From the NCBI GenBank assembly GCA_027627685.1, contig CP091241.1, forward strand, positions 2,728,396 through 2,792,395: a stretch of 64,000 nt of DNA. The letters are read 5' to 3'. Both the position numbers and the translations under genes were made by a program. This document shows, piece by piece, positions 1 to 64,000 of the stretch. How positions within the stretch are numbered: the stretch's first letter is position 1; each line of letters begins with the position of its first letter. This DNA comes from Hyphomonadaceae bacterium ML37. GTDB lineage: Bacteria; Pseudomonadota; Alphaproteobacteria; Caulobacterales; Maricaulaceae. The notes under the pieces are model-generated. The model saw only the letters and a program-made list of their open reading frames with translations, was not told the DNA's origin and did no database searches.

Positions 1-99
1 GCCCGTGCCGCGGCAGGCGATCTCGGCGGGGCTGAAGTTCGGCCAGCGCCAGAGGCTGGCTGGCACGTCGCGCCAGTGTGCAAAGCAGGTCGTGGTCAT
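1..99 (-). CDS. Phage endolysin, peptidase M15-like (N-terminal part, cut by window edge)
   Basis: Only the first 33 codons are in the window. The ATG at 99 follows a GGAG ribosome site about 8 bases upstream. The visible peptide contains NFSPAEIACRGTG, which resembles the start of phage VanY/M15A-type D-Ala-D-Ala peptidases, where this segment leads into the zinc-binding fold. It lies at the downstream end of the minus-strand late genes, after a small membrane protein, which is where a lysis enzyme is expected. The catalytic residues lie outside the window, so the family call rests on the N-terminal motif and position. Confidence 0.6.
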   Translation of the reverse strand, partial: MTTTCFAHWRDVPASLWRWPNFSPAEIACRGTG

Positions 100-117
100 G
101 GATGATCTCCGGATATG

Positions 118-142
118 AAAAAGCCCGCCGTGAGGGCGGGCT
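118..142 (-). terminator. Rho-independent terminator
   Basis: An 8-bp GC-rich stem (122-129 with 135-142, 5-base loop) is followed on the minus strand by five T residues. It sits between the DUF6127-like gene and the endolysin gene, so it would end or attenuate late transcription before the lysin. Confidence 0.75.
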
Positions 143-170
143 GATGGGCGATGGCGTGGGCGTCAGCGGT

Positions 171-464
171 TCAGGAGCCGTTGCCGAACAGACCGAGCCT
201 GATGGCGATACCAGTCATCAGGGCGAGCAGCATGGCGGTGGTGATGATGCGCACGCTGGTCTGGACCGCGGTGCGGCTGGCCATCCGGAGCCCTGCGAGC
301 AGTGAGCGCAGATGGCGTATGTCCTCGGCAGCGTCCTGGCCGTCGAGACCGGCCTCACGCAGCGCCCGGCGCGCGCCGGTTTGCGCGGCGCGTTCGAGCA
401 GGCGTTCAAGATCGCCCGCCGTCATGGATTCCAGCCTTTCTGGCGGCTGCTCTGTATGGGTCAT
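171..464 (-). CDS. DUF6127-like small membrane protein
   Basis: A 97-residue protein with a charged helical N-terminal half (about 1-65) and a single hydrophobic segment (about 72-92) near the C-terminus, ending in a short glycine-rich tail. From memory this resembles the DUF6127 family found next to endolysin genes in alphaproteobacterial prophages. The arrangement (helix plus one membrane span, beside a lysin) would suit a holin or spanin-like accessory role, but no function is established. The gene follows the LamG-like protein on the same strand and precedes a terminator. Confidence 0.6.
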   Translation of the reverse strand: MTHTEQPPERLESMTAGDLERLLERAAQTGARRALREAGLDGQDAAEDIRHLRSLLAGLRMASRTAVQTSVRIITTAMLLALMTGIAIRLGLFGNGS

Positions 465-506
465 GTCATGTGCCCTGCTGTGCCGGGATGGATGGAGGCG
501 GCAGGC

Positions 507-1316
507 TTAGGCGATGGCGTAGCGCGCGATGAGCCAGTCCTCGATGGCGAAGGTCGCCGCGTCATCAAGCGTGCCTACATAGAAAAGGAACTCGTAGAGC
601 CGCCCGTGGAAGAGGCCGCCGGTGGACAAGCCGGTCGAGCGCAGGAACTGGGTGGAGGCGATGGCGGTGCTGACGATGTTGGAAGTCTGGGAGGCCGCCT
701 CCCAGAGCCCTGCCCGGTTCTGGCGCACCCAGAAACGCACATGGCCAGAGGATGTGGTTCCATCCGCATTGCGTCCCGCAGCCGCCATGATGAGCTGGGG
801 ACTGGCCACATTGCCGACGCGGATCTGGGACTTGATCCAGTGGATCTGGCCGCCTTCGGGATCGCGGAAGTGAAAGCCCATCTTGCCGCCGTTGGTGGCG
901 GGCGAGCCGAGGATCGCCGGGAACTGATCGAGCTCCCCCACGGCGTCCGTCACCACAAAGACCGTGAACGGATTGAAGCTGGAGAACCCGGAGGGCTGGG
1001 CGAACGCCAGATCCTCAAAATACTGCTCGAGGGCGCGGTCACACGCGATGTAGGGCCGTCCATTGAGCCCGCCCGTGCGATAGACGGGCCGGCGCGCCGG
1101 CGTGGTCTGGACTGCGTCCTCGGCTGAACCAAGATTTAGCCAGCGGGCAACCGGGTCGCCATCGCTGGCGGGCGAGCCCTCATCATCGCTCGCGGCGCCT
1201 TCACTGGCGCTGAACCGGTAGAGGAGGTTCGTGGTCCAGACGAAGGGCGGTTCGGGCGGGAGCGGCGGGGCCGCCATCGCCCCGGACGAGAACAGCGATG
1301 TGAACAGGAGCGTCAT
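507..1316 (-). CDS. Phage appendage protein with LamG/concanavalin-like fold
   Basis: This 269-residue protein ends in a stretch typical of concanavalin-like domains (FHGRLYEFLFYVGTLDD, then AIEDWLIARYAI). Its start overlaps the stop of the preceding gene as ATGA, so the two are translationally coupled. The N-terminus is mildly hydrophobic with a possible AMA cleavage site, but it lies in a tail operon, so a virion fibre or decoration role is more likely than secretion. The lectin-like fold suggests surface or polysaccharide binding; that role is inferred from fold and position. Confidence 0.55.
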   Translation of the reverse strand: MTLLFTSLFSSGAMAAPPLPPEPPFVWTTNLLYRFSASEGAASDDEGSPASDGDPVARWLNLGSAEDAVQTTPARRPVYRTGGLNGRPYIACDRALEQYFEDLAFAQPSGFSSFNPFTVFVVTDAVGELDQFPAILGSPATNGGKMGFHFRDPEGGQIHWIKSQIRVGNVASPQLIMAAAGRNADGTTSSGHVRFWVRQNRAGLWEAASQTSNIVSTAIASTQFLRSTGLSTGGLFHGRLYEFLFYVGTLDDAATFAIEDWLIARYAIA

Positions 1317-2035
1317 GGGATGCGCCTCGCTGCGATGGTCAGGGATATCCCTGCGATCGACCCATCCGCGGCGGCGGGCGCCAGGAAGCGGATGATGTCG
1401 CCGGGTGCGATCGTGACGGGCGCGCCGCCGGCGGTGGAGAGATCCACGCTGGCGTCCGGGTTGATCGTCACGGAGCCGACGGCGGTTCCATTGCGGGTCA
1501 CGGTAATCTCGAACGCGTCATCGGGCGGCATGTCTACATGGGCGAGCGAGCCTGCCAGCAAGGCCGGGATGACAAGCGCGCGGGTCATGACCACCTTGCC
1601 CAGCACAGCGCCCGCCGCAGGTGTCTCATTGGCCACCATCCCGAAATCATAGACCGGCGCCCCGGAGCCAGCGCGGAACAGGCCGTTGGCTGAGCCATCA
1701 CAGATCAGCACGGCGCTTTCGCCCGGAACCAGCAGGACGCTTGCTGTCCCGCGCTGCACAGTGAGCGCATGCACCGCGTCCGTGTTCAGAACCGCGAACA
1801 CCCGGCGCAGCGCAGGCACGGTGATCGTGGCTGGCCCTGACAGCGCCCCGTCTGGGCGCAGCGCCATGGCAGAGCGAAACTGCGCGGCGGTGAGCGTCAG
1901 CGCGCCGGTCGACAGATCGAGCGCCAGCGTGTCAGTCAGGGCGCGATCAAGAGCGTCGATGGCGTCATTGATCGTGACCTCCTTCTGGTTCTGGGCGGCC
2001 GCCACATGGGTCACGGCGAGGTTCGGGCTCGGCAT
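1313..2035 (-). CDS. DUF2793-like tail fibre/appendage protein
   Basis: The start is set at 2035, 13 bases after the stop of the large tail gene; the reading frame stays open further upstream but would run into that gene. The N-terminal segment (NLAVTHVAAAQNQKEVTIND) resembles the short repeat-like start of DUF2793 phage proteins, which attach distal appendages. The rest (about 240 residues) is rich in Ala, Thr and Val with beta-strand character. It lies between the host-specificity protein and the LamG-like protein, consistent with a receptor-binding tip complex. DUF2793 assignment is from the N-terminal motif only. Confidence 0.55.
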   Translation of the reverse strand: MPSPNLAVTHVAAAQNQKEVTINDAIDALDRALTDTLALDLSTGALTLTAAQFRSAMALRPDGALSGPATITVPALRRVFAVLNTDAVHALTVQRGTASVLLVPGESAVLICDGSANGLFRAGSGAPVYDFGMVANETPAAGAVLGKVVMTRALVIPALLAGSLAHVDMPPDDAFEITVTRNGTAVGSVTINPDASVDLSTAGGAPVTIAPGDIIRFLAPAAADGSIAGISLTIAARRIP

Positions 2036-2048
2036 CAGGAGATCTCCG

Positions 2049-5000
2049 CTATTCAATGTCCAATGTGACGGCGCGCGCGAAACTACGCCCCGCAACGGCG
2101 CTCAGCTGGTAAACGGCGACAGACAGAACGGCTGGCGCCGCGCCGAAATCGGCCAGGATGTCGGCATGGGCATAGACAACGCTCGGGCTCGAAGCCGTCA
2201 GCGTGCGTTTCACCGCGCCGCCGGGAGCATCCAGGATATCGACCTCATAGGCCTCGCTCGCCTCGCCGAGCGGGACGAGCCCGGTCCCGTCCTTCAGCTC
2301 GCCGCCAATGCGCGTGCGACGGATCCAGCTGAGCGTGATGTCTGCCGGGCTGCCGCTCTTCACCGCGCGCACGTCCCACGGTGCATAGGGCTTGAGGTCT
2401 CGGCCCGTCTGGCTCTGGACCAGCGTCTCGGCGTCCTCGAACAGCGTGCCGAACCCCACCGCGCGCCAGGACCGCACAAGGCCCAGATCGCCAAGTGCGG
2501 CAACCAGCGTCTCGATATCGTCGGGGTCGAGCAGGACAAAGAGCTCCCCGGCCGCATGGCCCTCAACAAACACGTCGGTGCCGCGCCGCCCGCGCAGGAG
2601 GCCGGTGAGCGTGTAGGACCCATCCGGGTTCAGGGTGACATCGCGGAACTGGATGATTTCCGGCCCGCCATTGGCTTTGAGCAACAGGGCGCCATTGGCG
2701 CCATTGACCAGAGCCTCCTGCGTGACGCTTTCGAGCCGCTCGCCGCCTGTGGTCATGAACACCTGCAGGGCGTTGTCTTCATCGGTGCAGAACGCCGATC
2801 GCGGACTGCCGAGGGCATTGGCCGCAGCGCCCCAGGCCGCCTCGCTCAACGCCCGCCCGGCCTGCGCCCATGCGGAACCGTCCGCGCTGGCATAGAGCGC
2901 AGCGCCGGGCCAGCCCGGACCGCCGAACCCGCCCATCAGATAATAGACCCGCGAGCCGGCCCCGCCGGCGTCATCCACATCACGCAGGAGCGGCAGATCA
3001 GGCAGGATAAGGCGCGTGGCGGCGTCAGCGCCGATCGTCTGGACAGGGGCGCCCGAGCCGCCATCGGCGATGACCGAGGACACATAGCTGGCGGCGTCCT
3101 GCGAGACGCCCTTCATCGCCAGAGTAAAATCTGCGCCCACATCGATCCGCGCAATCCGTATACGGAAGATGGAGCCCGAAGCGAGCACCACATCCACGAC
3201 GTCAGTGGGATCAAGCCGCAGCCAGTCGGGCGCCAGCTCAGCCTCGCAGGCGCTGCGTTCGACCCATGCGCTGAAGAGCGTCCTGGCGGCGATACGCTTG
3301 GCGGTCGTGGCGTCGATCGCGAGCGCCAGCTCGAGGCTTGTCTGGTTGCGCGAGTGCATGGCGGCCAGCGGCAGGGAGGCGCGCTTCTCGCTCTGCACGC
3401 CCTGAGCATAGTCGCGATCGCGGTCCATATAGGCGACCGACACGCGCTCTGGCAGCTCGACCTCCTGGGTGCGCCGCTCGCGCCAGCTCTCCCCCGTGCG
3501 GGTATCGAGCGCCAGGAGGTGGTGAGCCTCGATCGCGGCGACCGGCGCGCGCCCCCGGGTGCGAAAGCGCAGCGTGTCATCGCTCTCGGCAGCGTCGAAG
3601 AAGAAGGCCTGCGCCAGCGGCTCTATGGCACCGCGCACGCTGGTCTGGCGCGCGATCACATAACCGGGCACGGACATGGTGAGCTCGCCCACATCGATGT
3701 CAGCCAGCCCCAGCCCTGCGCGCGCGCACAGATCGGCGACGATGGAGGAGAGCGCCTCTCCCTCTCCGCCGCCGCGATTGAGGAAGAGGCGCGCCCAGCC
3801 ATTGCTGGCGCGCACCAGAAGCGTGTCGGTGACCGCGTCATAGACCTGCGCGCCGAGCTCGCTGACCTGCGACGGCCAGATCTCGTCGAGCACGAGTTCG
3901 CCTGTGGCCGTGTCGAGCTGGGTGACGCGCGCCGAGCGCATCAGCGTCCAGCGCTGGCCCCGCAGGCGGGCCTGAGCGAAAAACGAGCCGTCCTGATTGA
4001 TCTCGACGGGGACAGCGGTCTTCCAGACGATCCCCGCATCGGCGCGCCACTTGACCACGTAGATCGTCCCGGCAGAACCGGCGTTCGACATGCGGACCTG
4101 GAAGATGACGCTGTCGTCGGTGGCGTCATAGCTCAGCGCGCCGGCGCTCGTAAAAAACCCCGTCGCGCCTGGCTCGATATCACTGGCGCTGAAGTTGGCC
4201 ATTTTCTCGAAGGTCACGCCGAGTGTCTGGCCGGTCAGAGCGTCATGGCGCGCCAGCGCCGAGACCTGCAGGCGGTAAAGGCCGATGCTCTCATGATCGC
4301 CGCTGGTGGCGCTGGCGAGGATCCAGCCCTGGCCGAAACCTTGCGCGACCAGACCGCCCACCACGCCGCACACACGCGGCTCATCCACGCTCTCCCCTGC
4401 GCCCCAGACATAGCTCATCGTGTCGGCGCGCAGGAGGCCCACATCATCAAAGAGCCCGCCCGTCAGAAGGAAGTCGGACCGCCCTGACGCGCCATAGGCC
4501 GAGATCATCGCCATCCACCGCACCGCCGCAAAGCTGGTGGTGGTGTTGGAGAGCCCGGTTCCCCCGGAGCCAAACCGGGCCACCTCCTTTAGCGCATTGG
4601 GCTCGATGCGAAGGATCGGCCGGGTATTGCCCGAGCCGACGGTCAGATAGAGATGGCCATCCTCGCCGCAGAACAGTGTGGAGGGCGAACCGGCAGGCTC
4701 GGTGCTGGCGATATCGGCCATGCGTGCCTGGCGGTCCTCGGCCATAGTGCGCAGACTGAACCGGCGCACGCCCGCCTCCAGCGGGTCCAGGCTGGTGGTC
4801 AGGAAATAGCCATGCCCGCGCCGCCAGTCGACAGCGAGCTCGCCGGTCTGGTAACCGTCAAGGACGCCGCCTTCACCGCCCGTGATGAAGTCGATCAGCT
4901 GCCAGGGCTTCTGGTCTGCGCGCCTGTACGTGATCTCGGCGGTGATGTTGGGGATGCGGTTGCCGAAATCGGCCAGCGCCAGATCCTCGAACACGATGAC

Positions 5001-5552
5001 GCACAGCCCGCGATGGGCGGGCGCGCGGCCCTGACCCACATGGGCCTCGATCAGGGGATCGGGCAGCTGGGTCTCGCCGCCGCCATGGAAACGAAAGCGC
5101 AGGCTCGCTCTGGCGACATCCGGGCCTGATCCCGTCTTGTCGTAGATCAGCTTGCCATCGGCCCAGAGGCGCAGCACGTCCGCAGCCGGGCCCTCGCCAA
5201 AGCTCAGCGCGAACGAAGCGAAATACGCGTAGCTCACGGAGGTCTGGGTCGCGGTGGCCGCGCCCTTGCCGCCAGATCGCGCGCGCGTGACGTTCTGCTG
5301 CTCACGGATCCCGGACGACCAGATCATGTTGCCGGCCATGCGCACCGTGCCGTAACCGATCGGGATCGCTGCGCCATAGGCCGAGGACGAGACCGTCAGA
5401 TCGCCAAGGCGCGGGCCTTCGGTGGTGATGTTCTGGCCTCTGGCCGGAAACAGCAGGCTGCCAATGGCCGAGCCTGCAAGCCAGCCTGCCTGCCAGCCAA
5501 GACCGACAGCGGAGCCGAGCGCGGCGCCGCCTGCTGCAACGAGAATGGCCAT
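2049..5552 (-). CDS. Large host-specificity / baseplate hub tail protein (GTA gp15/lambda J-like)
   Basis: The 1167-residue protein starts with a small hydrophobic Gly/Ala stretch and then PIGYGTVRMAGNMIW, a pattern seen at the N-terminus of RcGTA-type host-specificity proteins. The C-terminal third holds a Phage-tail_3-like region (GPEIIQFRDVTLNPDG, LTGLLRGRRGTD). The gene comes immediately after the NlpC/P60 locus, the standard order DUF2460-DUF2163-NlpC-hub of this tail type. The protein would form the tail tip and contact the host envelope. The middle of the protein (about 200-640) is beta-rich and less conserved, as expected for a receptor-binding part. It is shorter than typical GTA hubs, and I see no clear TIM-barrel lysozyme region. 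Confidence 0.8.
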   Translation of the reverse strand: MAILVAAGGAALGSAVGLGWQAGWLAGSAIGSLLFPARGQNITTEGPRLGDLTVSSSAYGAAIPIGYGTVRMAGNMIWSSGIREQQNVTRARSGGKGAATATQTSVSYAYFASFALSFGEGPAADVLRLWADGKLIYDKTGSGPDVARASLRFRFHGGGETQLPDPLIEAHVGQGRAPAHRGLCVIVFEDLALADFGNRIPNITAEITYRRADQKPWQLIDFITGGEGGVLDGYQTGELAVDWRRGHGYFLTTSLDPLEAGVRRFSLRTMAEDRQARMADIASTEPAGSPSTLFCGEDGHLYLTVGSGNTRPILRIEPNALKEVARFGSGGTGLSNTTTSFAAVRWMAMISAYGASGRSDFLLTGGLFDDVGLLRADTMSYVWGAGESVDEPRVCGVVGGLVAQGFGQGWILASATSGDHESIGLYRLQVSALARHDALTGQTLGVTFEKMANFSASDIEPGATGFFTSAGALSYDATDDSVIFQVRMSNAGSAGTIYVVKWRADAGIVWKTAVPVEINQDGSFFAQARLRGQRWTLMRSARVTQLDTATGELVLDEIWPSQVSELGAQVYDAVTDTLLVRASNGWARLFLNRGGGEGEALSSIVADLCARAGLGLADIDVGELTMSVPGYVIARQTSVRGAIEPLAQAFFFDAAESDDTLRFRTRGRAPVAAIEAHHLLALDTRTGESWRERRTQEVELPERVSVAYMDRDRDYAQGVQSEKRASLPLAAMHSRNQTSLELALAIDATTAKRIAARTLFSAWVERSACEAELAPDWLRLDPTDVVDVVLASGSIFRIRIARIDVGADFTLAMKGVSQDAASYVSSVIADGGSGAPVQTIGADAATRLILPDLPLLRDVDDAGGAGSRVYYLMGGFGGPGWPGAALYASADGSAWAQAGRALSEAAWGAAANALGSPRSAFCTDEDNALQVFMTTGGERLESVTQEALVNGANGALLLKANGGPEIIQFRDVTLNPDGSYTLTGLLRGRRGTDVFVEGHAAGELFVLLDPDDIETLVAALGDLGLVRSWRAVGFGTLFEDAETLVQSQTGRDLKPYAPWDVRAVKSGSPADITLSWIRRTRIGGELKDGTGLVPLGEASEAYEVDILDAPGGAVKRTLTASSPSVVYAHADILADFGAAPAVLSVAVYQLSAVAGRSFARAVTLDIE

Positions 5553-5555
5553 GGA

Positions 5556-5699
5556 TCAGCCTCGGGTGGAGCGGAACCTGAACGCGAACCTGACCCTTGC
5601 CGGCCATTCACCCGCATAGGGCTCCTCGATCACCTTGCGGCGCGTGGCATGGGCGTGGAGGAGATGGGGATGGCCGAGCCGTTCAGTGAGCTGAGAGGC
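5556..5699 (-). pseudogene. Detached 3' end of a second NlpC/P60 gene
   Basis: The minus-strand frame ending at 5556 encodes LTERLGHPHLLHAHATRRKV and continues to RFAFRFRSTRG, nearly the same as the last 40 residues of the intact NlpC/P60 protein (7376-7813). It has no start codon, catalytic Cys or upstream domain: an in-frame TAG lies just upstream. Its stop lies 4 bases from the ATG of the large tail gene, so it is likely the original 3' end of the NlpC gene, cut off when the flagellin-like cassette arrived. Start position is approximate. Confidence 0.8.
5578..5680. repeat. Copy A of 103-bp direct repeat (NlpC/P60 3' end)
   Basis: This segment matches 7386-7488 in the same orientation over 103 bases with about 8 differences by eye, mostly synonymous-looking changes in the NlpC frame. 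The two copies bracket the flagellin-like gene. Confidence 0.85.
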
Positions 5700-5709
5700 C
5701 GGCTAGAGG

Positions 5710-7245
5710 TCAAAGACTCAACCGTCCCGGCGTGAACCCGCCGATATTGATGGAGTCGAAAAGAGCCAGGCTGTTTGACAGGAGGCCGATCTGGGCGCTC
5801 ATGATGCCGGTCTGTGTCTGCATCATCGCCTGTGCAAGCTGGATGCGGACGTCTGCGGCCGCTTGGACGGCGCCCACCCGGTCAATGTCGCGATCAACCA
5901 GCCGCGCCACGCCTGCATCGATGATGTCGGTCATGCGCTGCTGCATACTCATTTTGGCCGCGATGGAGCGCGATGCGCTGCCATATTGCTGTGCGACCTG
6001 GCGGACATTGCCCAGCGACTGATCAAGGGCCGACATCTTTGAGCCCCAGTCCGCCGTGGTGATCTCGGGGCGCCAGTTATGCACGCCCCGCTTCATGGCG
6101 CTTGTCGCCTGCGCCACTTCCTGCCCAGATAGAACCCGATCCCAAAGAGCCAGATCACTATATCGGCCTTCATTGATCCTTATTTTACCAGCGCTAAGAA
6201 GCGGGCTATTATCTGTGAAGCTACCGACGAGTTTACCGTCGTGATACAGCCTTATATCGCCGACGTTATTGGCTTGATTGATGCCTTCCGTAACAGTTAT
6301 ATTCGACCACTCTCCAGGTTTTAAATATATTTGAGTTCCTATTGGACCAATTCCGTATCTGATGAATATTTTTCCATCACTTTTATTCATGTCGAAACGA
6401 ATTCTAATACCACCACTTTCATTTACATTCACATGGTAATTAAACAATTCCAACACGCCCTGAGAACCATCAATATCATTGGTGTCGACCATAACGTTAA
6501 AGGAAATCGTCCTATCTCGAAAAAATGGTATTTCACCCACCGTTGTCACACGTGTGGACCCTTGTGTATTGATACTCTGGTCAGCGTCTGGACCGTTGGA
6601 GCCATACAGGTCTCCGCTTACGAATTCAGCGGAGAATAGCGCTGCGCCAAGCCCCCCCGTCCAGGCAAGATTGGCAAGCGATCCCTCGAACGCAAAGGCC
6701 CCGCGCAGGCTTTCAACCGCCGGCGGGACCAACATGTCCAAACTTCCGGTGACGCCGTAGGGCCCCGGGCGCAGATCTGCAGCGGCCAGATTCGTCGCGC
6801 CTGGCAGGATGACATCGCCTGACTGGCTGGCCGCTTGCGGGTTGAGGAGATTGCGCCCGCCGAATGTCGCCATTTCGGTGATCTGGTTGATGCGCGGGAT
6901 GAGCGCGCCATACTCCTGTGCCAGCTTGGCGCGATGATCTTCTGGCAGGCTTGCGTCCTGCAGGCGCGCCGACAGCGCCCTCATCTCCATGAGCGTGTCC
7001 TCGATGGCCTCCACGGCGGCAAGGGTTACGTTGACGAGCCCATCGGCCCGTTCCAGCGCACGGATCTGGTTGAGATGGTTGAGGCGCTGGCTGAGCGCAT
7101 TGGTCACCTGGATGGCCGAAACGGCATCCATGGACCTGGCCGGGCGCTGGCCATGGGACGTCGCGCTCGCAACCGCCGACGATTGCGAGGCTTGTGCACT
7201 CGACACGGCACCTTGAGGCGCGGCATAGGCCGACACCGATGTCAT
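5710..7245 (-). CDS. Flagellin-like protein with inserted LamG domain (prophage cassette)
   Basis: The 511-residue protein has a flagellin-type N-terminal helical region (about 38-135, with VNVTLAAVEAIEDTLMEMRA, then INQITEMATFGGRNLL) and a flagellin-type C-terminal region (about 400-500, with IIDAGVARLVDRDIDRV and QIGLLSNSLALF). Between them, at about 235-385, is a LamG/concanavalin-like domain (GDIRLYHDGKLVGSF, YSDLALWDRVLSGQEVAQ). That middle part (about 6120-6660) is clearly AT-richer than the flanks. A GGGAG ribosome site precedes the ATG. The gene splits the usual NlpC-to-hub junction of the tail operon and is flanked by the 103-bp repeat. Flagellins assemble through these terminal helices, so a filament or tail-surface display of the LamG lectin is possible. 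Whether it is a virion part, a host flagellar subunit or a decoy is unknown. Confidence 0.8.
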   Translation of the reverse strand: MTSVSAYAAPQGAVSSAQASQSSAVASATSHGQRPARSMDAVSAIQVTNALSQRLNHLNQIRALERADGLVNVTLAAVEAIEDTLMEMRALSARLQDASLPEDHRAKLAQEYGALIPRINQITEMATFGGRNLLNPQAASQSGDVILPGATNLAAADLRPGPYGVTGSLDMLVPPAVESLRGAFAFEGSLANLAWTGGLGAALFSAEFVSGDLYGSNGPDADQSINTQGSTRVTTVGEIPFFRDRTISFNVMVDTNDIDGSQGVLELFNYHVNVNESGGIRIRFDMNKSDGKIFIRYGIGPIGTQIYLKPGEWSNITVTEGINQANNVGDIRLYHDGKLVGSFTDNSPLLSAGKIRINEGRYSDLALWDRVLSGQEVAQATSAMKRGVHNWRPEITTADWGSKMSALDQSLGNVRQVAQQYGSASRSIAAKMSMQQRMTDIIDAGVARLVDRDIDRVGAVQAAADVRIQLAQAMMQTQTGIMSAQIGLLSNSLALFDSINIGGFTPGRLSL

Positions 7246-7375
7246 GACCGCTCCCTTCTAGAGCCATTTCACCAAGGCGCACTCATTTTAAATTGCGGTA
7301 TTTACCAGCACTTTCTGAATCCAAAGTGAATCGAAATTTTCTCCACTACTGGAAATAGCGCGCGCATCCCACCCA

Positions 7376-7813
7376 TCAATCGAATCTGAACGCGAACCTC
7401 ACCCTGGCCAGCCATTCGCCGGCATAGGGCTCCTCGATCACTTTGCGGCGCGTCGCATGGGCGTGGAGGAGATGGGGATGGCCGAGCCACTCGGTCAGGA
7501 AGCCGCAATGGCAGGGATAGGCGTGATCAGCAAAGACGAGCACGTCGCCGGGCCGGGCGTCGGGGATCGCGACGGCGTCCATGTTGTCCCGGAAATGCGC
7601 TACGAACCCTTGCCCCTGCGCGCGGCGGCCATAACCGGTGGCGTCATAGTCAGAGAGATCAAGCGCATGGGCGACACACACCACCAGCCCCACGCAATCG
7701 ATCCCCGCCCGTGTGCGCCCCTGATGGCGCCAGGGTACGCCCAGCCAGCCGCGCGCCTCGGCGACTATCGCCTCGGGTGTGACGGTCTTGGACGTGATGG
7801 CCTCAGCGGGCAT
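7376..7813 (-). CDS. NlpC/P60-family tail peptidase
   Basis: The 145-residue protein has the NlpC/P60 catalytic cysteine in GIDCVGLV (Cys40) and a His in the CHCGFLTE segment (about 102), followed by a conserved ATRRKVIEEPYAGEW tail. In RcGTA-like tails this peptidase (gp14-like) sits between DUF2163 and the hub and is thought to cut peptidoglycan during DNA entry. Its start overlaps the end of DUF2163 by 11 bases. The 3' end differs slightly from the detached copy at 5556 (ending RFAFRFD), as if it was rebuilt when the neighbouring cassette inserted. Confidence 0.85.
   Translation of the reverse strand: MPAEAITSKTVTPEAIVAEARGWLGVPWRHQGRTRAGIDCVGLVVCVAHALDLSDYDATGYGRRAQGQGFVAHFRDNMDAVAIPDARPGDVLVFADHAYPCHCGFLTEWLGHPHLLHAHATRRKVIEEPYAGEWLARVRFAFRFD
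7386..7488. repeat. Copy B of 103-bp direct repeat (NlpC/P60 3' end)
   Basis: This partner of 5578-5680 lies in the same orientation inside the intact NlpC/P60 gene. Between the copies lie the flagellin-like gene and its AT-rich upstream region. Confidence 0.85.
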
Positions 7814-8666
7814 CGGGATAGCTCATCATTGCGTCCTGCCCGGGCACGTAGGGCTCGCCGCGGAAGTTGAGGACGTTGGCGAAGCGGGTGATGCAGGTAT
7901 CGAGGCGCTTGTCGCAGCCGGGGTGGATGGCGAACGCGTCGCCAGCCTCTATGGCGTACGGCATGGGCAGGAAGAGCTCGATCTCGCCGCTCGCCTGGTT
8001 CCAGGCCTTCACCTCGATGGAGCGACCGGCATTTGAGCCGGTCTGCCAGGTGAGAACCCCGCCCGCAAACCAGCCATCCACGGCGTCCGGCGCGTCCACA
8101 TCAGCGGTGAACTGCGCGCGCGAGGTGACGGCGAGCACGGTTCCAGGCCGGGTCCAGGCCGGGTCGGTGATCGCCACCTTGCAGCGATGGTCGCCAAGGT
8201 CTGCGCGGCATTCGGGGCTGTAGAGCTCGCCAATGCGCTGGGAGAGCGCCTGGCTCAGCCCACGCAACTCGGTGCGGAACACGCCCTGTTCGCTCAGCAC
8301 CACCTCGCCGAACCAGCCCCGGCGCATGCGAAGGGCGCCCATGGATGGATCGGCCCAGTTGATGAGGAAGATGCGCGCCTCGGCCTGATCAAACAGACCC
8401 GCGCGCAGTTCCTCCTCGGTAATTGCCTCGTCATCGAACACGCCTTCCACATCGAGATTGTCGACGCTGAGGCTTGCATCATTGGAGATGGCCGTACGCG
8501 AATAGCCAGAACTTGCCTTGTAAGTCTCACCTTCGAAGGGCAGATCGCGGTCATGGTCGGTGAAGAAGAACTCGCGGCCATCCACGCGCGTGATGCGCCA
8601 GCAGGTGGCAAGCGTGGTGACAGGCCCTGCCAGGTGGGCGGCGAGCGCAGGTGAGGTGGACTTCAT
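7803..8666 (-). CDS. DUF2163 phage tail protein (GTA gp13-like)
   Basis: I place the start at 8666 (MKSTSPALAAHLAG), giving 287 residues; the frame stays open further upstream but would run into the opposite-strand antitoxin gene. Family signs are FFTDHDRDLPFEG near the N-terminus, the Cys pair in YSPECRADLGDHRCKV and the C-terminal PGCDKRLDTCITRFANVLNFRGEPYVPG. The cysteine-rich end resembles RcGTA gp13, which binds an iron-sulfur cluster and holds the distal tail and hub together. It lies between DUF2460 (across the FitAB cassette) and NlpC/P60. The ribosome site is weak, so the start is uncertain. Confidence 0.85.
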   Translation of the reverse strand: MKSTSPALAAHLAGPVTTLATCWRITRVDGREFFFTDHDRDLPFEGETYKASSGYSRTAISNDASLSVDNLDVEGVFDDEAITEEELRAGLFDQAEARIFLINWADPSMGALRMRRGWFGEVVLSEQGVFRTELRGLSQALSQRIGELYSPECRADLGDHRCKVAITDPAWTRPGTVLAVTSRAQFTADVDAPDAVDGWFAGGVLTWQTGSNAGRSIEVKAWNQASGEIELFLPMPYAIEAGDAFAIHPGCDKRLDTCITRFANVLNFRGEPYVPGQDAMMSYPDAR

Positions 8667-8695
8667 GGGAGAACCCGTGCGTTTCGTGGGAGCCC

Positions 8696-8731
8696 TTGAA
8701 AAGCACGCTCCAGATGCGATATCATGATATC
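8696..8731 (+). promoter_or_regulatory. Promoter and palindromic operator of the FitAB-like module
   Basis: TTGAAA (8696-8701) is followed after 18 bases by TATCAT (8720-8725). The -10 box lies inside a perfect 14-bp palindrome, GATATCATGATATC (8718-8731). This fits autoregulation by the ribbon-helix-helix antitoxin encoded just downstream. Confidence 0.6.
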
Positions 8732-8747
8732 CAATATGGAGGCGCCA

Positions 8748-8996
8748 ATGGCCCAGCTTGTGGTCCGCAATCTCGATGATGACGTGAAGGCGAAGCTTCA
8801 GCGGCGCGCGCGCCGCCATGGCCGCAGCACCGAGGAAGAGGTGCGCGACATCCTGCGCGGCGCCGTGCGCGGCGAGGACGCGCCCCTGCCCCCGCTCGGC
8901 TCGCGGCTGAGTGCGCGGTTTGCGGGGATCGGTCTTGACGAGGATATTCGCGAGCTGCGCGGTCAGCCCGCCCGGCCTGCCGAGTTCAACACTTGA
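8748..8996 (+). CDS. FitA/VapB-like ribbon-helix-helix antitoxin
   Basis: The 82-residue protein starts at the ATG at 8748, which has a GGAGG site 5-6 bases upstream; two earlier in-frame ATGs lack one. AQLVVRNLDDDVKAKLQRRA followed by STEEEVRDILR is the FitA-type ribbon-helix-helix DNA-binding fold. The C-terminal part would bind and block the PIN toxin encoded next. Its stop overlaps the toxin's TTG start. The pair lies on the opposite strand to the tail genes, between DUF2460 and DUF2163. Confidence 0.85.
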   Translation: MAQLVVRNLDDDVKAKLQRRARRHGRSTEEEVRDILRGAVRGEDAPLPPLGSRLSARFAGIGLDEDIRELRGQPARPAEFNT

Positions 8997-9412
8997 TCCT
9001 CATCGATACCAATGTGCTGTCCGCCCTGATGCGGCGCGAGCCGGATCAGGCGGTCTCGGCGTGGCTGGACGCCCAGCCCCCAGAATCCATCTGGACCACC
9101 GCCATCACCGTTTTCGAGATCCGCTATGGACTTGAGATCCTGCCCGAGGGGCGCCGGCGCAAGGCCCTCGAAGAGGCGTTCGCCCTGGCGCTTGGCGAGG
9201 ATTTCGACGGACGGGTTCTTGCGTTCGATCAGGCCGCCGCAGATGCGGCTGCGCTCATTGCCGCTCGCCAGCGTGAGGCTGGCAGGCCTGTCGAGATCCG
9301 CGATGTCCAGATCGCGGGCATCGCCGCATCGCGCAAGGCGGCGCTCGCCACAGGCAATACCCGTCACTTTCAGGACACCGGCATCACGCTCATCGACCCG
9401 TGGGCCGCTTAG
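8993..9412 (+). CDS. FitB/VapC-like PIN-domain toxin
   Basis: The 139-residue protein begins at a TTG that overlaps the antitoxin stop (TTGA), so it is translationally coupled. It has the PIN-domain acidic residues: Asp in LIDTNVLSAL (position 5), Glu in TVFEIRYGLEILP, and Asp in the VEIRDVQIAGIA segment. FitB/VapC toxins are Mg-dependent ribonucleases. Its last bases overlap the convergent stop of the DUF2460 gene by 4. As a plus-strand module in a minus-strand late operon, its transcript would be antisense to tail mRNA only at its edges. Confidence 0.87.
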   Translation: MILIDTNVLSALMRREPDQAVSAWLDAQPPESIWTTAITVFEIRYGLEILPEGRRRKALEEAFALALGEDFDGRVLAFDQAAADAAALIAARQREAGRPVEIRDVQIAGIAASRKAALATGNTRHFQDTGITLIDPWAA

Positions 9413-10011
9413 GGCCGGATCTCCAACACCTGGATCTGTCCCCAGCTGCCGAGCTGATAGGTCTCGATGGTGATATCCATCTGGTCGCTGTCGAACCGGA
9501 CCGGCACATCGAACTCGAAATCCGCTGTCACCTGAACGCCCGATGCCGGTGCGGTCGTAAAGGTCACGAGTCCCGTCGACGTATTCACGCTCCAACCCGA
9601 CACCACCTCGACGCCATCGCGGTAGATCTTCACCGTGCCAGGGACAGGCTTGGCGATGATGCGGGCCTCGATCTCACCGCCGCTGGCGTAGCGCTTGATG
9701 AGCTGGAAGGTCTTGGTCGCCCCATCGCCAACGCCGATGAGCTGGGCGAGCGCCTGATAATCGGTCCAGTCCCTGAACCGGAAGCCATAAGCCCGGCCCC
9801 TGCGGGCGCGGAAGAACGCGATCAGCGCCGCGACCTGTTCACGCTTCTTCAGGCCATGGGCCACGTTCCATCTGCCGCGTGCAGCGGCCCAGTTGGCGTT
9901 GCGGCGCTCGTGCCCCGACACGGTGGTCACCACCGTCGTCGAATAGCCCGGCCCGCCCGACGCCCCGTAGGAGATGTCAGGCGGGAACTGCACCTCGTGA
10001 AATCCGCTCAT
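9409..10011 (-). CDS. DUF2460 phage tail protein (GTA gp12-like)
   Basis: The 200-residue protein carries the DUF2460 pattern: FHEVQFPPDISYGASGGPGY at the start, then ERRNANW, RRGRAYGFRFRDWTDY and IYRDGVEVV. In RcGTA the matching protein (gp12) forms the distal tail. It follows the tape-measure gene by 12 bases and would have preceded DUF2163 directly before the FitAB cassette inserted. Confidence 0.9.
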   Translation of the reverse strand: MSGFHEVQFPPDISYGASGGPGYSTTVVTTVSGHERRNANWAAARGRWNVAHGLKKREQVAALIAFFRARRGRAYGFRFRDWTDYQALAQLIGVGDGATKTFQLIKRYASGGEIEARIIAKPVPGTVKIYRDGVEVVSGWSVNTSTGLVTFTTAPASGVQVTADFEFDVPVRFDSDQMDITIETYQLGSWGQIQVLEIRP

Positions 10012-10023
10012 GGCCCATCTCCG

Positions 10024-12519
10024 TCAGAGATTGCGCCGCGCCCGTTCCATGGCGCGGGCGGCGTCGGCGGCGATCTGGCCTTGCGCGTAGCGGAAGCTGT
10101 TCGCGTCCGGCGTCGAGATGTTCATCACGACATTGACCGGCGATTGCCTGCCGGCGCCTGAGCCGATCGCCGCGAGTTGAGAGCGCGACAGCACCATCTC
10201 GCCGCGCTGGAGGATGGCGGGCACCTCGTCGGCACGCAGTCCCGCCATGCCGCCGCCATGCAGACGCGGCGCGCCAGCAAAGGCCAGCGCTGGCACGAGC
10301 CGCTGCGGCGCGGGCGCGCCGACGATACCGCCCGAATGGAAGATGCCCGACAGGATGCCGCTGCCTCCGCCGAACAGATTGCCAAAGATCCCGCCACTGC
10401 CACCCATGCCGCCGAGCGCGTTGGCGAGCGGCCCGAGGATCGCAGAGCGAACTGCGATCCTTGTGATGTCAGCCAGGATGCTGTCGGCGAGCGCCTTGAA
10501 GTCGAACCTGCCGCCGGTCACAAAGCTGGCAACGGCGTCCTCGGCGCGGCGGAATGCGCTCGAGAGTGCGCTGCCCAGATCCCTGCCCCAGTCCATTGCC
10601 TCACTGGCGTAACGCGACAGCTCCTCGCGCACCGCGGCCCAGCCGGTCACCGCCTGTGCAGCGGCAGTGACTGCTGCCTCACCGGCGGCCCGGCTGGCCT
10701 CAGCGGCCCGTACTGCGGAACCGGCTGCGGTTTCACCATCTCCTGCAGCGCCACCCCCGGCACCGCCGATGGCTGCGAAGGCTTCGTCGAGCCGCTCGGT
10801 TGCCTCGGCTGCGTTATCGATCTCGGTATTGGCACCTGCCATCGCCTCACGCAGCGCCGCGATGGACGCCAGCGGCGCACCAGCAAGCTCACCGAGCGCC
10901 GCTGCCGTCTCTCGCGCACGGGTGCCAGCAGCGCGCGCATCCTCGGCGAATGCCGAGAACCCGAAATCCGGCGTGGCGAAGGTGTCTGTCTCGAAAGCGG
11001 CGGCAAACGCGTCGCGCGCGGCATTGCCAGCCCGGCTCGCGGCGCCGGCAAACTCGTTCTCGATCCGGCCGAGATCAACGTCCGGCACAAGCTCGATCGC
11101 CCGCTCGACGCCGATCGCCGTCAGACCCGCATTGACGCTTTCGAGGAGGCCGTTGATACCGTCGACCGCGCCGTTCAGCATCGCCTCGAGCCCAGTGATC
11201 AGCGCATTCGCCGCCTGGATCGTCAGATCGCCGATCGCCGTGGGCAGATTGCTCCAGATGACGACCATCGCATCGAAAGCGCCCTGAAACGTCCCGATGG
11301 TGCGATTGCCGAGGGCGACGACAGCCTCGAGCGAGGCCTGCAGTGCATCAGCGATGCTTGCCTGAATGCCGCTCCAGGATGCACTGACACGCGCTTGAAG
11401 GATAGCGGCCAGAAGCCCGATCCGGTCCCAGACCTCGCGCGCCACATCGCCCAGAAGGCCGAGCGCGGCGCCGAAGCCGCCGGTCGCCTGCATGAGGCGC
11501 GAGAACTGGTAGATCAGCTCGCCTGCGGCCACCACGATCGCGCCAATGCCGGTGCGGATGAGCGCCCCGCGCAGGAACACGAGCGCCGTGGCGAGACCTC
11601 GCACCGAGGCGGCGGCCACGACCATGCCGGCCACGAAGCGGCCCGCCATGAAGGCGGCGAAAGCCGCCGCGATCGAGGCCAGACGCCCCAGATTGTCGAA
11701 CAGGAGTGAGATCGCCTGCGCCAGAGGACCGGTCGTGCGCGAGACCGACGCAAGCGCGTCGGCGACCGCTTCGAGCGCCGGTGCGGCCGCGACAGCCAGC
11801 TGGTTGGACAGTCCCCGCCAGATCAGACCGAGGCGGGAGATGGCATCGTTCGTCCGCTCGATCTGATCAGCGTCCTGCTCGGACACGACCACGCCGAAGT
11901 CGCGAACGTCCTGCGTCGCGTGCCGCAGCGTGGCCGTGTCGATGCGCGAGATGGCGATGCTGCCTTCCTCGCCGAACAGCTGACCGGCGACCGCTGCACG
12001 CTCGGCGGCGGGCACAAAGTCCTCGATTGCCTGATTGATGCGGGCCACGCGCTCATCAAGCGGCAGGGCGATGAGGGCGGTGGCCGAGAGCCCCAGGCGT
12101 TCGAGCGCCGCGACGGCAGGACCGGTCCCGGCGGCTGCCTGGCTGAGGCGGCGCGTGAGGTCCTTGGTGGCCTGCTCGATGCCCGACATCGAGACGCCGG
12201 CCAGCTCGCCGGCGCGTTCGAGCACCTGAATGCTCTCCACGGTGGTGCCAAGCGACTGGGCGAGCTTGGCCTGCGCATCGACGACCTGCAGCCCTGAGCG
12301 GATCATGGCCGCTGCGCCCGCTGCAAAGGCGGCAGCCGCCGCAGCGGCGGCGATCTGGACCCGGCGATAGAAGGCAGCGACGCGCGAATTGGCCGCATCC
12401 ATCTCGCGCGACAGACGGCGCATGCCCTGTTCGCCCGCATCGCCGATGCCGTGCAGTTCGGCGCGCACTTCGCGGCCGCCGACGACCGCCAGGCGCACGG
12501 ACACCCTTTTCTCAGCCAT
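10024..12519 (-). CDS. Tail tape-measure protein (lambda-family C-terminal region)
   Basis: The 831-residue protein is largely helical and Ala-rich with hydrophobic segments in the first half (around 45-70 and 285-330) and a coiled middle. The C-terminal part has the lambda-type tape-measure features: WGRDLGSALSSAFRRAEDAV, then a Gly-rich GGMGGSGGIFGNLFGGGSG and a tail with EVPAILQRGEMVLSRSQL. Tape measures set tail length and later help pass DNA through the membrane. It starts 8 bases before the stop of the frameshifted chaperone, matching the lambda G/T-H order. Confidence 0.9.
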   Translation of the reverse strand: MAEKRVSVRLAVVGGREVRAELHGIGDAGEQGMRRLSREMDAANSRVAAFYRRVQIAAAAAAAAFAAGAAAMIRSGLQVVDAQAKLAQSLGTTVESIQVLERAGELAGVSMSGIEQATKDLTRRLSQAAAGTGPAVAALERLGLSATALIALPLDERVARINQAIEDFVPAAERAAVAGQLFGEEGSIAISRIDTATLRHATQDVRDFGVVVSEQDADQIERTNDAISRLGLIWRGLSNQLAVAAAPALEAVADALASVSRTTGPLAQAISLLFDNLGRLASIAAAFAAFMAGRFVAGMVVAAASVRGLATALVFLRGALIRTGIGAIVVAAGELIYQFSRLMQATGGFGAALGLLGDVAREVWDRIGLLAAILQARVSASWSGIQASIADALQASLEAVVALGNRTIGTFQGAFDAMVVIWSNLPTAIGDLTIQAANALITGLEAMLNGAVDGINGLLESVNAGLTAIGVERAIELVPDVDLGRIENEFAGAASRAGNAARDAFAAAFETDTFATPDFGFSAFAEDARAAGTRARETAAALGELAGAPLASIAALREAMAGANTEIDNAAEATERLDEAFAAIGGAGGGAAGDGETAAGSAVRAAEASRAAGEAAVTAAAQAVTGWAAVREELSRYASEAMDWGRDLGSALSSAFRRAEDAVASFVTGGRFDFKALADSILADITRIAVRSAILGPLANALGGMGGSGGIFGNLFGGGSGILSGIFHSGGIVGAPAPQRLVPALAFAGAPRLHGGGMAGLRADEVPAILQRGEMVLSRSQLAAIGSGAGRQSPVNVVMNISTPDANSFRYAQGQIAADAARAMERARRNL

Positions 12520-12835
12520 CGTATTCAGCCTTTATTTGCGCATTGAGACCGCGCACCATCACCGCCTCGATATCCGGCAGGAGCTCGGCGCAGATGAGCG
12601 TGTCGAGCCCAAGCGCCCCGGCGATCGCGAGTGCCGCATTCATGTCGAGCCCCAGCACCGCACCGGGGATGACGCGGATCTGGCCGGTGAGCCGCAAGGC
12701 CAGATCCCAGACCTGCCAGCCTTCAAGCGTATGGGGGCGGTTCAGGACGGCTGGGCACTCGCCGCAGGTGGCGCGACAGGATCGGCAATACTGGTCGCCC
12801 CCGCTGAAATGCCATTCGGCAAGGGCGCGGAGCCG
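12512..12835 (-). CDS. Frameshift extension of the tail assembly chaperone (lambda T-like part)
   Basis: From 12835 down to the stop at 12512 the minus-strand -1 frame is open for 107 codons without its own good start. It encodes a four-cysteine cluster (YCRSCRATCGECP) followed by TLEGWQVWDLALRLTGQ, which resembles the short protein between chaperone and tape measure in GTA-like tails. The region joins the upstream chaperone frame exactly at an A_AAA_AAC heptamer. The product would be a fused chaperone of about 225 residues; in lambda the fused GpGT brings tail subunits to the tape measure. A TTG at 12697 could alternatively start a 61-residue short form. Confidence 0.75.
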   Translation of the reverse strand, partial: RLRALAEWHFSGGDQYCRSCRATCGECPAVLNRPHTLEGWQVWDLALRLTGQIRVIPGAVLGLDMNAALAIAGALGLDTLICAELLPDIEAVMVRGLNAQIKAEYDG

Positions 12836-13179
12836 TTTTTTTCTTCATCCAGCATGAGCCCCTTCGAGACGTAGCGCAGCTGGAAGGCCTCGAAGAGCGG
12901 TAGGATATCAAGCAGCGCGTCGATCCCTTCCGGATTGACCGGAACGGGATTGCCGTCTGCATCGCCGACGCCCTCCCAGTCTTCGACTACGAGCCGCGCG
13001 AGCGCCTTGGCCATCGTGACCGCAATGGTCTCGTTGGAGGCTCCTTCGGGCAGGCTGGCGACGGACGCATCACTGCGCGCGGCCGCCATCAGGGATGTGG
13101 TCAGCGGCCCCACGCGCACGCGCACGCCGTGGCCGAGATCGAGCCAGACAGGCTCGCGGGAGAGATCAAGACGGATCAT
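12742..13179 (-). CDS. Tail assembly chaperone (lambda G-like)
   Basis: I place the start at 13179 (MIRLDLSREPVWLDL), 10 bases after the tail-tube stop with a GAGG site upstream; an ATG at 13209 would overlap the tube gene. The unshifted product is 145 residues and has the WLDLGHGVRVRVGPLTTSLM and FQLRYVSKGLMLDEEKNG regions. It lies between the tail tube and the tape measure, the place of the lambda G chaperone. Near codon 122 of the 13209-numbered frame lies the A_AAA_AAC site that allows a fraction of ribosomes to make the longer G-T fusion. Confidence 0.8.
   Translation of the reverse strand: MIRLDLSREPVWLDLGHGVRVRVGPLTTSLMAAARSDASVASLPEGASNETIAVTMAKALARLVVEDWEGVGDADGNPVPVNPEGIDALLDILPLFEAFQLRYVSKGLMLDEEKNGSAPLPNGISAGATSIADPVAPPAASAQPS
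12835..12841 (-). other. Slippery heptamer for programmed -1 frameshift
   Basis: On the minus strand the run of seven A and a C reads A_AAA_AAC in the chaperone frame (codons GAA AAA AAC). A slip back by one base leads straight into the open downstream frame. This is one of the classical bacterial -1 frameshift heptamers. Confidence 0.85.
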
Positions 13180-13189
13180 GGATGCATCC

Positions 13190-14461
13190 TCATGCGTAGC
13201 TGGTGACATCGTTCAGGAGATGGGCGCGCAGCATCGTGTCCTCGTTGTCGTCGAAGGCGGCGCGCCAGTCGAAGCTCGCCTCGACCCCGCCGGGGCCGGA
13301 GACGGCGTATTTGGGTTTGGGCAGGAAGACGCGCGGCAGTTCGAACCGCAGCGCGTATCCGTCGGGAAAGCTGAACCCGTATTCGAGCGCGACAGGATCA
13401 CCATTGGCGGCCTCGGCCACCAGCGTCGCGCCATCAAAGCGCACGGTCATCGAGCCTTCGGCAGACGCGAAAGTGGGATCGGCCGCCTCGATCCTGCCGT
13501 CCTCCCGGATCACCCGCACCCGTTCGAGATTGTTGGAGAAAGTGAGGCTGCCGCCAGTGACGCCTGCCAGCGGCTGGCCGGCGCGCCGGATGAACCCGCG
13601 ACCTTGGGCAAACCGGCGCAGCGAGAAGGCATCAGGACTGGCGTCGACCGTCGCGGCGAAGGGCTCCTCGCCCTGCGCCACGAGCTGCAGGCGGGCGTTT
13701 GCCGGCCCCTCCTGGCCCATCTCGAAATTGAGGCTCTCCATCACCGTGCCGAGATGGCGGAAGAACACCGGCGTCATGAGCCTGGGGTGCCCGACCTCGA
13801 TGGTGTAGCTCGGGATGTCGTCGGCGCCGCTCTCCCAGACATGCGCATAGCCGCCCCCGGTCAGCGTGGGACCCGATACGGCGCCGGCGGACGCAGCAAG
13901 CGTGAAGCTGTTGCCGGTCGGGCCTGCCGTATCGAACACGATCACCAGCGTCTGTGTACTGGTCGGCCGGGAATACGTGCATTTTGCGATCTCGCCATCG
14001 GCGGACGCATTGAGGTCGCTGACCAGCTGATCGAGGGTCTGGGTGATGGTCGCCTGGATCCCGGTCTCGTCGCCCGATGGCGTCCCGGAGACGAACGTCC
14101 AGGCCACCCCGTTCAGCGTGAGGGTCGCCCCGGGCGCCGGATTGGTGGCGAAGGCGATCGCGCCTGACGCCTTGACCGGCGTCGTCACGGGATCGCCGAA
14201 CAGGCCGGTCAGCCAGAACCCGGTTCCGCGCAGATCGAGCGGTATCTCCAGCTGGCCCTCATCGGTGATCAGGCCGCGATAGGGATCCTGCGCGTTGCGC
14301 CCGCGCCCCAGGAGCGGGTCGTCTCCCAGCGGCTGGGCCGAGGACAGATCGGTGGATTTGAAGTCGAGGCTTCGATAGCCCGACACCGGCGCCGCGCCAT
14401 AGCTTGTCTCGCGGCAAGCCTTCAGCGTGGCATCCGCGCCGTAAGCGCGCACCTTGGACAT
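13190..14461 (-). CDS. Phage tail tube protein
   Basis: The 423-residue protein begins MSKVRAYGADATLKACRETS and contains SYGAAPVSGYRSLDFKSTDL, a start seen in lambda/GTA-like tail tube proteins, and later LNFEMGQEGPANARLQLVAQ. It is longer than a typical tube protein: residues about 95-200 (with ATLTLNGVAWTFVSG) look like an extra beta domain set into the tube fold, perhaps displayed on the tail surface. It lies between the terminator (across the secreted cassette) and the chaperone. The tube call is firm from context; the inserted domain is an inference. Confidence 0.8.
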   Translation of the reverse strand: MSKVRAYGADATLKACRETSYGAAPVSGYRSLDFKSTDLSSAQPLGDDPLLGRGRNAQDPYRGLITDEGQLEIPLDLRGTGFWLTGLFGDPVTTPVKASGAIAFATNPAPGATLTLNGVAWTFVSGTPSGDETGIQATITQTLDQLVSDLNASADGEIAKCTYSRPTSTQTLVIVFDTAGPTGNSFTLAASAGAVSGPTLTGGGYAHVWESGADDIPSYTIEVGHPRLMTPVFFRHLGTVMESLNFEMGQEGPANARLQLVAQGEEPFAATVDASPDAFSLRRFAQGRGFIRRAGQPLAGVTGGSLTFSNNLERVRVIREDGRIEAADPTFASAEGSMTVRFDGATLVAEAANGDPVALEYGFSFPDGYALRFELPRVFLPKPKYAVSGPGGVEASFDWRAAFDDNEDTMLRAHLLNDVTSYA

Positions 14462-14701
14462 GGGATCACTCCTGTATGGGTTTATGAGCGCGTCCGATCT
14501 GGTCAGCCGCAGATGCGGCGTCGGCGGGGCGCTGATGTGGGATGTGGGCGACGTGGACGAAATCTATTTCGGCAGGGCGCGCAAGGGGAAGCGCGGTCGC
14601 GGCGCAACCGATAGCGCTCTTCCCAATGATACAACCTGTAACCTTTGATTAGTGCTGAACGTCGATACTGGCGGGAGTTCAACAGTGCGGAGGAATGTCC
14701 C

Positions 14702-15247
14702 ATGCCGTTTCAGTTCATCACTGCCGGATTGATTGCGGCCGCCATGCTCGCCAGCCAGGCTGACGCCCACGGTTCAGATGAGGCCGGCACCCAAGCCATG
14801 AGGGCATATTCCGCTGCGAACTTGGGTGTTATTTCGTCCGCACGCGATGAGCGAGAAGAGCGTTTTGAGCGCGCGTTTCCATGGTTGCGCTCCATCATGG
14901 AAGAGTACACCGAACAGCGCCGCGCCGTTGGAATTTATGGAAAATGTTATCGCTTTGACTACAGCACGCTGGTTATTGTCGCTGTATCCGATCCGCAGTT
15001 TGTGACTGAATCCATGATCCTTTTTGGAGCCGCATACACACAATACATGAGTGACGTCACACAGGCCGTTTCTGACGTGCTGGCGGCGGGAGACTACAGC
15101 CAGCTCGAAATGGATTTGCTGCATCATCATATTCATTGGGTAGGGTTCGTGTACGGAATGGAGTTTGGGTCAAGCCGACAGCCCGCCCCGGATCAGTGCG
15201 CTTCGGCTGAACAGGTGCTGAGCGATTATGTAAGGGTGAACGACTAA
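14702..15247 (+). CDS. Secreted protein of unknown function (prophage cassette)
   Basis: The start at 14702 has a GGAGG site 8 bases upstream and yields a clear signal peptide (FQFITAGLIAAAMLASQADA, cleavage after ADA). The mature protein is about 160 residues with two cysteines (GKCYRF and DQCASA) that could form a disulfide, and a His-rich stretch LLHHHIHWVG. I recognise no family. The gene lies on the plus strand between tail tube and tail terminator genes and has a lower GC content than they do, so it is probably a late-acquired lysogenic-conversion gene. Its product would act in the periplasm or outside the host. Confidence 0.65.
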   Translation: MPFQFITAGLIAAAMLASQADAHGSDEAGTQAMRAYSAANLGVISSARDEREERFERAFPWLRSIMEEYTEQRRAVGIYGKCYRFDYSTLVIVAVSDPQFVTESMILFGAAYTQYMSDVTQAVSDVLAAGDYSQLEMDLLHHHIHWVGFVYGMEFGSSRQPAPDQCASAEQVLSDYVRVND

Positions 15248-15422
15248 CCGAGGTTTGGGCGCGGCAGGCGAAAGGCCATCCTTGACCATGCGGCGGAGCC
15301 GGCCCTCAGCGCCGCCCGGGTCGCTGCCTCCTGCATCGCCATATCATCCATAAGCCCGGATGCATTGAGTTAAGCTATTTGCTGACTTCACTTTTTATTA
15401 GATCGCTGCAGGCTTATAGGGG

Positions 15423-15857
15423 TCAGGGCGAGAGCGGATCGCTCACCAGGTATTCGGCCATCACGCTCACGCGGGCGCTGAGAAAGGGCGCTGCCCCTTC
15501 AATCGCCAGCACGTTTGTCTCCGGCGCCGAAAGGTTGAGCATCTCGCACAGCCCGCCAAGCGAAGGATCGGGGCGCAGCGCGCTCGCGATGGCCGCTATG
15601 AGCTCGTCGAGCCCGGCCTCGCCTCCGCCCGTGGGCGGGCGCGGCACATAGGCTTCGATCTCCACACGGTGAGCATAATATTCCGTGCGCGGATTGAGGG
15701 TCACGTCCGGCTCGCCCGGCTCGCCATCGCGCACGATGACAAGACCTTGAGACGCGACCTTCTCGGGCAGCACCTCATTGCGCACCACCCTCGCCTCAAG
15801 CGTGACCAAGAGGGTCTGATACAGGGCGCTGAGGACGGATTCGCGGCGGCTGGTCAT
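15423..15857 (-). CDS. Tail terminator/completion protein (lambda U-like)
   Basis: I place the start at the ATG at 15857 (MTSRRESVLSALYQTLLVTL), giving 144 residues; the frame stays open upstream, with other ATGs, none with a good ribosome site. The first helix and the following RNEVLPEKVASQGLVIVRDG and YYAHRVEIEAYV strands fit the small tail-terminator fold that caps the tail tube before joining to the head. It lies after DUF6441 and before the tail tube, the position of lambda U and related proteins. The family assignment is by position and fold pattern. Confidence 0.65.
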   Translation of the reverse strand: MTSRRESVLSALYQTLLVTLEARVVRNEVLPEKVASQGLVIVRDGEPGEPDVTLNPRTEYYAHRVEIEAYVPRPPTGGGEAGLDELIAAIASALRPDPSLGGLCEMLNLSAPETNVLAIEGAAPFLSARVSVMAEYLVSDPLSP

Positions 15858-15973
15858 CCCGTGTCTCATGATCTGCAGCGAATGAAGCGATTTTCTCCGC
15901 ACGTCATGCGGCAAAAATCTTGTCTTTATCCGCAGGAGGGCATAGCTTTCCCGGCAAATCCTGCGGAGAAATC

Positions 15974-17092
15974 ATGTATATCTGGGAGCACACCACCTGG
16001 CCGGCATTCACGTGGGACGGCGCGCAACTGCTCGCCCGGCTGGGCGATGCCCGTCACAGGCAGGGCCGTTTCCTCGGCCAGATGAAGCGTCTCGGCTTTG
16101 ATCTGCAGCTCGAGGCGGAGTTTCGTGCAACGGTCGAGGACGTGCTCAGGAGCAGCCAGATCGAAGGCGAGCTGCTTGACCTTTCCAGCGTCAGGTCCTC
16201 CGTTGCGCGCCGGCTTGGCCTTCCGCAAGGTGGCTCAGGGCCATCAGACCGGCGTGTTGAAGGCGTGGTCGAGATGATGCTCGACGCCATGCATAATCAC
16301 CGCGCGCCTCTGACCAGCGAGCGCCTGTTTGGCTGGCATGGCGCTCTGTTCCCGACGGGCTATTCGGGGCTTCACAAGATTGTGGTCGGCGCGTGGCGCA
16401 CCGATCATGACGGACCGATGCAGGTCGTCTCCGGCCCGCTCGGGCGCCAGAAGGTCCATTTTCAGGCGCCGCCTGCTGATCAGGTGGCGCAAGAGATGGA
16501 GCGCTTCCTGGCCTGGTTAAACGATACGCCGCCGATGGACGCACTGGTGCGCAGCGCCATTGCCCATCTGTGGTTCGTGACCATCCATCCCTTCGAGGAT
16601 GGCAATGGCCGCATGGCCCGCGCCGTCGCCGATCTGGCCATCGCGCAGATGGAAGGATCCGGCCAGCGCTTCTACAGCATGTCAGCGCGCATCCAGCGTG
16701 AACGCGCGCGTTATTACGAGATGCTCGAGCGCACCCAGAAAGGCTCGCTGGACGTCACGCTCTGGCTGGCATGGTTTCTTGAGTGCTTTGGCAGAGCCAT
16801 CGATGACGCCGAAGCCGACAGCACGGGGGTCCTGCGCAAGGCGGACTTCTGGCGGCGCGCCGCGCATGAGCCCCTTTCGGCCCGGCAGAAGGATGTCCTC
16901 AACCGCTTTCTTGACGGGTTTGAGGGCAATCTGACAGCCAGGAAATGGGCGTCCCTGGCAGGATGTTCGGTCGACACCGCACAGCGCGACATCAACGACC
17001 TTCTTGCCCGCAGCCTTCTCATCCGCAATCGCGGCGGCAGCAGGCGAACCAGCTATCGTCTGGCGGGGTTCGAGCCAGACGGCGCCGCCTGA
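15974..17092 (+). CDS. Fic-domain AMP-transferase-like protein, class II autoinhibited
   Basis: The start at 15974 has GGAG five bases upstream and gives 372 residues. The Fic core motif HPFEDGNGRMAR is intact at about 205-216, so the catalytic His and the nucleotide-binding Gly/Asn/Arg are present. An inhibitory-helix motif of the form SxxxEG (SSQIEG, about 60-65) precedes it, as in class II Fic proteins that block their own ATP site. The C-terminus has a winged-helix-like segment (ARKWASLAGCSVDTAQRDIN). Such proteins AMPylate or deAMPylate targets; the target is unknown. It lies antisense in the late operon and overlaps the convergent DUF6441 gene by 40 bases. Confidence 0.87.
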   Translation: MYIWEHTTWPAFTWDGAQLLARLGDARHRQGRFLGQMKRLGFDLQLEAEFRATVEDVLRSSQIEGELLDLSSVRSSVARRLGLPQGGSGPSDRRVEGVVEMMLDAMHNHRAPLTSERLFGWHGALFPTGYSGLHKIVVGAWRTDHDGPMQVVSGPLGRQKVHFQAPPADQVAQEMERFLAWLNDTPPMDALVRSAIAHLWFVTIHPFEDGNGRMARAVADLAIAQMEGSGQRFYSMSARIQRERARYYEMLERTQKGSLDVTLWLAWFLECFGRAIDDAEADSTGVLRKADFWRRAAHEPLSARQKDVLNRFLDGFEGNLTARKWASLAGCSVDTAQRDINDLLARSLLIRNRGGSRRTSYRLAGFEPDGAA

Positions 17093-17733
17093 AGGCCATC
17101 GCCCCAGCGGCGCACGGCAAGCTCGGCCAGACGGTCGCGCCAGCGCAGGGAAGCGCCGGCCACGTCCAGTCGCTTTCTCATGGTGACCTGGGGCACGAGG
17201 ATGAAGATGGGCACGCTCACAAGACCGCGCCCGGATCGAAGTGCGCTAGCGCTGGCGGGCGCGAACCCGCCGCGCTGCCCCGTGCGTGCGCGCATCTGCG
17301 CCACCAGCAGCGAGGCGGCGGCGCGCCGGTAGACAAACCGCAGGCGCTGGCCGTGCCGGCGCTCCCACAGGCCCGGCGTGATCCGGCGCCCGCCATCGCC
17401 ATAACGCCCCGCCGCCGCGGTGGGGATGGCCAGGAACACGCCTGACCGCGAGCGGATGACCACGCCGCGATCGTGCATCTGTATGATGCCCGGCGCCTTG
17501 GACCAGACCAGCCCCGCCGCGGTGATGCTGTCGCGCCCGTCGGGGAAGACGCGCGAGCGCCAGGTGCGAGCAAGGCGCGCGCCCAGACCAGCCTGAGTGA
17601 TCTGGCTGCGCAGCTCGCCCTTGAGCCCCTCGCTCGCCTCGCTCACCGCCCGGCTCATGGCGGCCTCGGCCGCCGCGACCTCCTGCGCCATGACCCCGGC
17701 GACCGAGCCGATCGTGGAGAGCTCCAGCCTCAT
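17053..17733 (-). CDS. DUF6441 phage tail/neck protein
   Basis: The 226-residue protein starts with an ATGA overlap with the head-tail joining gene. Segments such as GLGARLARTWRSRVFP, AAGLVWSKAPGIIQMHDRGV and GLWERRHGQRLRFVYRR match my memory of DUF6441 proteins, which take the place of lambda gpZ-like tail completion proteins. The 3' end overlaps the opposite-strand Fic gene. It likely acts at the head-tail interface. Confidence 0.8.
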   Translation of the reverse strand: MRLELSTIGSVAGVMAQEVAAAEAAMSRAVSEASEGLKGELRSQITQAGLGARLARTWRSRVFPDGRDSITAAGLVWSKAPGIIQMHDRGVVIRSRSGVFLAIPTAAAGRYGDGGRRITPGLWERRHGQRLRFVYRRAAASLLVAQMRARTGQRGGFAPASASALRSGRGLVSVPIFILVPQVTMRKRLDVAGASLRWRDRLAELAVRRWGDGLQAAPSGSNPARR

Positions 17734-18044
17734 GGCGCACGCAAGGTCAGCGTCCAGGTCAGACGCTCACGGTCGCGCACCGGCTCGCCCTCGATGACAT
17801 GGGACGCTCCATCAAGCACCACCATGTCGCCGGGGCGCGGGTTTGAAATCTCAGCCGCAAGTACGTCTATGCGGACACTCTCGGACCAGAGCCTGGCGTC
17901 CTCGAAATCCATGACAGCGTCCGCTCGCCGAGCGACAATTCTCACCGGCAAAGGCCCGCCGCCATCTGCGACATAGACGGCGTCATGCCCGATGCTCGGG
18001 TCGTCGAATAGCGCGCGCAGCGCTGAAGCGAAGACATCGGCCAT
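17730..18044 (-). CDS. Head-tail joining protein (gpFII-like)
   Basis: The 104-residue protein has the short pattern of phage head-tail joining proteins: FDDPSIGHDAVYVADGGGP near the start and PRPGDMVVLDGASHVIEGEP in the second half, the latter matching the loop and strand typical of this group. It lies between the major capsid gene (across the Xre-RES cassette) and DUF6441. It would attach to the connector and provide the tail docking surface. Confidence 0.8.
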   Translation of the reverse strand: MADVFASALRALFDDPSIGHDAVYVADGGGPLPVRIVARRADAVMDFEDARLWSESVRIDVLAAEISNPRPGDMVVLDGASHVIEGEPVRDRERLTWTLTLRAP

Positions 18045-18100
18045 TACGTCTTTCCTGAGAAAGCAATCAGTGTTATGTTTTCACGCAACGGGAGAGAGCC

Positions 18101-18481
18101 ATGACACTTTCAGATCAGATCATTCACCAGTCCAAGGCTGGCGTCGTGCTCACCAAGGCGACCTGCCGAGCGGCAGACCGGCTCGGCCTATCAGGCCGCC
18201 AGCTGGCTGAGATAGTCGGCGTGTCAGAGGCGACCGTATCACGCTGGAAAAGGGGCGAAAGCGTGCTCGAGCCGGGAACGAAGCCCTTCGAGCTTTCAGC
18301 CCTTCTCGTCAGGGTCTTTCGGTCTCTCGACGCGATCACCGGAGGGGACGAGGCTGTCGCACGTCAATGGCTTGCAGCCCCTAATTCAGCGCTTGCGGCT
18401 CCTCCGGTCGAGCGCATGTTTCAGGTACAGGGGCTTGTCGATGTCACAACGTATCTGGACTCACGACGCGCTCCGCTCTGA
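18101..18481 (+). CDS. Xre/MbcA/ParS-type antitoxin of a RES module
   Basis: The 126-residue protein has an Xre-like helix-turn-helix (LSGRQLAEIVGVSEATVSRW, about 28-47) and a C-terminal DUF2384-like toxin-binding region (AVARQWLAAPNSALAAPPVERM and GLVDVTTYLDSRR). The ribosome site is GGGAGAG just before the ATG. Its end overlaps the toxin gene by 41 bases in another frame. RES-Xre antitoxins block the toxin active site and repress the operon. Confidence 0.9.
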   Translation: MTLSDQIIHQSKAGVVLTKATCRAADRLGLSGRQLAEIVGVSEATVSRWKRGESVLEPGTKPFELSALLVRVFRSLDAITGGDEAVARQWLAAPNSALAAPPVERMFQVQGLVDVTTYLDSRRAPL

Positions 18482-19217
18482 TGCCCAGCCCTACGAGGGC
18501 AAAGCATGGAGATTTGTTGAGGCTCAGCATCAGGTTTCGACCCTGAAGCTCGTTGATAGCCTCGATGAACAGAGAACGCTTGAGGACGTCCTCGAAGCGA
18601 CCAAGCCTCCGCTGCCGGAAGAGTGCCGCCACCTCGACTACCTGCTTGCCACCCCGTTCCGCTACCGCCCCTACCCGGTCGGTTCGAGATTCCGTCGAGC
18701 AGGATTGACGCCGGGCGTCTGGTATGGAGCCGAGCACCCAGAGACCGCGGCAGCTGAGATGGTCTTCTACCGCTTCTTATTCTACGCAGAGAGCCCGCAG
18801 ACCCCGTTCCCCGATGATGCGGCCGAGTACACTGCGTTCTCGGCAAAAGTGGCGACGGGCGTTGCGCTGGACCTGACGACTGGAGACCTTGGCGCAAACC
18901 ATTACGCCTGGACCCATCTCACAGATTACGAGCCTTGTCAGGCACTGGCAGATGGCGCGCGAGAAATTGACGCCGGACTCATACGTTATGCCTCCGTGCG
19001 CGACCCTGCGGGCAGGGCAAACCTTGCGGTGCTCACCTGCCGCGCCTTCACCGCTCCACAGCCGCTTGAACGGCAGACCTGGCGCATCCGGATTGGCCAG
19101 ACAGGCTCACAGGCCGTGCGTGAGCACCCAAAACTTGGTCTTGAGTTCGCCAAAGATGGCTTTGCGCCCGACCCACGTCTTCAAGGCATGATCTGGAAGC
19201 GTCCCCGCGCACGGTGA
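18441..19217 (+). CDS. RES-domain toxin (NAD-depleting ADP-ribosyltransferase-like)
   Basis: The start at 18441 (MSQRIWTHDALRSDAQPYEG) lies inside the antitoxin gene with a GGGG stretch upstream and gives 258 residues; an earlier in-frame ATG lacks support. The RES pattern is visible: WRFVEAQHQVSTLKLVD, then SRFRRAGLTPGVWYGAEHPE with the Arg and Tyr of the active site, and AAAEMVFYR. RES toxins degrade NAD, halting growth. The longer form, with an N-terminal EECRHLDYLLATPFRYRP segment, is the usual one. The gene ends 11 bases from the convergent major capsid stop. Confidence 0.9.
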   Translation: MSQRIWTHDALRSDAQPYEGKAWRFVEAQHQVSTLKLVDSLDEQRTLEDVLEATKPPLPEECRHLDYLLATPFRYRPYPVGSRFRRAGLTPGVWYGAEHPETAAAEMVFYRFLFYAESPQTPFPDDAAEYTAFSAKVATGVALDLTTGDLGANHYAWTHLTDYEPCQALADGAREIDAGLIRYASVRDPAGRANLAVLTCRAFTAPQPLERQTWRIRIGQTGSQAVREHPKLGLEFAKDGFAPDPRLQGMIWKRPRAR

Positions 19218-19227
19218 CGCACCGATA

Positions 19228-20241
19228 TTAAGTGCGCCTTGCGCTGCGCAGGACCTGCGGGCGCGTGCAGATGGGCAGAGGATTGCTCTCGATCTCGAGG
19301 CGCACCCACTCGTCGCGGTCACGGTCAGGGATCATGCGCGCATAGAGAGGCAGACCCAGCGTGTTGACCGTCTCGAACGTGTCGGCGGGCGCATAATAGA
19401 TCTCGAACAGGCCCTCGACGCCTTCGGGATAGATGTAGGCCTTGTCGGTGGGCACGCCGAACCCCAGCCCGCCGCGATAGCGCCGGAACGAGATGCCCCC
19501 GAAGCTGACCTCCTCGCCCACACGGCCCCTGAGATCGGCGGCCGCGGCCGTGTTGAGATAGGTCTCGCGCACCTCCTTGTGAGCGACCAGATCGGCAAAG
19601 AAGGCCGAGCCGCACTCGGCCCGCAGCTGGACCTGTCCCGACGCAAGGCCGCCAAGCGTGTCCTCGACGCTCTCGATCATCGCCTGACAGCGCTTGCGCA
19701 GGGCGCCCGAGGCGGGCGTCGCATTATCGAGATCGAAGTCGACCTCGGCTGCCGGGGTGATGGCGAACTCGGTGTAGTAGTTGATTACCGTGGCGCCGTC
19801 GCGCGGATCCTTGACGACGCCCTGGATGCCGTTGAACAGGTGGAACTCGAACGTGGCCTCGGCGTCGTTGCGCAGCCGGCCGAGCTTGCGCGCCACTTCC
19901 GTCTGCACCTGCTGGACCGCGCTCTCGGAGCCGAACTCGCGGATCGCCTGGATCTCGGAGGCCCACAGCACGTCCTGCTTCTTGAACTGGCGGCACACGA
20001 ACGCGCGCATCTCGCGCCGTTCGGGGATCTGGCTCTCATAGGCCGAGCCGCGCTCGGAGAACGGGATCAGCGAGAGCGTGCCGTCGCGGCTCTCGATCAT
20101 GACGGTGCGCGTGCGCACCCCGCGCGATCCGAACAGGCCAGAGCCTGACAGGATGGCGGGCTTGAACGGGATGTTCTCGAGCGCGCGGGTGAGCTCGATG
20201 ATGGAGAAGGCATCGCCTTCGAAGATGTCCATGGTGGCCAT
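19228..20241 (-). CDS. Major capsid protein (lambda gpE family)
   Basis: The 337-residue protein matches the Phage_cap_E family: MDIFEGDAFSIIELTRALEN at the start, then RTVMIESRDGTLSLIPFSER, RNDAEATFEFHLFNGIQGVV and the C-terminal GFGVPTDKAYIYPEGVEGLF. Its length is close to lambda gpE (341). It follows the decoration protein by 42 bases, the lambda D-E order, and would be the main shell subunit. Confidence 0.95.
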   Translation of the reverse strand: MATMDIFEGDAFSIIELTRALENIPFKPAILSGSGLFGSRGVRTRTVMIESRDGTLSLIPFSERGSAYESQIPERREMRAFVCRQFKKQDVLWASEIQAIREFGSESAVQQVQTEVARKLGRLRNDAEATFEFHLFNGIQGVVKDPRDGATVINYYTEFAITPAAEVDFDLDNATPASGALRKRCQAMIESVEDTLGGLASGQVQLRAECGSAFFADLVAHKEVRETYLNTAAAADLRGRVGEEVSFGGISFRRYRGGLGFGVPTDKAYIYPEGVEGLFEIYYAPADTFETVNTLGLPLYARMIPDRDRDEWVRLEIESNPLPICTRPQVLRSARRT

Positions 20242-20283
20242 GCGCCAACCTCCTGTATGTCAGAAAAATCGATGCGCCGCGGC

Positions 20284-20655
20284 TCAGCGCACAAGGATGC
20301 CAATGGCTGCGAGCGCCGTGGTGGCGGTGGTGGTCTGGCCTTCGGTGATGGCGTCGGGCCAGATGATCTCGTGGCGGTTGACGATCGCGGGGCCGCGCAC
20401 CAGCACCACCCCAGGAGCGTCGCTGTCTGTGGCGTCGGCATCACCCCACAGGATCGCGGCCGCGTTCTGGCTGCCGTTGGACGCGGCCGGAGCCAGAATG
20501 GTGTATTTGCCGCCGGAGGTGATCCTGCCGAGCACCGTGCCCGGCTCGAGCCTGCCTGCGCCCGAGGCGATGGTGACGGTCTCGCGCGTGTAGTCGCGCA
20601 GCACCTCCCAGACAAGAAAACCGCCGGTATGGCGTCCTTCAGTGAGGGTAGTCAT
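20284..20655 (-). CDS. Head decoration protein (lambda gpD-like)
   Basis: The 123-residue protein has the gpD-type pattern: a short N-terminal arm (MTTLTEGRHTGGFLVWE), GTVLGRITSGGKYTILAPAA, a Gly/Ala-rich loop and the AAAILWGDADATD strand. It lies between the ClpP-like protease and the major capsid gene, as lambda D does between the protease-scaffold gene and E. It would bind the shell from the outside as trimers and stabilise the expanded head. Confidence 0.9.
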   Translation of the reverse strand: MTTLTEGRHTGGFLVWEVLRDYTRETVTIASGAGRLEPGTVLGRITSGGKYTILAPAASNGSQNAAAILWGDADATDSDAPGVVLVRGPAIVNRHEIIWPDAITEGQTTTATTALAAIGILVR

Positions 20656-20659
20656 GGGG

Positions 20660-21658
20660 TCATCCTTTCAGCTTGAAAGTGGAGGCGAGGATCTCGCTCC
20701 AGGGGCGCGCGGACGGGGATGGTCCAGGCTGGGGGTGATGGGCGGTGATCTCGGGCGAGGCCTCTGCCTTGAGGGCCAGGAGCCGGGCGCGCACCGCCTC
20801 GAGGCTGACATCCTCTTCGAGGAACCGCCCCGCCATCTGCGGCTGGCCGGCGAGCTGGCACAGATCGATCACCGCGCGCGCATGGGCCACGCCCTGCGCG
20901 CGGATGGCGCCAGTGTCCGGCCCGGTGTCGGGAGCCGGATCGGGGTCGGGAGCAGGACCCGACTCAGGGCCACTCCCAGTGTCAGCGCCTTCGGCCTCGG
21001 CGCCAGGGTCTTGATGGTCCTGATCGGCCTGCGCAGCGGGCGGCTCCTCAGCCTCTGGCGCAGTGACCGCCTCGACCAGCTCTGGCGGCGCGTTGCGGAA
21101 TCTTGCGATATCGAACCTCGCGGCCATGCGCACCGGGTCAGCAAGGCGCGTGGCAAGCCCGGCGGCGAGCGCCTCGCCCGCATCAAACCAGGTCTCGGCC
21201 GACATCAGCGCCGCCATCTCGTCCTCAGGCCGGCCCGTGCGGCCCGCATAGCCGCGCACCAGGGTCGTCTTGATCCTGTCGAGCGCCTCGGCCATGGCGC
21301 GCATGTCGCCCGCCGTGCCCGCCACCAGACCGGACGGATCATGGATCATGAGAAAGGCATTCGCGGGCATGACGATCTCGTCGCCCGCCATCGCCACATA
21401 GGAGGCCGCCGAGGCCGCGATGCCATCGATCCAGACCGTCACCGCCCCGGTATGGCGGCGCAGGGCGTTATGGATCGCGACCGCGTCGAACACCGAGCCG
21501 CCCGGGCTGTTGAGCCGCAGATCGATCGGCGCGCCTTCGGGCGCCGCGCCAAGCTCGGCGAGGAAGCCCTTGGCAGACACCCCGAAGGCGCCGATCTCGT
21601 CATAGATGGTGATCTGCACGCCGGTCGCCCGGGCGCATATCTCATACCAGCCTGGCAT
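20660..21658 (-). CDS. ClpP/S49-like prohead protease
   Basis: The 332-residue protein has a ClpP-type fold in the first 190 residues: LRLNSPGGSVFDAVAIHNAL, the Ser nucleophile in DGIAASAASYVAMAGD (about Ser83) and the His in AFLMIHDPSG (about His106). The C-terminal part (about 200-330) is Pro/Ala/Glu-rich and likely contains the scaffold segment, as in lambda C/Nu3 fusions. It lies directly between portal and decoration genes with 4-base gaps. It would shape and then clear the prohead interior. Confidence 0.92.
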   Translation of the reverse strand: MPGWYEICARATGVQITIYDEIGAFGVSAKGFLAELGAAPEGAPIDLRLNSPGGSVFDAVAIHNALRRHTGAVTVWIDGIAASAASYVAMAGDEIVMPANAFLMIHDPSGLVAGTAGDMRAMAEALDRIKTTLVRGYAGRTGRPEDEMAALMSAETWFDAGEALAAGLATRLADPVRMAARFDIARFRNAPPELVEAVTAPEAEEPPAAQADQDHQDPGAEAEGADTGSGPESGPAPDPDPAPDTGPDTGAIRAQGVAHARAVIDLCQLAGQPQMAGRFLEEDVSLEAVRARLLALKAEASPEITAHHPQPGPSPSARPWSEILASTFKLKG

Positions 21659-21662
21659 GGTG

Positions 21663-23141
21663 TTACTCCTGATCGCTGCTGGAAGCCGGCTGGGGACGCC
21701 CGGCCGGGGTGGCGCGCGCGCCCTGGGTCTCGCCGGGACTTGCGCGATAGCTCAGCCCGAGAGCCTGAGCGCGTGCGGCGTCGGCCGCGTTCTCGCGGTC
21801 GACCTCCTCGATGTCGTAGCCGGTACCCTCCACCACCTTGCGCCGTGAGGTGATGCCCGCCTCCATGGCGAGCACCTGAGCCTGAATGTCCTTGAGCGGA
21901 TCGACCCAGTCCCATCGCGGCGCGATCCACTGGACGGCGCGAGCGCCCACCGGATCATCAAGCTCGAGCGCGCCTGCAAGCTGCGCGCTCTCCAGCCAGC
22001 GCAGCCACACAGGCCGGCACAGCTGATAGGCGATGACGCCATGCTGGAGCTGCTGGACGCGCCGGCGGAACTCCACGAGCTCGGCGCGCAGGGATGAGTA
22101 GTTGGCCTGGCGCACATCGCCGGTGACCAGATGATAGGGCAGGCCCAGCGATGCCGAGACCGCCAGAAGCGTTCGGTACTGGAACGCCTCATAGCCCCCG
22201 CCCACATCGGCGGGACTTGAGAACTTCACGTCCTCGCCCGGCAGGAGGACCTGCATGGTGCCAGGCTCGAGGCTCGCGATCGCGCCGCCATCAGGATCGG
22301 CCTGACCTTCCCCCATGATCGCTTCTTCAGGCGCGGTCTTGGTGATGAACCCCGCAAACATCGCCGCGGTCTTCTTGCGATCGAGTTCGGCGTCGTCGTA
22401 CTGGTCGAGCAGGAACAGGCGCACCATGGCCGGCGCCACATGGGGCAGACCCCTGATCTGACCCGCATCGATGGGCCGGTAGATGTGCAGCACCTCTTCA
22501 GCAGGAACCCGCACCGTCTCGGGTATGGCCACACGCTGATCGGTGCTGTCGCCGGGATGGCGCCGGCGGAAGTGATAGGCCACGCGCCTGCCGATCGCAT
22601 CGAACTCGATCCCGCACCGGATGCGGTTGCCGTTGGGCGCCGTTTGCGTCTTCTCGAACGGCAACATCTCCGACTGCAGAAGCTGGAGCTGAAGCGGCAC
22701 GAGCAGCCCATCCCCGGCCCGGCGCGGGCGCAGGCGCACAAAGCACTCGCCCGCCACGAACATCTCGCGCGCGACCAAGGCCTGCAGGCCATAGAAATCG
22801 GTCAGCCCGTCAGCGTCAGCCTCATCGGTCCAGGCCAGCCACAGCTTCTGGACCTGCTCGCGCACGCGCGCATCCGCGATCAGCGAGGAGGGCTTGATGC
22901 CATCCCCGATGAGGTTGGAGGCGAACGCCTCGCAGGCATTGGCGGCATAGCCGCTGGTGACCGACAGCTCGCGCGCCCGCGCCAGAAGCCGCGGGCCCCC
23001 TGACGCGACGAGAGCGTTGATGTTCTCAAGCGGCGGGTTCCAGCCGCGCAGGCGCCGCCTCGCCATCGCGCCCTCGAGCCGCGCGCGCACGCCCGCCGGC
23101 CCGCCAGAGCCCCGGCGGGTGAACCGTTCCAGCAGTCCCAT
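21663..23141 (-). CDS. Phage portal protein (lambda family)
   Basis: The 492-residue protein carries lambda-family portal signs: SGYAANACEAFASNLIGDGI, WLAWTDEADADGLTDFYGLQ, MFVAGECFVRLRPR, and the late LGLPYHLVTGDVRQANYSSL and AELVEFRRRVQQLQHG motifs. It starts 3 bases after the gpW-like gene and ends 4 bases before the protease. It would form the dodecameric ring through which DNA is packaged. Confidence 0.95.
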   Translation of the reverse strand: MGLLERFTRRGSGGPAGVRARLEGAMARRRLRGWNPPLENINALVASGGPRLLARARELSVTSGYAANACEAFASNLIGDGIKPSSLIADARVREQVQKLWLAWTDEADADGLTDFYGLQALVAREMFVAGECFVRLRPRRAGDGLLVPLQLQLLQSEMLPFEKTQTAPNGNRIRCGIEFDAIGRRVAYHFRRRHPGDSTDQRVAIPETVRVPAEEVLHIYRPIDAGQIRGLPHVAPAMVRLFLLDQYDDAELDRKKTAAMFAGFITKTAPEEAIMGEGQADPDGGAIASLEPGTMQVLLPGEDVKFSSPADVGGGYEAFQYRTLLAVSASLGLPYHLVTGDVRQANYSSLRAELVEFRRRVQQLQHGVIAYQLCRPVWLRWLESAQLAGALELDDPVGARAVQWIAPRWDWVDPLKDIQAQVLAMEAGITSRRKVVEGTGYDIEEVDRENAADAARAQALGLSYRASPGETQGARATPAGRPQPASSSDQE

Positions 23142-23144
23142 GGA

Positions 23145-23360
23145 TCACAGACCCTTCGAGGTGGTCACACGCACCTGGCGCACGATGGCGCGGCCCTCGC
23201 CAGCGGCGATCTCGCGCTCAAGCGCCTCGATGGCCCGATCGATCTCGGCAAGGCTTCGATAGTCCACCGTGCGCCCGTCATAGCTCACCCGCGCCACGCC
23301 AGAGGAACGCTGCGCCAGCAGCGCCTCACGCCGCGCGCGAAGTTCGGATAGCGCGGTCAA
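23145..23360 (-). CDS. gpW-like head-tail joining protein
   Basis: The 71-residue protein begins at a TTG with GGAG six bases upstream. It has a helical N-terminus (ALSELRARREALLAQRSSG), then VARVSYDGRTVDYRSLAEID and a second helix, the gpW-like pattern. It precedes the portal gene and would have followed the terminase directly before the plus-strand cassette inserted. gpW completes the head vertex in lambda. Confidence 0.82.
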   Translation of the reverse strand: MTALSELRARREALLAQRSSGVARVSYDGRTVDYRSLAEIDRAIEALEREIAAGEGRAIVRQVRVTTSKGL

Positions 23361-23379
23361 GGCGGTCTCCTATATGTCA

Positions 23380-23408
23380 TTGACTTATGCGTCAGAGGCG
23401 CACATAAC
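23380..23408 (+). promoter_or_regulatory. Promoter of the RelE/NadS-like module, probably leaderless
   Basis: TTGACT (23380-23385), a 17-base spacer and CATAAC (23403-23408) make a good sigma-70-type promoter. The ATG of the toxin gene is at 23414, where transcription would be expected to start, and no ribosome site precedes it, which suggests a leaderless mRNA. Confidence 0.6.
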
Positions 23409-23413
23409 GGCGC

Positions 23414-23755
23414 ATGCCTATCGTCACAGTGGTCGAAACGCCCGAATTCACGCGCCGTGCGCGCTCTGTCATGAGCGAACACGAGCGCGCGGCGCTGATC
23501 GACTACGTTGCCCGCAATCCCAATGCTGGCGTTGCGATAGGCGGAGGCGTTCGCAAGTTCCGGTTTGCCCGGGAGGGAGGCGGAAAGAGCAACGGGTATC
23601 GCGTGATCCACTTCTACAGGCAGGATCCGCACTTGCCGATTTTCCTGATCACGGTCTTTGCTAAAAACGAGAAAGCCAACCTGACCCGTGGCGAGGCGGC
23701 CAAAGTCACAGCGCTCGGCGAGATGCTTGCAGCCACATACAGGAGACGACCATGA
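23414..23755 (+). CDS. RelE/HigB-like toxin
   Basis: The 113-residue protein fits RelE-type toxins partnered with NadS antitoxins: VVETPEFTRRARSVMSEHER, IGGGVRKFRFAREGGGKSNG, YRVIHFYRQDPHLPIFLITV and FAKNEKANLTRGE. These are ribosome-dependent mRNA cleavage enzymes. The toxin gene comes before the antitoxin, the HigBA/NadS order, with a 4-base ATGA overlap. It starts 54 bases from the divergent gpW-like gene and has its own promoter. Confidence 0.9.
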   Translation: MPIVTVVETPEFTRRARSVMSEHERAALIDYVARNPNAGVAIGGGVRKFRFAREGGGKSNGYRVIHFYRQDPHLPIFLITVFAKNEKANLTRGEAAKVTALGEMLAATYRRRP

Positions 23756-24042
23756 ACGAGGCATTCAGGAGTATCGAGCAGGGGCTCAACCAGGCGATCG
23801 CCCACGCAAAGGGAGAGGGCGCGGCCAGCATCCATGAGATCGAACTGGACCGGCCCGACGTCAAAGCGATCCGGGCGCGCACCGGTCTGTCCCAGGCAGA
23901 CTTTGCAAGGAGCATAGGCGTCAAGAAAGCCACGCTCCTCAACTGGGAGCATCGGCGGCGCAGCCCCGATGGTCCAGCCCGCGTTCTGCTGGCGCTTATC
24001 GAGCGGGACCCGAGGATCGTGCAGCGCATGCTGGCCAGCTAA
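23752..24042 (+). CDS. NadS/HigA-like helix-turn-helix antitoxin
   Basis: The 96-residue protein has a helix-turn-helix of the Xre type (ARTGLSQADFARSIGVKKAT, then LLNWEHRRRSPDGPARVLL), with the family's typical WE(H/Q)GRR-like turn. The N-terminal 40 residues would wrap the toxin. ATGA overlap with the toxin gene couples their translation. It is the expected partner of the RelE-like toxin and likely represses the shared promoter. Confidence 0.9.
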   Translation: MNEAFRSIEQGLNQAIAHAKGEGAASIHEIELDRPDVKAIRARTGLSQADFARSIGVKKATLLNWEHRRRSPDGPARVLLALIERDPRIVQRMLAS

Positions 24043-24076
24043 CGCTCTTTAACAGAGCTACCAGGGACGTCGCACC

Positions 24077-24682
24077 ATGAGCCAGATCGCGCGCATCCTG
24101 ATCGAACTTCAAGACATCGAGCCCCTGATCTGGCGGCGCATCCAGGCGCCCGTCACCATGAACCTGCGCGCCCTGCATCAGGTCATACAGGCGCTGATGG
24201 GCTGGGAGGACAGGCATCTTTACGAGTATCGCATCGGCGAGAAGATTTATGGCGAACCGCCGCCCCCAGACCTGAGCTGGGGGCGCTCGGTCATGCAGGC
24301 CAAGGGCTTGCGGCTATCGGCGTTGATCGATCGAGGCATCTCGACCCTCACCTATGTCTATGATTTCGGCGATGACTGGCGCCACACACTGACGATCGAG
24401 GACGTCCTGCCAGCCGAGCCGGGTGTCGATTATCCGCGCCTCGTCGATGGTGAGCGCGCCGCGCCGCCCGAAGACTGCGGCGGCATGCCGGGGTATTTCG
24501 AGTTCGTGCACGCCATCAATGATCGCTCCCACCCTCAACACAAGGAGCTCAAGGCCTGGTATGGCGAGCCCTATGACCCGGCCGACATGGGATTGGAGAT
24601 CATTAACGATCGCTTGAAATCCATCATAGAGCGTCGCAAAGTCTCTCTCGAGGCGTTCCACAAGAGCCAGCGCACGCGCTGA
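24077..24682 (+). CDS. Plasmid pRiA4b ORF-3 family protein
   Basis: The 201-residue protein carries the family pattern: IELQDIEPLIWRRIQAP at the start, LHQVIQALMGWEDRHLYEY and YDFGDDWRHTLTIEDVLPAE, then CGGMPGYFEFVHAINDRSHP. The function of the family is not established; members are common on plasmids and mobile islands. It follows the antitoxin by 34 bases on the same strand and may be part of the same cassette. The ribosome site is weak. Confidence 0.88.
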   Translation: MSQIARILIELQDIEPLIWRRIQAPVTMNLRALHQVIQALMGWEDRHLYEYRIGEKIYGEPPPPDLSWGRSVMQAKGLRLSALIDRGISTLTYVYDFGDDWRHTLTIEDVLPAEPGVDYPRLVDGERAAPPEDCGGMPGYFEFVHAINDRSHPQHKELKAWYGEPYDPADMGLEIINDRLKSIIERRKVSLEAFHKSQRTR

Positions 24683-24722
24683 GCCATAAAACACGCAACG
24701 CCTCCGGTGGTGGGAGACGTTC

Positions 24723-24881
24723 ATGTGGAAACGAATATCGGCTGCCCTTCTAAGGGTCCTGGCCCATGCCAGATGTGACGACGCGGCGCTGCACGAGATG
24801 ATGCTGGCACCTGCACGCGACAACCAGCTGGCTGGAGCACCTGCACAAGCGAGCCTGAACGCCATGCGCAGGGCGGCCTAG
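24723..24881 (+). CDS. Small hypothetical protein
   Basis: A 52-residue frame starts at an ATG with GGAG seven bases upstream and ends with a TAG overlapping the convergent terminase stop by 4 bases. The first residues are mildly amphipathic (MWKRISAALLRVLAHARCDD). I recognise no family. It lies 40 bases after the pRiA4b ORF-3 gene and could be the last gene of that cassette. Coding status is uncertain. Confidence 0.4.
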   Translation: MWKRISAALLRVLAHARCDDAALHEMMLAPARDNQLAGAPAQASLNAMRRAA

Positions 24882-26872
24882 TCCATATAGCTCGACCGCA
24901 CAGTTCTGCGCCGAGCGCTCGATCGCGCCGCCAGCGCCTGCGTCCCCGGCGCGCCCGCATCGAGGCTGGCGGGCGTCTTCACACCGAGCAGATCCTCCAT
25001 CTCGCGCCAGCGCGCCTCGGGCCAGCGGTCCGCGCCGGCGATCCAGGCTGCCGCGCGCGCATAGACCCGGCAGTCGAGCGCCTCGTTGCGCTCGCGCAGC
25101 TTCTGCCATTCGAGCCTGGAGAACCCGCGCCTTGTGCGTACCGTGACCAGCTGCTCGGCGGTGAACTGCTTGAGCCATTCGCCGTCCGCCCATGCTGGCA
25201 GATGCACCGTTCCCGCCGGGAACGAAGCGCCCGCGTCGATCTCTTCGGGCGTTGGGCGATCCTGACGCAGGAACCGGTAGGTCTCGGCCTTGAACGTCGA
25301 GGTCGCCACCGTCCACAGGCGCGCCCCGCGGCGAAGGCGCTTGCCTGCGATGGTGGCGTCCACATAGGTCGGGCCCGTCACAGGGCTTGAGCGGTTGAAC
25401 CCTTCCAGTCCCTTCACGGGTGCGACCTGCGAGAACCCTACAGCCCGCGCCCAGCCATAGACGGCGCTGGTGTCGAACCCTGTATCGATGGCGAACCGGG
25501 CAAGGTTGAGGTGCTGGCCGTTCTCATGCTCCCATGTGCGCCCGAGAAGGTCCGTCAGCTTTTTCCAGCAGGCGGCATCGCCCGGCCCGCCCTCGATGAC
25601 GATGTGATCGATGAGCCAGCTCTCCAGCCCGCGACCCCAGGCCCAGACATCAACCTCGATGCGGTCCTTCTGCACATCGGCCCCGGCGGTCAGGAACAGA
25701 CCGCCTGACGGCACGACGCCAGCTTTCCAGCTCTCGCGCCGCTCAGCCAGTCGCTGCCAGTCAGGCGCTTCACCGGTTTCCATCCAGGTCTCGCCAAGGA
25801 TCGTGTTGCGGAACGCCTTGATGGCCTCATCAGAGCCCTGAGCGGCTTCCCAGCTGCGCGCGATCTGCTCCCAGCTGAGCCACCCCACCGGCGAATAGAG
25901 CGCCGACAGGTGATAGCCCACCGTGCCGGGATCAACTGACGTGGCGGTCGCACGCCATTCGCCCGCCTCCAGCATCGCCGTCTTGTGATGCTCGGCGATA
26001 GGCTGCTCGCAGCCCTCGCAGTTGTAGGCGGCCGTCTCGGGCCGGCCCCTGTCCCAGCGCAGCCGCTCGAACTTCAGCCACTGCTCATGGCCGCAGTGCG
26101 GGCACGCCACGTGATAGCGCCTCTGGTCGCTCGCCTCGTACTCGCGCTCGATGCGGCTGAGGCCCCGGATCGTCGGCGTCGAGACCAGGAACACCTTGCG
26201 CCGGTGGGCGAATGTCAGCGAGCGCGCTTCGGCCAGCGTGACCGGATCGCCTTCCTCGTCGGCCGAGCCCGGATAGGCGTCCACCTCATCAAGGAAGATG
26301 TATCGCGCCGGCGTCGAGCGCAGGCCAACGGCGGAGTTCGCCCCCGTCATGATCAGGATGCCGCCCGCGAACTCCTTGGACAGCATGGTGTTGCCCGCGT
26401 CGCGCGAGCGTGCAGGCTTGACCCGTTCGCGAAGCTGCGGGCTCTCCTCGATCAGCGGGTCGATGCGCTGGCGCGAGTTGCGCTTGGCGAGCTCCACTGT
26501 CGGCTGGACCGCCAGCATCGGGCCTGGCGCCTGATGGATCGCAAACCCGATCCAGTTATTGCCTGCTTCTGTCGCGCCCACCTGAGCCGCCTTCATGAAC
26601 ACCACGCGCTGGGCCGGGCTCGAGGGCGAGAGCGCATCCATGATCTCGCGCATGTAGGGCGTGCGCGCCGTGCGGTACCGGCCCGGTTCCGCCGAAGCGC
26701 GCGACGAGAGCCAGCGATGCCGGTCGGCCCACTGGGAAACCGTAAGATCGGGATCGGGACGTATCGCGCGCGACCAGGCGCGCAACAGATCCTCAGCCCC
26801 GTCAAAGCCGATGACGTCCTCACCCAAACTCAGCGCGGATCTCGGCAAGGCTTTCGAGCTGGGCGCGGACAT
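24878..26872 (-). CDS. Terminase large subunit (GpA-like)
   Basis: The 664-residue protein has GpA-type packaging features: SQWADRHRWLSSRASAEPGR, a Walker A-like VVFMKAAQVGATEAGNNWIG (about 91-110), Walker B RYIFLDEVDAYPGSADEEGD (about 186-205), and a zinc-finger-like pair CPHCG and CEGCEQP. The C-terminal half holds the nuclease region with Asp residues in TAGADVQKDRIEVDVWAWGR and FAIDTGFDTSAVYGWA. It cuts concatemeric DNA and drives packaging. Its start overlaps the small subunit gene by 53 bases. Confidence 0.95.
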   Translation of the reverse strand: MSAPSSKALPRSALSLGEDVIGFDGAEDLLRAWSRAIRPDPDLTVSQWADRHRWLSSRASAEPGRYRTARTPYMREIMDALSPSSPAQRVVFMKAAQVGATEAGNNWIGFAIHQAPGPMLAVQPTVELAKRNSRQRIDPLIEESPQLRERVKPARSRDAGNTMLSKEFAGGILIMTGANSAVGLRSTPARYIFLDEVDAYPGSADEEGDPVTLAEARSLTFAHRRKVFLVSTPTIRGLSRIEREYEASDQRRYHVACPHCGHEQWLKFERLRWDRGRPETAAYNCEGCEQPIAEHHKTAMLEAGEWRATATSVDPGTVGYHLSALYSPVGWLSWEQIARSWEAAQGSDEAIKAFRNTILGETWMETGEAPDWQRLAERRESWKAGVVPSGGLFLTAGADVQKDRIEVDVWAWGRGLESWLIDHIVIEGGPGDAACWKKLTDLLGRTWEHENGQHLNLARFAIDTGFDTSAVYGWARAVGFSQVAPVKGLEGFNRSSPVTGPTYVDATIAGKRLRRGARLWTVATSTFKAETYRFLRQDRPTPEEIDAGASFPAGTVHLPAWADGEWLKQFTAEQLVTVRTRRGFSRLEWQKLRERNEALDCRVYARAAAWIAGADRWPEARWREMEDLLGVKTPASLDAGAPGTQALAARSSARRRTVRSSYMD

Positions 26873-27404
26873 GGACCTGGAGAACCTTCTGCATCAGCGC
26901 CGTCTCCACCTCGATCCCCTCTCCAAGAGCCGCCGTGAGCTCCGCGGCCATCAATGCCGCCGCGCGCGCCGGCCAGTTGACCCACGCATCGCGTTCCTCG
27001 CGCGCCAGGCGGAACACAAGCGCGCTGGCGCGACCGCGTTCGATCAGCTCGCCTTTGAGCATCTGAAGCCGGATGCGGCGCTCCTGCGCTTTCAGCACCT
27101 CGTTGGCTGTCCGGGCCTGCAGGAATGTGGTGGCGCCGCCAGCAGCCGGGCTGGGCAACCCCTCTTCGCGCAGGGTGTCACCGACCGCAGTGACGGCCGC
27201 TTCGGGGACGGGTTTCAGCTCGGGCGCCGGTGACTTTCTGGTTCTGGAGGGGTCGGTCATCCCGGCGCGGCGCACATCACTGGCGGGCGCGTCGATGGAG
27301 CCGTCAGACAGCAGCACCAGCCGCCCGGCGGCCTTGGCCTTCTGGATCGCGCCGCGCGAAAGCCCCGCATGGGCGGCGTACTGGCGCTCGCTCATCCCCT
27401 GCAT
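26820..27404 (-). CDS. Terminase small subunit-like protein
   Basis: The 194-residue protein has an N-terminal DNA-binding helix-turn-helix pattern (SERQYAAHAGLSRGAIQKAK, then AGRLVLLSDGSIDAP), as in Nu1-like small terminase subunits, and a helical C-terminal half (AQERRIRLQMLKGELIERGR). The ATG at 27404 has GGAG six bases upstream. It precedes and overlaps the large subunit gene, the usual position. It would recognise the packaging site on phage DNA. Confidence 0.8.
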   Translation of the reverse strand: MQGMSERQYAAHAGLSRGAIQKAKAAGRLVLLSDGSIDAPASDVRRAGMTDPSRTRKSPAPELKPVPEAAVTAVGDTLREEGLPSPAAGGATTFLQARTANEVLKAQERRIRLQMLKGELIERGRASALVFRLAREERDAWVNWPARAAALMAAELTAALGEGIEVETALMQKVLQVHVRAQLESLAEIRAEFG

Positions 27405-27420
27405 GGCGTGCTCCGATTAT

Positions 27421-27432
27421 TGTTCCAGAACA
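27421..27432. promoter_or_regulatory. Dyad in the divergent intergenic region
   Basis: TGTTC-CA-GAACA (27421-27432) lies between the start of the late operon (27404, minus) and the first small plus-strand gene (27504). A repressor or activator binding here could act on both directions. No promoter box is convincing. Confidence 0.35.
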
Positions 27433-27503
27433 GGTGCTTATTGAGTTGATAAGCGGCGCGGACAGAGCCTGTATGGGGTCACCAGCACACACGGGAGACC
27501 GCC

Positions 27504-27725
27504 ATGACCCAGACCCATGACACGCCCAGAGCCATCGACGCCTTCATCGCCAGAAAGGCCGAGATCGACGCCATGCTCGCCCGGCTCACGAGCCTGAGCG
27601 ACGAGCACTTCAACGCCAGCCCCGACCAGATCAACTGGGGCCATGTGGGAACCCTCGCGCACTACGCCGAGCTCCTGACGCGCGTCACCGACGCGGCGTT
27701 CAGCGAAGGCGAGTGCGCCCCATGA
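27504..27725 (+). CDS. Conserved small prophage protein of unknown function
   Basis: The 73-residue protein is helical and begins with GGAG upstream of the ATG. It contains AIDAFIARKAEIDAMLARLT and NWGHVGTLAHYAELLTRVTD. I have seen similar short proteins upstream of terminase genes in alphaproteobacterial prophages, but no function is known. It overlaps the next gene by 4 bases and starts a plus-strand run of small genes. Confidence 0.65.
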   Translation: MTQTHDTPRAIDAFIARKAEIDAMLARLTSLSDEHFNASPDQINWGHVGTLAHYAELLTRVTDAAFSEGECAP

Positions 27726-27886
27726 GCCGGGTGTTCGCCTATGACCGCATCGAGATCTGGCGCAGCCTTGAGCCATGGGGCGAGACCTTCTGGGTCTATG
27801 GCTGCACGCTCAGCGGCGATCCCATGACTGCGCCAAGCCTCGACATGGCGCTGGCCATCGCCGCCGCACACGGGGGCGCATCATGA
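27722..27886 (+). CDS. Small hypothetical prophage protein
   Basis: A 54-residue frame whose ATG overlaps the previous stop (ATGA) and whose own end overlaps the next ATG. Its sequence includes FAYDRIEIWRSLEPWGETFW, Trp-rich and probably compact. I recognise no family. The tight coupling with the neighbouring genes supports translation. Confidence 0.6.
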   Translation: MSRVFAYDRIEIWRSLEPWGETFWVYGCTLSGDPMTAPSLDMALAIAAAHGGAS

Positions 27887-28062
27887 GCGCGCAAACGAAC
27901 ATGCCTTGGGCGGTCTATCGCTGCGACCGCCTGACACGCGGCGCCACCCCTCAGAACGAGCAAGTGATCAGCGGGCATCTGACCTCGCTGGACGCCATGC
28001 ACGAAGCCAACCGGCTGAAGCGCGCTGACAGGGCGCACAGCTATGTCGTGGGGCCTGCGTGA
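27883..28062 (+). CDS. Small hypothetical prophage protein
   Basis: A 59-residue protein with an ATGA overlap with the upstream gene. It contains MPWAVYRCDRLTRGATPQNE and LTSLDAMHEANRLKRADRAH. The pattern (short, single Cys, basic helix) resembles small early-type phage proteins; function unknown. Confidence 0.6.
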   Translation: MSAQTNMPWAVYRCDRLTRGATPQNEQVISGHLTSLDAMHEANRLKRADRAHSYVVGPA

Positions 28063-28206
28063 TGCGCGCCAGATCACCGGGGCGCGTCATGCCGGTCCTG
28101 ATCGCGCACGCCTGAACGCTCACGTCTCACGCCTCTCGCCCGCCATGGCGGGCTTAGGGTCGTAGAAGGGCGCACATCCCGCGCGCCCCGATCACGGAGA
28201 CGACCC

Positions 28207-28731
28207 ATGACCCAGCTTTCCAACATTCAGACCCTGATCCTCAAGGCCGCCGCGGAGCGTGAAGCCCGCATCGCCCTGCCGCTGCCCGACACCCTGCGCG
28301 GCGGAGCAGCCGCCAGGGTGGTCGGCGCGATGCTCGCTAAGGGCCTCCTCGAAGAGGTCGATGCCGACATGCACAAGAACGATCCCGTCTGGCGCGAGAC
28401 CGGCGACGGGCATGGCGTCACGCTGATCGCCACCGACGCAGGCCTTGGCGCCATCGGCATCAAGCCGGAGGCGACGACGGGCGCGCCCACCGAAGCTGAC
28501 GCCGCGCCCAAGCCGCGCACGCCGCGCGTGGGCACCAAGCAGGAGATGCTGATCGCCATGCTCCGCGCACCAGAGGGAGCGACCATCGAGGAGATCGTCG
28601 CCGCGACCGGATGGCAATCGCACACTGTGCGCGGGGCGATGTCCGGGGCGCTGAAGAAGAAGCTCGGGCTCGAGGTGACCTCGGAAAAGGTCGAGGGGCG
28701 TGGGCGGGTCTACGCCATCTGCGCGGAGTAA
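28207..28731 (+). CDS. DUF3489 protein
   Basis: The 174-residue protein has an N-terminal helical part (TLILKAAAEREARIALPLPD) and a C-terminal DUF3489 winged-helix-like region: GTKQEMLIAMLRAPEGATIE, then EIVAATGWQSHTVRGAMSGA and the LKKKLGLEV turn. DUF3489 proteins are common in alphaproteobacterial prophages and mobile islands and probably bind DNA. The ATG follows GGAG eight bases upstream. It lies 144 bases from the small-gene trio and just before the AlpA-like gene. Confidence 0.88.
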   Translation: MTQLSNIQTLILKAAAEREARIALPLPDTLRGGAAARVVGAMLAKGLLEEVDADMHKNDPVWRETGDGHGVTLIATDAGLGAIGIKPEATTGAPTEADAAPKPRTPRVGTKQEMLIAMLRAPEGATIEEIVAATGWQSHTVRGAMSGALKKKLGLEVTSEKVEGRGRVYAICAE

Positions 28732-28737
28732 CAGGCC

Positions 28738-28977
28738 ATGGCCACACATATCCTTCGCATGCGTGAAGTCCTCAATCGCACAGGTGTCAGCAGAAGCACC
28801 ATCTATGTCCTGATGGGCAGGGGCGACTTCCCGCCGCCGCTCCGTCTCGGGCCTCAATCAATAGGCTGGCGTGACAGCGACATAGAAGAATGGATCGCAA
28901 GTCGGCCAGTCTCACCCAGGGGCGGAGAGGCTCGCCGGCGTCGGGCGCGCCATCGGATTGAGCACCAGGAAGTATAA
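28738..28977 (+). CDS. AlpA-family DNA-binding regulator
   Basis: The 79-residue protein has the AlpA/MerR-like helix-turn-helix (MREVLNRTGVSRSTIYVLMG, then GDFPPPLRLGPQSIGWRDSD and IEEWIASRP). AlpA family proteins act as excisionase-like factors or transcription regulators in prophages. The ATG follows GGAG and lies 6 bases after DUF3489, so the two are co-transcribed. It could be the element's excision factor; no integrase is nearby to support this. Confidence 0.87.
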   Translation: MATHILRMREVLNRTGVSRSTIYVLMGRGDFPPPLRLGPQSIGWRDSDIEEWIASRPVSPRGGEARRRRARHRIEHQEV

Positions 28978-29293
28978 TAACGGCACCCGCTGCTCCGCGA
29001 GGGGCGGCGGGTTATCGTTGCGAGTGGCAGATCGGTATCCTCTCGAACACCCGGCGCAGGGCGTATCAGCAGTGGAGGACAATGGTCGCAATCCTGTTGT
29101 CCCCAAACACGCTGAGCCAGTCGTCAAACGCCAACCATTTCCAGACTGCTGGCAAAGATTGAGATTGATCAAGGCCAAGAGGCACCGAGAAGCCCTATAC
29201 ACGTTGATTTTTCAAATTCGGCTGGAAGCCTGCGTGTCACAAATCTCGAATTGACTCGACGCATCACCTTCAGCCTACTTTGCGAAGGGGGAT
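28978..29293. other. Gene-poor gap before the TPR gene
   Basis: About 316 bases without a convincing gene. An open plus-strand frame covers part of it but has no ribosome site and no recognisable domain. TTGACT near 29254 with a weak CCTACT 17 bases on could drive the TPR gene. Confidence 0.5.
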
Positions 29294-29299
29294 ATGGGT

Positions 29300-31852
29300 A
29301 TGGACGTATCCGGGCTCTGGCTCTGGTTGGCTCCTAGGGTTGATCCGCTGGTGCAAGCCGCCGCGGCAACGATCGTAGCGTTCGCCCTTGGCTTCGTCGC
29401 CTTCATCATCTTTCGCTTCTTCGGAGGCCGGTTTCTGGAGCAAATTGTCGTTCCAGCGGCGCGGTCCGTCGATGGATTGCTAAATCGCATAGCTCCTCGG
29501 ACGGGCATCCAGCTTGAACATTTCTGGATGCGCTGGGGCGTATACTGGCTTGTTTTTATCGGACTGGCGGGAGTCGGCACCCTTGCCCCCACGCCGCTTG
29601 GTCTGGTGGCTGTCTTGGCTGCGCTGATCGCCATACTCGCCATCTACCGTCAATGGGAGCATGACGAAACAGAGCGGCGCATGCTGGAAGATGCAGGCGA
29701 CACCATTCCTTTCCGAAATGACTACCGCAACGAGCTTCTGATCAGCCTGGTCGTCATGATGGGCTTTTTCGCGTTGGGATTTGCCAGGCTCGAGGAGCTT
29801 TACCCACTCTATGCCGGCGATCCGCATCTGCCCTTAGCTTCAACGGCAATGTTCATATGGGGCGAGTTTCTGAAAGCCGTCCCGCTGGTCGATGCCGCGG
29901 AGATTTATGGCTGGAGGAACATCAGCGGCCTTGAAGCGTCAGGTGGTGTCGGCCGGTCTGCCACCTTTATCCTCAGGGTTGTATTCGATCTGGTCATCAT
30001 CGCTGCCCTTATTCGTATGGTAGACATTATCCGGCGGATCACCAGCGGGCTTGACCTGCGCCAGATTGAGCGTGACTTGGCGACAGGCGACATCGCCTCG
30101 ATCAATGCAGCCATTGCAAGGCTTGAAGAACTCGCCCTTCGAGGGCGCACGAACGCTTTACGGGCGCTGACCGATATCGCTCTGGCTCGCAGGAGCGACG
30201 AGCGGTTAACAGACTTGGACCTGCGCGAGCGAGCAGCAATTGCCCTATTGGCTGTAACCGATCGGCGCGGCGACATCGCTATCGGTTTTGTTGTAATCGA
30301 AAGCCTTCATGCGCTTGACAGTCTCCGGAACCGCAGTGTGAGCCCCGCAGAATGGGCCATGACAAAGAAAAATCTGGGCAATGCACTTCGAGTGCTTGGC
30401 TCGATGGCGGGGGACCCTAGTCGGCTTGAGGCAGCAATAGAGGCGTTAAATAGCGCATTGGATTATTATTCCCATGAGCCTGATTTGACGACATGGGCCA
30501 TTACAAAATCAGGCCTCGGCAACGCGCTTCAGGAGCTTGGCAAGATAAGAGGCGATCAATCCATGCTAGAGAACGCCGTTCAAGCTTATTCCAGCGCACT
30601 TGATGTCCTTACGCGAGAGACACACCCGACGGACTGGGCAGCGACGCAGATCAATATGGGATTGGCCCTGCAGGGACTTGGATGGATAACTGGCAACCCG
30701 GAGCTACTGGAAGATGCCGCTCATGCTTACCGCAATGCTTTGGAAGTTTACACGAGGCAGACCAACCTGGTCGGATGGGCTACGACGCAGAACAATTTGG
30801 GTCTGGTGCTCCTTTCATTAGGCCGGATGGTCGGCAAGATCGCTAGGGTGGAGGAAGCAGTAGAGGCTCATTGTAGCGTTCTCGAAGTGTATTCTCGTGA
30901 GTCAAACCCTGCTGGTTGGGCGATCACGCAGCACCATATAGGTAACGCCCTTGCAGGTCTGGGCGAAATGACTGGGCACCCAGCGCCATTGGAAAAGGCT
31001 ATAATAGCCTATAAACTGGCTTTGGAAGTACGCACCCGTGCAGCTAACCCTGCTGGCTGGGCAGCAACTCAAAATAATTTGGGTCTTGCGCTTGCGCTTT
31101 TGGGTGAGATGGTGACGGGAGTCACGCATTTGACGGCGGCCATTGAGGCATTCCGGTGCGCGCTGGCAGTTCGAACACGTGAGGCCAATGCGGCAAAGTG
31201 GGCGATGATCCAAGCTAACCTTGGAAATGTCCTTGTGGATCTTGGCACAGTCACGAGCGATGAGACTTACTTGTATGAGGCTGTTCAGGTATGTCGAAAC
31301 GCCTTGGAGATTTTTACACTAGAAGAGATGCCAACGGACTGGGTTATGGCTCAAAACACACTGGCCCTTGCTTTGCGAAGCATTGGGGAAATGCATGAAG
31401 ATCGCAATTTGGTTGAAAATGCAATTGAGATTTTAACAATAACCTCGACAGCTCCCATCGTGCTCAAAAATTCTATGCTTTTTGCGATGACGCAGACCAA
31501 CCTTGGCCGCGCGTTGCAAATTCTGGGAGAAATGGCGGCTGATCCAACGCGCCTTCAAGCAGCAGCCAATGCCTACCGAAACGCCTTGAAAATCTACACG
31601 CCTGAGGCCAGTCCCGCACACTGGGGAATAGCACAGGAGAAGCTTGGCGATACGCTTGTGTCTCTCGGGCGGATGGCAAGAAGTCCAAGCCACCTTGCGG
31701 AAGCCAAGGCTGTATTTGAGGCGCTTGCAACCTTCCGGAAGGAGCGAGGCGAAGCCAAGAAAGCTCACGCAGCGCGAGAAAGGATCAGGGAAATCGAACG
31801 ATTGTTGAGAGAGATGCCGACCGCAGCACCACCAAGTGCAGCATCTGACTGA
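29300..31852 (+). CDS. Membrane-anchored ten-repeat TPR protein (candidate defence or exclusion protein)
   Basis: The protein is 850 residues from the ATG at 29300, which has AGGGGG eight bases upstream; an ATG at 29294 is too close to it. The first about 250 residues hold four to five hydrophobic segments (e.g. AAATIVAFALGFVAFIIFRF and LVVMMGFFALGFARLEELYP). From about 340 to 830 there are ten copies of a roughly 48-residue TPR-like unit with the pattern W-A-x-T-Q-x-N-L-G-x-A-L-x-x-L-G. Such Trp-Ala TPRs resemble kinesin-light-chain-type repeats that bind peptides. No enzymatic domain is seen. It lies alone between AlpA and the IS5 element and is lower in GC than the phage genes. A sensor or exclusion role is a guess. 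Confidence 0.75.
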   Translation: MDVSGLWLWLAPRVDPLVQAAAATIVAFALGFVAFIIFRFFGGRFLEQIVVPAARSVDGLLNRIAPRTGIQLEHFWMRWGVYWLVFIGLAGVGTLAPTPLGLVAVLAALIAILAIYRQWEHDETERRMLEDAGDTIPFRNDYRNELLISLVVMMGFFALGFARLEELYPLYAGDPHLPLASTAMFIWGEFLKAVPLVDAAEIYGWRNISGLEASGGVGRSATFILRVVFDLVIIAALIRMVDIIRRITSGLDLRQIERDLATGDIASINAAIARLEELALRGRTNALRALTDIALARRSDERLTDLDLRERAAIALLAVTDRRGDIAIGFVVIESLHALDSLRNRSVSPAEWAMTKKNLGNALRVLGSMAGDPSRLEAAIEALNSALDYYSHEPDLTTWAITKSGLGNALQELGKIRGDQSMLENAVQAYSSALDVLTRETHPTDWAATQINMGLALQGLGWITGNPELLEDAAHAYRNALEVYTRQTNLVGWATTQNNLGLVLLSLGRMVGKIARVEEAVEAHCSVLEVYSRESNPAGWAITQHHIGNALAGLGEMTGHPAPLEKAIIAYKLALEVRTRAANPAGWAATQNNLGLALALLGEMVTGVTHLTAAIEAFRCALAVRTREANAAKWAMIQANLGNVLVDLGTVTSDETYLYEAVQVCRNALEIFTLEEMPTDWVMAQNTLALALRSIGEMHEDRNLVENAIEILTITSTAPIVLKNSMLFAMTQTNLGRALQILGEMAADPTRLQAAANAYRNALKIYTPEASPAHWGIAQEKLGDTLVSLGRMARSPSHLAEAKAVFEALATFRKERGEAKKAHAARERIREIERLLREMPTAAPPSAASD

Positions 31853-31864
31853 AGGCACATCTAG

Positions 31865-32711
31865 GACCTGTTGACGAAGTGGATTCCCAACCCGCCCGAA
31901 GCGTGATTCAAGACTGGCTTTTGGGAGGTGGTCTTGGTTCGCGGTTTGATGACGGACGAGGAGTGGGCGTTCTTTGCGCCTTTCGTGGTGGCGACCGGAG
32001 GCAAGCGGGGCCGCCCGCCTTCTGATCATCGCCGCGTGCTGGACGGCGTGTTCTGGATCGCGCGCACCGGCGCGCCCTGGCGTGATCTTCACGACTATTT
32101 CGGTCCGTGGACGCGGGTCTACCGCCAGTTCCGCCGCTGGACGCTGTCAGGCGTGTGGGAGGTGATGTTGGAAGCGCTGGGCGAGAGCGGGGCCGTACCC
32201 GACAGTCTTCAAATGGTCGATTCCACTATCGTTCGCGCGCACCATCAGGCTGCGGGCGCTAAAGGGGGACTCAAAAACAGGGTTTTGGGCGCTCAAAAGG
32301 TGGCTTCACGACCAAAATACACCTTCGCACCAACGCTGAAGGGCTGCCCATAGCCGCTGAGATCACCGGCGGTGAAGTCTCCGACTACAAAGGTTATGAG
32401 GCGGTGATGGCCGCGCATGGCCCAGTCCCGCGCGTCCTGCTGGCCGACAAAGGCTATGACAGCGACAATATCCGAACATCGCTGGAAGCCGCCGGCGCCG
32501 TGCCGATGATCCCGGCGCGCCGAAACCGCAAGAACCCCGTCCAGATCGACGACTTCGTCTATGGGCTGAGAAACCGCATCGAGCGGTGCTTCAACAAGCT
32601 GCGCTGCTCACGCCGCCTCGCCACACGCTACGACAAGACCGCCGACAGCTATCTCGGCTTCATCCATCTCGCTTCAATCCGCCTGTGGTTCCGGTACTTT
32701 GTCAACAGCAC
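31865..32711 (+). mobile_element. IS5-family insertion sequence (IS427-like), 847 bp
   Basis: The ends are imperfect inverted repeats (left starting GACCTGTTGACGAAGT, right reading GTGCTGTTGACAAAGT on the other strand). CTAG flanks both sides (31861-31864 and 32712-32715), a typical target duplication of this group. The element starts 12 bases after the TPR stop and carries a transposase split into two frames. Confidence 0.87.
31928..32353 (+). CDS. IS5-family transposase, frame A
   Basis: Starting at GTG 31928 (or ATG 31949), the frame encodes MTDEEWAFFAPFVVATGGKR, then GVFWIARTGAPWRDLHDYFG and VDSTIVRAHHQ with the first catalytic Asp. After AGAKGG the reading leaves the family pattern and ends in unrelated residues. 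The family sequence continues in the -1 frame from the G run at 32264-32268. Programmed frameshifting is usual in this group. Confidence 0.85.
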   Translation: MVLVRGLMTDEEWAFFAPFVVATGGKRGRPPSDHRRVLDGVFWIARTGAPWRDLHDYFGPWTRVYRQFRRWTLSGVWEVMLEALGESGAVPDSLQMVDSTIVRAHHQAAGAKGGLKNRVLGAQKVASRPKYTFAPTLKGCP

Positions 32712-32715
32712 CTAG
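32266..32715 (+). CDS. IS5-family transposase, frame B (after -1 shift)
   Basis: This frame continues the transposase from the G run: GFGRSKGGFTTKIHLRTNAE, then AEITGGEVSDYKGYEAVMAA, VLLADKGYDSDNIR with the second catalytic Asp and GLRNRIERCFNKLRCSRRLA with the Glu. It has no good start of its own and is read as a fusion with frame A. Its TAG stop lies in the flanking CTAG duplication. The element looks intact and may be active. Confidence 0.85.
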   Translation, partial: GTQKQGFGRSKGGFTTKIHLRTNAEGLPIAAEITGGEVSDYKGYEAVMAAHGPVPRVLLADKGYDSDNIRTSLEAAGAVPMIPARRNRKNPVQIDDFVYGLRNRIERCFNKLRCSRRLATRYDKTADSYLGFIHLASIRLWFRYFVNST

Positions 32716-32750
32716 TAGCGGCGCGTTGTGATAGCCGACGCGCGACTGTT

Positions 32751-34073
32751 TCATGCCGCATCCGCTTCGGATGCATTGTCGCCCAACCTCTCGGCTTTCA
32801 CCTTGTCGAACGCCCGCCCGTCACCGTCCAGGATGGCCTTGCGTCCCGTATCCGCCTGCCAGCGTTCGACGGCGACATCGACATAGGCCGGGCTGATCTC
32901 CATCGCGAACACGCGCCGACCGTTGGCCTCACCGGCCATGATCTGTGAGCCTGAGCCGCAGAACGGCTCGTAGCAGAGCCCGCCGCGGGCCACGTGCTGG
33001 CGCATCGGGATCGCGAACGCATCGAGCGGTTTCGGGGTCGGGTGGTCCGGGCGGTCATCCTTGGCAAAGCTCGGCAGCGCCCATGTGGAGGCCAGCGTCT
33101 CCTCGGCGACCTTGGGCGGGCGCTTGCCCTTCACCCAGCCCATGAAGCACGGCTCGTGCTTCCAGAGGTAATGAGACCGGGTCAGGACGCCGCGGTCCTT
33201 CACCCAAATGATCTGCTGGTGAACGAACGCGCCGGCTTTTTCCCAGCACGCCTCCAGCATCGCCTGGCGGCGCGAGGCATGCCAGCAATACCAGGCTGCA
33301 TCCTCGGTAATGGCTTCAGCCACAGCCGCGCCGATGAACCCGTCATAGAGCTCGGCGCCCTGCGAGCTGTCGTCCCAGGTCACGCCGTAGGACTGGCTCC
33401 AGTCCTTGTTGCGTGTGGGATGGTTCGAGCCGTCATAGTCCACGAGATAGGGCGGATCGGTTGCGAACAGGACGGCGCGCTCGCCATTCATCAGACGGCG
33501 GACATCGACGTGGTTTGTGCTGTCGCCGCACAGCAGGCGATGATCACCGAGGATCCACAGATCGCCCGTGCGCGAGGCCGGGTTGCGGGGAGGTTCGGGG
33601 ATGGTCACCGGCGGCACGCAGCCGCCGCCACCGTCCTCACCTTCGCCCTGTGGCACGAAGGCCAGCAGCTTGTCCAGCTCCCCGTCGGAGAACCCGACCA
33701 GCGACAGGTCGAAATCCTCGGCCAGCAGCTCGTTCAGTTCCGCCGACAGCAGCGCCTCATCCCAGGTCCCGAGTTCGGTCAGCTTGTTGTCCGCGATCCG
33801 GTAAGCTCGCCGCTGCGCCTCGGTCAGATGACCGAGCACGATCACCGGCGCCTCGGTCAGCCCGAGCTGGGCAGCCGCCAGCACGCGGCCATGGCCCGCG
33901 ATCAGCTCACCGTCCTCTCCCACGAGGCACGGCACGGTCCAGCCGAACTCGGCCATGCTGGCGGCGATCCTGGCGACCTGGTCGGCGCCATGGACCTTGG
34001 CGTTCCGGGCATAGGGCTGCAGGCGCGCAAGCGGCCAGTGCTCGATCCGCTCTGGCGCGAAGGCGAGGGTCAT
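32751..34073 (-). CDS. ParB-domain DNA methyltransferase
   Basis: I place the start at 34073 (MTLAFAPERIEHWPLARLQP), giving 440 residues; the frame stays open 55 codons upstream through the repeat cluster. The N-terminal part is ParB-like (GADQVARIAASMAEFGWTVP, ELIAGHGRVLAAAQLG). The C-terminal part is a beta-class N4/N6 methyltransferase with motif IV FATDPPYLVDYDG and motif I YEPFCGSGSQIMAGEANGRR. Phage versions modify phage DNA and may shield it from host restriction. No matching restriction gene is near. The gene is convergent with the TPR gene across the IS. Confidence 0.9.
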   Translation of the reverse strand: MTLAFAPERIEHWPLARLQPYARNAKVHGADQVARIAASMAEFGWTVPCLVGEDGELIAGHGRVLAAAQLGLTEAPVIVLGHLTEAQRRAYRIADNKLTELGTWDEALLSAELNELLAEDFDLSLVGFSDGELDKLLAFVPQGEGEDGGGGCVPPVTIPEPPRNPASRTGDLWILGDHRLLCGDSTNHVDVRRLMNGERAVLFATDPPYLVDYDGSNHPTRNKDWSQSYGVTWDDSSQGAELYDGFIGAAVAEAITEDAAWYCWHASRRQAMLEACWEKAGAFVHQQIIWVKDRGVLTRSHYLWKHEPCFMGWVKGKRPPKVAEETLASTWALPSFAKDDRPDHPTPKPLDAFAIPMRQHVARGGLCYEPFCGSGSQIMAGEANGRRVFAMEISPAYVDVAVERWQADTGRKAILDGDGRAFDKVKAERLGDNASEADAA

Positions 34074-34097
34074 GACGCTGATCCTGTGAGCTGGCGG

Positions 34098-34252
34098 GGT
34101 GGATTCCGGCAGGTGGATTCCACTGGCTTCCCGGGTGGACTCCGGGTGGCTTCCGGAGTCCAGGGAGTCCACCCTGGAATCCACCTGCCATGTCACTGAT
34201 TTATTGTAGGTTTTCAGGGTCCGGAGAGTGGACTCCAAAAGGGGTGGCTTCC
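34098..34252. repeat. Cluster of ten GGTGGNNTCC-type decamers
   Basis: Ten near-identical decamers (consensus GGTGGNNTCC) occur at 34098, 34112, 34122, 34134, 34145, then three in inverse orientation at 34155, 34164 and 34176, then 34227 and 34243. Individual units vary at the two middle positions and the first base. The cluster lies directly upstream of the methyltransferase ATG, so a regulator-binding array or replication iterons are possible. Confidence 0.7.
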
Positions 34253-34616
34253 CAAAAAAATCGCCCTGACGCTAGCGATATGGCGCGCTTAGCCCGCCAG
34301 CATACGAAGTGAACGGAAAGGAACCGTACAATCAATGGCTTACGAGAGGGCGGAGACTGTTTTTTCGGTCAACCGGTCACCGTTTGAACCGGAAAAACCG
34401 TCTGAAAACTGCTTCCAGAGACGGTTTTCACAAGGGCAGACGGCAGGCGAGTGACCCTTGCAAACCGCGGTGCGCTGGCACGTCTGGACTCCGCCATGGA
34501 CTCCGGGGTCCAGGGCGGGATCCAGCTCAAGAAAAAGGGAGAGCGAGCCCTTCGGCGCACTCTCCCCACGATGCATAATTCCTAGCACTGATCTGTTGCA
34601 GGTGTCGAACACAAAA
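34253..34616. other. Non-coding gap between methyltransferase and IHF-like gene
   Basis: About 360 bases without a convincing gene. It contains several short inverted repeats (e.g. around 34370-34430 with ACCGT and ACGGT units) and two more TGGACTCC units near 34482-34502. It may hold a phage origin or regulatory region. Confidence 0.45.
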
Positions 34617-34628
34617 GTGTTGCAACAC
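34617..34628. promoter_or_regulatory. 12-bp perfect palindrome after the IHF-like gene
   Basis: GTGTTGCAACAC (34617-34628) is a perfect palindrome directly beyond the IHF-like stop; a related GTGTCGAACAC lies at 34602-34612. It could be an operator for a gene further left. Confidence 0.35.
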
Positions 34629-34629
34629 T

Positions 34630-34917
34630 TCAGCGGCCTTTCGAGTTGAGACGGCGGCGCATTTCGTTGCCCGGCTTGAAACAGGGAATGCTCTTCGCCT
34701 TGACGTCAATGACCTCTCCTGTACGCGGGTTGCGGCCATGACGAGCATCGCGCTGCCTCACAGTGAACGCGCCGAAACCGCGAAGCTCCACGCGTCCGCC
34801 TTCAGCGAGCTTGTGGGCGATCGCCTCAAAGATCGTGCGCACGGCCAGATCAATCTCAGCCCGCGTCCAATGAGGGTTCAGTTCTGCGACCCTAGTTATC
34901 AATTGACTCTTGAGCAC
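34630..34917 (-). CDS. IHF beta/HU-like DNA-bending protein (prophage copy)
   Basis: From the GTG at 34917, which has GAGGAG five bases upstream, the protein is 95 residues. It has the IHF/HU fold: LKSQLITRVAELNPHWTRAE, GRVELRGFGAFTVRQRDARH, GRNPRTGEVIDVKAKSIPCF and KPGNEMRRRLN, with the intercalating Pro in RNPRTG. It resembles IhfB more than HU. Two upstream starts are possible (34941, 35013), the latter adding a 32-residue segment with QIYVEGVRTKPFQPDLSWLR. IHF bends DNA in packaging, integration and replication. It overlaps none of its neighbours if the GTG is used. Confidence 0.85.
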   Translation of the reverse strand: MLKSQLITRVAELNPHWTRAEIDLAVRTIFEAIAHKLAEGGRVELRGFGAFTVRQRDARHGRNPRTGEVIDVKAKSIPCFKPGNEMRRRLNSKGR

Positions 34918-34990
34918 GGTAGCTCCTCTGACGTTTGACATGGCGCGCAGCCAGCTCAAGTCCGGCTGGAAGGGCTTGGTCCGTACGCCC

Positions 34991-35329
34991 TCAACGTAAA
35001 TCTGCTGCGACATGTCTGGCCCTTTGCGCATTCATCCGCGCTGCGATCTTGGTCAGCGCGATCTGCCAGCGTCGCCATGCAGTGGTGCGATCGCAGCCCA
35101 TGCTCCAGCACAGCTGCTTCCACGGCGTGCGCGCGGCGCGGCCCCAGACCAGCTTGCGCTCCTCCTCCTCGATCCAGAGCATCCAGTCGAAGGTCTGTTC
35201 CAGCCTCGTGATCGCAGCGGGTGATGGCCGCACCCGCATCGGCTCCGGCTCCATGGCCGCGATCTCCTGACGGGTGCGCACGATCTGTGGCCATGTGTCC
35301 GTCGTCAGAACATTTGGCACAGATGGCAT
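34991..35329 (-). CDS. DUF6362 phage protein
   Basis: The 112-residue protein has the DUF6362 pattern from memory: TWPQIVRTRQEIAAMEPEPM, then SPAAITRLEQTFDWMLWIEE and a helix-turn-helix-like ARTPWKQLCWSMGCDRTTAW. It likely binds nucleic acid and lies in the early-type minus-strand cluster, upstream of the IHF-like gene. An IS3-family element lies just 10 bases before its ATG and separates it from tcmP. Confidence 0.82.
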   Translation of the reverse strand: MPSVPNVLTTDTWPQIVRTRQEIAAMEPEPMRVRPSPAAITRLEQTFDWMLWIEEEERKLVWGRAARTPWKQLCWSMGCDRTTAWRRWQIALTKIAARMNAQRARHVAADLR

Positions 35330-35370
35330 CGTAGATTAGTGGAGCATCGGCCTCGTCTGGTTGGTTGATA

Positions 35371-36351
35371 TTAGGCGGCGTGCTTTCGGTGTTGCAAGCG
35401 TCGATGTTCGATGGTCTGTCGCTTGATCTTTTCACGCTCTTTGATGATGGCTGGGGCCCTGCCGAAGTAGGCGTCGGCGGGCGTCACGTTGTTCAGGCTC
35501 TCGTGGTAGCGTTGGTGATTGTAATGTTCGACGAACGCTTCGATCTGGGTCTCAAGATCGCCGGGCAGGAAGTAGTTTTCCAGCAGGATGCGGTTCTTCA
35601 TGGTCTGGTGCCAGCGCTCGATCTTGCCCTGCGTCTGGGGATGGAACGGCGCACCGCGCACATGGCTCATACGCTGGGCCTCGATGTATTCGGCGAGCTC
35701 GCCGGCGATGTAACAAGGGCCATTATCCGACAGCAGGCGCGGCTTGTGATGGACGTTCACCTGGTCGCAGCCGGAAGCCGCGAGAGCGAGGTCCAGCGTG
35801 TCGGTCACGTCCTCGGCCCGCATATTGGTGCAAAGCTTCCAGGCGATGATGTAGCGCGAGAAGTCGTCGAGCACGGTTGACAGATACATCCAGCCCCAGC
35901 CGATGATCTTGAAGTAGGTAAAGTCGGTCTGCCACATCTCGTTCGGCCGGGTGGTCTTGGTGTGGAACTGGTCGGCGGCCTTGATCACGACATAGGCCGG
36001 GCTGGTGATCAGATCATGGGCCTTCAGAAGGCGATAGACCGTCGCCTCCGACACGAAGTAACGCGTCTCGTCGGTGAACCGCACAGCCAGCTCGCGCGGG
36101 CTCAGCTCGGACTGCTCCAGCGCCAGTTCGATAATCTGGTCATGCACCTCGGCGGGGATGCGGTTCCACACCCTGCTTGGCGCTGATGGCCGGTCCTCTA
36201 GCGCTTCAGGTCCGCCTTCCAGATACCGGTCATACCAGCGATAAAAGGTCCGACGGGCTATACCCAGCTTGTCGAGCGTGACCTTGGCAGGCAGGTGCGA
36301 CTGCTCGACGATCCTGATGATCTCGAGCTTCTCGGATGCGGGGTGCCTCAT
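35371..36351 (-). CDS. IS3-family transposase OrfB (DDE domain)
   Basis: The 326-residue frame has the IS3-type rve/DDE domain: RPNEMWQTDFTYFKIIGWGW (first Asp), HHKPRLLSDNGPCYIAGELA (second Asp) and PFHPQTQGKIERWHQTMKNR (Glu). An N-terminal helix-turn-helix part precedes it (KLGIARRTFYRWYDRYLEGG). Its ATG overlaps the end of OrfA by 4 bases. The catalytic triad is intact, so the copy may be active. Confidence 0.92.
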   Translation of the reverse strand: MRHPASEKLEIIRIVEQSHLPAKVTLDKLGIARRTFYRWYDRYLEGGPEALEDRPSAPSRVWNRIPAEVHDQIIELALEQSELSPRELAVRFTDETRYFVSEATVYRLLKAHDLITSPAYVVIKAADQFHTKTTRPNEMWQTDFTYFKIIGWGWMYLSTVLDDFSRYIIAWKLCTNMRAEDVTDTLDLALAASGCDQVNVHHKPRLLSDNGPCYIAGELAEYIEAQRMSHVRGAPFHPQTQGKIERWHQTMKNRILLENYFLPGDLETQIEAFVEHYNHQRYHESLNNVTPADAYFGRAPAIIKEREKIKRQTIEHRRLQHRKHAA

Positions 36352-36722
36352 GCGTCGTCCTCCCCATCCGCGATCATGCTTTTTTTGAGCAGACGGTTCT
36401 CCAAGGTCAGATCAGCCACGCATTCTTTCAGGTCACGCGCCTGATGGCGCAGGTTCTTGACCTCGTCACTGGTGGCAGCACGTGCCGTGTCGCCCGCCAG
36501 TCGGCGCTTGCCAGCCTCCATGAACTCCTTCGACCAAGTATAATAAAGGCTCTGGGCTATGCCTTCCTTGCGGCACAGCTCGGCGATGCTGTCGTCACCG
36601 CGCAGGCCTTCCAGAACAATGCGGATCTTGTCTTCAGCCGAGAAGTGTCGCCGGGTCGCTCGGCGAATGTCCTTCACAACGGTTGCAGCAGGGGCTTTGG
36701 GCTTTGTGGATTTGGATCTCAT
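36348..36722 (-). CDS. IS3-family transposase OrfA
   Basis: The 124-residue protein has an N-terminal helix-turn-helix (FSAEDKIRIVLEGLRGDDSI, ELCRKEGIAQSLYYTWSKEF) and a C-terminal leucine-zipper-like helix (VKNLRHQARDLKECVADLTL). Near its end lies an A-rich AAAAAAAG run, a possible -1 slip site for making the OrfAB transposase, as in other IS3 elements. Confidence 0.9.
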   Translation of the reverse strand: MRSKSTKPKAPAATVVKDIRRATRRHFSAEDKIRIVLEGLRGDDSIAELCRKEGIAQSLYYTWSKEFMEAGKRRLAGDTARAATSDEVKNLRHQARDLKECVADLTLENRLLKKSMIADGEDDA

Positions 36723-36766
36723 CTTCGTTCCTTCGTCACTGCGACGAGACCCAAATCCTCCTTAAA

Positions 36767-37570
36767 TCACAACCCCAAACCTGTGCCATAGGTGCTGACG
36801 GGGGACACTCCGAAACTACTGTGCGTGCCGAGGATCAAGCGCATCTTGATCCGGTCCTCACGAGGCTTCCGGATAGCCATGTCCGTCAGATACGTCGCGA
36901 CCCGTGCCTCCTTCATCCTAGCTTTCAAGAGATGCAGGATTTTCGTTTCGTTGGCCCCCTCGGGCAGCGCCTCGAACGCAGCCTTCCAAGCGGGGTCCGC
37001 TAGGAAGCGACCGACCGATTGCGCCACACCATCCCAACCTGCGTGTCGGTTCACTTCTTCGGCCATGAAATTGAACAGGAACTCTCCGTTGAGATTCCGG
37101 AGGAAATCGAAGATCTTGCCGGACTCGACATTCCAGCCGGTTGGGTCGATGAAAGTGAAAGTGAAGCCATCGCGGCAGGCGGAGCGGATGCCATCGAGAT
37201 TGTCCTCGAAAGCGCCAGAGAACACCCGAATATCGAATTCGGGCTTCTGGGCTGCAAACTGTTGGAGCTTGGCGACCGAAGCCGGGTTTCGCTCGCAGAA
37301 CCGGAATCGAACCTTCAGCCCCGGGCGCCCCATATCAAGTAGCGACCGGCGGACGGCATCCAGCGTTTCTATCGCTTGGGAAAACGAAGCGTCTGAGTAT
37401 TTGTCCGTGTCCGAGACCCGCCAGGGACCCGCAAATGCATCCACGAAATTGAAGACCGGCGATCTGCCCTGGAACAGCTTGTACGCCGCTGACTCAAGGT
37501 ATTTGTTGAGAAACAGGTGCTTGATGAACGACTGTTCGCGCCCCTGATAGTTTTCGATCCGAGGTGGCAT
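36767..37570 (-). CDS. tcmP: Three-Cys-motif partner protein TcmP
   Basis: The start at 37570 overlaps the stop of the DUF5131 gene (TGATG), so the two are coupled. The protein has TcmP features: PPRIENYQGREQSFIKHLFL, FNFVDAFAGPWRVSDTDKYS and FTFTFIDPTGWNVESGKIFD, plus EFLFNFMAEEVNRHAGWDGV. TcmP proteins are named for pairing with three-Cys-motif DUF5131 proteins; their joint role is unknown. The IS3 insertion replaced the original stop: without it, the frame would end six to seven residues earlier at a TAA, so the last seven residues (YGTGLGL) are IS-derived. The protein is otherwise intact at about 260 residues. Confidence 0.85.
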   Translation of the reverse strand: MPPRIENYQGREQSFIKHLFLNKYLESAAYKLFQGRSPVFNFVDAFAGPWRVSDTDKYSDASFSQAIETLDAVRRSLLDMGRPGLKVRFRFCERNPASVAKLQQFAAQKPEFDIRVFSGAFEDNLDGIRSACRDGFTFTFIDPTGWNVESGKIFDFLRNLNGEFLFNFMAEEVNRHAGWDGVAQSVGRFLADPAWKAAFEALPEGANETKILHLLKARMKEARVATYLTDMAIRKPREDRIKMRLILGTHSSFGVSPVSTYGTGLGL

Positions 37571-38337
37571 CAAGCATCCTCGGGCTGCAGAGCACGGATG
37601 ATGGGTTCGGGAACAATCTTCCACGGAAAGCCATTCCACTCTTCACCATCAAGAAGGCGCCCGCCTGACTTCGGCCGTGCACCGCCCCATTGTTTGAAAA
37701 AGAACGCCACGTCGTCACGGTCGCAGATGTCACGAAGTTGGCGTGCCCAGCTCTCGTCCATGGGCCGAGCCCGAGGCCCGCTTTCCCCCCCGACGATGGC
37801 CCACGCGACGCCCTGCAGATCAACATCCCCGATCGGTCCGAGCAGTGGCTCGAACGAGATGAAGCGTGCGTCGGAACTGATCTGCTTCAGGTGCTCGATC
37901 CGGCTCGTGTGCGCGGCGTCCTCGACAGAAACGCCGAGCCAGATATGGCGCGGGACCGACCCACCATCATACCGCCGCCGGACGTAGTTGCGCATGAGCG
38001 AGCTGCGCTTGGTCAGCACCTGGTAGACGTGCCAGTCCGCCTGCTCCATAGCATCGAACACCGCGTCGACAAATTTCCGATCGATGTCCTTGTGGAAGAG
38101 GTCGCTCATCGAGTTGACGAAGATCATCCGCGGCTTCTTCCAGAGCACAGGCTGCTTCAGCCTCGACGGCCAGAGTGTCAGGTCGAAGCCCTGCTCGTAG
38201 GGGTGTCCAGGGATTCCACGCCAGCGCTCTGCGAACCGCTCTGCGTAGCAGTTGTCACAACCAGGACCGACCTTGGTGCAGCCCGTAACCGGGTTCCACG
38301 TTGCGTCCGTCCATTCGATGTCTGACTTCTGGGCCAA
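37570..38337 (-). CDS. Three-Cys-motif DUF5131 (phage Gp37/Gp68 family) protein
   Basis: The protein carries WNPVTGCTKVGPGCDNCYAE, a CX6CX2C cluster characteristic of the three-Cys-motif DUF5131 group, which is related to radical-SAM-like folds. Later segments are RMIFVNSMSDLFHKDI, DWHVYQVLTKRSSLMRNYV and FKQWGGARPKSGGRLLDGEEW. A TTG at 38337 with GAGAGG upstream is the better start; a GTG at 38352 also exists. It is directly followed by tcmP and lies nearest to the tRNA-Ser. The pair probably acts together, perhaps on tRNA or DNA; this is unproven. Confidence 0.87.
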   Translation of the reverse strand: MAQKSDIEWTDATWNPVTGCTKVGPGCDNCYAERFAERWRGIPGHPYEQGFDLTLWPSRLKQPVLWKKPRMIFVNSMSDLFHKDIDRKFVDAVFDAMEQADWHVYQVLTKRSSLMRNYVRRRYDGGSVPRHIWLGVSVEDAAHTSRIEHLKQISSDARFISFEPLLGPIGDVDLQGVAWAIVGGESGPRARPMDESWARQLRDICDRDDVAFFFKQWGGARPKSGGRLLDGEEWNGFPWKIVPEPIIRALQPEDA

Positions 38338-38671
38338 CTGCTCGCCTCTCACTTTTTTACGAGGCTAACACGCGGTTGACTCAGCACAAAGCACGAACGG
38401 CCGCTGTGGCCCGATTAGTCTCCAGCTGCAGCCGAACCGCGGTGCAACGGGCGGCGTTCGATCTCTGTTCCGTCCGCCAACCAGAAGGATTTTCCAAATC
38501 GCATGCATCAGAGAGTTCGAAAGATCATTTGAAAGCAAAGACTAGAGGCTGTTCACCGGAAACGCGGCGGTTAACAGGTCCGGAGAATATCGGCCCGGAG
38601 AGAACGCGTGTGCGCCCTTCGGGGCGTGGGCCGGTTAACAGCCCCACCCGCATAACCCCCGAAAACAACGG
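38338..38671. other. Gene-poor gap between DUF5131 gene and tRNA-Ser terminator
   Basis: About 330 bases where I see no gene. As the boundary between prophage genes and the tRNA-Ser gene, it is the likely place of an attachment site, but no repeat of the tRNA 3' end is seen in this window. Confidence 0.4.
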
Positions 38672-38693
38672 AAAAATCCGGCCGCAGCCGGAT
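38672..38693 (-). terminator. Terminator of tRNA-Ser
   Basis: A 7-bp stem (ATCCGGC at 38676-38682 with 38687-38693) is followed on the minus strand by a T run. It lies 27 bases beyond the tRNA 3' end. Confidence 0.7.
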
Positions 38694-38719
38694 CGGGAGA
38701 ACGCTTTCTCAAGGGCAAG

Positions 38720-38809
<90 letters not shown>

Positions 38810-38885
38810 GAGCGGCGGTGCGGTTTGTGGCGCAGTCCGGCGGCGAAATCAAGCGCGCAGGGCCGCGCACCGGCAGGCGCGCTCA

Positions 38886-38915
38886 TTGACTCACAAAGGC
38901 CCATGCGCCTATATC
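38886..38915 (+). promoter_or_regulatory. Promoter upstream of rplU-rpmA
   Basis: TTGACT (38886-38891) and TATATC (38910-38915) lie 18 bases apart (or CTATAT at 17), about 180 bases before the rplU start. A long 5' leader follows, in which ribosomal-protein autoregulation could act. Confidence 0.6.
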
Positions 38916-39089
38916 GCGCGCTCGCGCTGCGGCGGGCAAGGTCAACGGCCTTGCTCGCCCGGTGCGTTTGTCCTGTTCACAACGCCGGATCAGATCAGAA
39001 CCGGCGAAGAAAAAGGGTCCCGGCCCGCGGGAAGGCCGCCTCCGTCGAGGCGCACGCGGTCACGGTGCCGGATCAGAAGGAAGAGACAT

Positions 39090-39746
39090 ATGTACGCGGT
39101 GATCAAAACCGGCGGCAAGCAGTACCGGGTCGCCCAGGGCGACATTCTGCGCGTGGAAAAGCTCGACGCCGAAGCGGGCGACGTGGTCACGTTTGACCAG
39201 GTCCTCATGATCGGCGGCGAAGGCGACCCCATGGTGGGCGCGCCCGGCGTGGATGGCGCCTCGGTGACGGCCGAAGTCCTTGACGAGCGCAAGGACAAGA
39301 AGGTCATCATCTTCAAGAAGCGCCGCCGGCAGAATTACCGCCGCAAGCTCGGCCACCGCCAGTGGATCACGGTGATCTCGATCGCCGAAATTCTCAAACC
39401 CGGCGCGAAATCCGCGCTCGGCGGCAAGAAAAAAGCGGCCAAGCCGGCGGCTGAAGAGCCGGCTGCTGAAGCGGCCCCGGCCAAGCCTGCAAAGGCCGAC
39501 GCCAAGCCCGCCAAGGCGGCGGCGAAGCCGAAAGCTGCGGCAGGCGCGGACGATCTGACCCAGCTCAACGGCGTCGGCCCGGCCTTCGCCAAAAAGCTGG
39601 CCGAGGCGGGCGTCACCACGTTTGCCCAGGTGGCGGCGTGGACCGGGGCGGACCTTGAGCGTCTGGACGGCGAGATCGCCGGCCTGAAGGCGAAAGCGGA
39701 ATCGGGCGAGTGGATCGCCCAGGCGAAAGAACTGGCCGGCGCGTAA
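39090..39746 (+). CDS. rplU: 50S ribosomal protein L21 with C-terminal helix-hairpin-helix extension
   Basis: The ATG at 39090 follows AAGGAAG. The first about 103 residues are L21: MYAVIKTGGKQYRVAQGDIL to FKKRRRQNYRRKLGHRQWIT. After a Lys/Ala/Pro-rich linker (about 110-155) comes a helix-hairpin-helix-like domain (DDLTQLNGVGPAFAKKLAEA, then GVTTFAQVAAW). L21 is normally about 103 residues, so this is twice the usual length. Similar tails occur in some alphaproteobacteria; the tail probably binds RNA or DNA. It is followed by rpmA. Confidence 0.95.
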   Translation: MYAVIKTGGKQYRVAQGDILRVEKLDAEAGDVVTFDQVLMIGGEGDPMVGAPGVDGASVTAEVLDERKDKKVIIFKKRRRQNYRRKLGHRQWITVISIAEILKPGAKSALGGKKKAAKPAAEEPAAEAAPAKPAKADAKPAKAAAKPKAAAGADDLTQLNGVGPAFAKKLAEAGVTTFAQVAAWTGADLERLDGEIAGLKAKAESGEWIAQAKELAGA

Positions 39747-39778
39747 CGCGTCTGCGCAAGGATTAAAGGAGAGCGGAT

Positions 39779-40048
39779 ATGGCTCACAAAAAAGCAGGCG
39801 GCTCCTCACGCAACGGCCGCGACTCCGCAGGCCGTCGCCTGGGCGTCAAGAAATCCGGCGGCCAAGCGGTCATCCCGGGCAATATCATCGTGCGTCAGCG
39901 CGGCACCAAATATTATCCCGGCGTCAATGTCGGCATCGGCAAGGATCACACCCTGTTCGCCCTGACCGAGGGCCGGGTGGAGTTCCGCACCAAAGCCAAC
40001 CAGCGCACATTCGTGAGCGTGGCCCCGCTTGCCGAGGCGGCTGAATAG
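39779..40048 (+). CDS. rpmA: 50S ribosomal protein L27
   Basis: The 89-residue protein is a full L27: [20 protein letters not shown], then [20 protein letters not shown] and [20 protein letters not shown]. The N-terminal AHKKAGGS arm reaches towards the peptidyl-transferase centre. It follows rplU by 32 bases with AGGAG upstream, the standard pair. Confidence 0.97.
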
Positions 40049-40111
40049 GGCGGCGCGACAGGACGCGGACCGCCTCACCCGACAGGGGCGATCCGGTCCG
40101 GCAGACATGCT

Positions 40112-40150
40112 GAAAAAGGGGAGACGGGTCGCCCGCCTCCCCTTTTTCTT
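40112..40150 (+). terminator. Terminator after rplU-rpmA
   Basis: AAAAAGGGGAG and CTCCCCTTTTT form an 11-bp inverted repeat around a GC-rich inner stem, ending in five T residues. It separates ribosomal protein genes from the next operon. Confidence 0.85.
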
Positions 40151-40188
40151 GCGCCCTCCCCGGCGCGCCGCTCAACTGGAGGCGGTAC

Positions 40189-42968
<2,780 letters not shown>

Positions 42969-42972
<4 letters not shown>

Positions 42973-44240
42973 CCCATCTTGATCGCTTTGCCGCCCTGGC
43001 CGCCAGAGGACGCGCCGCCCGGCGCGCGCTGGAGGCCGCCGGACCCGACGCCCGCAGTGCAGCCCTGCGCGCCAGCGCCGCTGAAATCCGCGCGCGCGCC
43101 AAAGCCATTCTGGACGTCAATGCCAAAGAGACCGAGGCGGCCCGTGAACGCGGCCAGACCGGCGCCTTCCTGGATCGCCTGACCCTAGACGCCGAGCGCC
43201 TGGAGGCCATCGCCGCTGGCGTGGAGGCGGTGGCCGATTTGCCTGATCCTGTGGGCGGCGAACGCCGCCGCTGGACCCGGCCGAACGGGCTGGAGATTTC
43301 TGAAGTGTCCGTTCCCATCGGGCTGATCGGCGTGATTTTCGAAAGCCGGCCCAATGTTACCGCCGACGCCGCTGCGCTGTGCGTGCGCGCCGGCAATGCC
43401 GTGATCCTGCGCGGCGGGTCAGAGACGACTGGCACGAGCGCCGCGCTGGTCGAGGCCATGCGTGCGGGCTTGCGCACGGCAGGCCTGCCGGAGGACGCGG
43501 TCCAGACCCCGCCGGATTCTGATCGCGCCTGGGTGACCGCCATGCTGAGCCTGGATGAAAACGGGTGCGATCTGGTCATCCCGCGCGGCGGCAAGAGCCT
43601 GGTCGCCCATGTGCGCCAGCACGCGCGCGTGCCGGTGCTGAGCCATCTGGACGGCGTGTGCCATGTCTATGTCCACGCGGACGCCGATCCTGAAAAGGCG
43701 CTGCGCATCACGCTGGATTCCAAAATGCGCCGGACCGGCGTGTGCAACGCCGCCGAGACGCTGCTGATCGATTCTGCCTGCGCGCCGGACCTGTTGCCTG
43801 TGATCGCCGGAGCGCTGGCGGGCACAGGATGTGTGCTGCGCGGCGATGACCCTGCACGCAAGCTGGTTCCCGGCATGGATGCGGCGACGGACGAGGACTG
43901 GGACACCGAGTATCTCGACGCCATTTTGTCGGTGCGCGTGGTCGGCGGCATCGAGGAGGCGTTGGACCATGTCGCCGCCCACGGGTCAGGCCATACGGAC
44001 GCGATCGTCACCGAGGACGAGGACGCCGCCGCGCGCTTTCTGGGGCAGGTGGATTCCGCTGTGGCGCTGCACAACGCGGCGACGGGTTTTTCTGACGGGG
44101 CCGAATTCGGCTATGGCGGCGAGATCGGCATCGCAACGGGGCGTCTGCACGCCCGCGGACCCGTCGGCGCCGCTCAGCTGACCACCGGCAAATACATCGT
44201 GCGCGGCACAGGTCAGGTGCGCGGAACATGGCCGCGCTGA
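42969..44240 (+). CDS. proA: Gamma-glutamyl phosphate reductase
   Basis: The second step of proline synthesis, NADPH-dependent reduction of glutamyl phosphate. The start is a TTG with GAGGAG upstream and overlaps the proB stop (TTGA). SVPIGLIGVIFESRPNVTAD, RGGSETTGTSAALVEAM and the active-site Cys in MRRTGVCNAAETLLID are present, at 423 residues. nadD begins before its end. Confidence 0.97.
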
Positions 44241-44815
44241 AAAGCGAGCTGCTAGCCCCGGGTATGAGGGTGGGCTTGTATGGCGGGACGTTCGATCCGC
44301 CCCATGACGGCCATCTGCACGTCGCCCGTACGGCCCTCAAGCGCCTGCAGCTGGACCGGGTCTGGTGGCTGGTCAGCCCGGGCAACCCGTTCAAGGACAA
44401 CCCGCCTGCACCGCTGGAAGGGCGCCTGGACGCCGTGCGCACCCTCGCGCCCGGGCCGCGCCATGTGGTCAGTGCGATCGAAGCCCGCCTGCCGAGCCAT
44501 CGCACGGTGGATGTCATCGCCTGGCTGCAAGCGCGCCATCGCGGCGTGCGCTTTGTCTGGATCATGGGCGCGGATGGCCTCGCCGAGCTGCACCGCTGGA
44601 AGGCCTGGCGCGAGATCACCGCGCGCACGCCGCTGGCTGTGGTGGCGAGGCCCGGCGCCGGGCTCGCCGCCCGCTTCAGCCGCGCCGCACGTGCGCCCGG
44701 CCACACGCAAATCCCTGAGAGCCAGGCGCACGCTCTGGTGAATACCGGCTCGCCCGGGTGGACTTATCTGACCGAGCCCTTACATCCCCACGCGTCGCGC
44801 CTGTTGCGCGGTTGA
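44228..44815 (+). CDS. nadD: Nicotinate-nucleotide adenylyltransferase
   Basis: NAD synthesis: joins NaMN with ATP to deamido-NAD. The nucleotidyltransferase start is GLYGGTFDPPHDGHLHVART with the HxGH-like PHDGH; the middle has VWWLVSPGNPFKDN and IMGADGLAELHRWKAWREI. The C-terminal HPHASRLLRG is a divergent form of the ISSTxIR motif. It overlaps the proA end by 13 bases. This obg-proBA-nadD order is common in alphaproteobacteria. Confidence 0.93.
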   Translation: MAALKSELLAPGMRVGLYGGTFDPPHDGHLHVARTALKRLQLDRVWWLVSPGNPFKDNPPAPLEGRLDAVRTLAPGPRHVVSAIEARLPSHRTVDVIAWLQARHRGVRFVWIMGADGLAELHRWKAWREITARTPLAVVARPGAGLAARFSRAARAPGHTQIPESQAHALVNTGSPGWTYLTEPLHPHASRLLRG

Positions 44816-44838
44816 CCCTCAGCAGCCCGGCTGGCGCC

Positions 44839-45831
44839 ATGACCAACCCCCTCCCCAGCGAGCCCGCGCTCGCCTTTTTTGAAGATCTGCGTCCGCCTGC
44901 CGGCGATTTCCGCGCCGATGTGCTGGCAGGTCTCGCCAAGCCGCAAAAGGCCATTGCGCCAAAGTATTTCTACGACGCGGAAGGCTCGCGCATTTTCGAC
45001 CGGATCACGCGGGCGCCGGAATACTATCCCACCCGCACCGAGCTCGCCTTGCTCGACGAGATCGGGCCGGAGCTGCGCGCTCTGGCCGGTCCCGGCGCCG
45101 TGGTGTTGGAACCTGGCGCCGGCTCCAGCGTGAAAGTGCGCAAGCTGATCGATGCGTTGGACGCGCCGTCCGCCTATGTCGGCATGGATATTTCCGGCGA
45201 GCACGTCAAAGCAGCCTGCGCCGACATCGCCAGCGACCATCGCGACATGGTGATCGGGGCGGTGTGCCATGACTTCACCCGCCCTATTGACCTCTCCGCC
45301 CTGCCGCTGCCGCCGGGACGCCGGATCGTGTTTTTCCCCGGCTCCACCATCGGCAATTTCGAGCTGATCGATGCGCGCGCGCTGTTGCAGACGCTGGCCG
45401 GCTGGCTGCGGCCCGGCGATGCGCTGCTGATCGGAGCCGATCTGCGCAAGGACGCGCGGGTTCTGGAAGCCGCCTATGATGATGCCGGCGGCGCCACGGC
45501 GGAGTTCAATTTCAATCTGGTCCGGCGCATCAATACCGAGCTCGATGGCACGCTGGACCCTGAAGGCCTGCGCTACCGCGCTTTCTGGAACCCCTACCGC
45601 TCACGCATGGAAATGTATCTCCAAGCAGTGAAGGATCAGCATTTCACGGTGTCGGGACGCGCTTTCGTGCTGCGCGAAAGCGAGACGATCCACACCGAGA
45701 ACTCGCACAAATTCACGCTCGACACCTTCCGCGACCTCGCCCGTTCGGCCGGGCTTGCGCCGGTCCACGCCTGGCAGGCGCATGACGAGCCCTTCTCCAT
45801 ACACTGGCTCGAATGCCCGGGCGAAGCGTGA
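44839..45831 (+). CDS. egtD: L-histidine N-alpha-methyltransferase EgtD-like
   Basis: The start is set at 44839 (MTNPLPSEPALAFFEDLRPP, 330 residues). The sequence fits EgtD: KYFYDAEGSRIFDRITRAPE, the SAM-binding VVLEPGAGSSVKVRKLIDAL and the PGSTIGNFE loop, and ETIHTENSHKFTLDTFRDL with Glu and Ser that bind histidine. EgtD makes hercynine for ergothioneine. It lies alone in the nadD-rsfS gap without EgtB, which is usually its neighbour; ergothioneine synthesis would need EgtB elsewhere. Confidence 0.9.
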   Translation: MTNPLPSEPALAFFEDLRPPAGDFRADVLAGLAKPQKAIAPKYFYDAEGSRIFDRITRAPEYYPTRTELALLDEIGPELRALAGPGAVVLEPGAGSSVKVRKLIDALDAPSAYVGMDISGEHVKAACADIASDHRDMVIGAVCHDFTRPIDLSALPLPPGRRIVFFPGSTIGNFELIDARALLQTLAGWLRPGDALLIGADLRKDARVLEAAYDDAGGATAEFNFNLVRRINTELDGTLDPEGLRYRAFWNPYRSRMEMYLQAVKDQHFTVSGRAFVLRESETIHTENSHKFTLDTFRDLARSAGLAPVHAWQAHDEPFSIHWLECPGEA

Positions 45832-45871
45832 TAGGGTGCTGACCGCCCGGACGCAGCCGGGTGTGACAGCC

Positions 45872-46279
45872 ATGGGAGTAAGGACTCTGTCCACTGACCT
45901 GCAACACCGAGCGCCTGACGGCCCTTCGGCCGCCGACGCGAACGGACCTCAAGCGCTTGAAGCGCTCGTCATCGCCGCCCTCGAGGACGACAAGGCCGAA
46001 GACATCGTCGCCATCGACCTCGACGGCAAATCTTCCGTCGCCGACATCGTGATCATCGCCTCGGGCCGGTCCAACCGGCATGTAGGCGCGATCTCCGACC
46101 ACCTTTTGCGGAAGCTGAAGGAAGCGGGCGTGGACGGCGTGCGGGCTGAAGGCCTGAAAAGCGCCGACTGGGTGCTGATCGACGCCGGAGATGTGATCGT
46201 CCACGTGTTCCGCCCCGAAGTGCGCGTCTTCTACGATCTGGAGAAGATGTGGTCAGCCTCGCCCGGCGGGACGGCCTGA
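45872..46279 (+). CDS. rsfS: Ribosome silencing factor RsfS
   Basis: The protein is RsfS/Iojap: AALEDDKAEDIVAIDLDGKS, IVIIASGRSNRHVGAISDHL and SADWVLIDAGDVIVHVFRPE, VRVFYDLEKMW. It binds L14 on the 50S subunit and blocks joining with 30S in starvation. The start at 45872 is the ATG nearest the family start but has a weak ribosome site. It precedes rlmH, as usual. Confidence 0.95.
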   Translation: MGVRTLSTDLQHRAPDGPSAADANGPQALEALVIAALEDDKAEDIVAIDLDGKSSVADIVIIASGRSNRHVGAISDHLLRKLKEAGVDGVRAEGLKSADWVLIDAGDVIVHVFRPEVRVFYDLEKMWSASPGGTA

Positions 46280-46310
46280 CCCGTCGGCGGCTCACGCGCG
46301 GAGCACGGCG

Positions 46311-46784
46311 ATGCGGGCGGAAATCCGGGCTATAGGCCGGCTGAAAGCCGGTCCTGAACGCGCGATGGTGGATGACTATCTCGCCCGCGCCACCGCAACG
46401 GGCCGGCCGAGCGGCCTGGGCCCCTTTACAGACCACGAGATTGATCCGCGCCGCCTGAAAGACAAGGCGGCCGAAACCGCTGCGCTGCTGGACGGGCTGG
46501 AGCCTGGAAGCCTGGTGATCGCGCTGGACGAAACCGGCAGGACCATCAGCTCCATGAATTTTGCTGACCGCCTCACCCGCGCCCGCGATGACGGCGTGCG
46601 CAGCGCTGCCTTCCTGATCGGCGGCGCGGACGGGCATGAGCGCGCCCTGCTGCCGCCCGGGGTTCAGCTCATCAGCTACGGCACGGCGACCTGGCCCCAC
46701 AAGCTTGTGCGCGTCATGCTGGCCGAGCAGCTTTATCGCGCTGCTTCGCTGATCGCGGGCGCGCCCTATCACCGGGAGGGATGA
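46311..46784 (+). CDS. rlmH: 23S rRNA pseudouridine1915 N3-methyltransferase RlmH
   Basis: The 157-residue protein has the SPOUT pattern with EPGSLVIALDETGRTISSMN, AAFLIGGADGHERALLPPGV and a C-terminal HKLVRVMLAEQLYRAASLIA knot. It methylates pseudouridine in helix 69 of 23S rRNA. It follows rsfS by 31 bases and overlaps the next start (ATGATG). Confidence 0.96.
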   Translation: MRAEIRAIGRLKAGPERAMVDDYLARATATGRPSGLGPFTDHEIDPRRLKDKAAETAALLDGLEPGSLVIALDETGRTISSMNFADRLTRARDDGVRSAAFLIGGADGHERALLPPGVQLISYGTATWPHKLVRVMLAEQLYRAASLIAGAPYHREG

Positions 46785-48145
46785 TGTTCACAGCCCTCAT
46801 CCTCGCCGCCGCTCTTGGCCAGGCGACGCCCCCGCCTGCCCCTGACCCTGATCAGGTTGAGGCTTTGGACAGCGAAGCTGAAGCCTTGCGCGAAGCGGCC
46901 GAAGCGCGCCGCCTGGATGCGGAAGCCGCCAGAGCCGAGATCGCCCTTTTGCAACGCCGCCTGGCCGCTGCGGGTGAGGAGGTGCGCGCCCGCGAAGGCG
47001 AAGCCGAAGCCGCAGTGCGCACGCTGGAATCGCTGGAAGCAGAGCGCGCCGAGCTGGGCCGGCGCCTTGCCGAAGATCGCGGCGGGCTCGCGCGGGTGTT
47101 GGCCGCGCTGCAACGCATCGCCATGGCCGATCCGCCCGCTCTGGCTGTCACGCCGGACGACGCGGCTGAAGCCGCACGCGCCGCTGGGCTGCTGGCGGCG
47201 CTGGCGCCTCAGCTGGAAGCGCGCGCCACGGCGGTGCGCACGCGCCTGGCCGAGATTGACACCCTGGAGCAGCGGCTGTCCGCCCAGGCCGAGACCGTGG
47301 GCGAGGCGCGCGAGGCCTTGTCGTTGACCCGCGCCGAGGTGGACGCCCTGATCGCCCGGCGCCGCGACGCCGAGCGCCGCCTGCGGGCCGAAGCCGATGA
47401 TCTGTCGGCGCAGGCGGCCCGCATCGCACGTGAAGCCGGGTCGCTGCGCGATCTGCTGGCCGATATCCGCCGCTTCGCCGCCGCCGAACCGCGCCTGGCG
47501 CCCAGGCTCGAACCCGATCCACCAGCTGTGCCGGACCCGTCCAGCGTGGCCGAGGTCATCCCCTCGCCTCGTCTGCGCCCGGACCCGGCCCTGACGCCAA
47601 CCGACCCGCCGGAAAATGATGACGCCGATCTCAGTGCACTGCTGGCGGAGGCGGAATCGGCGGTGCGCAGCGGGGCCGCGGCTGAAAGCGGCGGTCTTGT
47701 CGACGCCCGCCCGCTGGCCGGCCCGATCGAGACATTGAGACTGGCGGACGCGCGCGGCGCCCTGCGGCCGCCGGTCAATGGCCGCCTCGCCATCCGCGCG
47801 GGCCAGCCGGGCCCGGACGGGGTGCGGCGCGACGGCATCTGGTTCGAGGCTCCGGCGCGCGCCACGGTCACGGCGCCGTTTGACGGGATCACCGTCTATG
47901 CCGGTCCCTTCCAGGGGTTTGACGGCGTGGTGATGATCAACACGCCCGACGGCTACACGATTGTGTTAGGCGGGCTTGCATTGATCTACGCTACGGAGGG
48001 ACAGTCCCTTCTGACAGGCGAGCCGGTCGGACTCATGAGCGAGCGTGTCAATCCGGCGCCGATGCTCTATCTTGAGATACGGCGCAGCACCGACGACGCT
48101 GTAGACCCTGAACAATGGCTGCGGCCCGAATTTCGCAGGGGCTGA
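46781..48145 (+). CDS. EnvC-like murein hydrolase activator
   Basis: The 454-residue protein has a short signal-like start, a long coiled coil (about 25-240, Ala/Glu/Arg-rich), a Pro-rich linker and a C-terminal degenerate LytM domain (LRPPVNGRLAIRAGQPGPDG, ATVTAPFDGITVYAGPFQG). The zinc-binding residues of active LytM are not visible, as in EnvC-type activators of amidases. It lies before the ctpA gene, the usual alphaproteobacterial order, and would act at division in the periplasm. Confidence 0.85.
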   Translation: MMFTALILAAALGQATPPPAPDPDQVEALDSEAEALREAAEARRLDAEAARAEIALLQRRLAAAGEEVRAREGEAEAAVRTLESLEAERAELGRRLAEDRGGLARVLAALQRIAMADPPALAVTPDDAAEAARAAGLLAALAPQLEARATAVRTRLAEIDTLEQRLSAQAETVGEAREALSLTRAEVDALIARRRDAERRLRAEADDLSAQAARIAREAGSLRDLLADIRRFAAAEPRLAPRLEPDPPAVPDPSSVAEVIPSPRLRPDPALTPTDPPENDDADLSALLAEAESAVRSGAAAESGGLVDARPLAGPIETLRLADARGALRPPVNGRLAIRAGQPGPDGVRRDGIWFEAPARATVTAPFDGITVYAGPFQGFDGVVMINTPDGYTIVLGGLALIYATEGQSLLTGEPVGLMSERVNPAPMLYLEIRRSTDDAVDPEQWLRPEFRRG

Positions 48146-48184
48146 GCCTCTGACGTGAACCGCGCCTGACGACGCCGAGCAAGG

Positions 48185-49489
48185 ATGACCCGCATGCGCC
48201 TTCTGATCATCGCTTCCGCCGTATTGTTCGGCATCGGGGCGGCCACGCTGGGCATGTCGCAGGAGACGCCCGACCAGCAGCGCGCCGAGACCTTCCGGCA
48301 GCTGGAACTGTTTGGTGATGTGCTCAGCCGGGTCGAATCCGACTTCGTGGTCGAAACCGACAAGGCGGCGCTGATTGAGGCGGCCATCAACGGCATGCTG
48401 GGTTCGCTGGACCCCCATTCGCGCTACCTGCCGCCCGAAGCCTTCCAAGAGATGCAGACCACGACGCGCGGCGAATATTTCGGCATCGGCATCGAGGTGA
48501 CCTTCCGCAATGATCTGGTGACCATCGTGTCACCCATGGCCGGCACGCCCGGCGAAGCAGCGGGGCTGGAGGCCAATGACGTGATCTTGGCCGTGGACGG
48601 CGAGAACATGGTGGGCGCGGGCATGGACGCCGCCGTGGACCGCATTCGCGGACCCGCCGGCGAGCCGGTCACCCTGACCATTGGCCGTGAAGGCCAGGAG
48701 CCTTTCGAGGTCACGGTCGTGCGCGCCGCCGTCGAAGTGCGCTCGGTGATCTATAATATGGACGAGGACCTGCCTTACCTGCGCATCACCACGTTCAACG
48801 AGAACACCACCGAGCGCGTAGTCGCCGCGCTGCGCGACATGACGACGGCCCAGGGCGGTCCGCTGCCCGGCCTGATCCTGGACGTGCGCTCCAATCCCGG
48901 CGGCTTGCTGGAACAATCGGTGTCGGTCTCCGGCCTGTTCCTCGACCGCGGCGAAGTGGTGTCCACGCGCGGGCGCGATCCGCGCGACACGCGCCGCTAT
49001 AACGCAGAGGCTGGCGATATGCTGGCCGGGGCGCCCATCGTGGTGCTCACCAATGCGGGCTCCGCCAGCGCCTCGGAAATCGTGGCTGGTGCGTTGCAGG
49101 ATCGCCAGCGCGCCACAATCATCGGCCTGCCGAGCTTCGGCAAAGGCTCCATGCAAACTGTGGTGCCGCTGCGCGGCGGCCGGGACGGCGCCCTGCGTCT
49201 GACCACGGCGCGCTACTACACCCCCGCCGGGCGCTCCATCCAGGGTCAGGGCGTGATTCCGGATATTCTGGTCGCGCCGCGCCAGATCACGCCGGAGACG
49301 CGCATCCTGTCGGGTGAGGCTGACCTGCGCAATGCGCTGGCCAACGAGGTTGAAGAGACCGAAGCGCCCTTCGAATACGAGGATATCCGCCAGCCGCCCG
49401 AAGACTGGGAGACCGGTGAAGATTTCCAGCTGCACATGGCCCGCGAGGAATTGCGCACGCGGATGGCCCGGCGCGAGGCGCGTCTGTAG
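48185..49489 (+). CDS. ctpA: C-terminal processing protease CtpA (S41)
   Basis: The 434-residue protein has an N-terminal signal or anchor (LLIIASAVLFGIGAATLGMS), a PDZ domain (about 95-175: YFGIGIEVTFRNDLVTIVSP) and an S41 protease core: LPGLILDVRSNPGGLLEQSV, the Ser in TNAGSASASEIVAGALQD and the Lys in SFGKGSMQTVVPLRGG. It processes periplasmic proteins and hydrolases. It lies after the EnvC-like gene, consistent with a joint cell-wall role. Confidence 0.95.
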   Translation: MTRMRLLIIASAVLFGIGAATLGMSQETPDQQRAETFRQLELFGDVLSRVESDFVVETDKAALIEAAINGMLGSLDPHSRYLPPEAFQEMQTTTRGEYFGIGIEVTFRNDLVTIVSPMAGTPGEAAGLEANDVILAVDGENMVGAGMDAAVDRIRGPAGEPVTLTIGREGQEPFEVTVVRAAVEVRSVIYNMDEDLPYLRITTFNENTTERVVAALRDMTTAQGGPLPGLILDVRSNPGGLLEQSVSVSGLFLDRGEVVSTRGRDPRDTRRYNAEAGDMLAGAPIVVLTNAGSASASEIVAGALQDRQRATIIGLPSFGKGSMQTVVPLRGGRDGALRLTTARYYTPAGRSIQGQGVIPDILVAPRQITPETRILSGEADLRNALANEVEETEAPFEYEDIRQPPEDWETGEDFQLHMAREELRTRMARREARL

Positions 49490-49534
49490 CGCGCCCCTTG
49501 CCGGGGCGGGCGCGCGCCTGCATAGACCTGCGCC

Positions 49535-51352
49535 ATGGCTGCTCCTCCCCTTCTGACCCTCGCGGGCATCCGGCTGACGTTTGGCGCGACGCCCCTGTTG
49601 ACCGGGGCCGACATGATTGTCGGCGCCGGTGAACGCATCGGGCTGGTCGGACGCAATGGATCAGGCAAGTCGTCCTTCCTGAAAATCGCCGCCGGCCTGA
49701 TCGAAGCGGACGGGGGCGACCGCTTCGTCCATCCCGGATCCACCCTGCGCTATCTGCCCCAGGAACCCGATCTGGGCGGGCATGACAGCGTCATTTCCTA
49801 TATCCGCGCCGGGCTGACCGATGGCGATGACGCCTACCGGGCCGACTATCTGTGCGAACATCTCAGCCTTGATCCGGAAGCGGCGCCGGCCAGCCTGTCA
49901 GGCGGCGAGGCGCGGCGCGCGGCGCTGGCGCGCTGCCTGGCGCCTCAACCGGATATCCTCCTTCTGGATGAGCCGACCAACCATCTGGACCTCCCAGCGA
50001 TCGAATGGCTGGAAGGCGAGCTGAAAAGCTGGCGCGGCGCGCTGGTGCTGATCAGTCACGACCGCCGCTTTCTGGAGACGCTGACGCGTGCGGTCGTCTG
50101 GATTGATCGCGGCGTGACCCGCCGCTTGGACAAGGGATTCGCCCATTTCGAGGCCTGGCGCGACGAGGTGTTTGCAGCCGAGGAGGCCGAACGCCACAAG
50201 TTGTCGCGCCAGATCGCCCGTGAAGAGCACTGGATGCGCTATGGCGTCACCGCCCGGCGCACGCGCAACATGCGCCGCGTGGGCGAGTTCCAGGCCATGA
50301 AGGCGCAGCTCAAGGCTTGGCGCGGACCCCAGGGCGCGGCGTCCATGGCGCTCAGCGATGCCGAACGGTCGGGTAAGCTGGTGATCGAGGCTGAAGGCCT
50401 CACAAAACGGTTTGAAGACCGCGTCATCGCGGAAAACCTGTCTTTGCGCATCGCGCGCGGCGACCGGCTGGCCCTGATCGGACCCAACGGGGCGGGCAAG
50501 ACCACGCTGATCCGGATGCTGACCGGCCAGATGGCGCCGGACACAGGTCAGGTGCGCCTGGGCGCCAATCTGGATATCGCCGCGCTGGACCAGAGCCGCG
50601 CCGCCCTGCAGCCCGAATGGACCGTCACCGAGGCCATCGCCCCCGGCGGCGGCGAGCGCGTCGAGGTGGGCGGCGTCTCCAAGCACGTGGCCGCCTATAT
50701 GAAAGACTTCCTGTTCCAGCCCGAACAGGCGCGCACGCCCGTGCGGGCGCTGTCCGGCGGCGAGCGGGCCCGGCTGATGCTGGCGCGCGCGCTCGCGCTG
50801 CCGTCCAATCTTCTGGTGCTGGACGAGCCGACCAATGATCTCGACCTGGAAACGCTGGACCTGCTGGAAGAGCTCATCCAGGACTATGCCGGCACGGTGA
50901 TCCTCGTCAGCCACGACCGCGATTTCATCGATCGCACCGCCACCGCGACGCTGGCCTATGAAAGCGACGGCGTCTGGCGCCTGTTCGCCGGGGGCTATTC
51001 AGACATGGCCTCCCAGCGCGGCGAAGGCGTCACCGCCCGCGCGGCCGCGAACCTGGTCACTTCACGCGACGCCCCCGCCCAGACCAGCGCCCGGACCAAG
51101 CCCCAGAACCGCGCCAAGATGTCGTTCAAGGACAAGCATGCGCTGGAATCCCTGCCGGTCGAGATCGAAACCCTGACCGGGCGCATCACCGCTCTGGAGA
51201 CCGAACTGGCCGATGCCGACCTGTTCACCCGCGACCACGCCCGCTTCCAGGCCGCCAGCGCAGAGCTGGAGCGCCTCTCCAAGAAGAAGGCGGAGAAAGA
51301 AAACCGGTGGCTGGAGCTGGAGCTGCTGCGCGAGGAGATCGAAGGCGCCTAG
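49535..51352 (+). CDS. ABC-F family ATPase (Uup-like)
   Basis: The 605-residue protein has two ATP-binding domains: Walker A GRNGSGKSS and GPNGAGKTT, signatures LSGGEARRAALARCL and LSGGERARLMLARAL, Walker B ILLLDEPTNHLDL and LLVLDEPTNDLDLET. A coiled-coil tail at the C-terminus (about 530-605) points to the Uup group. No membrane segment is present. ABC-F proteins act on ribosomes or, for Uup, at branched DNA. Confidence 0.93.
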   Translation: MAAPPLLTLAGIRLTFGATPLLTGADMIVGAGERIGLVGRNGSGKSSFLKIAAGLIEADGGDRFVHPGSTLRYLPQEPDLGGHDSVISYIRAGLTDGDDAYRADYLCEHLSLDPEAAPASLSGGEARRAALARCLAPQPDILLLDEPTNHLDLPAIEWLEGELKSWRGALVLISHDRRFLETLTRAVVWIDRGVTRRLDKGFAHFEAWRDEVFAAEEAERHKLSRQIAREEHWMRYGVTARRTRNMRRVGEFQAMKAQLKAWRGPQGAASMALSDAERSGKLVIEAEGLTKRFEDRVIAENLSLRIARGDRLALIGPNGAGKTTLIRMLTGQMAPDTGQVRLGANLDIAALDQSRAALQPEWTVTEAIAPGGGERVEVGGVSKHVAAYMKDFLFQPEQARTPVRALSGGERARLMLARALALPSNLLVLDEPTNDLDLETLDLLEELIQDYAGTVILVSHDRDFIDRTATATLAYESDGVWRLFAGGYSDMASQRGEGVTARAAANLVTSRDAPAQTSARTKPQNRAKMSFKDKHALESLPVEIETLTGRITALETELADADLFTRDHARFQAASAELERLSKKKAEKENRWLELELLREEIEGA

Positions 51353-51651
51353 GTGTCCGCCTCCCGGCATCGTGATTTGAGTAGCGCCCCCTTCGAAATC
51401 CGGCTAAAGTATTGATCGAGCTTTAAGCTTTGGAGTCCGATCTCGCCTGAATGGCGCCACAGGCGCACGCCATGCGAGAGAGTTGAGGGTCCCGATTGGC
51501 GCAAGTCTCCGGCGTTCATGTCCGGTACAGCCTGCGTTCATGAAGCTCGCGTGACCTGCCGACCTCCAATGGAGCGGCAGTGAATCACCGTCGCCGGCAA
51601 TTCGCCCCGGCTGGCGGGGGGGGAATGGCGGGGCTTAAAGGGACTAATTCA
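51353..51651. other. Gap before the secreted repeat-domain gene
   Basis: About 300 bases without a gene that I can support. It probably holds the promoter of the secreted protein gene; GGCTAAAGTATTGATCG near 51402 is AT-richer than the rest, but no clear boxes are seen. Confidence 0.4.
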
Positions 51652-52116
51652 ATGATTCGCACTCTCATGACTGCGGCCTTCGCCGCAACCGCTCTGGCTG
51701 GCGTCGCGTCCGCGCAGAACTTCTCGCTCAATCCGACCTATGGCACCGTTGCGCTGTCTGGCGGGTTCACGCCCGATCCGTATGTGATCAATGTTCAGTC
51801 GGGCGGCGGGATCGCCGCGAGCAATATCTCGTCCAGCTGCGCCGGCTTCATCGCTGACGCGCCGGACGTGCGCCTGCAGTTCTCGGCTGGCAGCCTGCCG
51901 CTGATCCTCTCCACCAGCTCCTCGGCTGACACCACGCTGGTGATCAATGGTCCGGACGGCTCGTGGTACTGCAATGATGATGGCGGCCAGGGCTTCAACG
52001 CCTCGATCCGCTTCAACAACCCGCAATCGGGCCAGTACGACATCTGGATCGGAACCTATGGCACCGCGTCGCTGCAGCCGGCTCAGCTCTTCATCTCCGA
52101 GCTGACCAGCCGCTAA
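51652..52116 (+). CDS. Secreted single-domain protein, PPC-like repeat
   Basis: The start at 51652 is preceded by AAAGGGA and yields a signal peptide (MIRTLMTAAFAATALAGVAS, cleaved around SAQ). The mature part (about 130 residues) is one copy of a beta domain with SSADTTLVINGPDGSWYCND and QSGQYDIWIGTYG, including two cysteines (SSCAGF, WYCND) that could pair. This resembles PPC-like domains with a DxDG/CNDD loop that may bind calcium. The next gene has four copies of the same unit. Function unknown. Confidence 0.75.
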   Translation: MIRTLMTAAFAATALAGVASAQNFSLNPTYGTVALSGGFTPDPYVINVQSGGGIAASNISSSCAGFIADAPDVRLQFSAGSLPLILSTSSSADTTLVINGPDGSWYCNDDGGQGFNASIRFNNPQSGQYDIWIGTYGTASLQPAQLFISELTSR

Positions 52117-52127
52117 GGCCAATGAAC

Positions 52128-52160
52128 GGCCCCGCCCTCCCGGGCGGGGCCGCTTTGCTT
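52128..52160 (+). terminator. Terminator after the single-domain gene
   Basis: A 10-bp perfect stem (GGCCCCGCCC 52128-52137 with 52142-52151, TCCC loop) is followed by a T-rich GCTTTGCTTTG. It separates the two related secreted-protein genes. Confidence 0.85.
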
Positions 52161-52200
52161 TGTTCCCCCGTCATCCCGACGCGCCGCCAAGGAGACGCTC

Positions 52201-53970
52201 ATGCGTACTCGCAACCTCATTCTGTCCACCTGTCTGGCGCCCCTGTGCGCGCTGGGACTGTCCGCACCTTCGCTGGCGCAATCCTTCACCGGCGCGCCCG
52301 TCTATGGCGAACTGGACTACACGCCCGGCGCCGAGCCGGTCAGCCTGCGCATCCGCGCCGCCGGGGCCATCCCGGCCGAGCGCCTGTCGCCGGACTGCTG
52401 GGGCTATATTTCCGAACAGCCCTCCGTCGCGGTTGTCCTGCGCAGCCGCGGAAATGTCCGCTTTGCGGCCGCCAGCGACACCGACACGACCATGATCGTG
52501 CGTGCGCCTGACGGAACGATCTCGTGTGACGACGACGGCGCCGGCTCCTTCAATCCCGGCGTCGCCATCGATAACGCCGCGTCTGGCCGCTATGATGTAT
52601 GGCTGGGCAGTTTCTCACCGGGCGTGGGCTATCCCGACGCCGTGGTGCACGTGGCCACCGATGCCTTCATAACCCTCAACCCCTACAGCACCGCCCCGTC
52701 TGCGGACGCGGCGCCGCTGCAGACGCTCAGCCTGCGCGCGGGCTTCCGCAATGATCCGCGGCGCATCAACGTGATGGCCGGCGGTGATGGCGACATGGCC
52801 GTGCTCGACTGGTCCTGTGTGGGCCAGTCCAGCCAGGGAGCAGCCGTGGCTCTGGACTATGAGGCGGGCGACCTGCCGCTTTATATCTTCATGCGTTCGG
52901 AAAATGACGGCACGCTCGCCGTGCGCGCCCCGGACGGGACCTTCCATTGCAATGACGACCAGATCGAACTCAACCCGGGCGTCGCGTTCAGCGAGCCGGA
53001 GAGCGGGCGGTACCTGATCTGGACCGGCCTGCTCAGCGCGTCCCGGCCGGCTGAGTCCGCTTCGCTGGTAATCTCAGAGCTGGGCTTTGACGGGGTGGAC
53101 AACCGCCTCGACGTGGCCGGACGTCCGCGCCATGGCGAACGCCGCCTGACGGGCGGCTTCCTGCCCGATCCGGTTTCGGTCCAACTGACCGCCGGTGGAC
53201 CGGTGGATCTGGGCATGGGCACCACCGGCGGCGTGGTCGCTGACGGCTGGTGTGTCGGCAGTGCAACGCGCGAGCCGAGCTTCCGCCTTCGCTTTGACGA
53301 GCCGATGGGGCCGCTCTTCATCTCGCTGACGTCCGACGCCGACACCACGCTGGCGGTCAATTCGCCTGACGGCGCCTGGTATTGCAATGACGATGCGATC
53401 GGGCTCGATCCCGTCGTGCGATTCAGCGACGCTGAAGCAGGCGTCTATGACATCTATGCCGGCACGTTCGGCAGCGAGACCGCCCCGGCCACGCTGTATA
53501 TTTCGGAAATTGGCGGCGGCGCTGACCCGATGGCGGGCCAGGTCGATATCAATGCCGAGCCACTGTTCGGCGCGGTGACCCTGGCCGCCGGCTTCCTGCC
53601 CGACCCGCATGATCTGGATGTCGAGGCGGGCGGCTCAATCGTCGCCAGCGACGCCGGGTTCTCGGGCGATGAGCTGTGGTGCGCGGGCCATATCACCCGC
53701 GAACCGACCGCCAATCTGTTCTGGGACGGTCAGGACGGCCCGCTCTATATCTGGGCCGAGAGCGAGGTGGACACGACCATCGCGATCAACCTGCCCGACG
53801 GCAGTTGGGCGTGTAACGATGACGGCGCGGGCAATCTGAACCCGGGTCTGGCGTTCGATGAAGCCCTGTCGGGCCGCTACGACATCTATGTCGGCACCTA
53901 CCGGTCTGACAATGCAGGCACGCCGGCGCGCGTGAGGATCTCCGAGATCACCCCGAGCTGGGCGAACTAG
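52201..53970 (+). CDS. Secreted protein with four PPC-like repeats
   Basis: The 589-residue protein has a signal peptide (LILSTCLAPLCALGLSAPSL, then AQS) and four copies of an about 135-residue unit. Each has a cysteine pair (e.g. DCWGYI with SCDDDG; WCVGSA with WYCNDD; WCAGHI with ACNDDG), the DTT-(I/L)-x(3)-PDG loop and SGRYDIWVGT-like ends. It lies directly after the one-copy paralogue, so it probably arose by duplication. It would be secreted or surface-exposed; a calcium-stabilised adhesive role is possible but unproven. Confidence 0.75.
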   Translation: MRTRNLILSTCLAPLCALGLSAPSLAQSFTGAPVYGELDYTPGAEPVSLRIRAAGAIPAERLSPDCWGYISEQPSVAVVLRSRGNVRFAAASDTDTTMIVRAPDGTISCDDDGAGSFNPGVAIDNAASGRYDVWLGSFSPGVGYPDAVVHVATDAFITLNPYSTAPSADAAPLQTLSLRAGFRNDPRRINVMAGGDGDMAVLDWSCVGQSSQGAAVALDYEAGDLPLYIFMRSENDGTLAVRAPDGTFHCNDDQIELNPGVAFSEPESGRYLIWTGLLSASRPAESASLVISELGFDGVDNRLDVAGRPRHGERRLTGGFLPDPVSVQLTAGGPVDLGMGTTGGVVADGWCVGSATREPSFRLRFDEPMGPLFISLTSDADTTLAVNSPDGAWYCNDDAIGLDPVVRFSDAEAGVYDIYAGTFGSETAPATLYISEIGGGADPMAGQVDINAEPLFGAVTLAAGFLPDPHDLDVEAGGSIVASDAGFSGDELWCAGHITREPTANLFWDGQDGPLYIWAESEVDTTIAINLPDGSWACNDDGAGNLNPGLAFDEALSGRYDIYVGTYRSDNAGTPARVRISEITPSWAN

Positions 53971-53998
53971 GCGTCCTGAAACGTCATATGCAGGCATG

Positions 53999-54035
53999 GG
54001 GCGCGTCCGGGACATCCCGGGCGCGCCTTTTGCTT
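53999..54035 (+). terminator. Terminator after the four-repeat gene
   Basis: GGGCGCGTCCGGGA and TCCCGGGCGCGCC form a long GC stem followed by TTTTGCTTTC. Confidence 0.8.
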
Positions 54036-54076
54036 TCATCCATGCCAGAATGACGTCTGCGGATGCGCGCTGGCCC

Positions 54077-54104
54077 TTGCGTTTTGGGCGCGCGCGCGTA
54101 TAAC
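54077..54104 (+). promoter_or_regulatory. Promoter of rpmI-rplT
   Basis: TTGCGT (54077-54082) and TATAAC (54099-54104) are spaced by 16 bases, about 100 bases before the rpmI start. Confidence 0.55.
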
Positions 54105-54205
54105 CGCCGCTTCGTAAAAACAGGCCTACCCGGCCCAATCGACATGCCGGGCGGCCGCCGACCGCGATCAGCGCCAGCGCTCGATCGCCACTCAAGGAGA
54201 GCAAA

Positions 54206-54409
54206 ATGTCGAAGATGAAGACCAAAAGCGGCGCCAAAAAGCGCTTCAAGGTCACGGCCACAGGCAAGATCCTGGCCGCTCAGTCTGGCAAGCGCCACGG
54301 CATGATCAAGCGGACCCCGAAACAGATCCGCCAGAAACGCGGCACCGTCGCCCTCTCGGCGCCGGACGCGAAGATCGTCAAGCGTTCCTACTTCCCGTAC
54401 AGCCGCTAA
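54206..54409 (+). CDS. rpmI: 50S ribosomal protein L35
   Basis: The 67-residue protein is L35: [20 protein letters not shown], then [20 protein letters not shown] and a [12 protein letters not shown] end. AGGAG precedes the ATG. The rpmI-rplT-pheS-pheT order follows. No infC is upstream here, unlike in enterobacteria. Confidence 0.97.
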
Positions 54410-54455
54410 CGCGGCCGGGACCCACCAGATTTAGCGACGTTCAGGAGATCATCCC

Positions 54456-54812
54456 ATGTCCCGCGTTTCCACCGGTCCGGCGCGTCTCGCCCGGAGAAAA
54501 AAAGTTCTTGAGCAGGCGAAAGGCTTTTACGGCCGCCGCAAGAACACCATCCGCATCGCCCGTCAGGCCGTCGAAAAGGCCGGCCAGTACGCCTATCGCG
54601 ACCGCCGCGCCAAGAAGCGCGTGTTCCGCGCACTCTGGATCCAGCGCATCAATGCGGCGGCCCGTCTTAACGGCCTGACCTATGCCAGCTTCATCAACGG
54701 CCTGAACAAGGCCGGCATCGAGCTGGACCGCAAAGTGCTGTCCGACATCGCCATCCACGAGCCCGAAGCCTTTGCGTCGCTGGCCGAGCAGGCCAAGCAG
54801 GCGCTGGCGTAA
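54456..54812 (+). CDS. rplT: 50S ribosomal protein L20
   Basis: The 118-residue protein is L20: [40 protein letters not shown] and [21 protein letters not shown]20 binds 23S rRNA early in assembly and often regulates its own mRNA. It follows rpmI by 46 bases. Confidence 0.97.
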
Positions 54813-54842
54813 GAGCTCACCGCTCTCACACCGTCTCGACAG

Positions 54843-54870
54843 CGCCCGCCTGGCCCCGCCAGGCGGGCGT
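54843..54870 (+). terminator. Terminator after rplT
   Basis: GCCCGCCTGGC and GCCAGGCGGGC form an 11-bp stem around a 3-base CCC loop, followed by GTTTG. Confidence 0.75.
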
Positions 54871-54967
54871 TTGCGTTAGACCGCCGCCAATCGCACAAAC
54901 CGGGCGCCCCTGATCACGAAAACACGCTAGACACCGCGCCAGACCTGAAACGGACACCGCCGGAATC

Positions 54968-56050
54968 ATGAGCCAGACAGCAGACCTTGAAACGCTGGAA
55001 GCGCGCTTCACCGCCGACATCGCCGCCGCCGCCGATCTCAAGGCGCTGGACGACATCCGTGTCGCAGCCTTGGGCAAGAAGAGCGAGGTGTCGCTGAAAA
55101 TGCGCGAGCTGGGCGGTATGAGCCCGGACGAGCGTCAGGTGATGGGCCCGGCCCTCAACGGCCTGCGCGACCGGCTCAGCGCCGCCATTGATGCGCGCAA
55201 GCAAGCCCTTGAAGACGAAGCGCTCAATGCCGCTCTCGCCTCTGAGCGCGTGGACGTGACCTTGCCTGCCCGGCGCGAGCCGCAGGGCGGTCTGCACCCG
55301 GTGGCGCAGGTGATGGAAGAGCTGGCGGCGATCTTTGCCGATATGGGCTTTGCGGTGGCTGAAGGGCCGGACGTGGAGGATGATTTTCATAACTTCACGG
55401 CCCTGAACTTCCCCGCCGGTCACCCGGCGCGCGACATGCACGACACGTTTTTCATGTCCACTGACGAGAGCGGCGTGGCGAAGCTTTTGCGCACCCATAC
55501 CTCGCCAGTGCAGATCCGCACGCTCATGAAAGACAAGCCCCCGATCCGCATCATCGCGCCGGGCCGGGTGTATCGCTGTGACTGGGACCAGACCCACACG
55601 CCCATGTTCCATCAGGTCGAGGGCCTGGTGATCGACCGGGAGACCCATATGGGTCACCTCAAGGGCTGCCTTCTCGATTTCCTCGCGGCGTTTTTCGAGA
55701 CCGATCAGGTGGAGGCGCGCCTGCGCCCGCATCACTTCCCCTTCACCGAGCCGAGCGCGGAGATGGATGTGCGCTATGAGCGCGTGGGCGACGCGGTGAA
55801 GGTGGGCTCGGGCGATAAATGGATGGAGATATTGGGCTGCGGCATGGTGCATCCCAATGTCATTCGCGCCTGTGGCCTCGATCCGGACGAGTATCAGGGC
55901 TTCGCCTTCGGCATGGGGGTGGATCGCCTAGCCATGCTGAAATACGGCATGCCGGATCTGCGCCCCTTCTTCGAACCGGATTCGCGCTGGCTGGCCCATT
56001 ACGGCTTCAGCCCGCTCCTGCAGGCAAACCTCGCCACCGGCCTCAGCTAA
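54968..56050 (+). CDS. pheS: Phenylalanyl-tRNA synthetase alpha subunit
   Basis: The 360-residue protein is PheS: N-terminal coiled coil (about 1-90), then class II motifs with [16 protein letters not shown]-like [16 protein letters not shown] (motif 1 region), [20 protein letters not shown] and [20 protein letters not shown] (motif 3). It charges tRNA-Phe as an alpha2-beta2 complex with PheT, encoded next. AGGA-type site is weak; the ATG at 54968 is the family start. Confidence 0.97.
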
Positions 56051-56071
56051 GCGTTTCAGGACACTGGACCC

Positions 56072-58459
56072 ATGAAATTCACCCTTTCCTGGCTGAAACG
56101 CCATCTCGACACGGACCTCTCCATCCTGGCCCTGACCGACGCCATGACCATGGCGGGGCTGGAGATCGAGCATGTCGAGGATCCGGCGGCGCGCCTTGCC
56201 CCCTTCACCACCGCGCGCGTGATCGCCGCCGAGCCGCATCCCGACGCCGACAAGCTGCGGGTCTGCCGCGTCGAGACCAAGGAAGGCGAGAAGCAGATCG
56301 TGTGCGGCGCCCCCAATGCCCGCGCCGGGATGACCGCGATCTACGCCCCGCTGGGCGCCTATATCCCCGGTCTCAATTTCGCGCTGGACCCCAAGCCGCG
56401 CAAGATTCGCGGCGTGGAAAGCCATGGCATGCTGTGCTCCACCAAGGAGCTGGAAGCAGGCGAGGACCATGACGGCATCGCGGACCTGACCGGCGATTGG
56501 CCGGTGGGCACGCCCGCGGCGGAGGCCCTCGGCCTCAATGATCCGGTGATTGATTTCGAGGTGACGCCCAACCGCCCCGACTGGCTGGGCGTGCACGGCA
56601 TTGCGCGCGATCTCGCCGCCTCGGGCGCCGGGACCTTCAAGGACGCGCCGGTGGAGATCGTGGCGGGGCTCTTCCCCTGCCCGGTGACCATCGAAACCGA
56701 CTGGCCGGAGGCCTGCCCGGTCTTCGCCGGACGGGTGATCAAGGGCGTCAAAAACGGCCCCTCGCCCGACTGGCTGCAGCTCTGGCTGAAGGCGGTGGGC
56801 CTGCGCCCGATCAATCTCCTGGTCGATGTGACCAATTTCGTGTCCTACGACCGCGCCCGCCCGCTGCACGTCTATGACCTCTCCAAGATCGGCAAGGTGA
56901 TCCGCGCCCGGCGCGGCGCCGGCGAGGCCGACCGGTTCGAGGCGCTGGACGGGCGCGAGTATGATCCCGCATCCCATCACTGCGTGATCGCCGATGATGA
57001 GCGCTGCCTGGGCCTGGGTGGCGTCATGGGCGGGGCGCATTCAGGCTGCACCGGCGACACGAAAGACGTGTTCATCGAGAGCGCCTGGTTTGATCCGGCC
57101 ATCACCCGCGTCGCGGGGCGCGAGACCGGCATCGACAGCGACGCCAAATACCGCTTCGAGCGCGGGGTGGACCCTGAAAGCGTCATGGACGGGCTGGAGC
57201 TCGCCACGGCGCTGATCCTCGAATATGGCGGCGGCGAGCCCAGCGAAGTGCGCGTGGCGGGCAAGGCGCCCGCCCGCCTGCCGGCCATCGAGCTCGATAT
57301 CGCGCGGGTCAAGAAACTGCTGGGTCTGGACCTGCCGCCCCAGCGGATTGAGGCCATCCTCACCGCGCTGGGCTTCAAGGTGACGCGCGGGCCGGTGTGG
57401 ACCGTCGCGCCCCCCAGCTGGCGGCGCGATTGCCGCGAGGCGGCTGACCTGATTGAGGAAATCGCGCGCATCGAAGGCTATGACAAGCTGCCCGCGACGC
57501 GCCTGTCCCGCCCCGAAGGCCGGCTTGAAGCGCCCGCCACGCCCCTGCAGAACCGCGTGCGCGCGGCGCGCCGGGCTGTGGCCCAGCGTGGCTATCAGGA
57601 AGCGGTCACCTGGTCCTTCTGCCACCACGCGCAAGCCGCCCTGTTCGGCGGCGCCGGGCCGGGCCTGCGGCTTGCCAATCCGATCAGTTCGGAACTGGAC
57701 GTGATGCGCCCCAGCGCGCTGATCCACCTCATCACGGCGCTGGAAGCCAATGCGCGCCGGGGCCTGCCCGACCCGCGCTTCTTCGAGGCCGGACCCGTCT
57801 ATCTCAATGACCAGCCCGATGGCCAGCGCACGGTCGTCGCGGCGGCCCGCCGGGTGATCGCCTCCCGCGACTGGCGCGGCGGCGATGCGCCGGACGTGTT
57901 CGATATCAAAGCTGATGTCCTGGCCGCGCTCGCCGCCGCCGAAGCGCCGGTGGACAATCTGCAGATCACGGCCGATGCGCGCGACTGGTGGCATCCGGGA
58001 CGGTCGGGCGTTCTGCGTTTGGGGCGCAATATCATCGCCGAGTTCGGCGAGATTCACCCGCGCGTCCTCAAAGCCCTCGATATTGAGGGCCGCGTCGTCG
58101 CGTTCGAGATCGTGCTGGACGCGATCCCGGCGGCGCGCAAGAAGGCGCTGAAAGCCCGCCCGGCGCTGGCCTTGTCAGACCTGATGCCCGTGCGGCGCGA
58201 TTTCGCCTTCCTGGCGCCGGACAGCCTCAGCGCAGGCGACCTCCTGCGCGCTGTGCACGGCGCGGACAAGGCGCTGATCGCCGACGCCGCGCTATTCGAC
58301 CGCTATGCCGGTCAGGGCGTGCCCGAGGGTCATGTGAGCCTGGCCGTTGAGGTGACGCTCCAGCCGTCTGACAAGACGCTCACCGACGCCGAAATCGACG
58401 CGGCCTCCAAAGCGATCATCGCGGCGGCGGAGAAAGCGGGCGCGCGGCTGCGGAGCTAG
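56072..58459 (+). CDS. pheT: Phenylalanyl-tRNA synthetase beta subunit
   Basis: The 795-residue protein is PheT: N-terminal tRNA-binding domain (FTLSWLKRHLDTDLSILALT, DKLRVCRVETKEGEKQIVCG), B3/B4 editing region and B5, and the C-terminal ferredoxin-fold anticodon-binding domain (DLMPVRRDFAFLAPDSLSAG). It edits mischarged Tyr-tRNA-Phe. It follows pheS by 21 bases in the same operon. Confidence 0.97.
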   Translation: MKFTLSWLKRHLDTDLSILALTDAMTMAGLEIEHVEDPAARLAPFTTARVIAAEPHPDADKLRVCRVETKEGEKQIVCGAPNARAGMTAIYAPLGAYIPGLNFALDPKPRKIRGVESHGMLCSTKELEAGEDHDGIADLTGDWPVGTPAAEALGLNDPVIDFEVTPNRPDWLGVHGIARDLAASGAGTFKDAPVEIVAGLFPCPVTIETDWPEACPVFAGRVIKGVKNGPSPDWLQLWLKAVGLRPINLLVDVTNFVSYDRARPLHVYDLSKIGKVIRARRGAGEADRFEALDGREYDPASHHCVIADDERCLGLGGVMGGAHSGCTGDTKDVFIESAWFDPAITRVAGRETGIDSDAKYRFERGVDPESVMDGLELATALILEYGGGEPSEVRVAGKAPARLPAIELDIARVKKLLGLDLPPQRIEAILTALGFKVTRGPVWTVAPPSWRRDCREAADLIEEIARIEGYDKLPATRLSRPEGRLEAPATPLQNRVRAARRAVAQRGYQEAVTWSFCHHAQAALFGGAGPGLRLANPISSELDVMRPSALIHLITALEANARRGLPDPRFFEAGPVYLNDQPDGQRTVVAAARRVIASRDWRGGDAPDVFDIKADVLAALAAAEAPVDNLQITADARDWWHPGRSGVLRLGRNIIAEFGEIHPRVLKALDIEGRVVAFEIVLDAIPAARKKALKARPALALSDLMPVRRDFAFLAPDSLSAGDLLRAVHGADKALIADAALFDRYAGQGVPEGHVSLAVEVTLQPSDKTLTDAEIDAASKAIIAAAEKAGARLRS

Positions 58460-58804
58460 GACGCAATCCGGAAAATCGGCGCCGGTTTTCGGGCAAATTC
58501 GCGCCTGATCAAAAACTCAGAGCGTACGGCGATTTTAAATCCATACGCTGATCGCAGCGGCGGCGCACACCGATTGGGGCAGAACAGCCGGGGTCAGCAC
58601 GTCGAGCAATCAGAGCGCCACGGCATGCAGCACGCCTGCCGTCACGAGCCCGGCGACCCGGCGCCGCACATGCGCCCTCCACAAAGCGGCGCACAGGCGT
58701 CTGCGAGCAGGGCGTCTATGAAAGGCGGAGGCGCAAGCGCCGCAGTCACGCCCCAAGAGATGAACGACGCGCCAACATGCTTCAAATGAATGGGCGCTGA
58801 AACA
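58460..58804. other. Gap between pheT and the small membrane-protein gene
   Basis: About 345 bases without a gene that I can support; frames on both strands lack ribosome sites and family signs. An imperfect inverted repeat, AGCGTACGG with CCATACGCT around an AT-rich centre (about 58519-58549), stands out and may be an intergenic repeat or attenuator. Confidence 0.45.
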
Positions 58805-59227
58805 TCAGCTGGCCGCCTCGGGCTGATTGGATTTCGAGCGGCGCACGATCCAGAAAAACACAAGGGTTCCCGCCCAGCTGAAAACCAGGATGGCGAGGAT
58901 CAGAAGCTGCACGCCAAGCAGTGGCGCCGCGCCGCCGGCACGCAGCGGTCCCAGCCAGTCCAGCGCCGGGAAAGACGCGCCCGAGGCGGCGAGATGGGTC
59001 TGCAGCGCGAAGAAGTCGCTGAAGGAGAAAAAGACCCCTATACCGATTGCGAAGGCGCCCAGGGTGAACAGCAATAGGAAGCTGATCGCCACGGCGCGCG
59101 TCATGCGGCGGGCGAGGAACCAGCTGGCGGTCAGGCCCGCGAAAACCAGCGTCATGTAGTTGGCGAACACGACATTGGACGCGTTCAGGAACTCAACGAA
59201 CAAGATTGCATATTCAAATTCACTCAT
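58805..59227 (-). CDS. Small four-helix membrane protein of unknown function
   Basis: The start is set at 59227 (MSEFEYAILFVEF), with a GAGTGAGGGGG stretch upstream, giving 140 residues. Hydrophobic segments lie at about 5-38 (with NYMTLVFAGLTASWFL), 46-72 (AVAISFLLLFTLGAFAIGIG) and 103-130 (LLGVQLLILAILVFSWAGTL). I recognise no family. It lies in front of a transposase remnant on the same strand. Probably an inner-membrane protein. Confidence 0.65.
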   Translation of the reverse strand: MSEFEYAILFVEFLNASNVVFANYMTLVFAGLTASWFLARRMTRAVAISFLLLFTLGAFAIGIGVFFSFSDFFALQTHLAASGASFPALDWLGPLRAGGAAPLLGVQLLILAILVFSWAGTLVFFWIVRRSKSNQPEAAS

Positions 59228-59303
59228 GGCCCGCCCCCTCACTCCAGGCCGACGTTAGCCGGGCCGGTTCGCCATGGCGAGGGATATTGGGCTGAATCGA
59301 CAT

Positions 59304-59561
59304 TCAGCGGACCCAAAGCAGAGTAGCTGCAATCTGCAGAAGGCCGAGGAAGCAAACTGCGCGCCGGTCGGGGCGCGTGGCGATACAGCGGACGTGCCTG
59401 AGCTTGTTGAAGCAGCGCTCGACGGTGATTCTCGCCTTCCGGGCCTCGAATGCGTAAGCGATCGCGCGTGTTCGGATTCGATTGCGCGGGATCACCGCCT
59501 CGGCCCCCATGTCCGCCACGAGCGCCCTGATTGCGTTGGAATCTTCAGCCCGTTCGACCAG
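59304..59561 (-). pseudogene. C-terminal fragment of an IS5-family transposase
   Basis: The 85-residue frame encodes AVIPRNRIRTRAIAYAFEAR, ITVERCFNKLRHVRCIATRP and LGLLQIAATLLWVR, the end of an IS5-family transposase. The N-terminal two thirds and any start codon are missing. It begins in frame directly after the TAG stop of the DUF4349 gene, so the IS end lies at that stop. It differs from the intact IS5 element at 31.9 kb. Confidence 0.8.
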
Positions 59562-60524
59562 CTAGCCCGTCTCCCCCGCCCTGCGGGCGCGGCGGCGCTC
59601 CAGCCCTTTGCGCACCCAGCGCCGGATCAGCCAGGCGCCGGGGATGATCAGCACCAGCCAGGGCAGCAGCGCCGCCAGGAAGCTGATCAGCGCAGCCACC
59701 GACTCGGCGAAGGTCCGGCTCATGGATTCGATGGCCTCGCTCACAGGCTCAAAGTTGGAGGCCGAGGCCGGGGTCAGCTGGGGGTGATAGGCCACGCTCA
59801 GTTCTGACATGGACACGCGCAGGCGCAGGGCCGCGATCACGCTCTCGCGCGCTTCAATGTCCGACTGGACCCGGGCCAGCTCGCGCTCCACCTGGATCAG
59901 CTCTTCCAGCCGCGCCTCGCGCTGCTCCAGCATGGCCTGCAGCCGGTCGCGCAGGGCGATGCGGGCGCGCAGGCGCGCCTCGCCGTCCACGATCTGGGTG
60001 GTCAGGTCCTCCACGCCGGTCTGCTCGGAAATCACTGTGCCGCCCGCGCCCTCCAGCTCGGCGGCCAGCCCCTCGCGGAAGCGCGCAATCCAGGCCGGCG
60101 CGGCGCGCAGGCGCAGATTGGCGCGGGCATTCTCCGTTCCGGCATTCTGGGTGGAGGCGTGAACCACCTGGCACTGACCCAGCCCCGCCGCCTCGCACGT
60201 CGCCACATGGGCGCCGTGCAGACCGGCCAGGCCCTCGCCGGGCAGACGCACCGAGTAGTCATAGCGATACGCCAGATAGGATTCCGGATCGCCGGCCTCA
60301 GCCGGCGCCTGTGACGCGCCGCCGCCCGACTCCATCGCCTGCTCGGCCATAGCGGGCGGCGGCGGCGCGGCGGCCATGCGCGCGCCGGCGGTCGTTACCG
60401 AAGACCGCGCATCGAACTCGCCAATAACTTGCCTGTCCGAGCCGGCGCCGCCGCCCTCCGAACACCCGGCCAGAAGCGCGCCCGCCATCACGCCCGCCAG
60501 CGCTGTCCATACAATACGTGTCAT
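59562..60524 (-). CDS. DUF4349 lipoprotein
   Basis: The 320-residue protein has a lipoprotein signal (GVMAGALLAGCSEGGG, lipobox LAGC), a Pro/Ala-rich linker and a DUF4349 domain: YLAYRYDYSVRLPGEGLAGL, NLRLRAAPAWIARFREGLAA, SEQTGVEDLTTQIVDGEARL, a coiled coil (about 180-225) and a C-terminal membrane segment (LISFLAALLPWLVLIIPGAW). It would sit in the inner or outer membrane with a periplasmic domain. Function of the family is unknown. A transposase fragment abuts its stop. Confidence 0.85.
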   Translation of the reverse strand: MTRIVWTALAGVMAGALLAGCSEGGGAGSDRQVIGEFDARSSVTTAGARMAAAPPPPAMAEQAMESGGGASQAPAEAGDPESYLAYRYDYSVRLPGEGLAGLHGAHVATCEAAGLGQCQVVHASTQNAGTENARANLRLRAAPAWIARFREGLAAELEGAGGTVISEQTGVEDLTTQIVDGEARLRARIALRDRLQAMLEQREARLEELIQVERELARVQSDIEARESVIAALRLRVSMSELSVAYHPQLTPASASNFEPVSEAIESMSRTFAESVAALISFLAALLPWLVLIIPGAWLIRRWVRKGLERRRARRAGETG

Positions 60525-60612
60525 ATCCCGCTCCCTGTCCCGTTGAGAGCGTCATGGTGCACCTGACATTGCGGCCAGAAAAGGGGTGGATTTTGACGCC
60601 GGATTGAAGCGC

Positions 60613-61827
60613 CTAATCCGGCCGTCCCATGATCAGCGTGCCGTTGGTGCCGCCAAAGCCGAAGGAGTTGGACAGGATGGTGTTGAGCTCGGCCTGTTGG
60701 GTTTTGGTCACGATGGGCAGGTCAGCGAGCTCCGGGTCCACGTTGTCCACATTGATCGAAGGCGCGATGAAGCCGTGCTTCATCATCAGGAGGCAGTAGA
60801 TCGCCTCCTGCACGCCTGCGGCGCCCAGAGAGTGACCGGACATGGACTTGGTGCCTGACAGGGCCGGGATGGTCTGGCCGAACACCGCGCGGAGGGCTTC
60901 GGCTTCCTTGATGTCTCCCACCGGCGTGGAGGTGGCGTGGGGGTTGATATAGTCGATCTGGCGGCCCTTGGCCTCAGCCAGCGCCATGCGCATGCAGCGC
61001 GCCGCGCCCTCGCCCGAGGGCTGGACCATGTCATGGCCGTCCGACGTGGCGCCATAGCCGAGCACTTCAGCCCAGATCGTCGCGCCGCGCGCCTTGGCCC
61101 GCTCATAGTCTTCCAGCACCACGATGCCGGCCCCGCCGGCGATGACGAAGCCGTCGCGGTCCTTGTCAAACGCGCGCGAGGCTTTCTGCGGCGTGTCGTT
61201 ATAGTTCGAGCTCATGGCGCCCATGGCGTCGAACAGGTTGGAGAGTGCCCAGTGCAGCTCCTCGCCGCCGCCGGCGAACATGACGTCCTGCTTGCCGAAC
61301 TGGATCTGTTCGGCCGCCGCGCCGATGCAATGCAGCGAGGTCGTGCAGGCCGAGCTGATGGAATAGTTCAGCCCCTTGATCTTGAACGGGGTGGCGAGCG
61401 TGGCCGAGCCGGTGGAGCACATCGCCTTGGGCACGGCGAACGGCCCGATGCGGCGCGGGCCCTTGTCGCGGGTGACGTCCGCGGCCGCCACGATGGCTTC
61501 CACGCTGGGCCCGCCCGTGCCGACAATCAGCCCGGTGCGCTCTTGGGACACCTCTTCGGGGCTCAGGCCCGCATCGGCGATGGCCTGTTCCATGGCCATA
61601 TAGGCCCAGCCGGCGCCGTCGCCCATGAAGCGCCAGGCGCGCTTGTCCACATGGTCGGCCGGATTGGCTTTCGGGCGCGCATGCACCTGGCATTTGAAGT
61701 TCAGCTCGGCGTATTCGGGCGCGGCGCCGACGCCGCAGCGTCCGGCTTTGAGCGAAGCGGCGACCTCGTCAGCATTGTCGCCGATGGAGGATACGATACC
61801 GATGCCGGTGACGACGACACGTCTCAT
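60613..61827 (-). CDS. fabB: Beta-ketoacyl-ACP synthase I
   Basis: The 404-residue protein has the FabB catalytic triad: Cys in [20 protein letters not shown], His in [20 protein letters not shown] and His in [20 protein letters not shown]. It elongates unsaturated fatty acids made by FabA. Its ATG overlaps the fabA stop by 4 bases, the fabAB operon of alphaproteobacteria. Confidence 0.97.
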
Positions 61828-62357
61828 TGAGAGCCTCCGCTATTGAGGTCTTCGGGGCGGAACAGGCCGACCCGCAAATCCTTCGCCACATAAATCAGCT
61901 GACCGTCCGCCTCAACACGCCCGTCGGCGATGCCCAGCACGAGCTTGCGGTTGATGACGCGCTTCAGGTCGATGATGTAACGCACATCCCTGACCTTCGG
62001 AGGCACCTGGCCTGTGAATTTCACCTCGCCCACGCCCAGCGCCCGGCCCTTGCCCGGCGCGCCGGTCCAGCCGAGATAAAATCCCACCAGCTGCCACATG
62101 GCGTCCAGCCCCAGGCAGCCCGGCATGACCGGGTCGCCCTGGAAGTGGCAGTCGAAGAACCAAAGGTCCGGCTTCACATCGAGCTCGGCGATAACCTCGC
62201 CCTTGTTATAGGAGCCGCCCTCTGCGGCGATGCGGGTGATGCGGTCGAACATCAGCATGGGCGGCAGGGGCAGCTGGGCATTGCCCGGCCCGAATAGCTC
62301 CCCGCGCCCGCAGGCGATCAGGGCGTCATAGTCATAGCTGTTGCTTTGAGCGGTCAT
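61824..62357 (-). CDS. fabA: 3-hydroxydecanoyl-ACP dehydratase/isomerase
   Basis: From the ATG at 62357, with AGAGGA upstream, the protein is 177 residues, close to E. coli FabA (172). The active site is in [20 protein letters not shown] (His and Asp). It dehydrates and isomerises C10 chains, starting unsaturated fatty acid synthesis. It is the first gene of fabAB. Confidence 0.97.
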
Positions 62358-62372
62358 GGGTCCTCTGGGCCG

Positions 62373-62394
62373 GCCGGGACATGACAATCCCGGC
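62373..62394. promoter_or_regulatory. Dyad upstream of fabA
   Basis: GCCGGGA (62373-62379) and TCCCGGC (62388-62394) form a perfect inverted repeat with an 8-base spacer, 16 bases upstream of the fabA ATG. It could be the operator of a fatty-acid regulator or part of the fabA leader. Confidence 0.4.
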
Positions 62395-62453
62395 GACGGT
62401 CTGCTCTGGCGGCGGGCAGGGCGAGGCCCATGCGCGGCGCGGGACTGATATGA

Positions 62454-63044
62454 TCAGCGGGCCGGCCCGTCGGGCGCTGTCGCGTCGCGGGCGGCCAGCG
62501 CCGCTGGCTCCGGAAGCGAGCGGTAGCACGGGTCCTGCGCGCCCTCAAGCGCGCCACTGGCGCCGGCCTCATCGGCATAGACGCCCCAGAAGGCTCCGGC
62601 CTCAGCCCAGCCGCGCCGCCCGCCAGCGCTCATCCGGCACCAGCCGGCCCGGCATCTTTCAAGGGACAAGATGGCGCCCGGCTCGATGCGCGCGATCAGA
62701 TTGGCGTCCGCGTCGGCCCGGGCGCGCAGATCGGTTCCGATGCGGGCGATCACTGAGCGCCGCCCGGTAAGCAGGGCGTGATGCATCCACACCTGCGCCC
62801 CGTCCGGGTCCTCCACCCGGCGCCAGAGCGGGGTCTCGGCCACGATCAGCACCGGCAGGCCGGCGCGGCGGTAGCGCCACTGCGCAGGATGCTGGAGCGA
62901 CGGGCCGGTGCGCCCGATGGCGTCATCGCCTTTCAGCGTCACGAAGCGCGGCGTCGCCAGCCCGGAAAACGTGTCGCAGTCCTGCGCCAGCGCGGGCACA
63001 GCAAGACTGGCGGCGATGAGGATGGCGAGACCGGTGCGAAGCAT
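62454..63044 (-). CDS. Secreted SH3-like protein
   Basis: The 196-residue protein has a signal peptide (LAILIAASLAVPALAQ) and a bacterial SH3-like domain, with RFVTLKGDDAIGRTGPSLQH, then WRVEDPDGAQVWMHHALLTG-like RRVEDPDGAQVWMHHALLTG and a second part (RIGTDLRARADADANLIARI, EPGAILSLERCRAGWCRMSA). Such periplasmic proteins often modulate peptidoglycan. It lies 97 bases before fabA on the same strand. Confidence 0.82.
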   Translation of the reverse strand: MLRTGLAILIAASLAVPALAQDCDTFSGLATPRFVTLKGDDAIGRTGPSLQHPAQWRYRRAGLPVLIVAETPLWRRVEDPDGAQVWMHHALLTGRRSVIARIGTDLRARADADANLIARIEPGAILSLERCRAGWCRMSAGGRRGWAEAGAFWGVYADEAGASGALEGAQDPCYRSLPEPAALAARDATAPDGPAR

Positions 63045-63159
63045 GGCTCAAAGCTGCGCGCACACGGTGAAGGCCAGGTTAAGGCGCTGAGATACTGGAC
63101 GCCGCCAGGCTTCCCCTTCATGGTTGGAGGACCGCCGATCCTGCCAAGGAGTTCACGTC

Positions 63160-64000
63160 ATGATCCTGCGCGCATTGTCCGCCACCGCCGTCCTGTGCCT
63201 CGCCCCTGCCGCCCTGGCCCAGGATGGCCCGGCAGTGGAGACCACCGATCTGGGACACGGCGTCTACATGCTTTCCACCGGTATGGCGGGCAATGTGGCG
63301 GTTAGCGTCGGCGAGGACGGGGTGTGGATGATCGACACCCAGATGGCGCCCATCGCGCCGGCTCTGGATGAGGCGCAGAAGGCCGTTTCGGACGGCGGCG
63401 AGGTGCGGCTGGTGCTCAACACGCACCTGCATGGCGATCACGTGTTGGGTAATGCCTATTTTGCTGAACGCGGCGCCCTGATCATGGCCCACACCAGCGT
63501 GCGCGCGCGGCTTCAGTCGCCCTCACCCAATGCGGTGACCGGCAGCACGCCCGAGCCGCTGTCCGGTGGCTTCCTGCCTGTGATCGGCATTCCGGGCGAG
63601 AGCGAGATCATTCTGAACGGCCTGACGGCGCGCATCCAATACGCCCCGGACGCCCATACCGACGGCGATCTGTGGGTCCATTTCGTCGAGGCCGACATCA
63701 TCCATGCAGGCGATTTGCTGTTCTCAGGGATGTTTCCCTTCATTGATCTGGACAATGGCGGCGATGTGGACGGCATGATCGCGGGCATGCAGGCCATCGC
63801 CGACGCCGCCGGTCCGGACACGCAAATCATTCCCGGCCATGGCCCGCTATCCACCCGCGCGGACGTGCTGGCGAGCATCGACATGCTCACCGCGGCGCGT
63901 GACGCGGTGGGTGAACTGGCCGCCCAGGGCCTGACCCAGCAAGAGGTGATGGCCGCCGCGCCGCTGGCGCCGTTCCACGAAGAGTGGAACTGGCGCTTCA
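63160..64000 (+). CDS. Metallo-beta-lactamase-fold hydrolase (3' end outside window)
   Basis: The ATG at 63160 follows AAGGAG. A signal peptide (LRALSATAVLCLAPAALAQ) precedes an MBL domain with the zinc motif NTHLHGDHVLGNAYFAE (HxHxDH), the AGDLLFSGMFPFIDLDNGGD segment and the late His in IIPGHGPLSTRAD. This fits periplasmic MBL-fold hydrolases. About 280 codons are visible; the end is beyond the window. The substrate is unknown. Confidence 0.9.
   Translation, partial: MILRALSATAVLCLAPAALAQDGPAVETTDLGHGVYMLSTGMAGNVAVSVGEDGVWMIDTQMAPIAPALDEAQKAVSDGGEVRLVLNTHLHGDHVLGNAYFAERGALIMAHTSVRARLQSPSPNAVTGSTPEPLSGGFLPVIGIPGESEIILNGLTARIQYAPDAHTDGDLWVHFVEADIIHAGDLLFSGMFPFIDLDNGGDVDGMIAGMQAIADAAGPDTQIIPGHGPLSTRADVLASIDMLTAARDAVGELAAQGLTQQEVMAAAPLAPFHEEWNWRF

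Follow-up and report, generated by a model that had tools for sequence, protein, structure and literature searches.

A flagellin-LamG gene in the tail operon of an alphaproteobacterial prophage is most likely captured host cargo from a family with a common shell and different cores

The window analyzed here is a stretch of 64,000 nucleotides from Hyphomonadaceae bacterium ML37, and it contains a prophage whose tail genes follow each other on one strand in the order tape measure, DUF2460, hub, NlpC, flagellin-LamG gene and megatron, with capsid, protease, portal and terminase genes beyond them. The flagellin-LamG gene (5710..7245, minus strand) is an uninterrupted open reading frame of 511 aa, real and co-stranded with its neighbors as the earlier note on this DNA had described it, although the interval given there (5556-7813) spans nlpC as well. 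The upstream neighbor nlpC (7376..7813, minus strand) encodes an NlpC/P60 tail peptidase (Pfam, E 2.7e-7) assigned to the minor tail proteins of phrog_329, and is itself preceded by the baseplate hub gene (7803..8819, minus strand; Pfam Phage_phiJL001_Gp84_N, E 1.8e-62). Downstream lies the megatron baseplate gene (2049..5552, minus strand), recognized by Pfam Phage-tail_3 and by NCBIfam GTA_megatron with 501.5 bits, which is under the cut-off of 800. A promoter and terminator scan upstream of the flagellin-LamG start returned none, sigma-70-type promoters included. Since no tyrosine integrase was found in the 64-kb window and transposase-like genes were recognized by eye in the early region, the prophage may be defective.

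Further genes of the same prophage were noted. A plus-strand gene pair at 8724-9412, inside the tail operon, encodes a PIN-domain protein as its second member and is probably a toxin-antitoxin system; a similar pair is present in one prophage of genome G028. Plus-strand Fic/DUF4172 and RES-domain genes (15920-17092 and 18372-19217) lie amid the head and tail genes, and a plus-strand ORF of 200 aa with low GC3 (14645-15247) sits between tail genes. In the early region, an ORF of 852 aa (29294-31852) has no PHROG match at E≤0.001.

By searching the 511-aa protein against Pfam, we found Flagellin_N and Laminin_G_3 above their cut-offs and a weak COG4_N match as the only other hit at E≤1. First, Flagellin_N covers residues 15-135 (6841..7203, minus strand; E 3.2e-8, 34.2 bits for a cut-off of 26.6) and hhalign matches residues 49-139 to the host flagellins (97.1%), so that the N-terminal D1 helices of a bacterial flagellin are present. 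Second, Laminin_G_3 covers residues 253-378 (6112..6489, minus strand; E 1.4e-6, score 29.0 for a cut-off of 27.6), which bears out the LamG center proposed in the earlier note. The AT-rich center described there is also found, with a GC content of 0.464 at 6001-6500 compared to 0.60-0.67 in the remaining bins between 5501 and 8000. Third, residues 400-471 (5833..6048, minus strand) match the solved flagellin FljK (phmmer, E 0.0039), and aligning the family profile with the flagellins of the host itself gives a match at about residues 401-471 (hhalign, 83.7%). This C-terminal signal is weaker than the N-terminal one and Pfam reports no Flagellin_C at E≤1; a C-terminal D1 helix is nevertheless weakly recognizable at the expected place. 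When compared to solved structures, a profile built from nine family copies gave 21 matches at E≤0.01, of which 20 are flagellins matched by the N-terminal part, FljL being the best (E 3e-10), and the last is a sialidase entry (4c1w) matched in the center (E 0.0068).

The extremities of the protein are less clear. The Pfam match runs in register from residue 15, and the hhalign matches begin at residues 48-49 and end near residue 471, which suggests that D0 is divergent and clearly recognized at neither extreme. Of the two terminal flagellin assembly regions given in the earlier note, the N-terminal D1 and a weaker C-terminal D1 are recognized, and D0 not clearly so. Because of this divergent and not clearly detected D0, it is doubtful that the protein assembles into an ordinary filament. 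AlphaFold models had mean pLDDT values too low for use (40.8 for the single protein and 37.8 with a two-row alignment). Compared with the Caulobacter-type flagellins FljL, FljN and FljK, whose structures are solved, the window protein shares flagellin D1 homology but is longer (511 aa versus about 270), with a diverged D0, a longer C-terminus and a LamG core.

Gene order and homologues (hub, NlpC, megatron) liken the operon to lambda/GTA-like tail operons, from which it differs by an additional gene at the nlpC-megatron junction, not seen there in the 37 relatives examined. Of 61 genomes, 53 contain megatron relatives (E≤1e-10); beyond the window's own, the closest are in G012 (94%) and, twice, in G028 (81 and 77%). 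The flagellin-LamG gene is missing from the junction in all three of these related prophages, where 3, 3 and 66 bp separate the nlpC stop from the megatron start. Likewise, in 34 of 34 viral contigs retrieved with the megatron protein, only 18-86 bp lie between the end of the nlpC match and megatron, and none encodes the gene within the retrieved stretch; at 99% identity across the junction these contigs fall into 31 groups and, as some may share hosts with the genomes, they are not fully independent. In addition, the flagellin-LamG protein has no PHROG match at E≤1 and no match at E≤1 among 50,697 phage records. No relative turned up in viral contigs, whether these were scanned with the protein itself, with the family alignment or with the host flagellins, knowing that seeding by short peptide patterns can miss distant ones.

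The earlier note had proposed a protein that polymerizes on the tail or in the host flagellum and displays its LamG domain, or that acts as a decoy against flagellum-binding phages. As a virion protein, it would assemble on the phage tail and use the LamG core for host binding, or serve as a decoy. Strand and position are indeed those of tail genes, and lectin-like domains are known in tail fibers. However, the same tail genes occur without the flagellin-LamG gene in every one of the prophages and viral contigs above, no PHROG or phage record contains it, and the family resides in host chromosomes, as described below. We therefore consider a role in the virion very improbable.

Relatives were found in the window's own genome (G000) and in G002, G010, G012, G068 and G180. 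G000 has three further full-length copies, at 731332 (p731, 66% identity), 1467807 (64%) and 1466067 (39%), and at E≤0.1 Laminin_G_3 matches no gene of this genome outside these four; its four ordinary flagellins are grouped at 567-572 kb. When no more than three candidates were scored in each genome, the family was detected at E≤1e-25 in 6 of 398 genomes in a survey of the order and in 1 of 385, the window's own, in a survey of the class. Plasmids gave two weak N-terminal matches, and genome contigs one Rhizobium protein (27%). Altogether 13 copies were seen, of which G000 has four, G010 has five, and G002, G012, G180 and G068 have one each. Three of them are broken, namely that of G012, the last of the five in G010 and that of G180 (L101:9240-12074), which is split by transposase-like genes, so that the family is dispensable. 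Nine of the 13 were aligned (alignment A1), leaving aside the three broken copies and that of G068. Among the ten intact copies, Flagellin_N exceeds its cut-off in seven and stays under it in three, whereas Laminin_G_3 exceeds its cut-off in five (four in G000 and one in G068), falls below it in one G010 copy (E 0.015) and is not reported at E≤0.1 in the remaining four. We thus take a LamG core as established for the G000 and G068 copies only.

Several of these copies share a neighborhood. p731, its G012 ortholog, the G010 array and the G002 copy all lie near a CsgG gene (identified by Pfam in G000 and G010 and by tblastn in G012 and G002) and a gene for a curlin-like repeat protein that has no Pfam match, together with LysR, PAS, EAL/TPR, histidine-kinase or DUF2336 genes in varying combinations. 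Four copies, at 1466067 and 1467807 and in G068 and G180, are away from such a locus. The G010 array (L055:5561-13709) comprises five tandem family genes with conserved ends and differing centers, the fifth being broken, and a short sixth 5' fragment.

The p731 locus also links the family to phage. The window's genome contains, at 716.1-716.6 kb, remnants of a hub gene (residues 215-338) and of nlpC (residues 1-64), and at 732.9-733.0 kb, directly after p731 and on the same strand, nlpC residues 106-144. A block of about 16 kb with DUF2336, PAS, LysR and p731 genes is thus flanked by two remnants of a decayed sibling nlpC. In G012, nlpC residues 106-144 likewise come after the ortholog of p731, and no hub fragment was found around it in the G012 stretches searched. 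The same block shares a second gene with a prophage: the G012 prophage carries, antisense among its tail genes, a DUF2336 gene (L088:3241-4464) with 84.8% identity over 1228 bp to the chromosomal gene of the p731 block near 716.7-718.0 kb. It occupies a tail position other than that of the window insert, and both the window prophage and one G028 prophage lack an insert there. No direct repeat of at least 40 nt accompanies it, in contrast to the window insert.

The window insert itself is bracketed by a direct repeat of 117 nt. The first copy is the 3' part of nlpC (7382..7498, minus strand) and the second lies between the flagellin-LamG gene and megatron (5574..5690, minus strand); the two are 90% identical with a spacing of 1808 bp. 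The nlpC and megatron reading frames are both kept open, the window NlpC having 145 aa compared to 144 in G012. The leader immediately 5' of the flagellin-LamG start codon (7246..7266, minus strand) is identical to that of p731 at 21 of 21 positions, with 95% identity to the G012 copy and 86% to that of 1467807. A short stretch 5' of the megatron start is nearer to the p731 locus than to the sibling phage, on few informative bases. We rejected a transposon insertion on the grounds of the length (117 nt) and 90% identity of the flanking repeat, and by eye no transposase-like ORF of at least 80 aa was seen between the two repeats. The gene most likely entered by recombination of the phage nlpC-megatron junction with a p731-type host locus, in which an nlpC fragment comes directly after a flagellin-LamG gene; such an event would leave the duplicate of the nlpC end with both tail genes still open. 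This route through shared phage sequence, and the direction of transfer, are what we infer from the arrangement.

The nlpC fragments could also be read in the opposite sense, with the gene as original cargo of this phage group and the p731-type chromosomal copies as prophage remains. The fragment after both p731 and its G012 ortholog, and the position of p731 between two pieces of decayed nlpC, would fit such an origin. Against it, the gene is in no phage record or viral contig, and the 29 window genes compared with the stretches around the G010, G002, G180 and G068 copies gave no other match; an origin in phage is therefore improbable in our view. Three further chromosomal copies, copies near the CsgG/curlin-like locus and a copy between sibling-prophage fragments make captured host cargo, and not a new virus tail part, the most likely nature of the window gene.

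By comparing the window gene with its paralogs, we found that differences are concentrated in one part of the sequence. Nucleotide identity to p731 is 87-100% over codons 1-140, falls to 41-68% over codons 141-378 (6112..6825, minus strand; hereafter the core) and returns to 82-89% thereafter, the flanks (hereafter the shell) ranging over 82-100%. Counted as differences, window and p731 differ at 85 of 822 shell positions and 326 of 702 core positions (p 3e-58), and window and 1467807 at 104 of 822 and 337 of 699 (p 1e-53). In contrast, the orthologs p731 and G012 differ at 87 of 822 shell and 61 of 714 core positions (p 0.19), this control being a single pair whose G012 member is a broken gene. 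Since shell and core differ alike in that pair, its core is not fast-evolving, and we rejected fast core evolution in place of exchange. The same pattern appears elsewhere: copies 2 and 4 of G010 share 94-95% in their shells and 39% in the core, and the broken fifth G010 copy is 94% identical to the G002 copy over 105 core residues and 84% in the N-terminal shell. Exchange of cores and homogenization of shells around different cores would each yield such a contrast. The unexpected result is thus modularity, paralogs having a common shell and different cores whereas the tested ortholog pair retains its core. It is the most unusual feature of the gene, and it is not visible from one window.

The shell of the window gene has a dN/dS of about 0.36 (N-terminal) and 0.19 (C-terminal) against p731, values below 1 that could also come from gene conversion. 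These values matter for another alternative, in which a recombination accident brought in an inert passenger that serves neither prophage nor lysogen. Against this alternative stand the intact window copy and its shell ratios, subject to the gene conversion just mentioned. Yet the gene does not seem to be maintained by the phage group, being absent from all related prophages and viral contigs examined, 3 of the 13 family copies are broken, the start lacks an upstream sigma-70-type promoter and the prophage may be defective. Taken together, we regard an inert passenger as a serious alternative but an unlikely one.

Two known systems resemble parts of this arrangement. FRphi prophages, known from Enterobacter, encode a flagellin (FliCP, together with TldR) that replaces the host's (PMC13418256). 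The window prophage is alike in being of siphovirus type with a flagellin-type gene inside it, which in FRphi lies close to the tail-fiber locus, and in the alteration of the host surface by lysogeny, a feature of FRphi and a proposal here. It differs by its LamG core, multi-copy host family and diverged D0. We rejected a TldR-type control, since PF01385 (TnpB-type) has no match at E≤0.01 in the window's genome and the neighbors of the gene are nlpC and megatron. Flagellins with inserted functional domains, including flagellinolysin, are known as well (PMC5595980). The ten most frequent inserted domains in that source include vWFA and sialidase but not LamG, which may figure among its 61 domains. 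Flagellinolysin likewise encloses a different domain in its variable region between conserved flagellin ends. The window family has LamG in place of a metallopeptidase (Pfam reports none at E≤1 in the variable region), combines paralogous cores with shared shells and is encoded apart from ordinary flagellins, and its filament assembly is putative. Judged by titles and abstract openings, the literature gave nothing relevant besides these two. Prophage flagellins and functional-core flagellins are thus already published. The statement in the earlier note that no phage system of this design was known to be described is partly wrong, in view of the FRphi prophages.

What was seen directly, that is the paralogs, the empty junctions, the duplication, the neighboring prophage fragments and the shell/core contrast, leads us to favor, with somewhat more confidence than doubt, a prophage-carried member of a host family that was captured through the nlpC-megatron junction, would be displayed by the host and would give the lysogen a different core. 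The family would encode flagellin-like proteins whose conserved shell consists of the flagellin D1 segments of both termini and whose core, of LamG type in the window copy, is exchangeable. Display by the host is possible in principle for a flagellin-like protein with a lectin-like center. The host would export it and the protein would join or decorate a flagellum-like or adhesive surface structure with its core exposed, so that the lysogen would gain a different core by lysogenic conversion. A surface change of lysogens through the prophage copy is our best guess. More tentatively, and with doubt prevailing, the family may be a modular surface system in which recombination swaps cores among paralogs and prophages carry core alleles back and forth between the chromosomal adhesion locus and lysogens. 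Core exchange is open to direct test, given the contrast of paralogs with the ortholog pair. Should the protein be displayed, this rare family would be a natural scaffold in which a flagellin-like frame presents lectin-like domains that can be interchanged, the prophage being one carrier, and gene capture from a host adhesion locus would be a second route beside the remodeling of flagella by prophage flagellins. If the modular reading is true, phages would be vehicles of host surface-lectin diversity.
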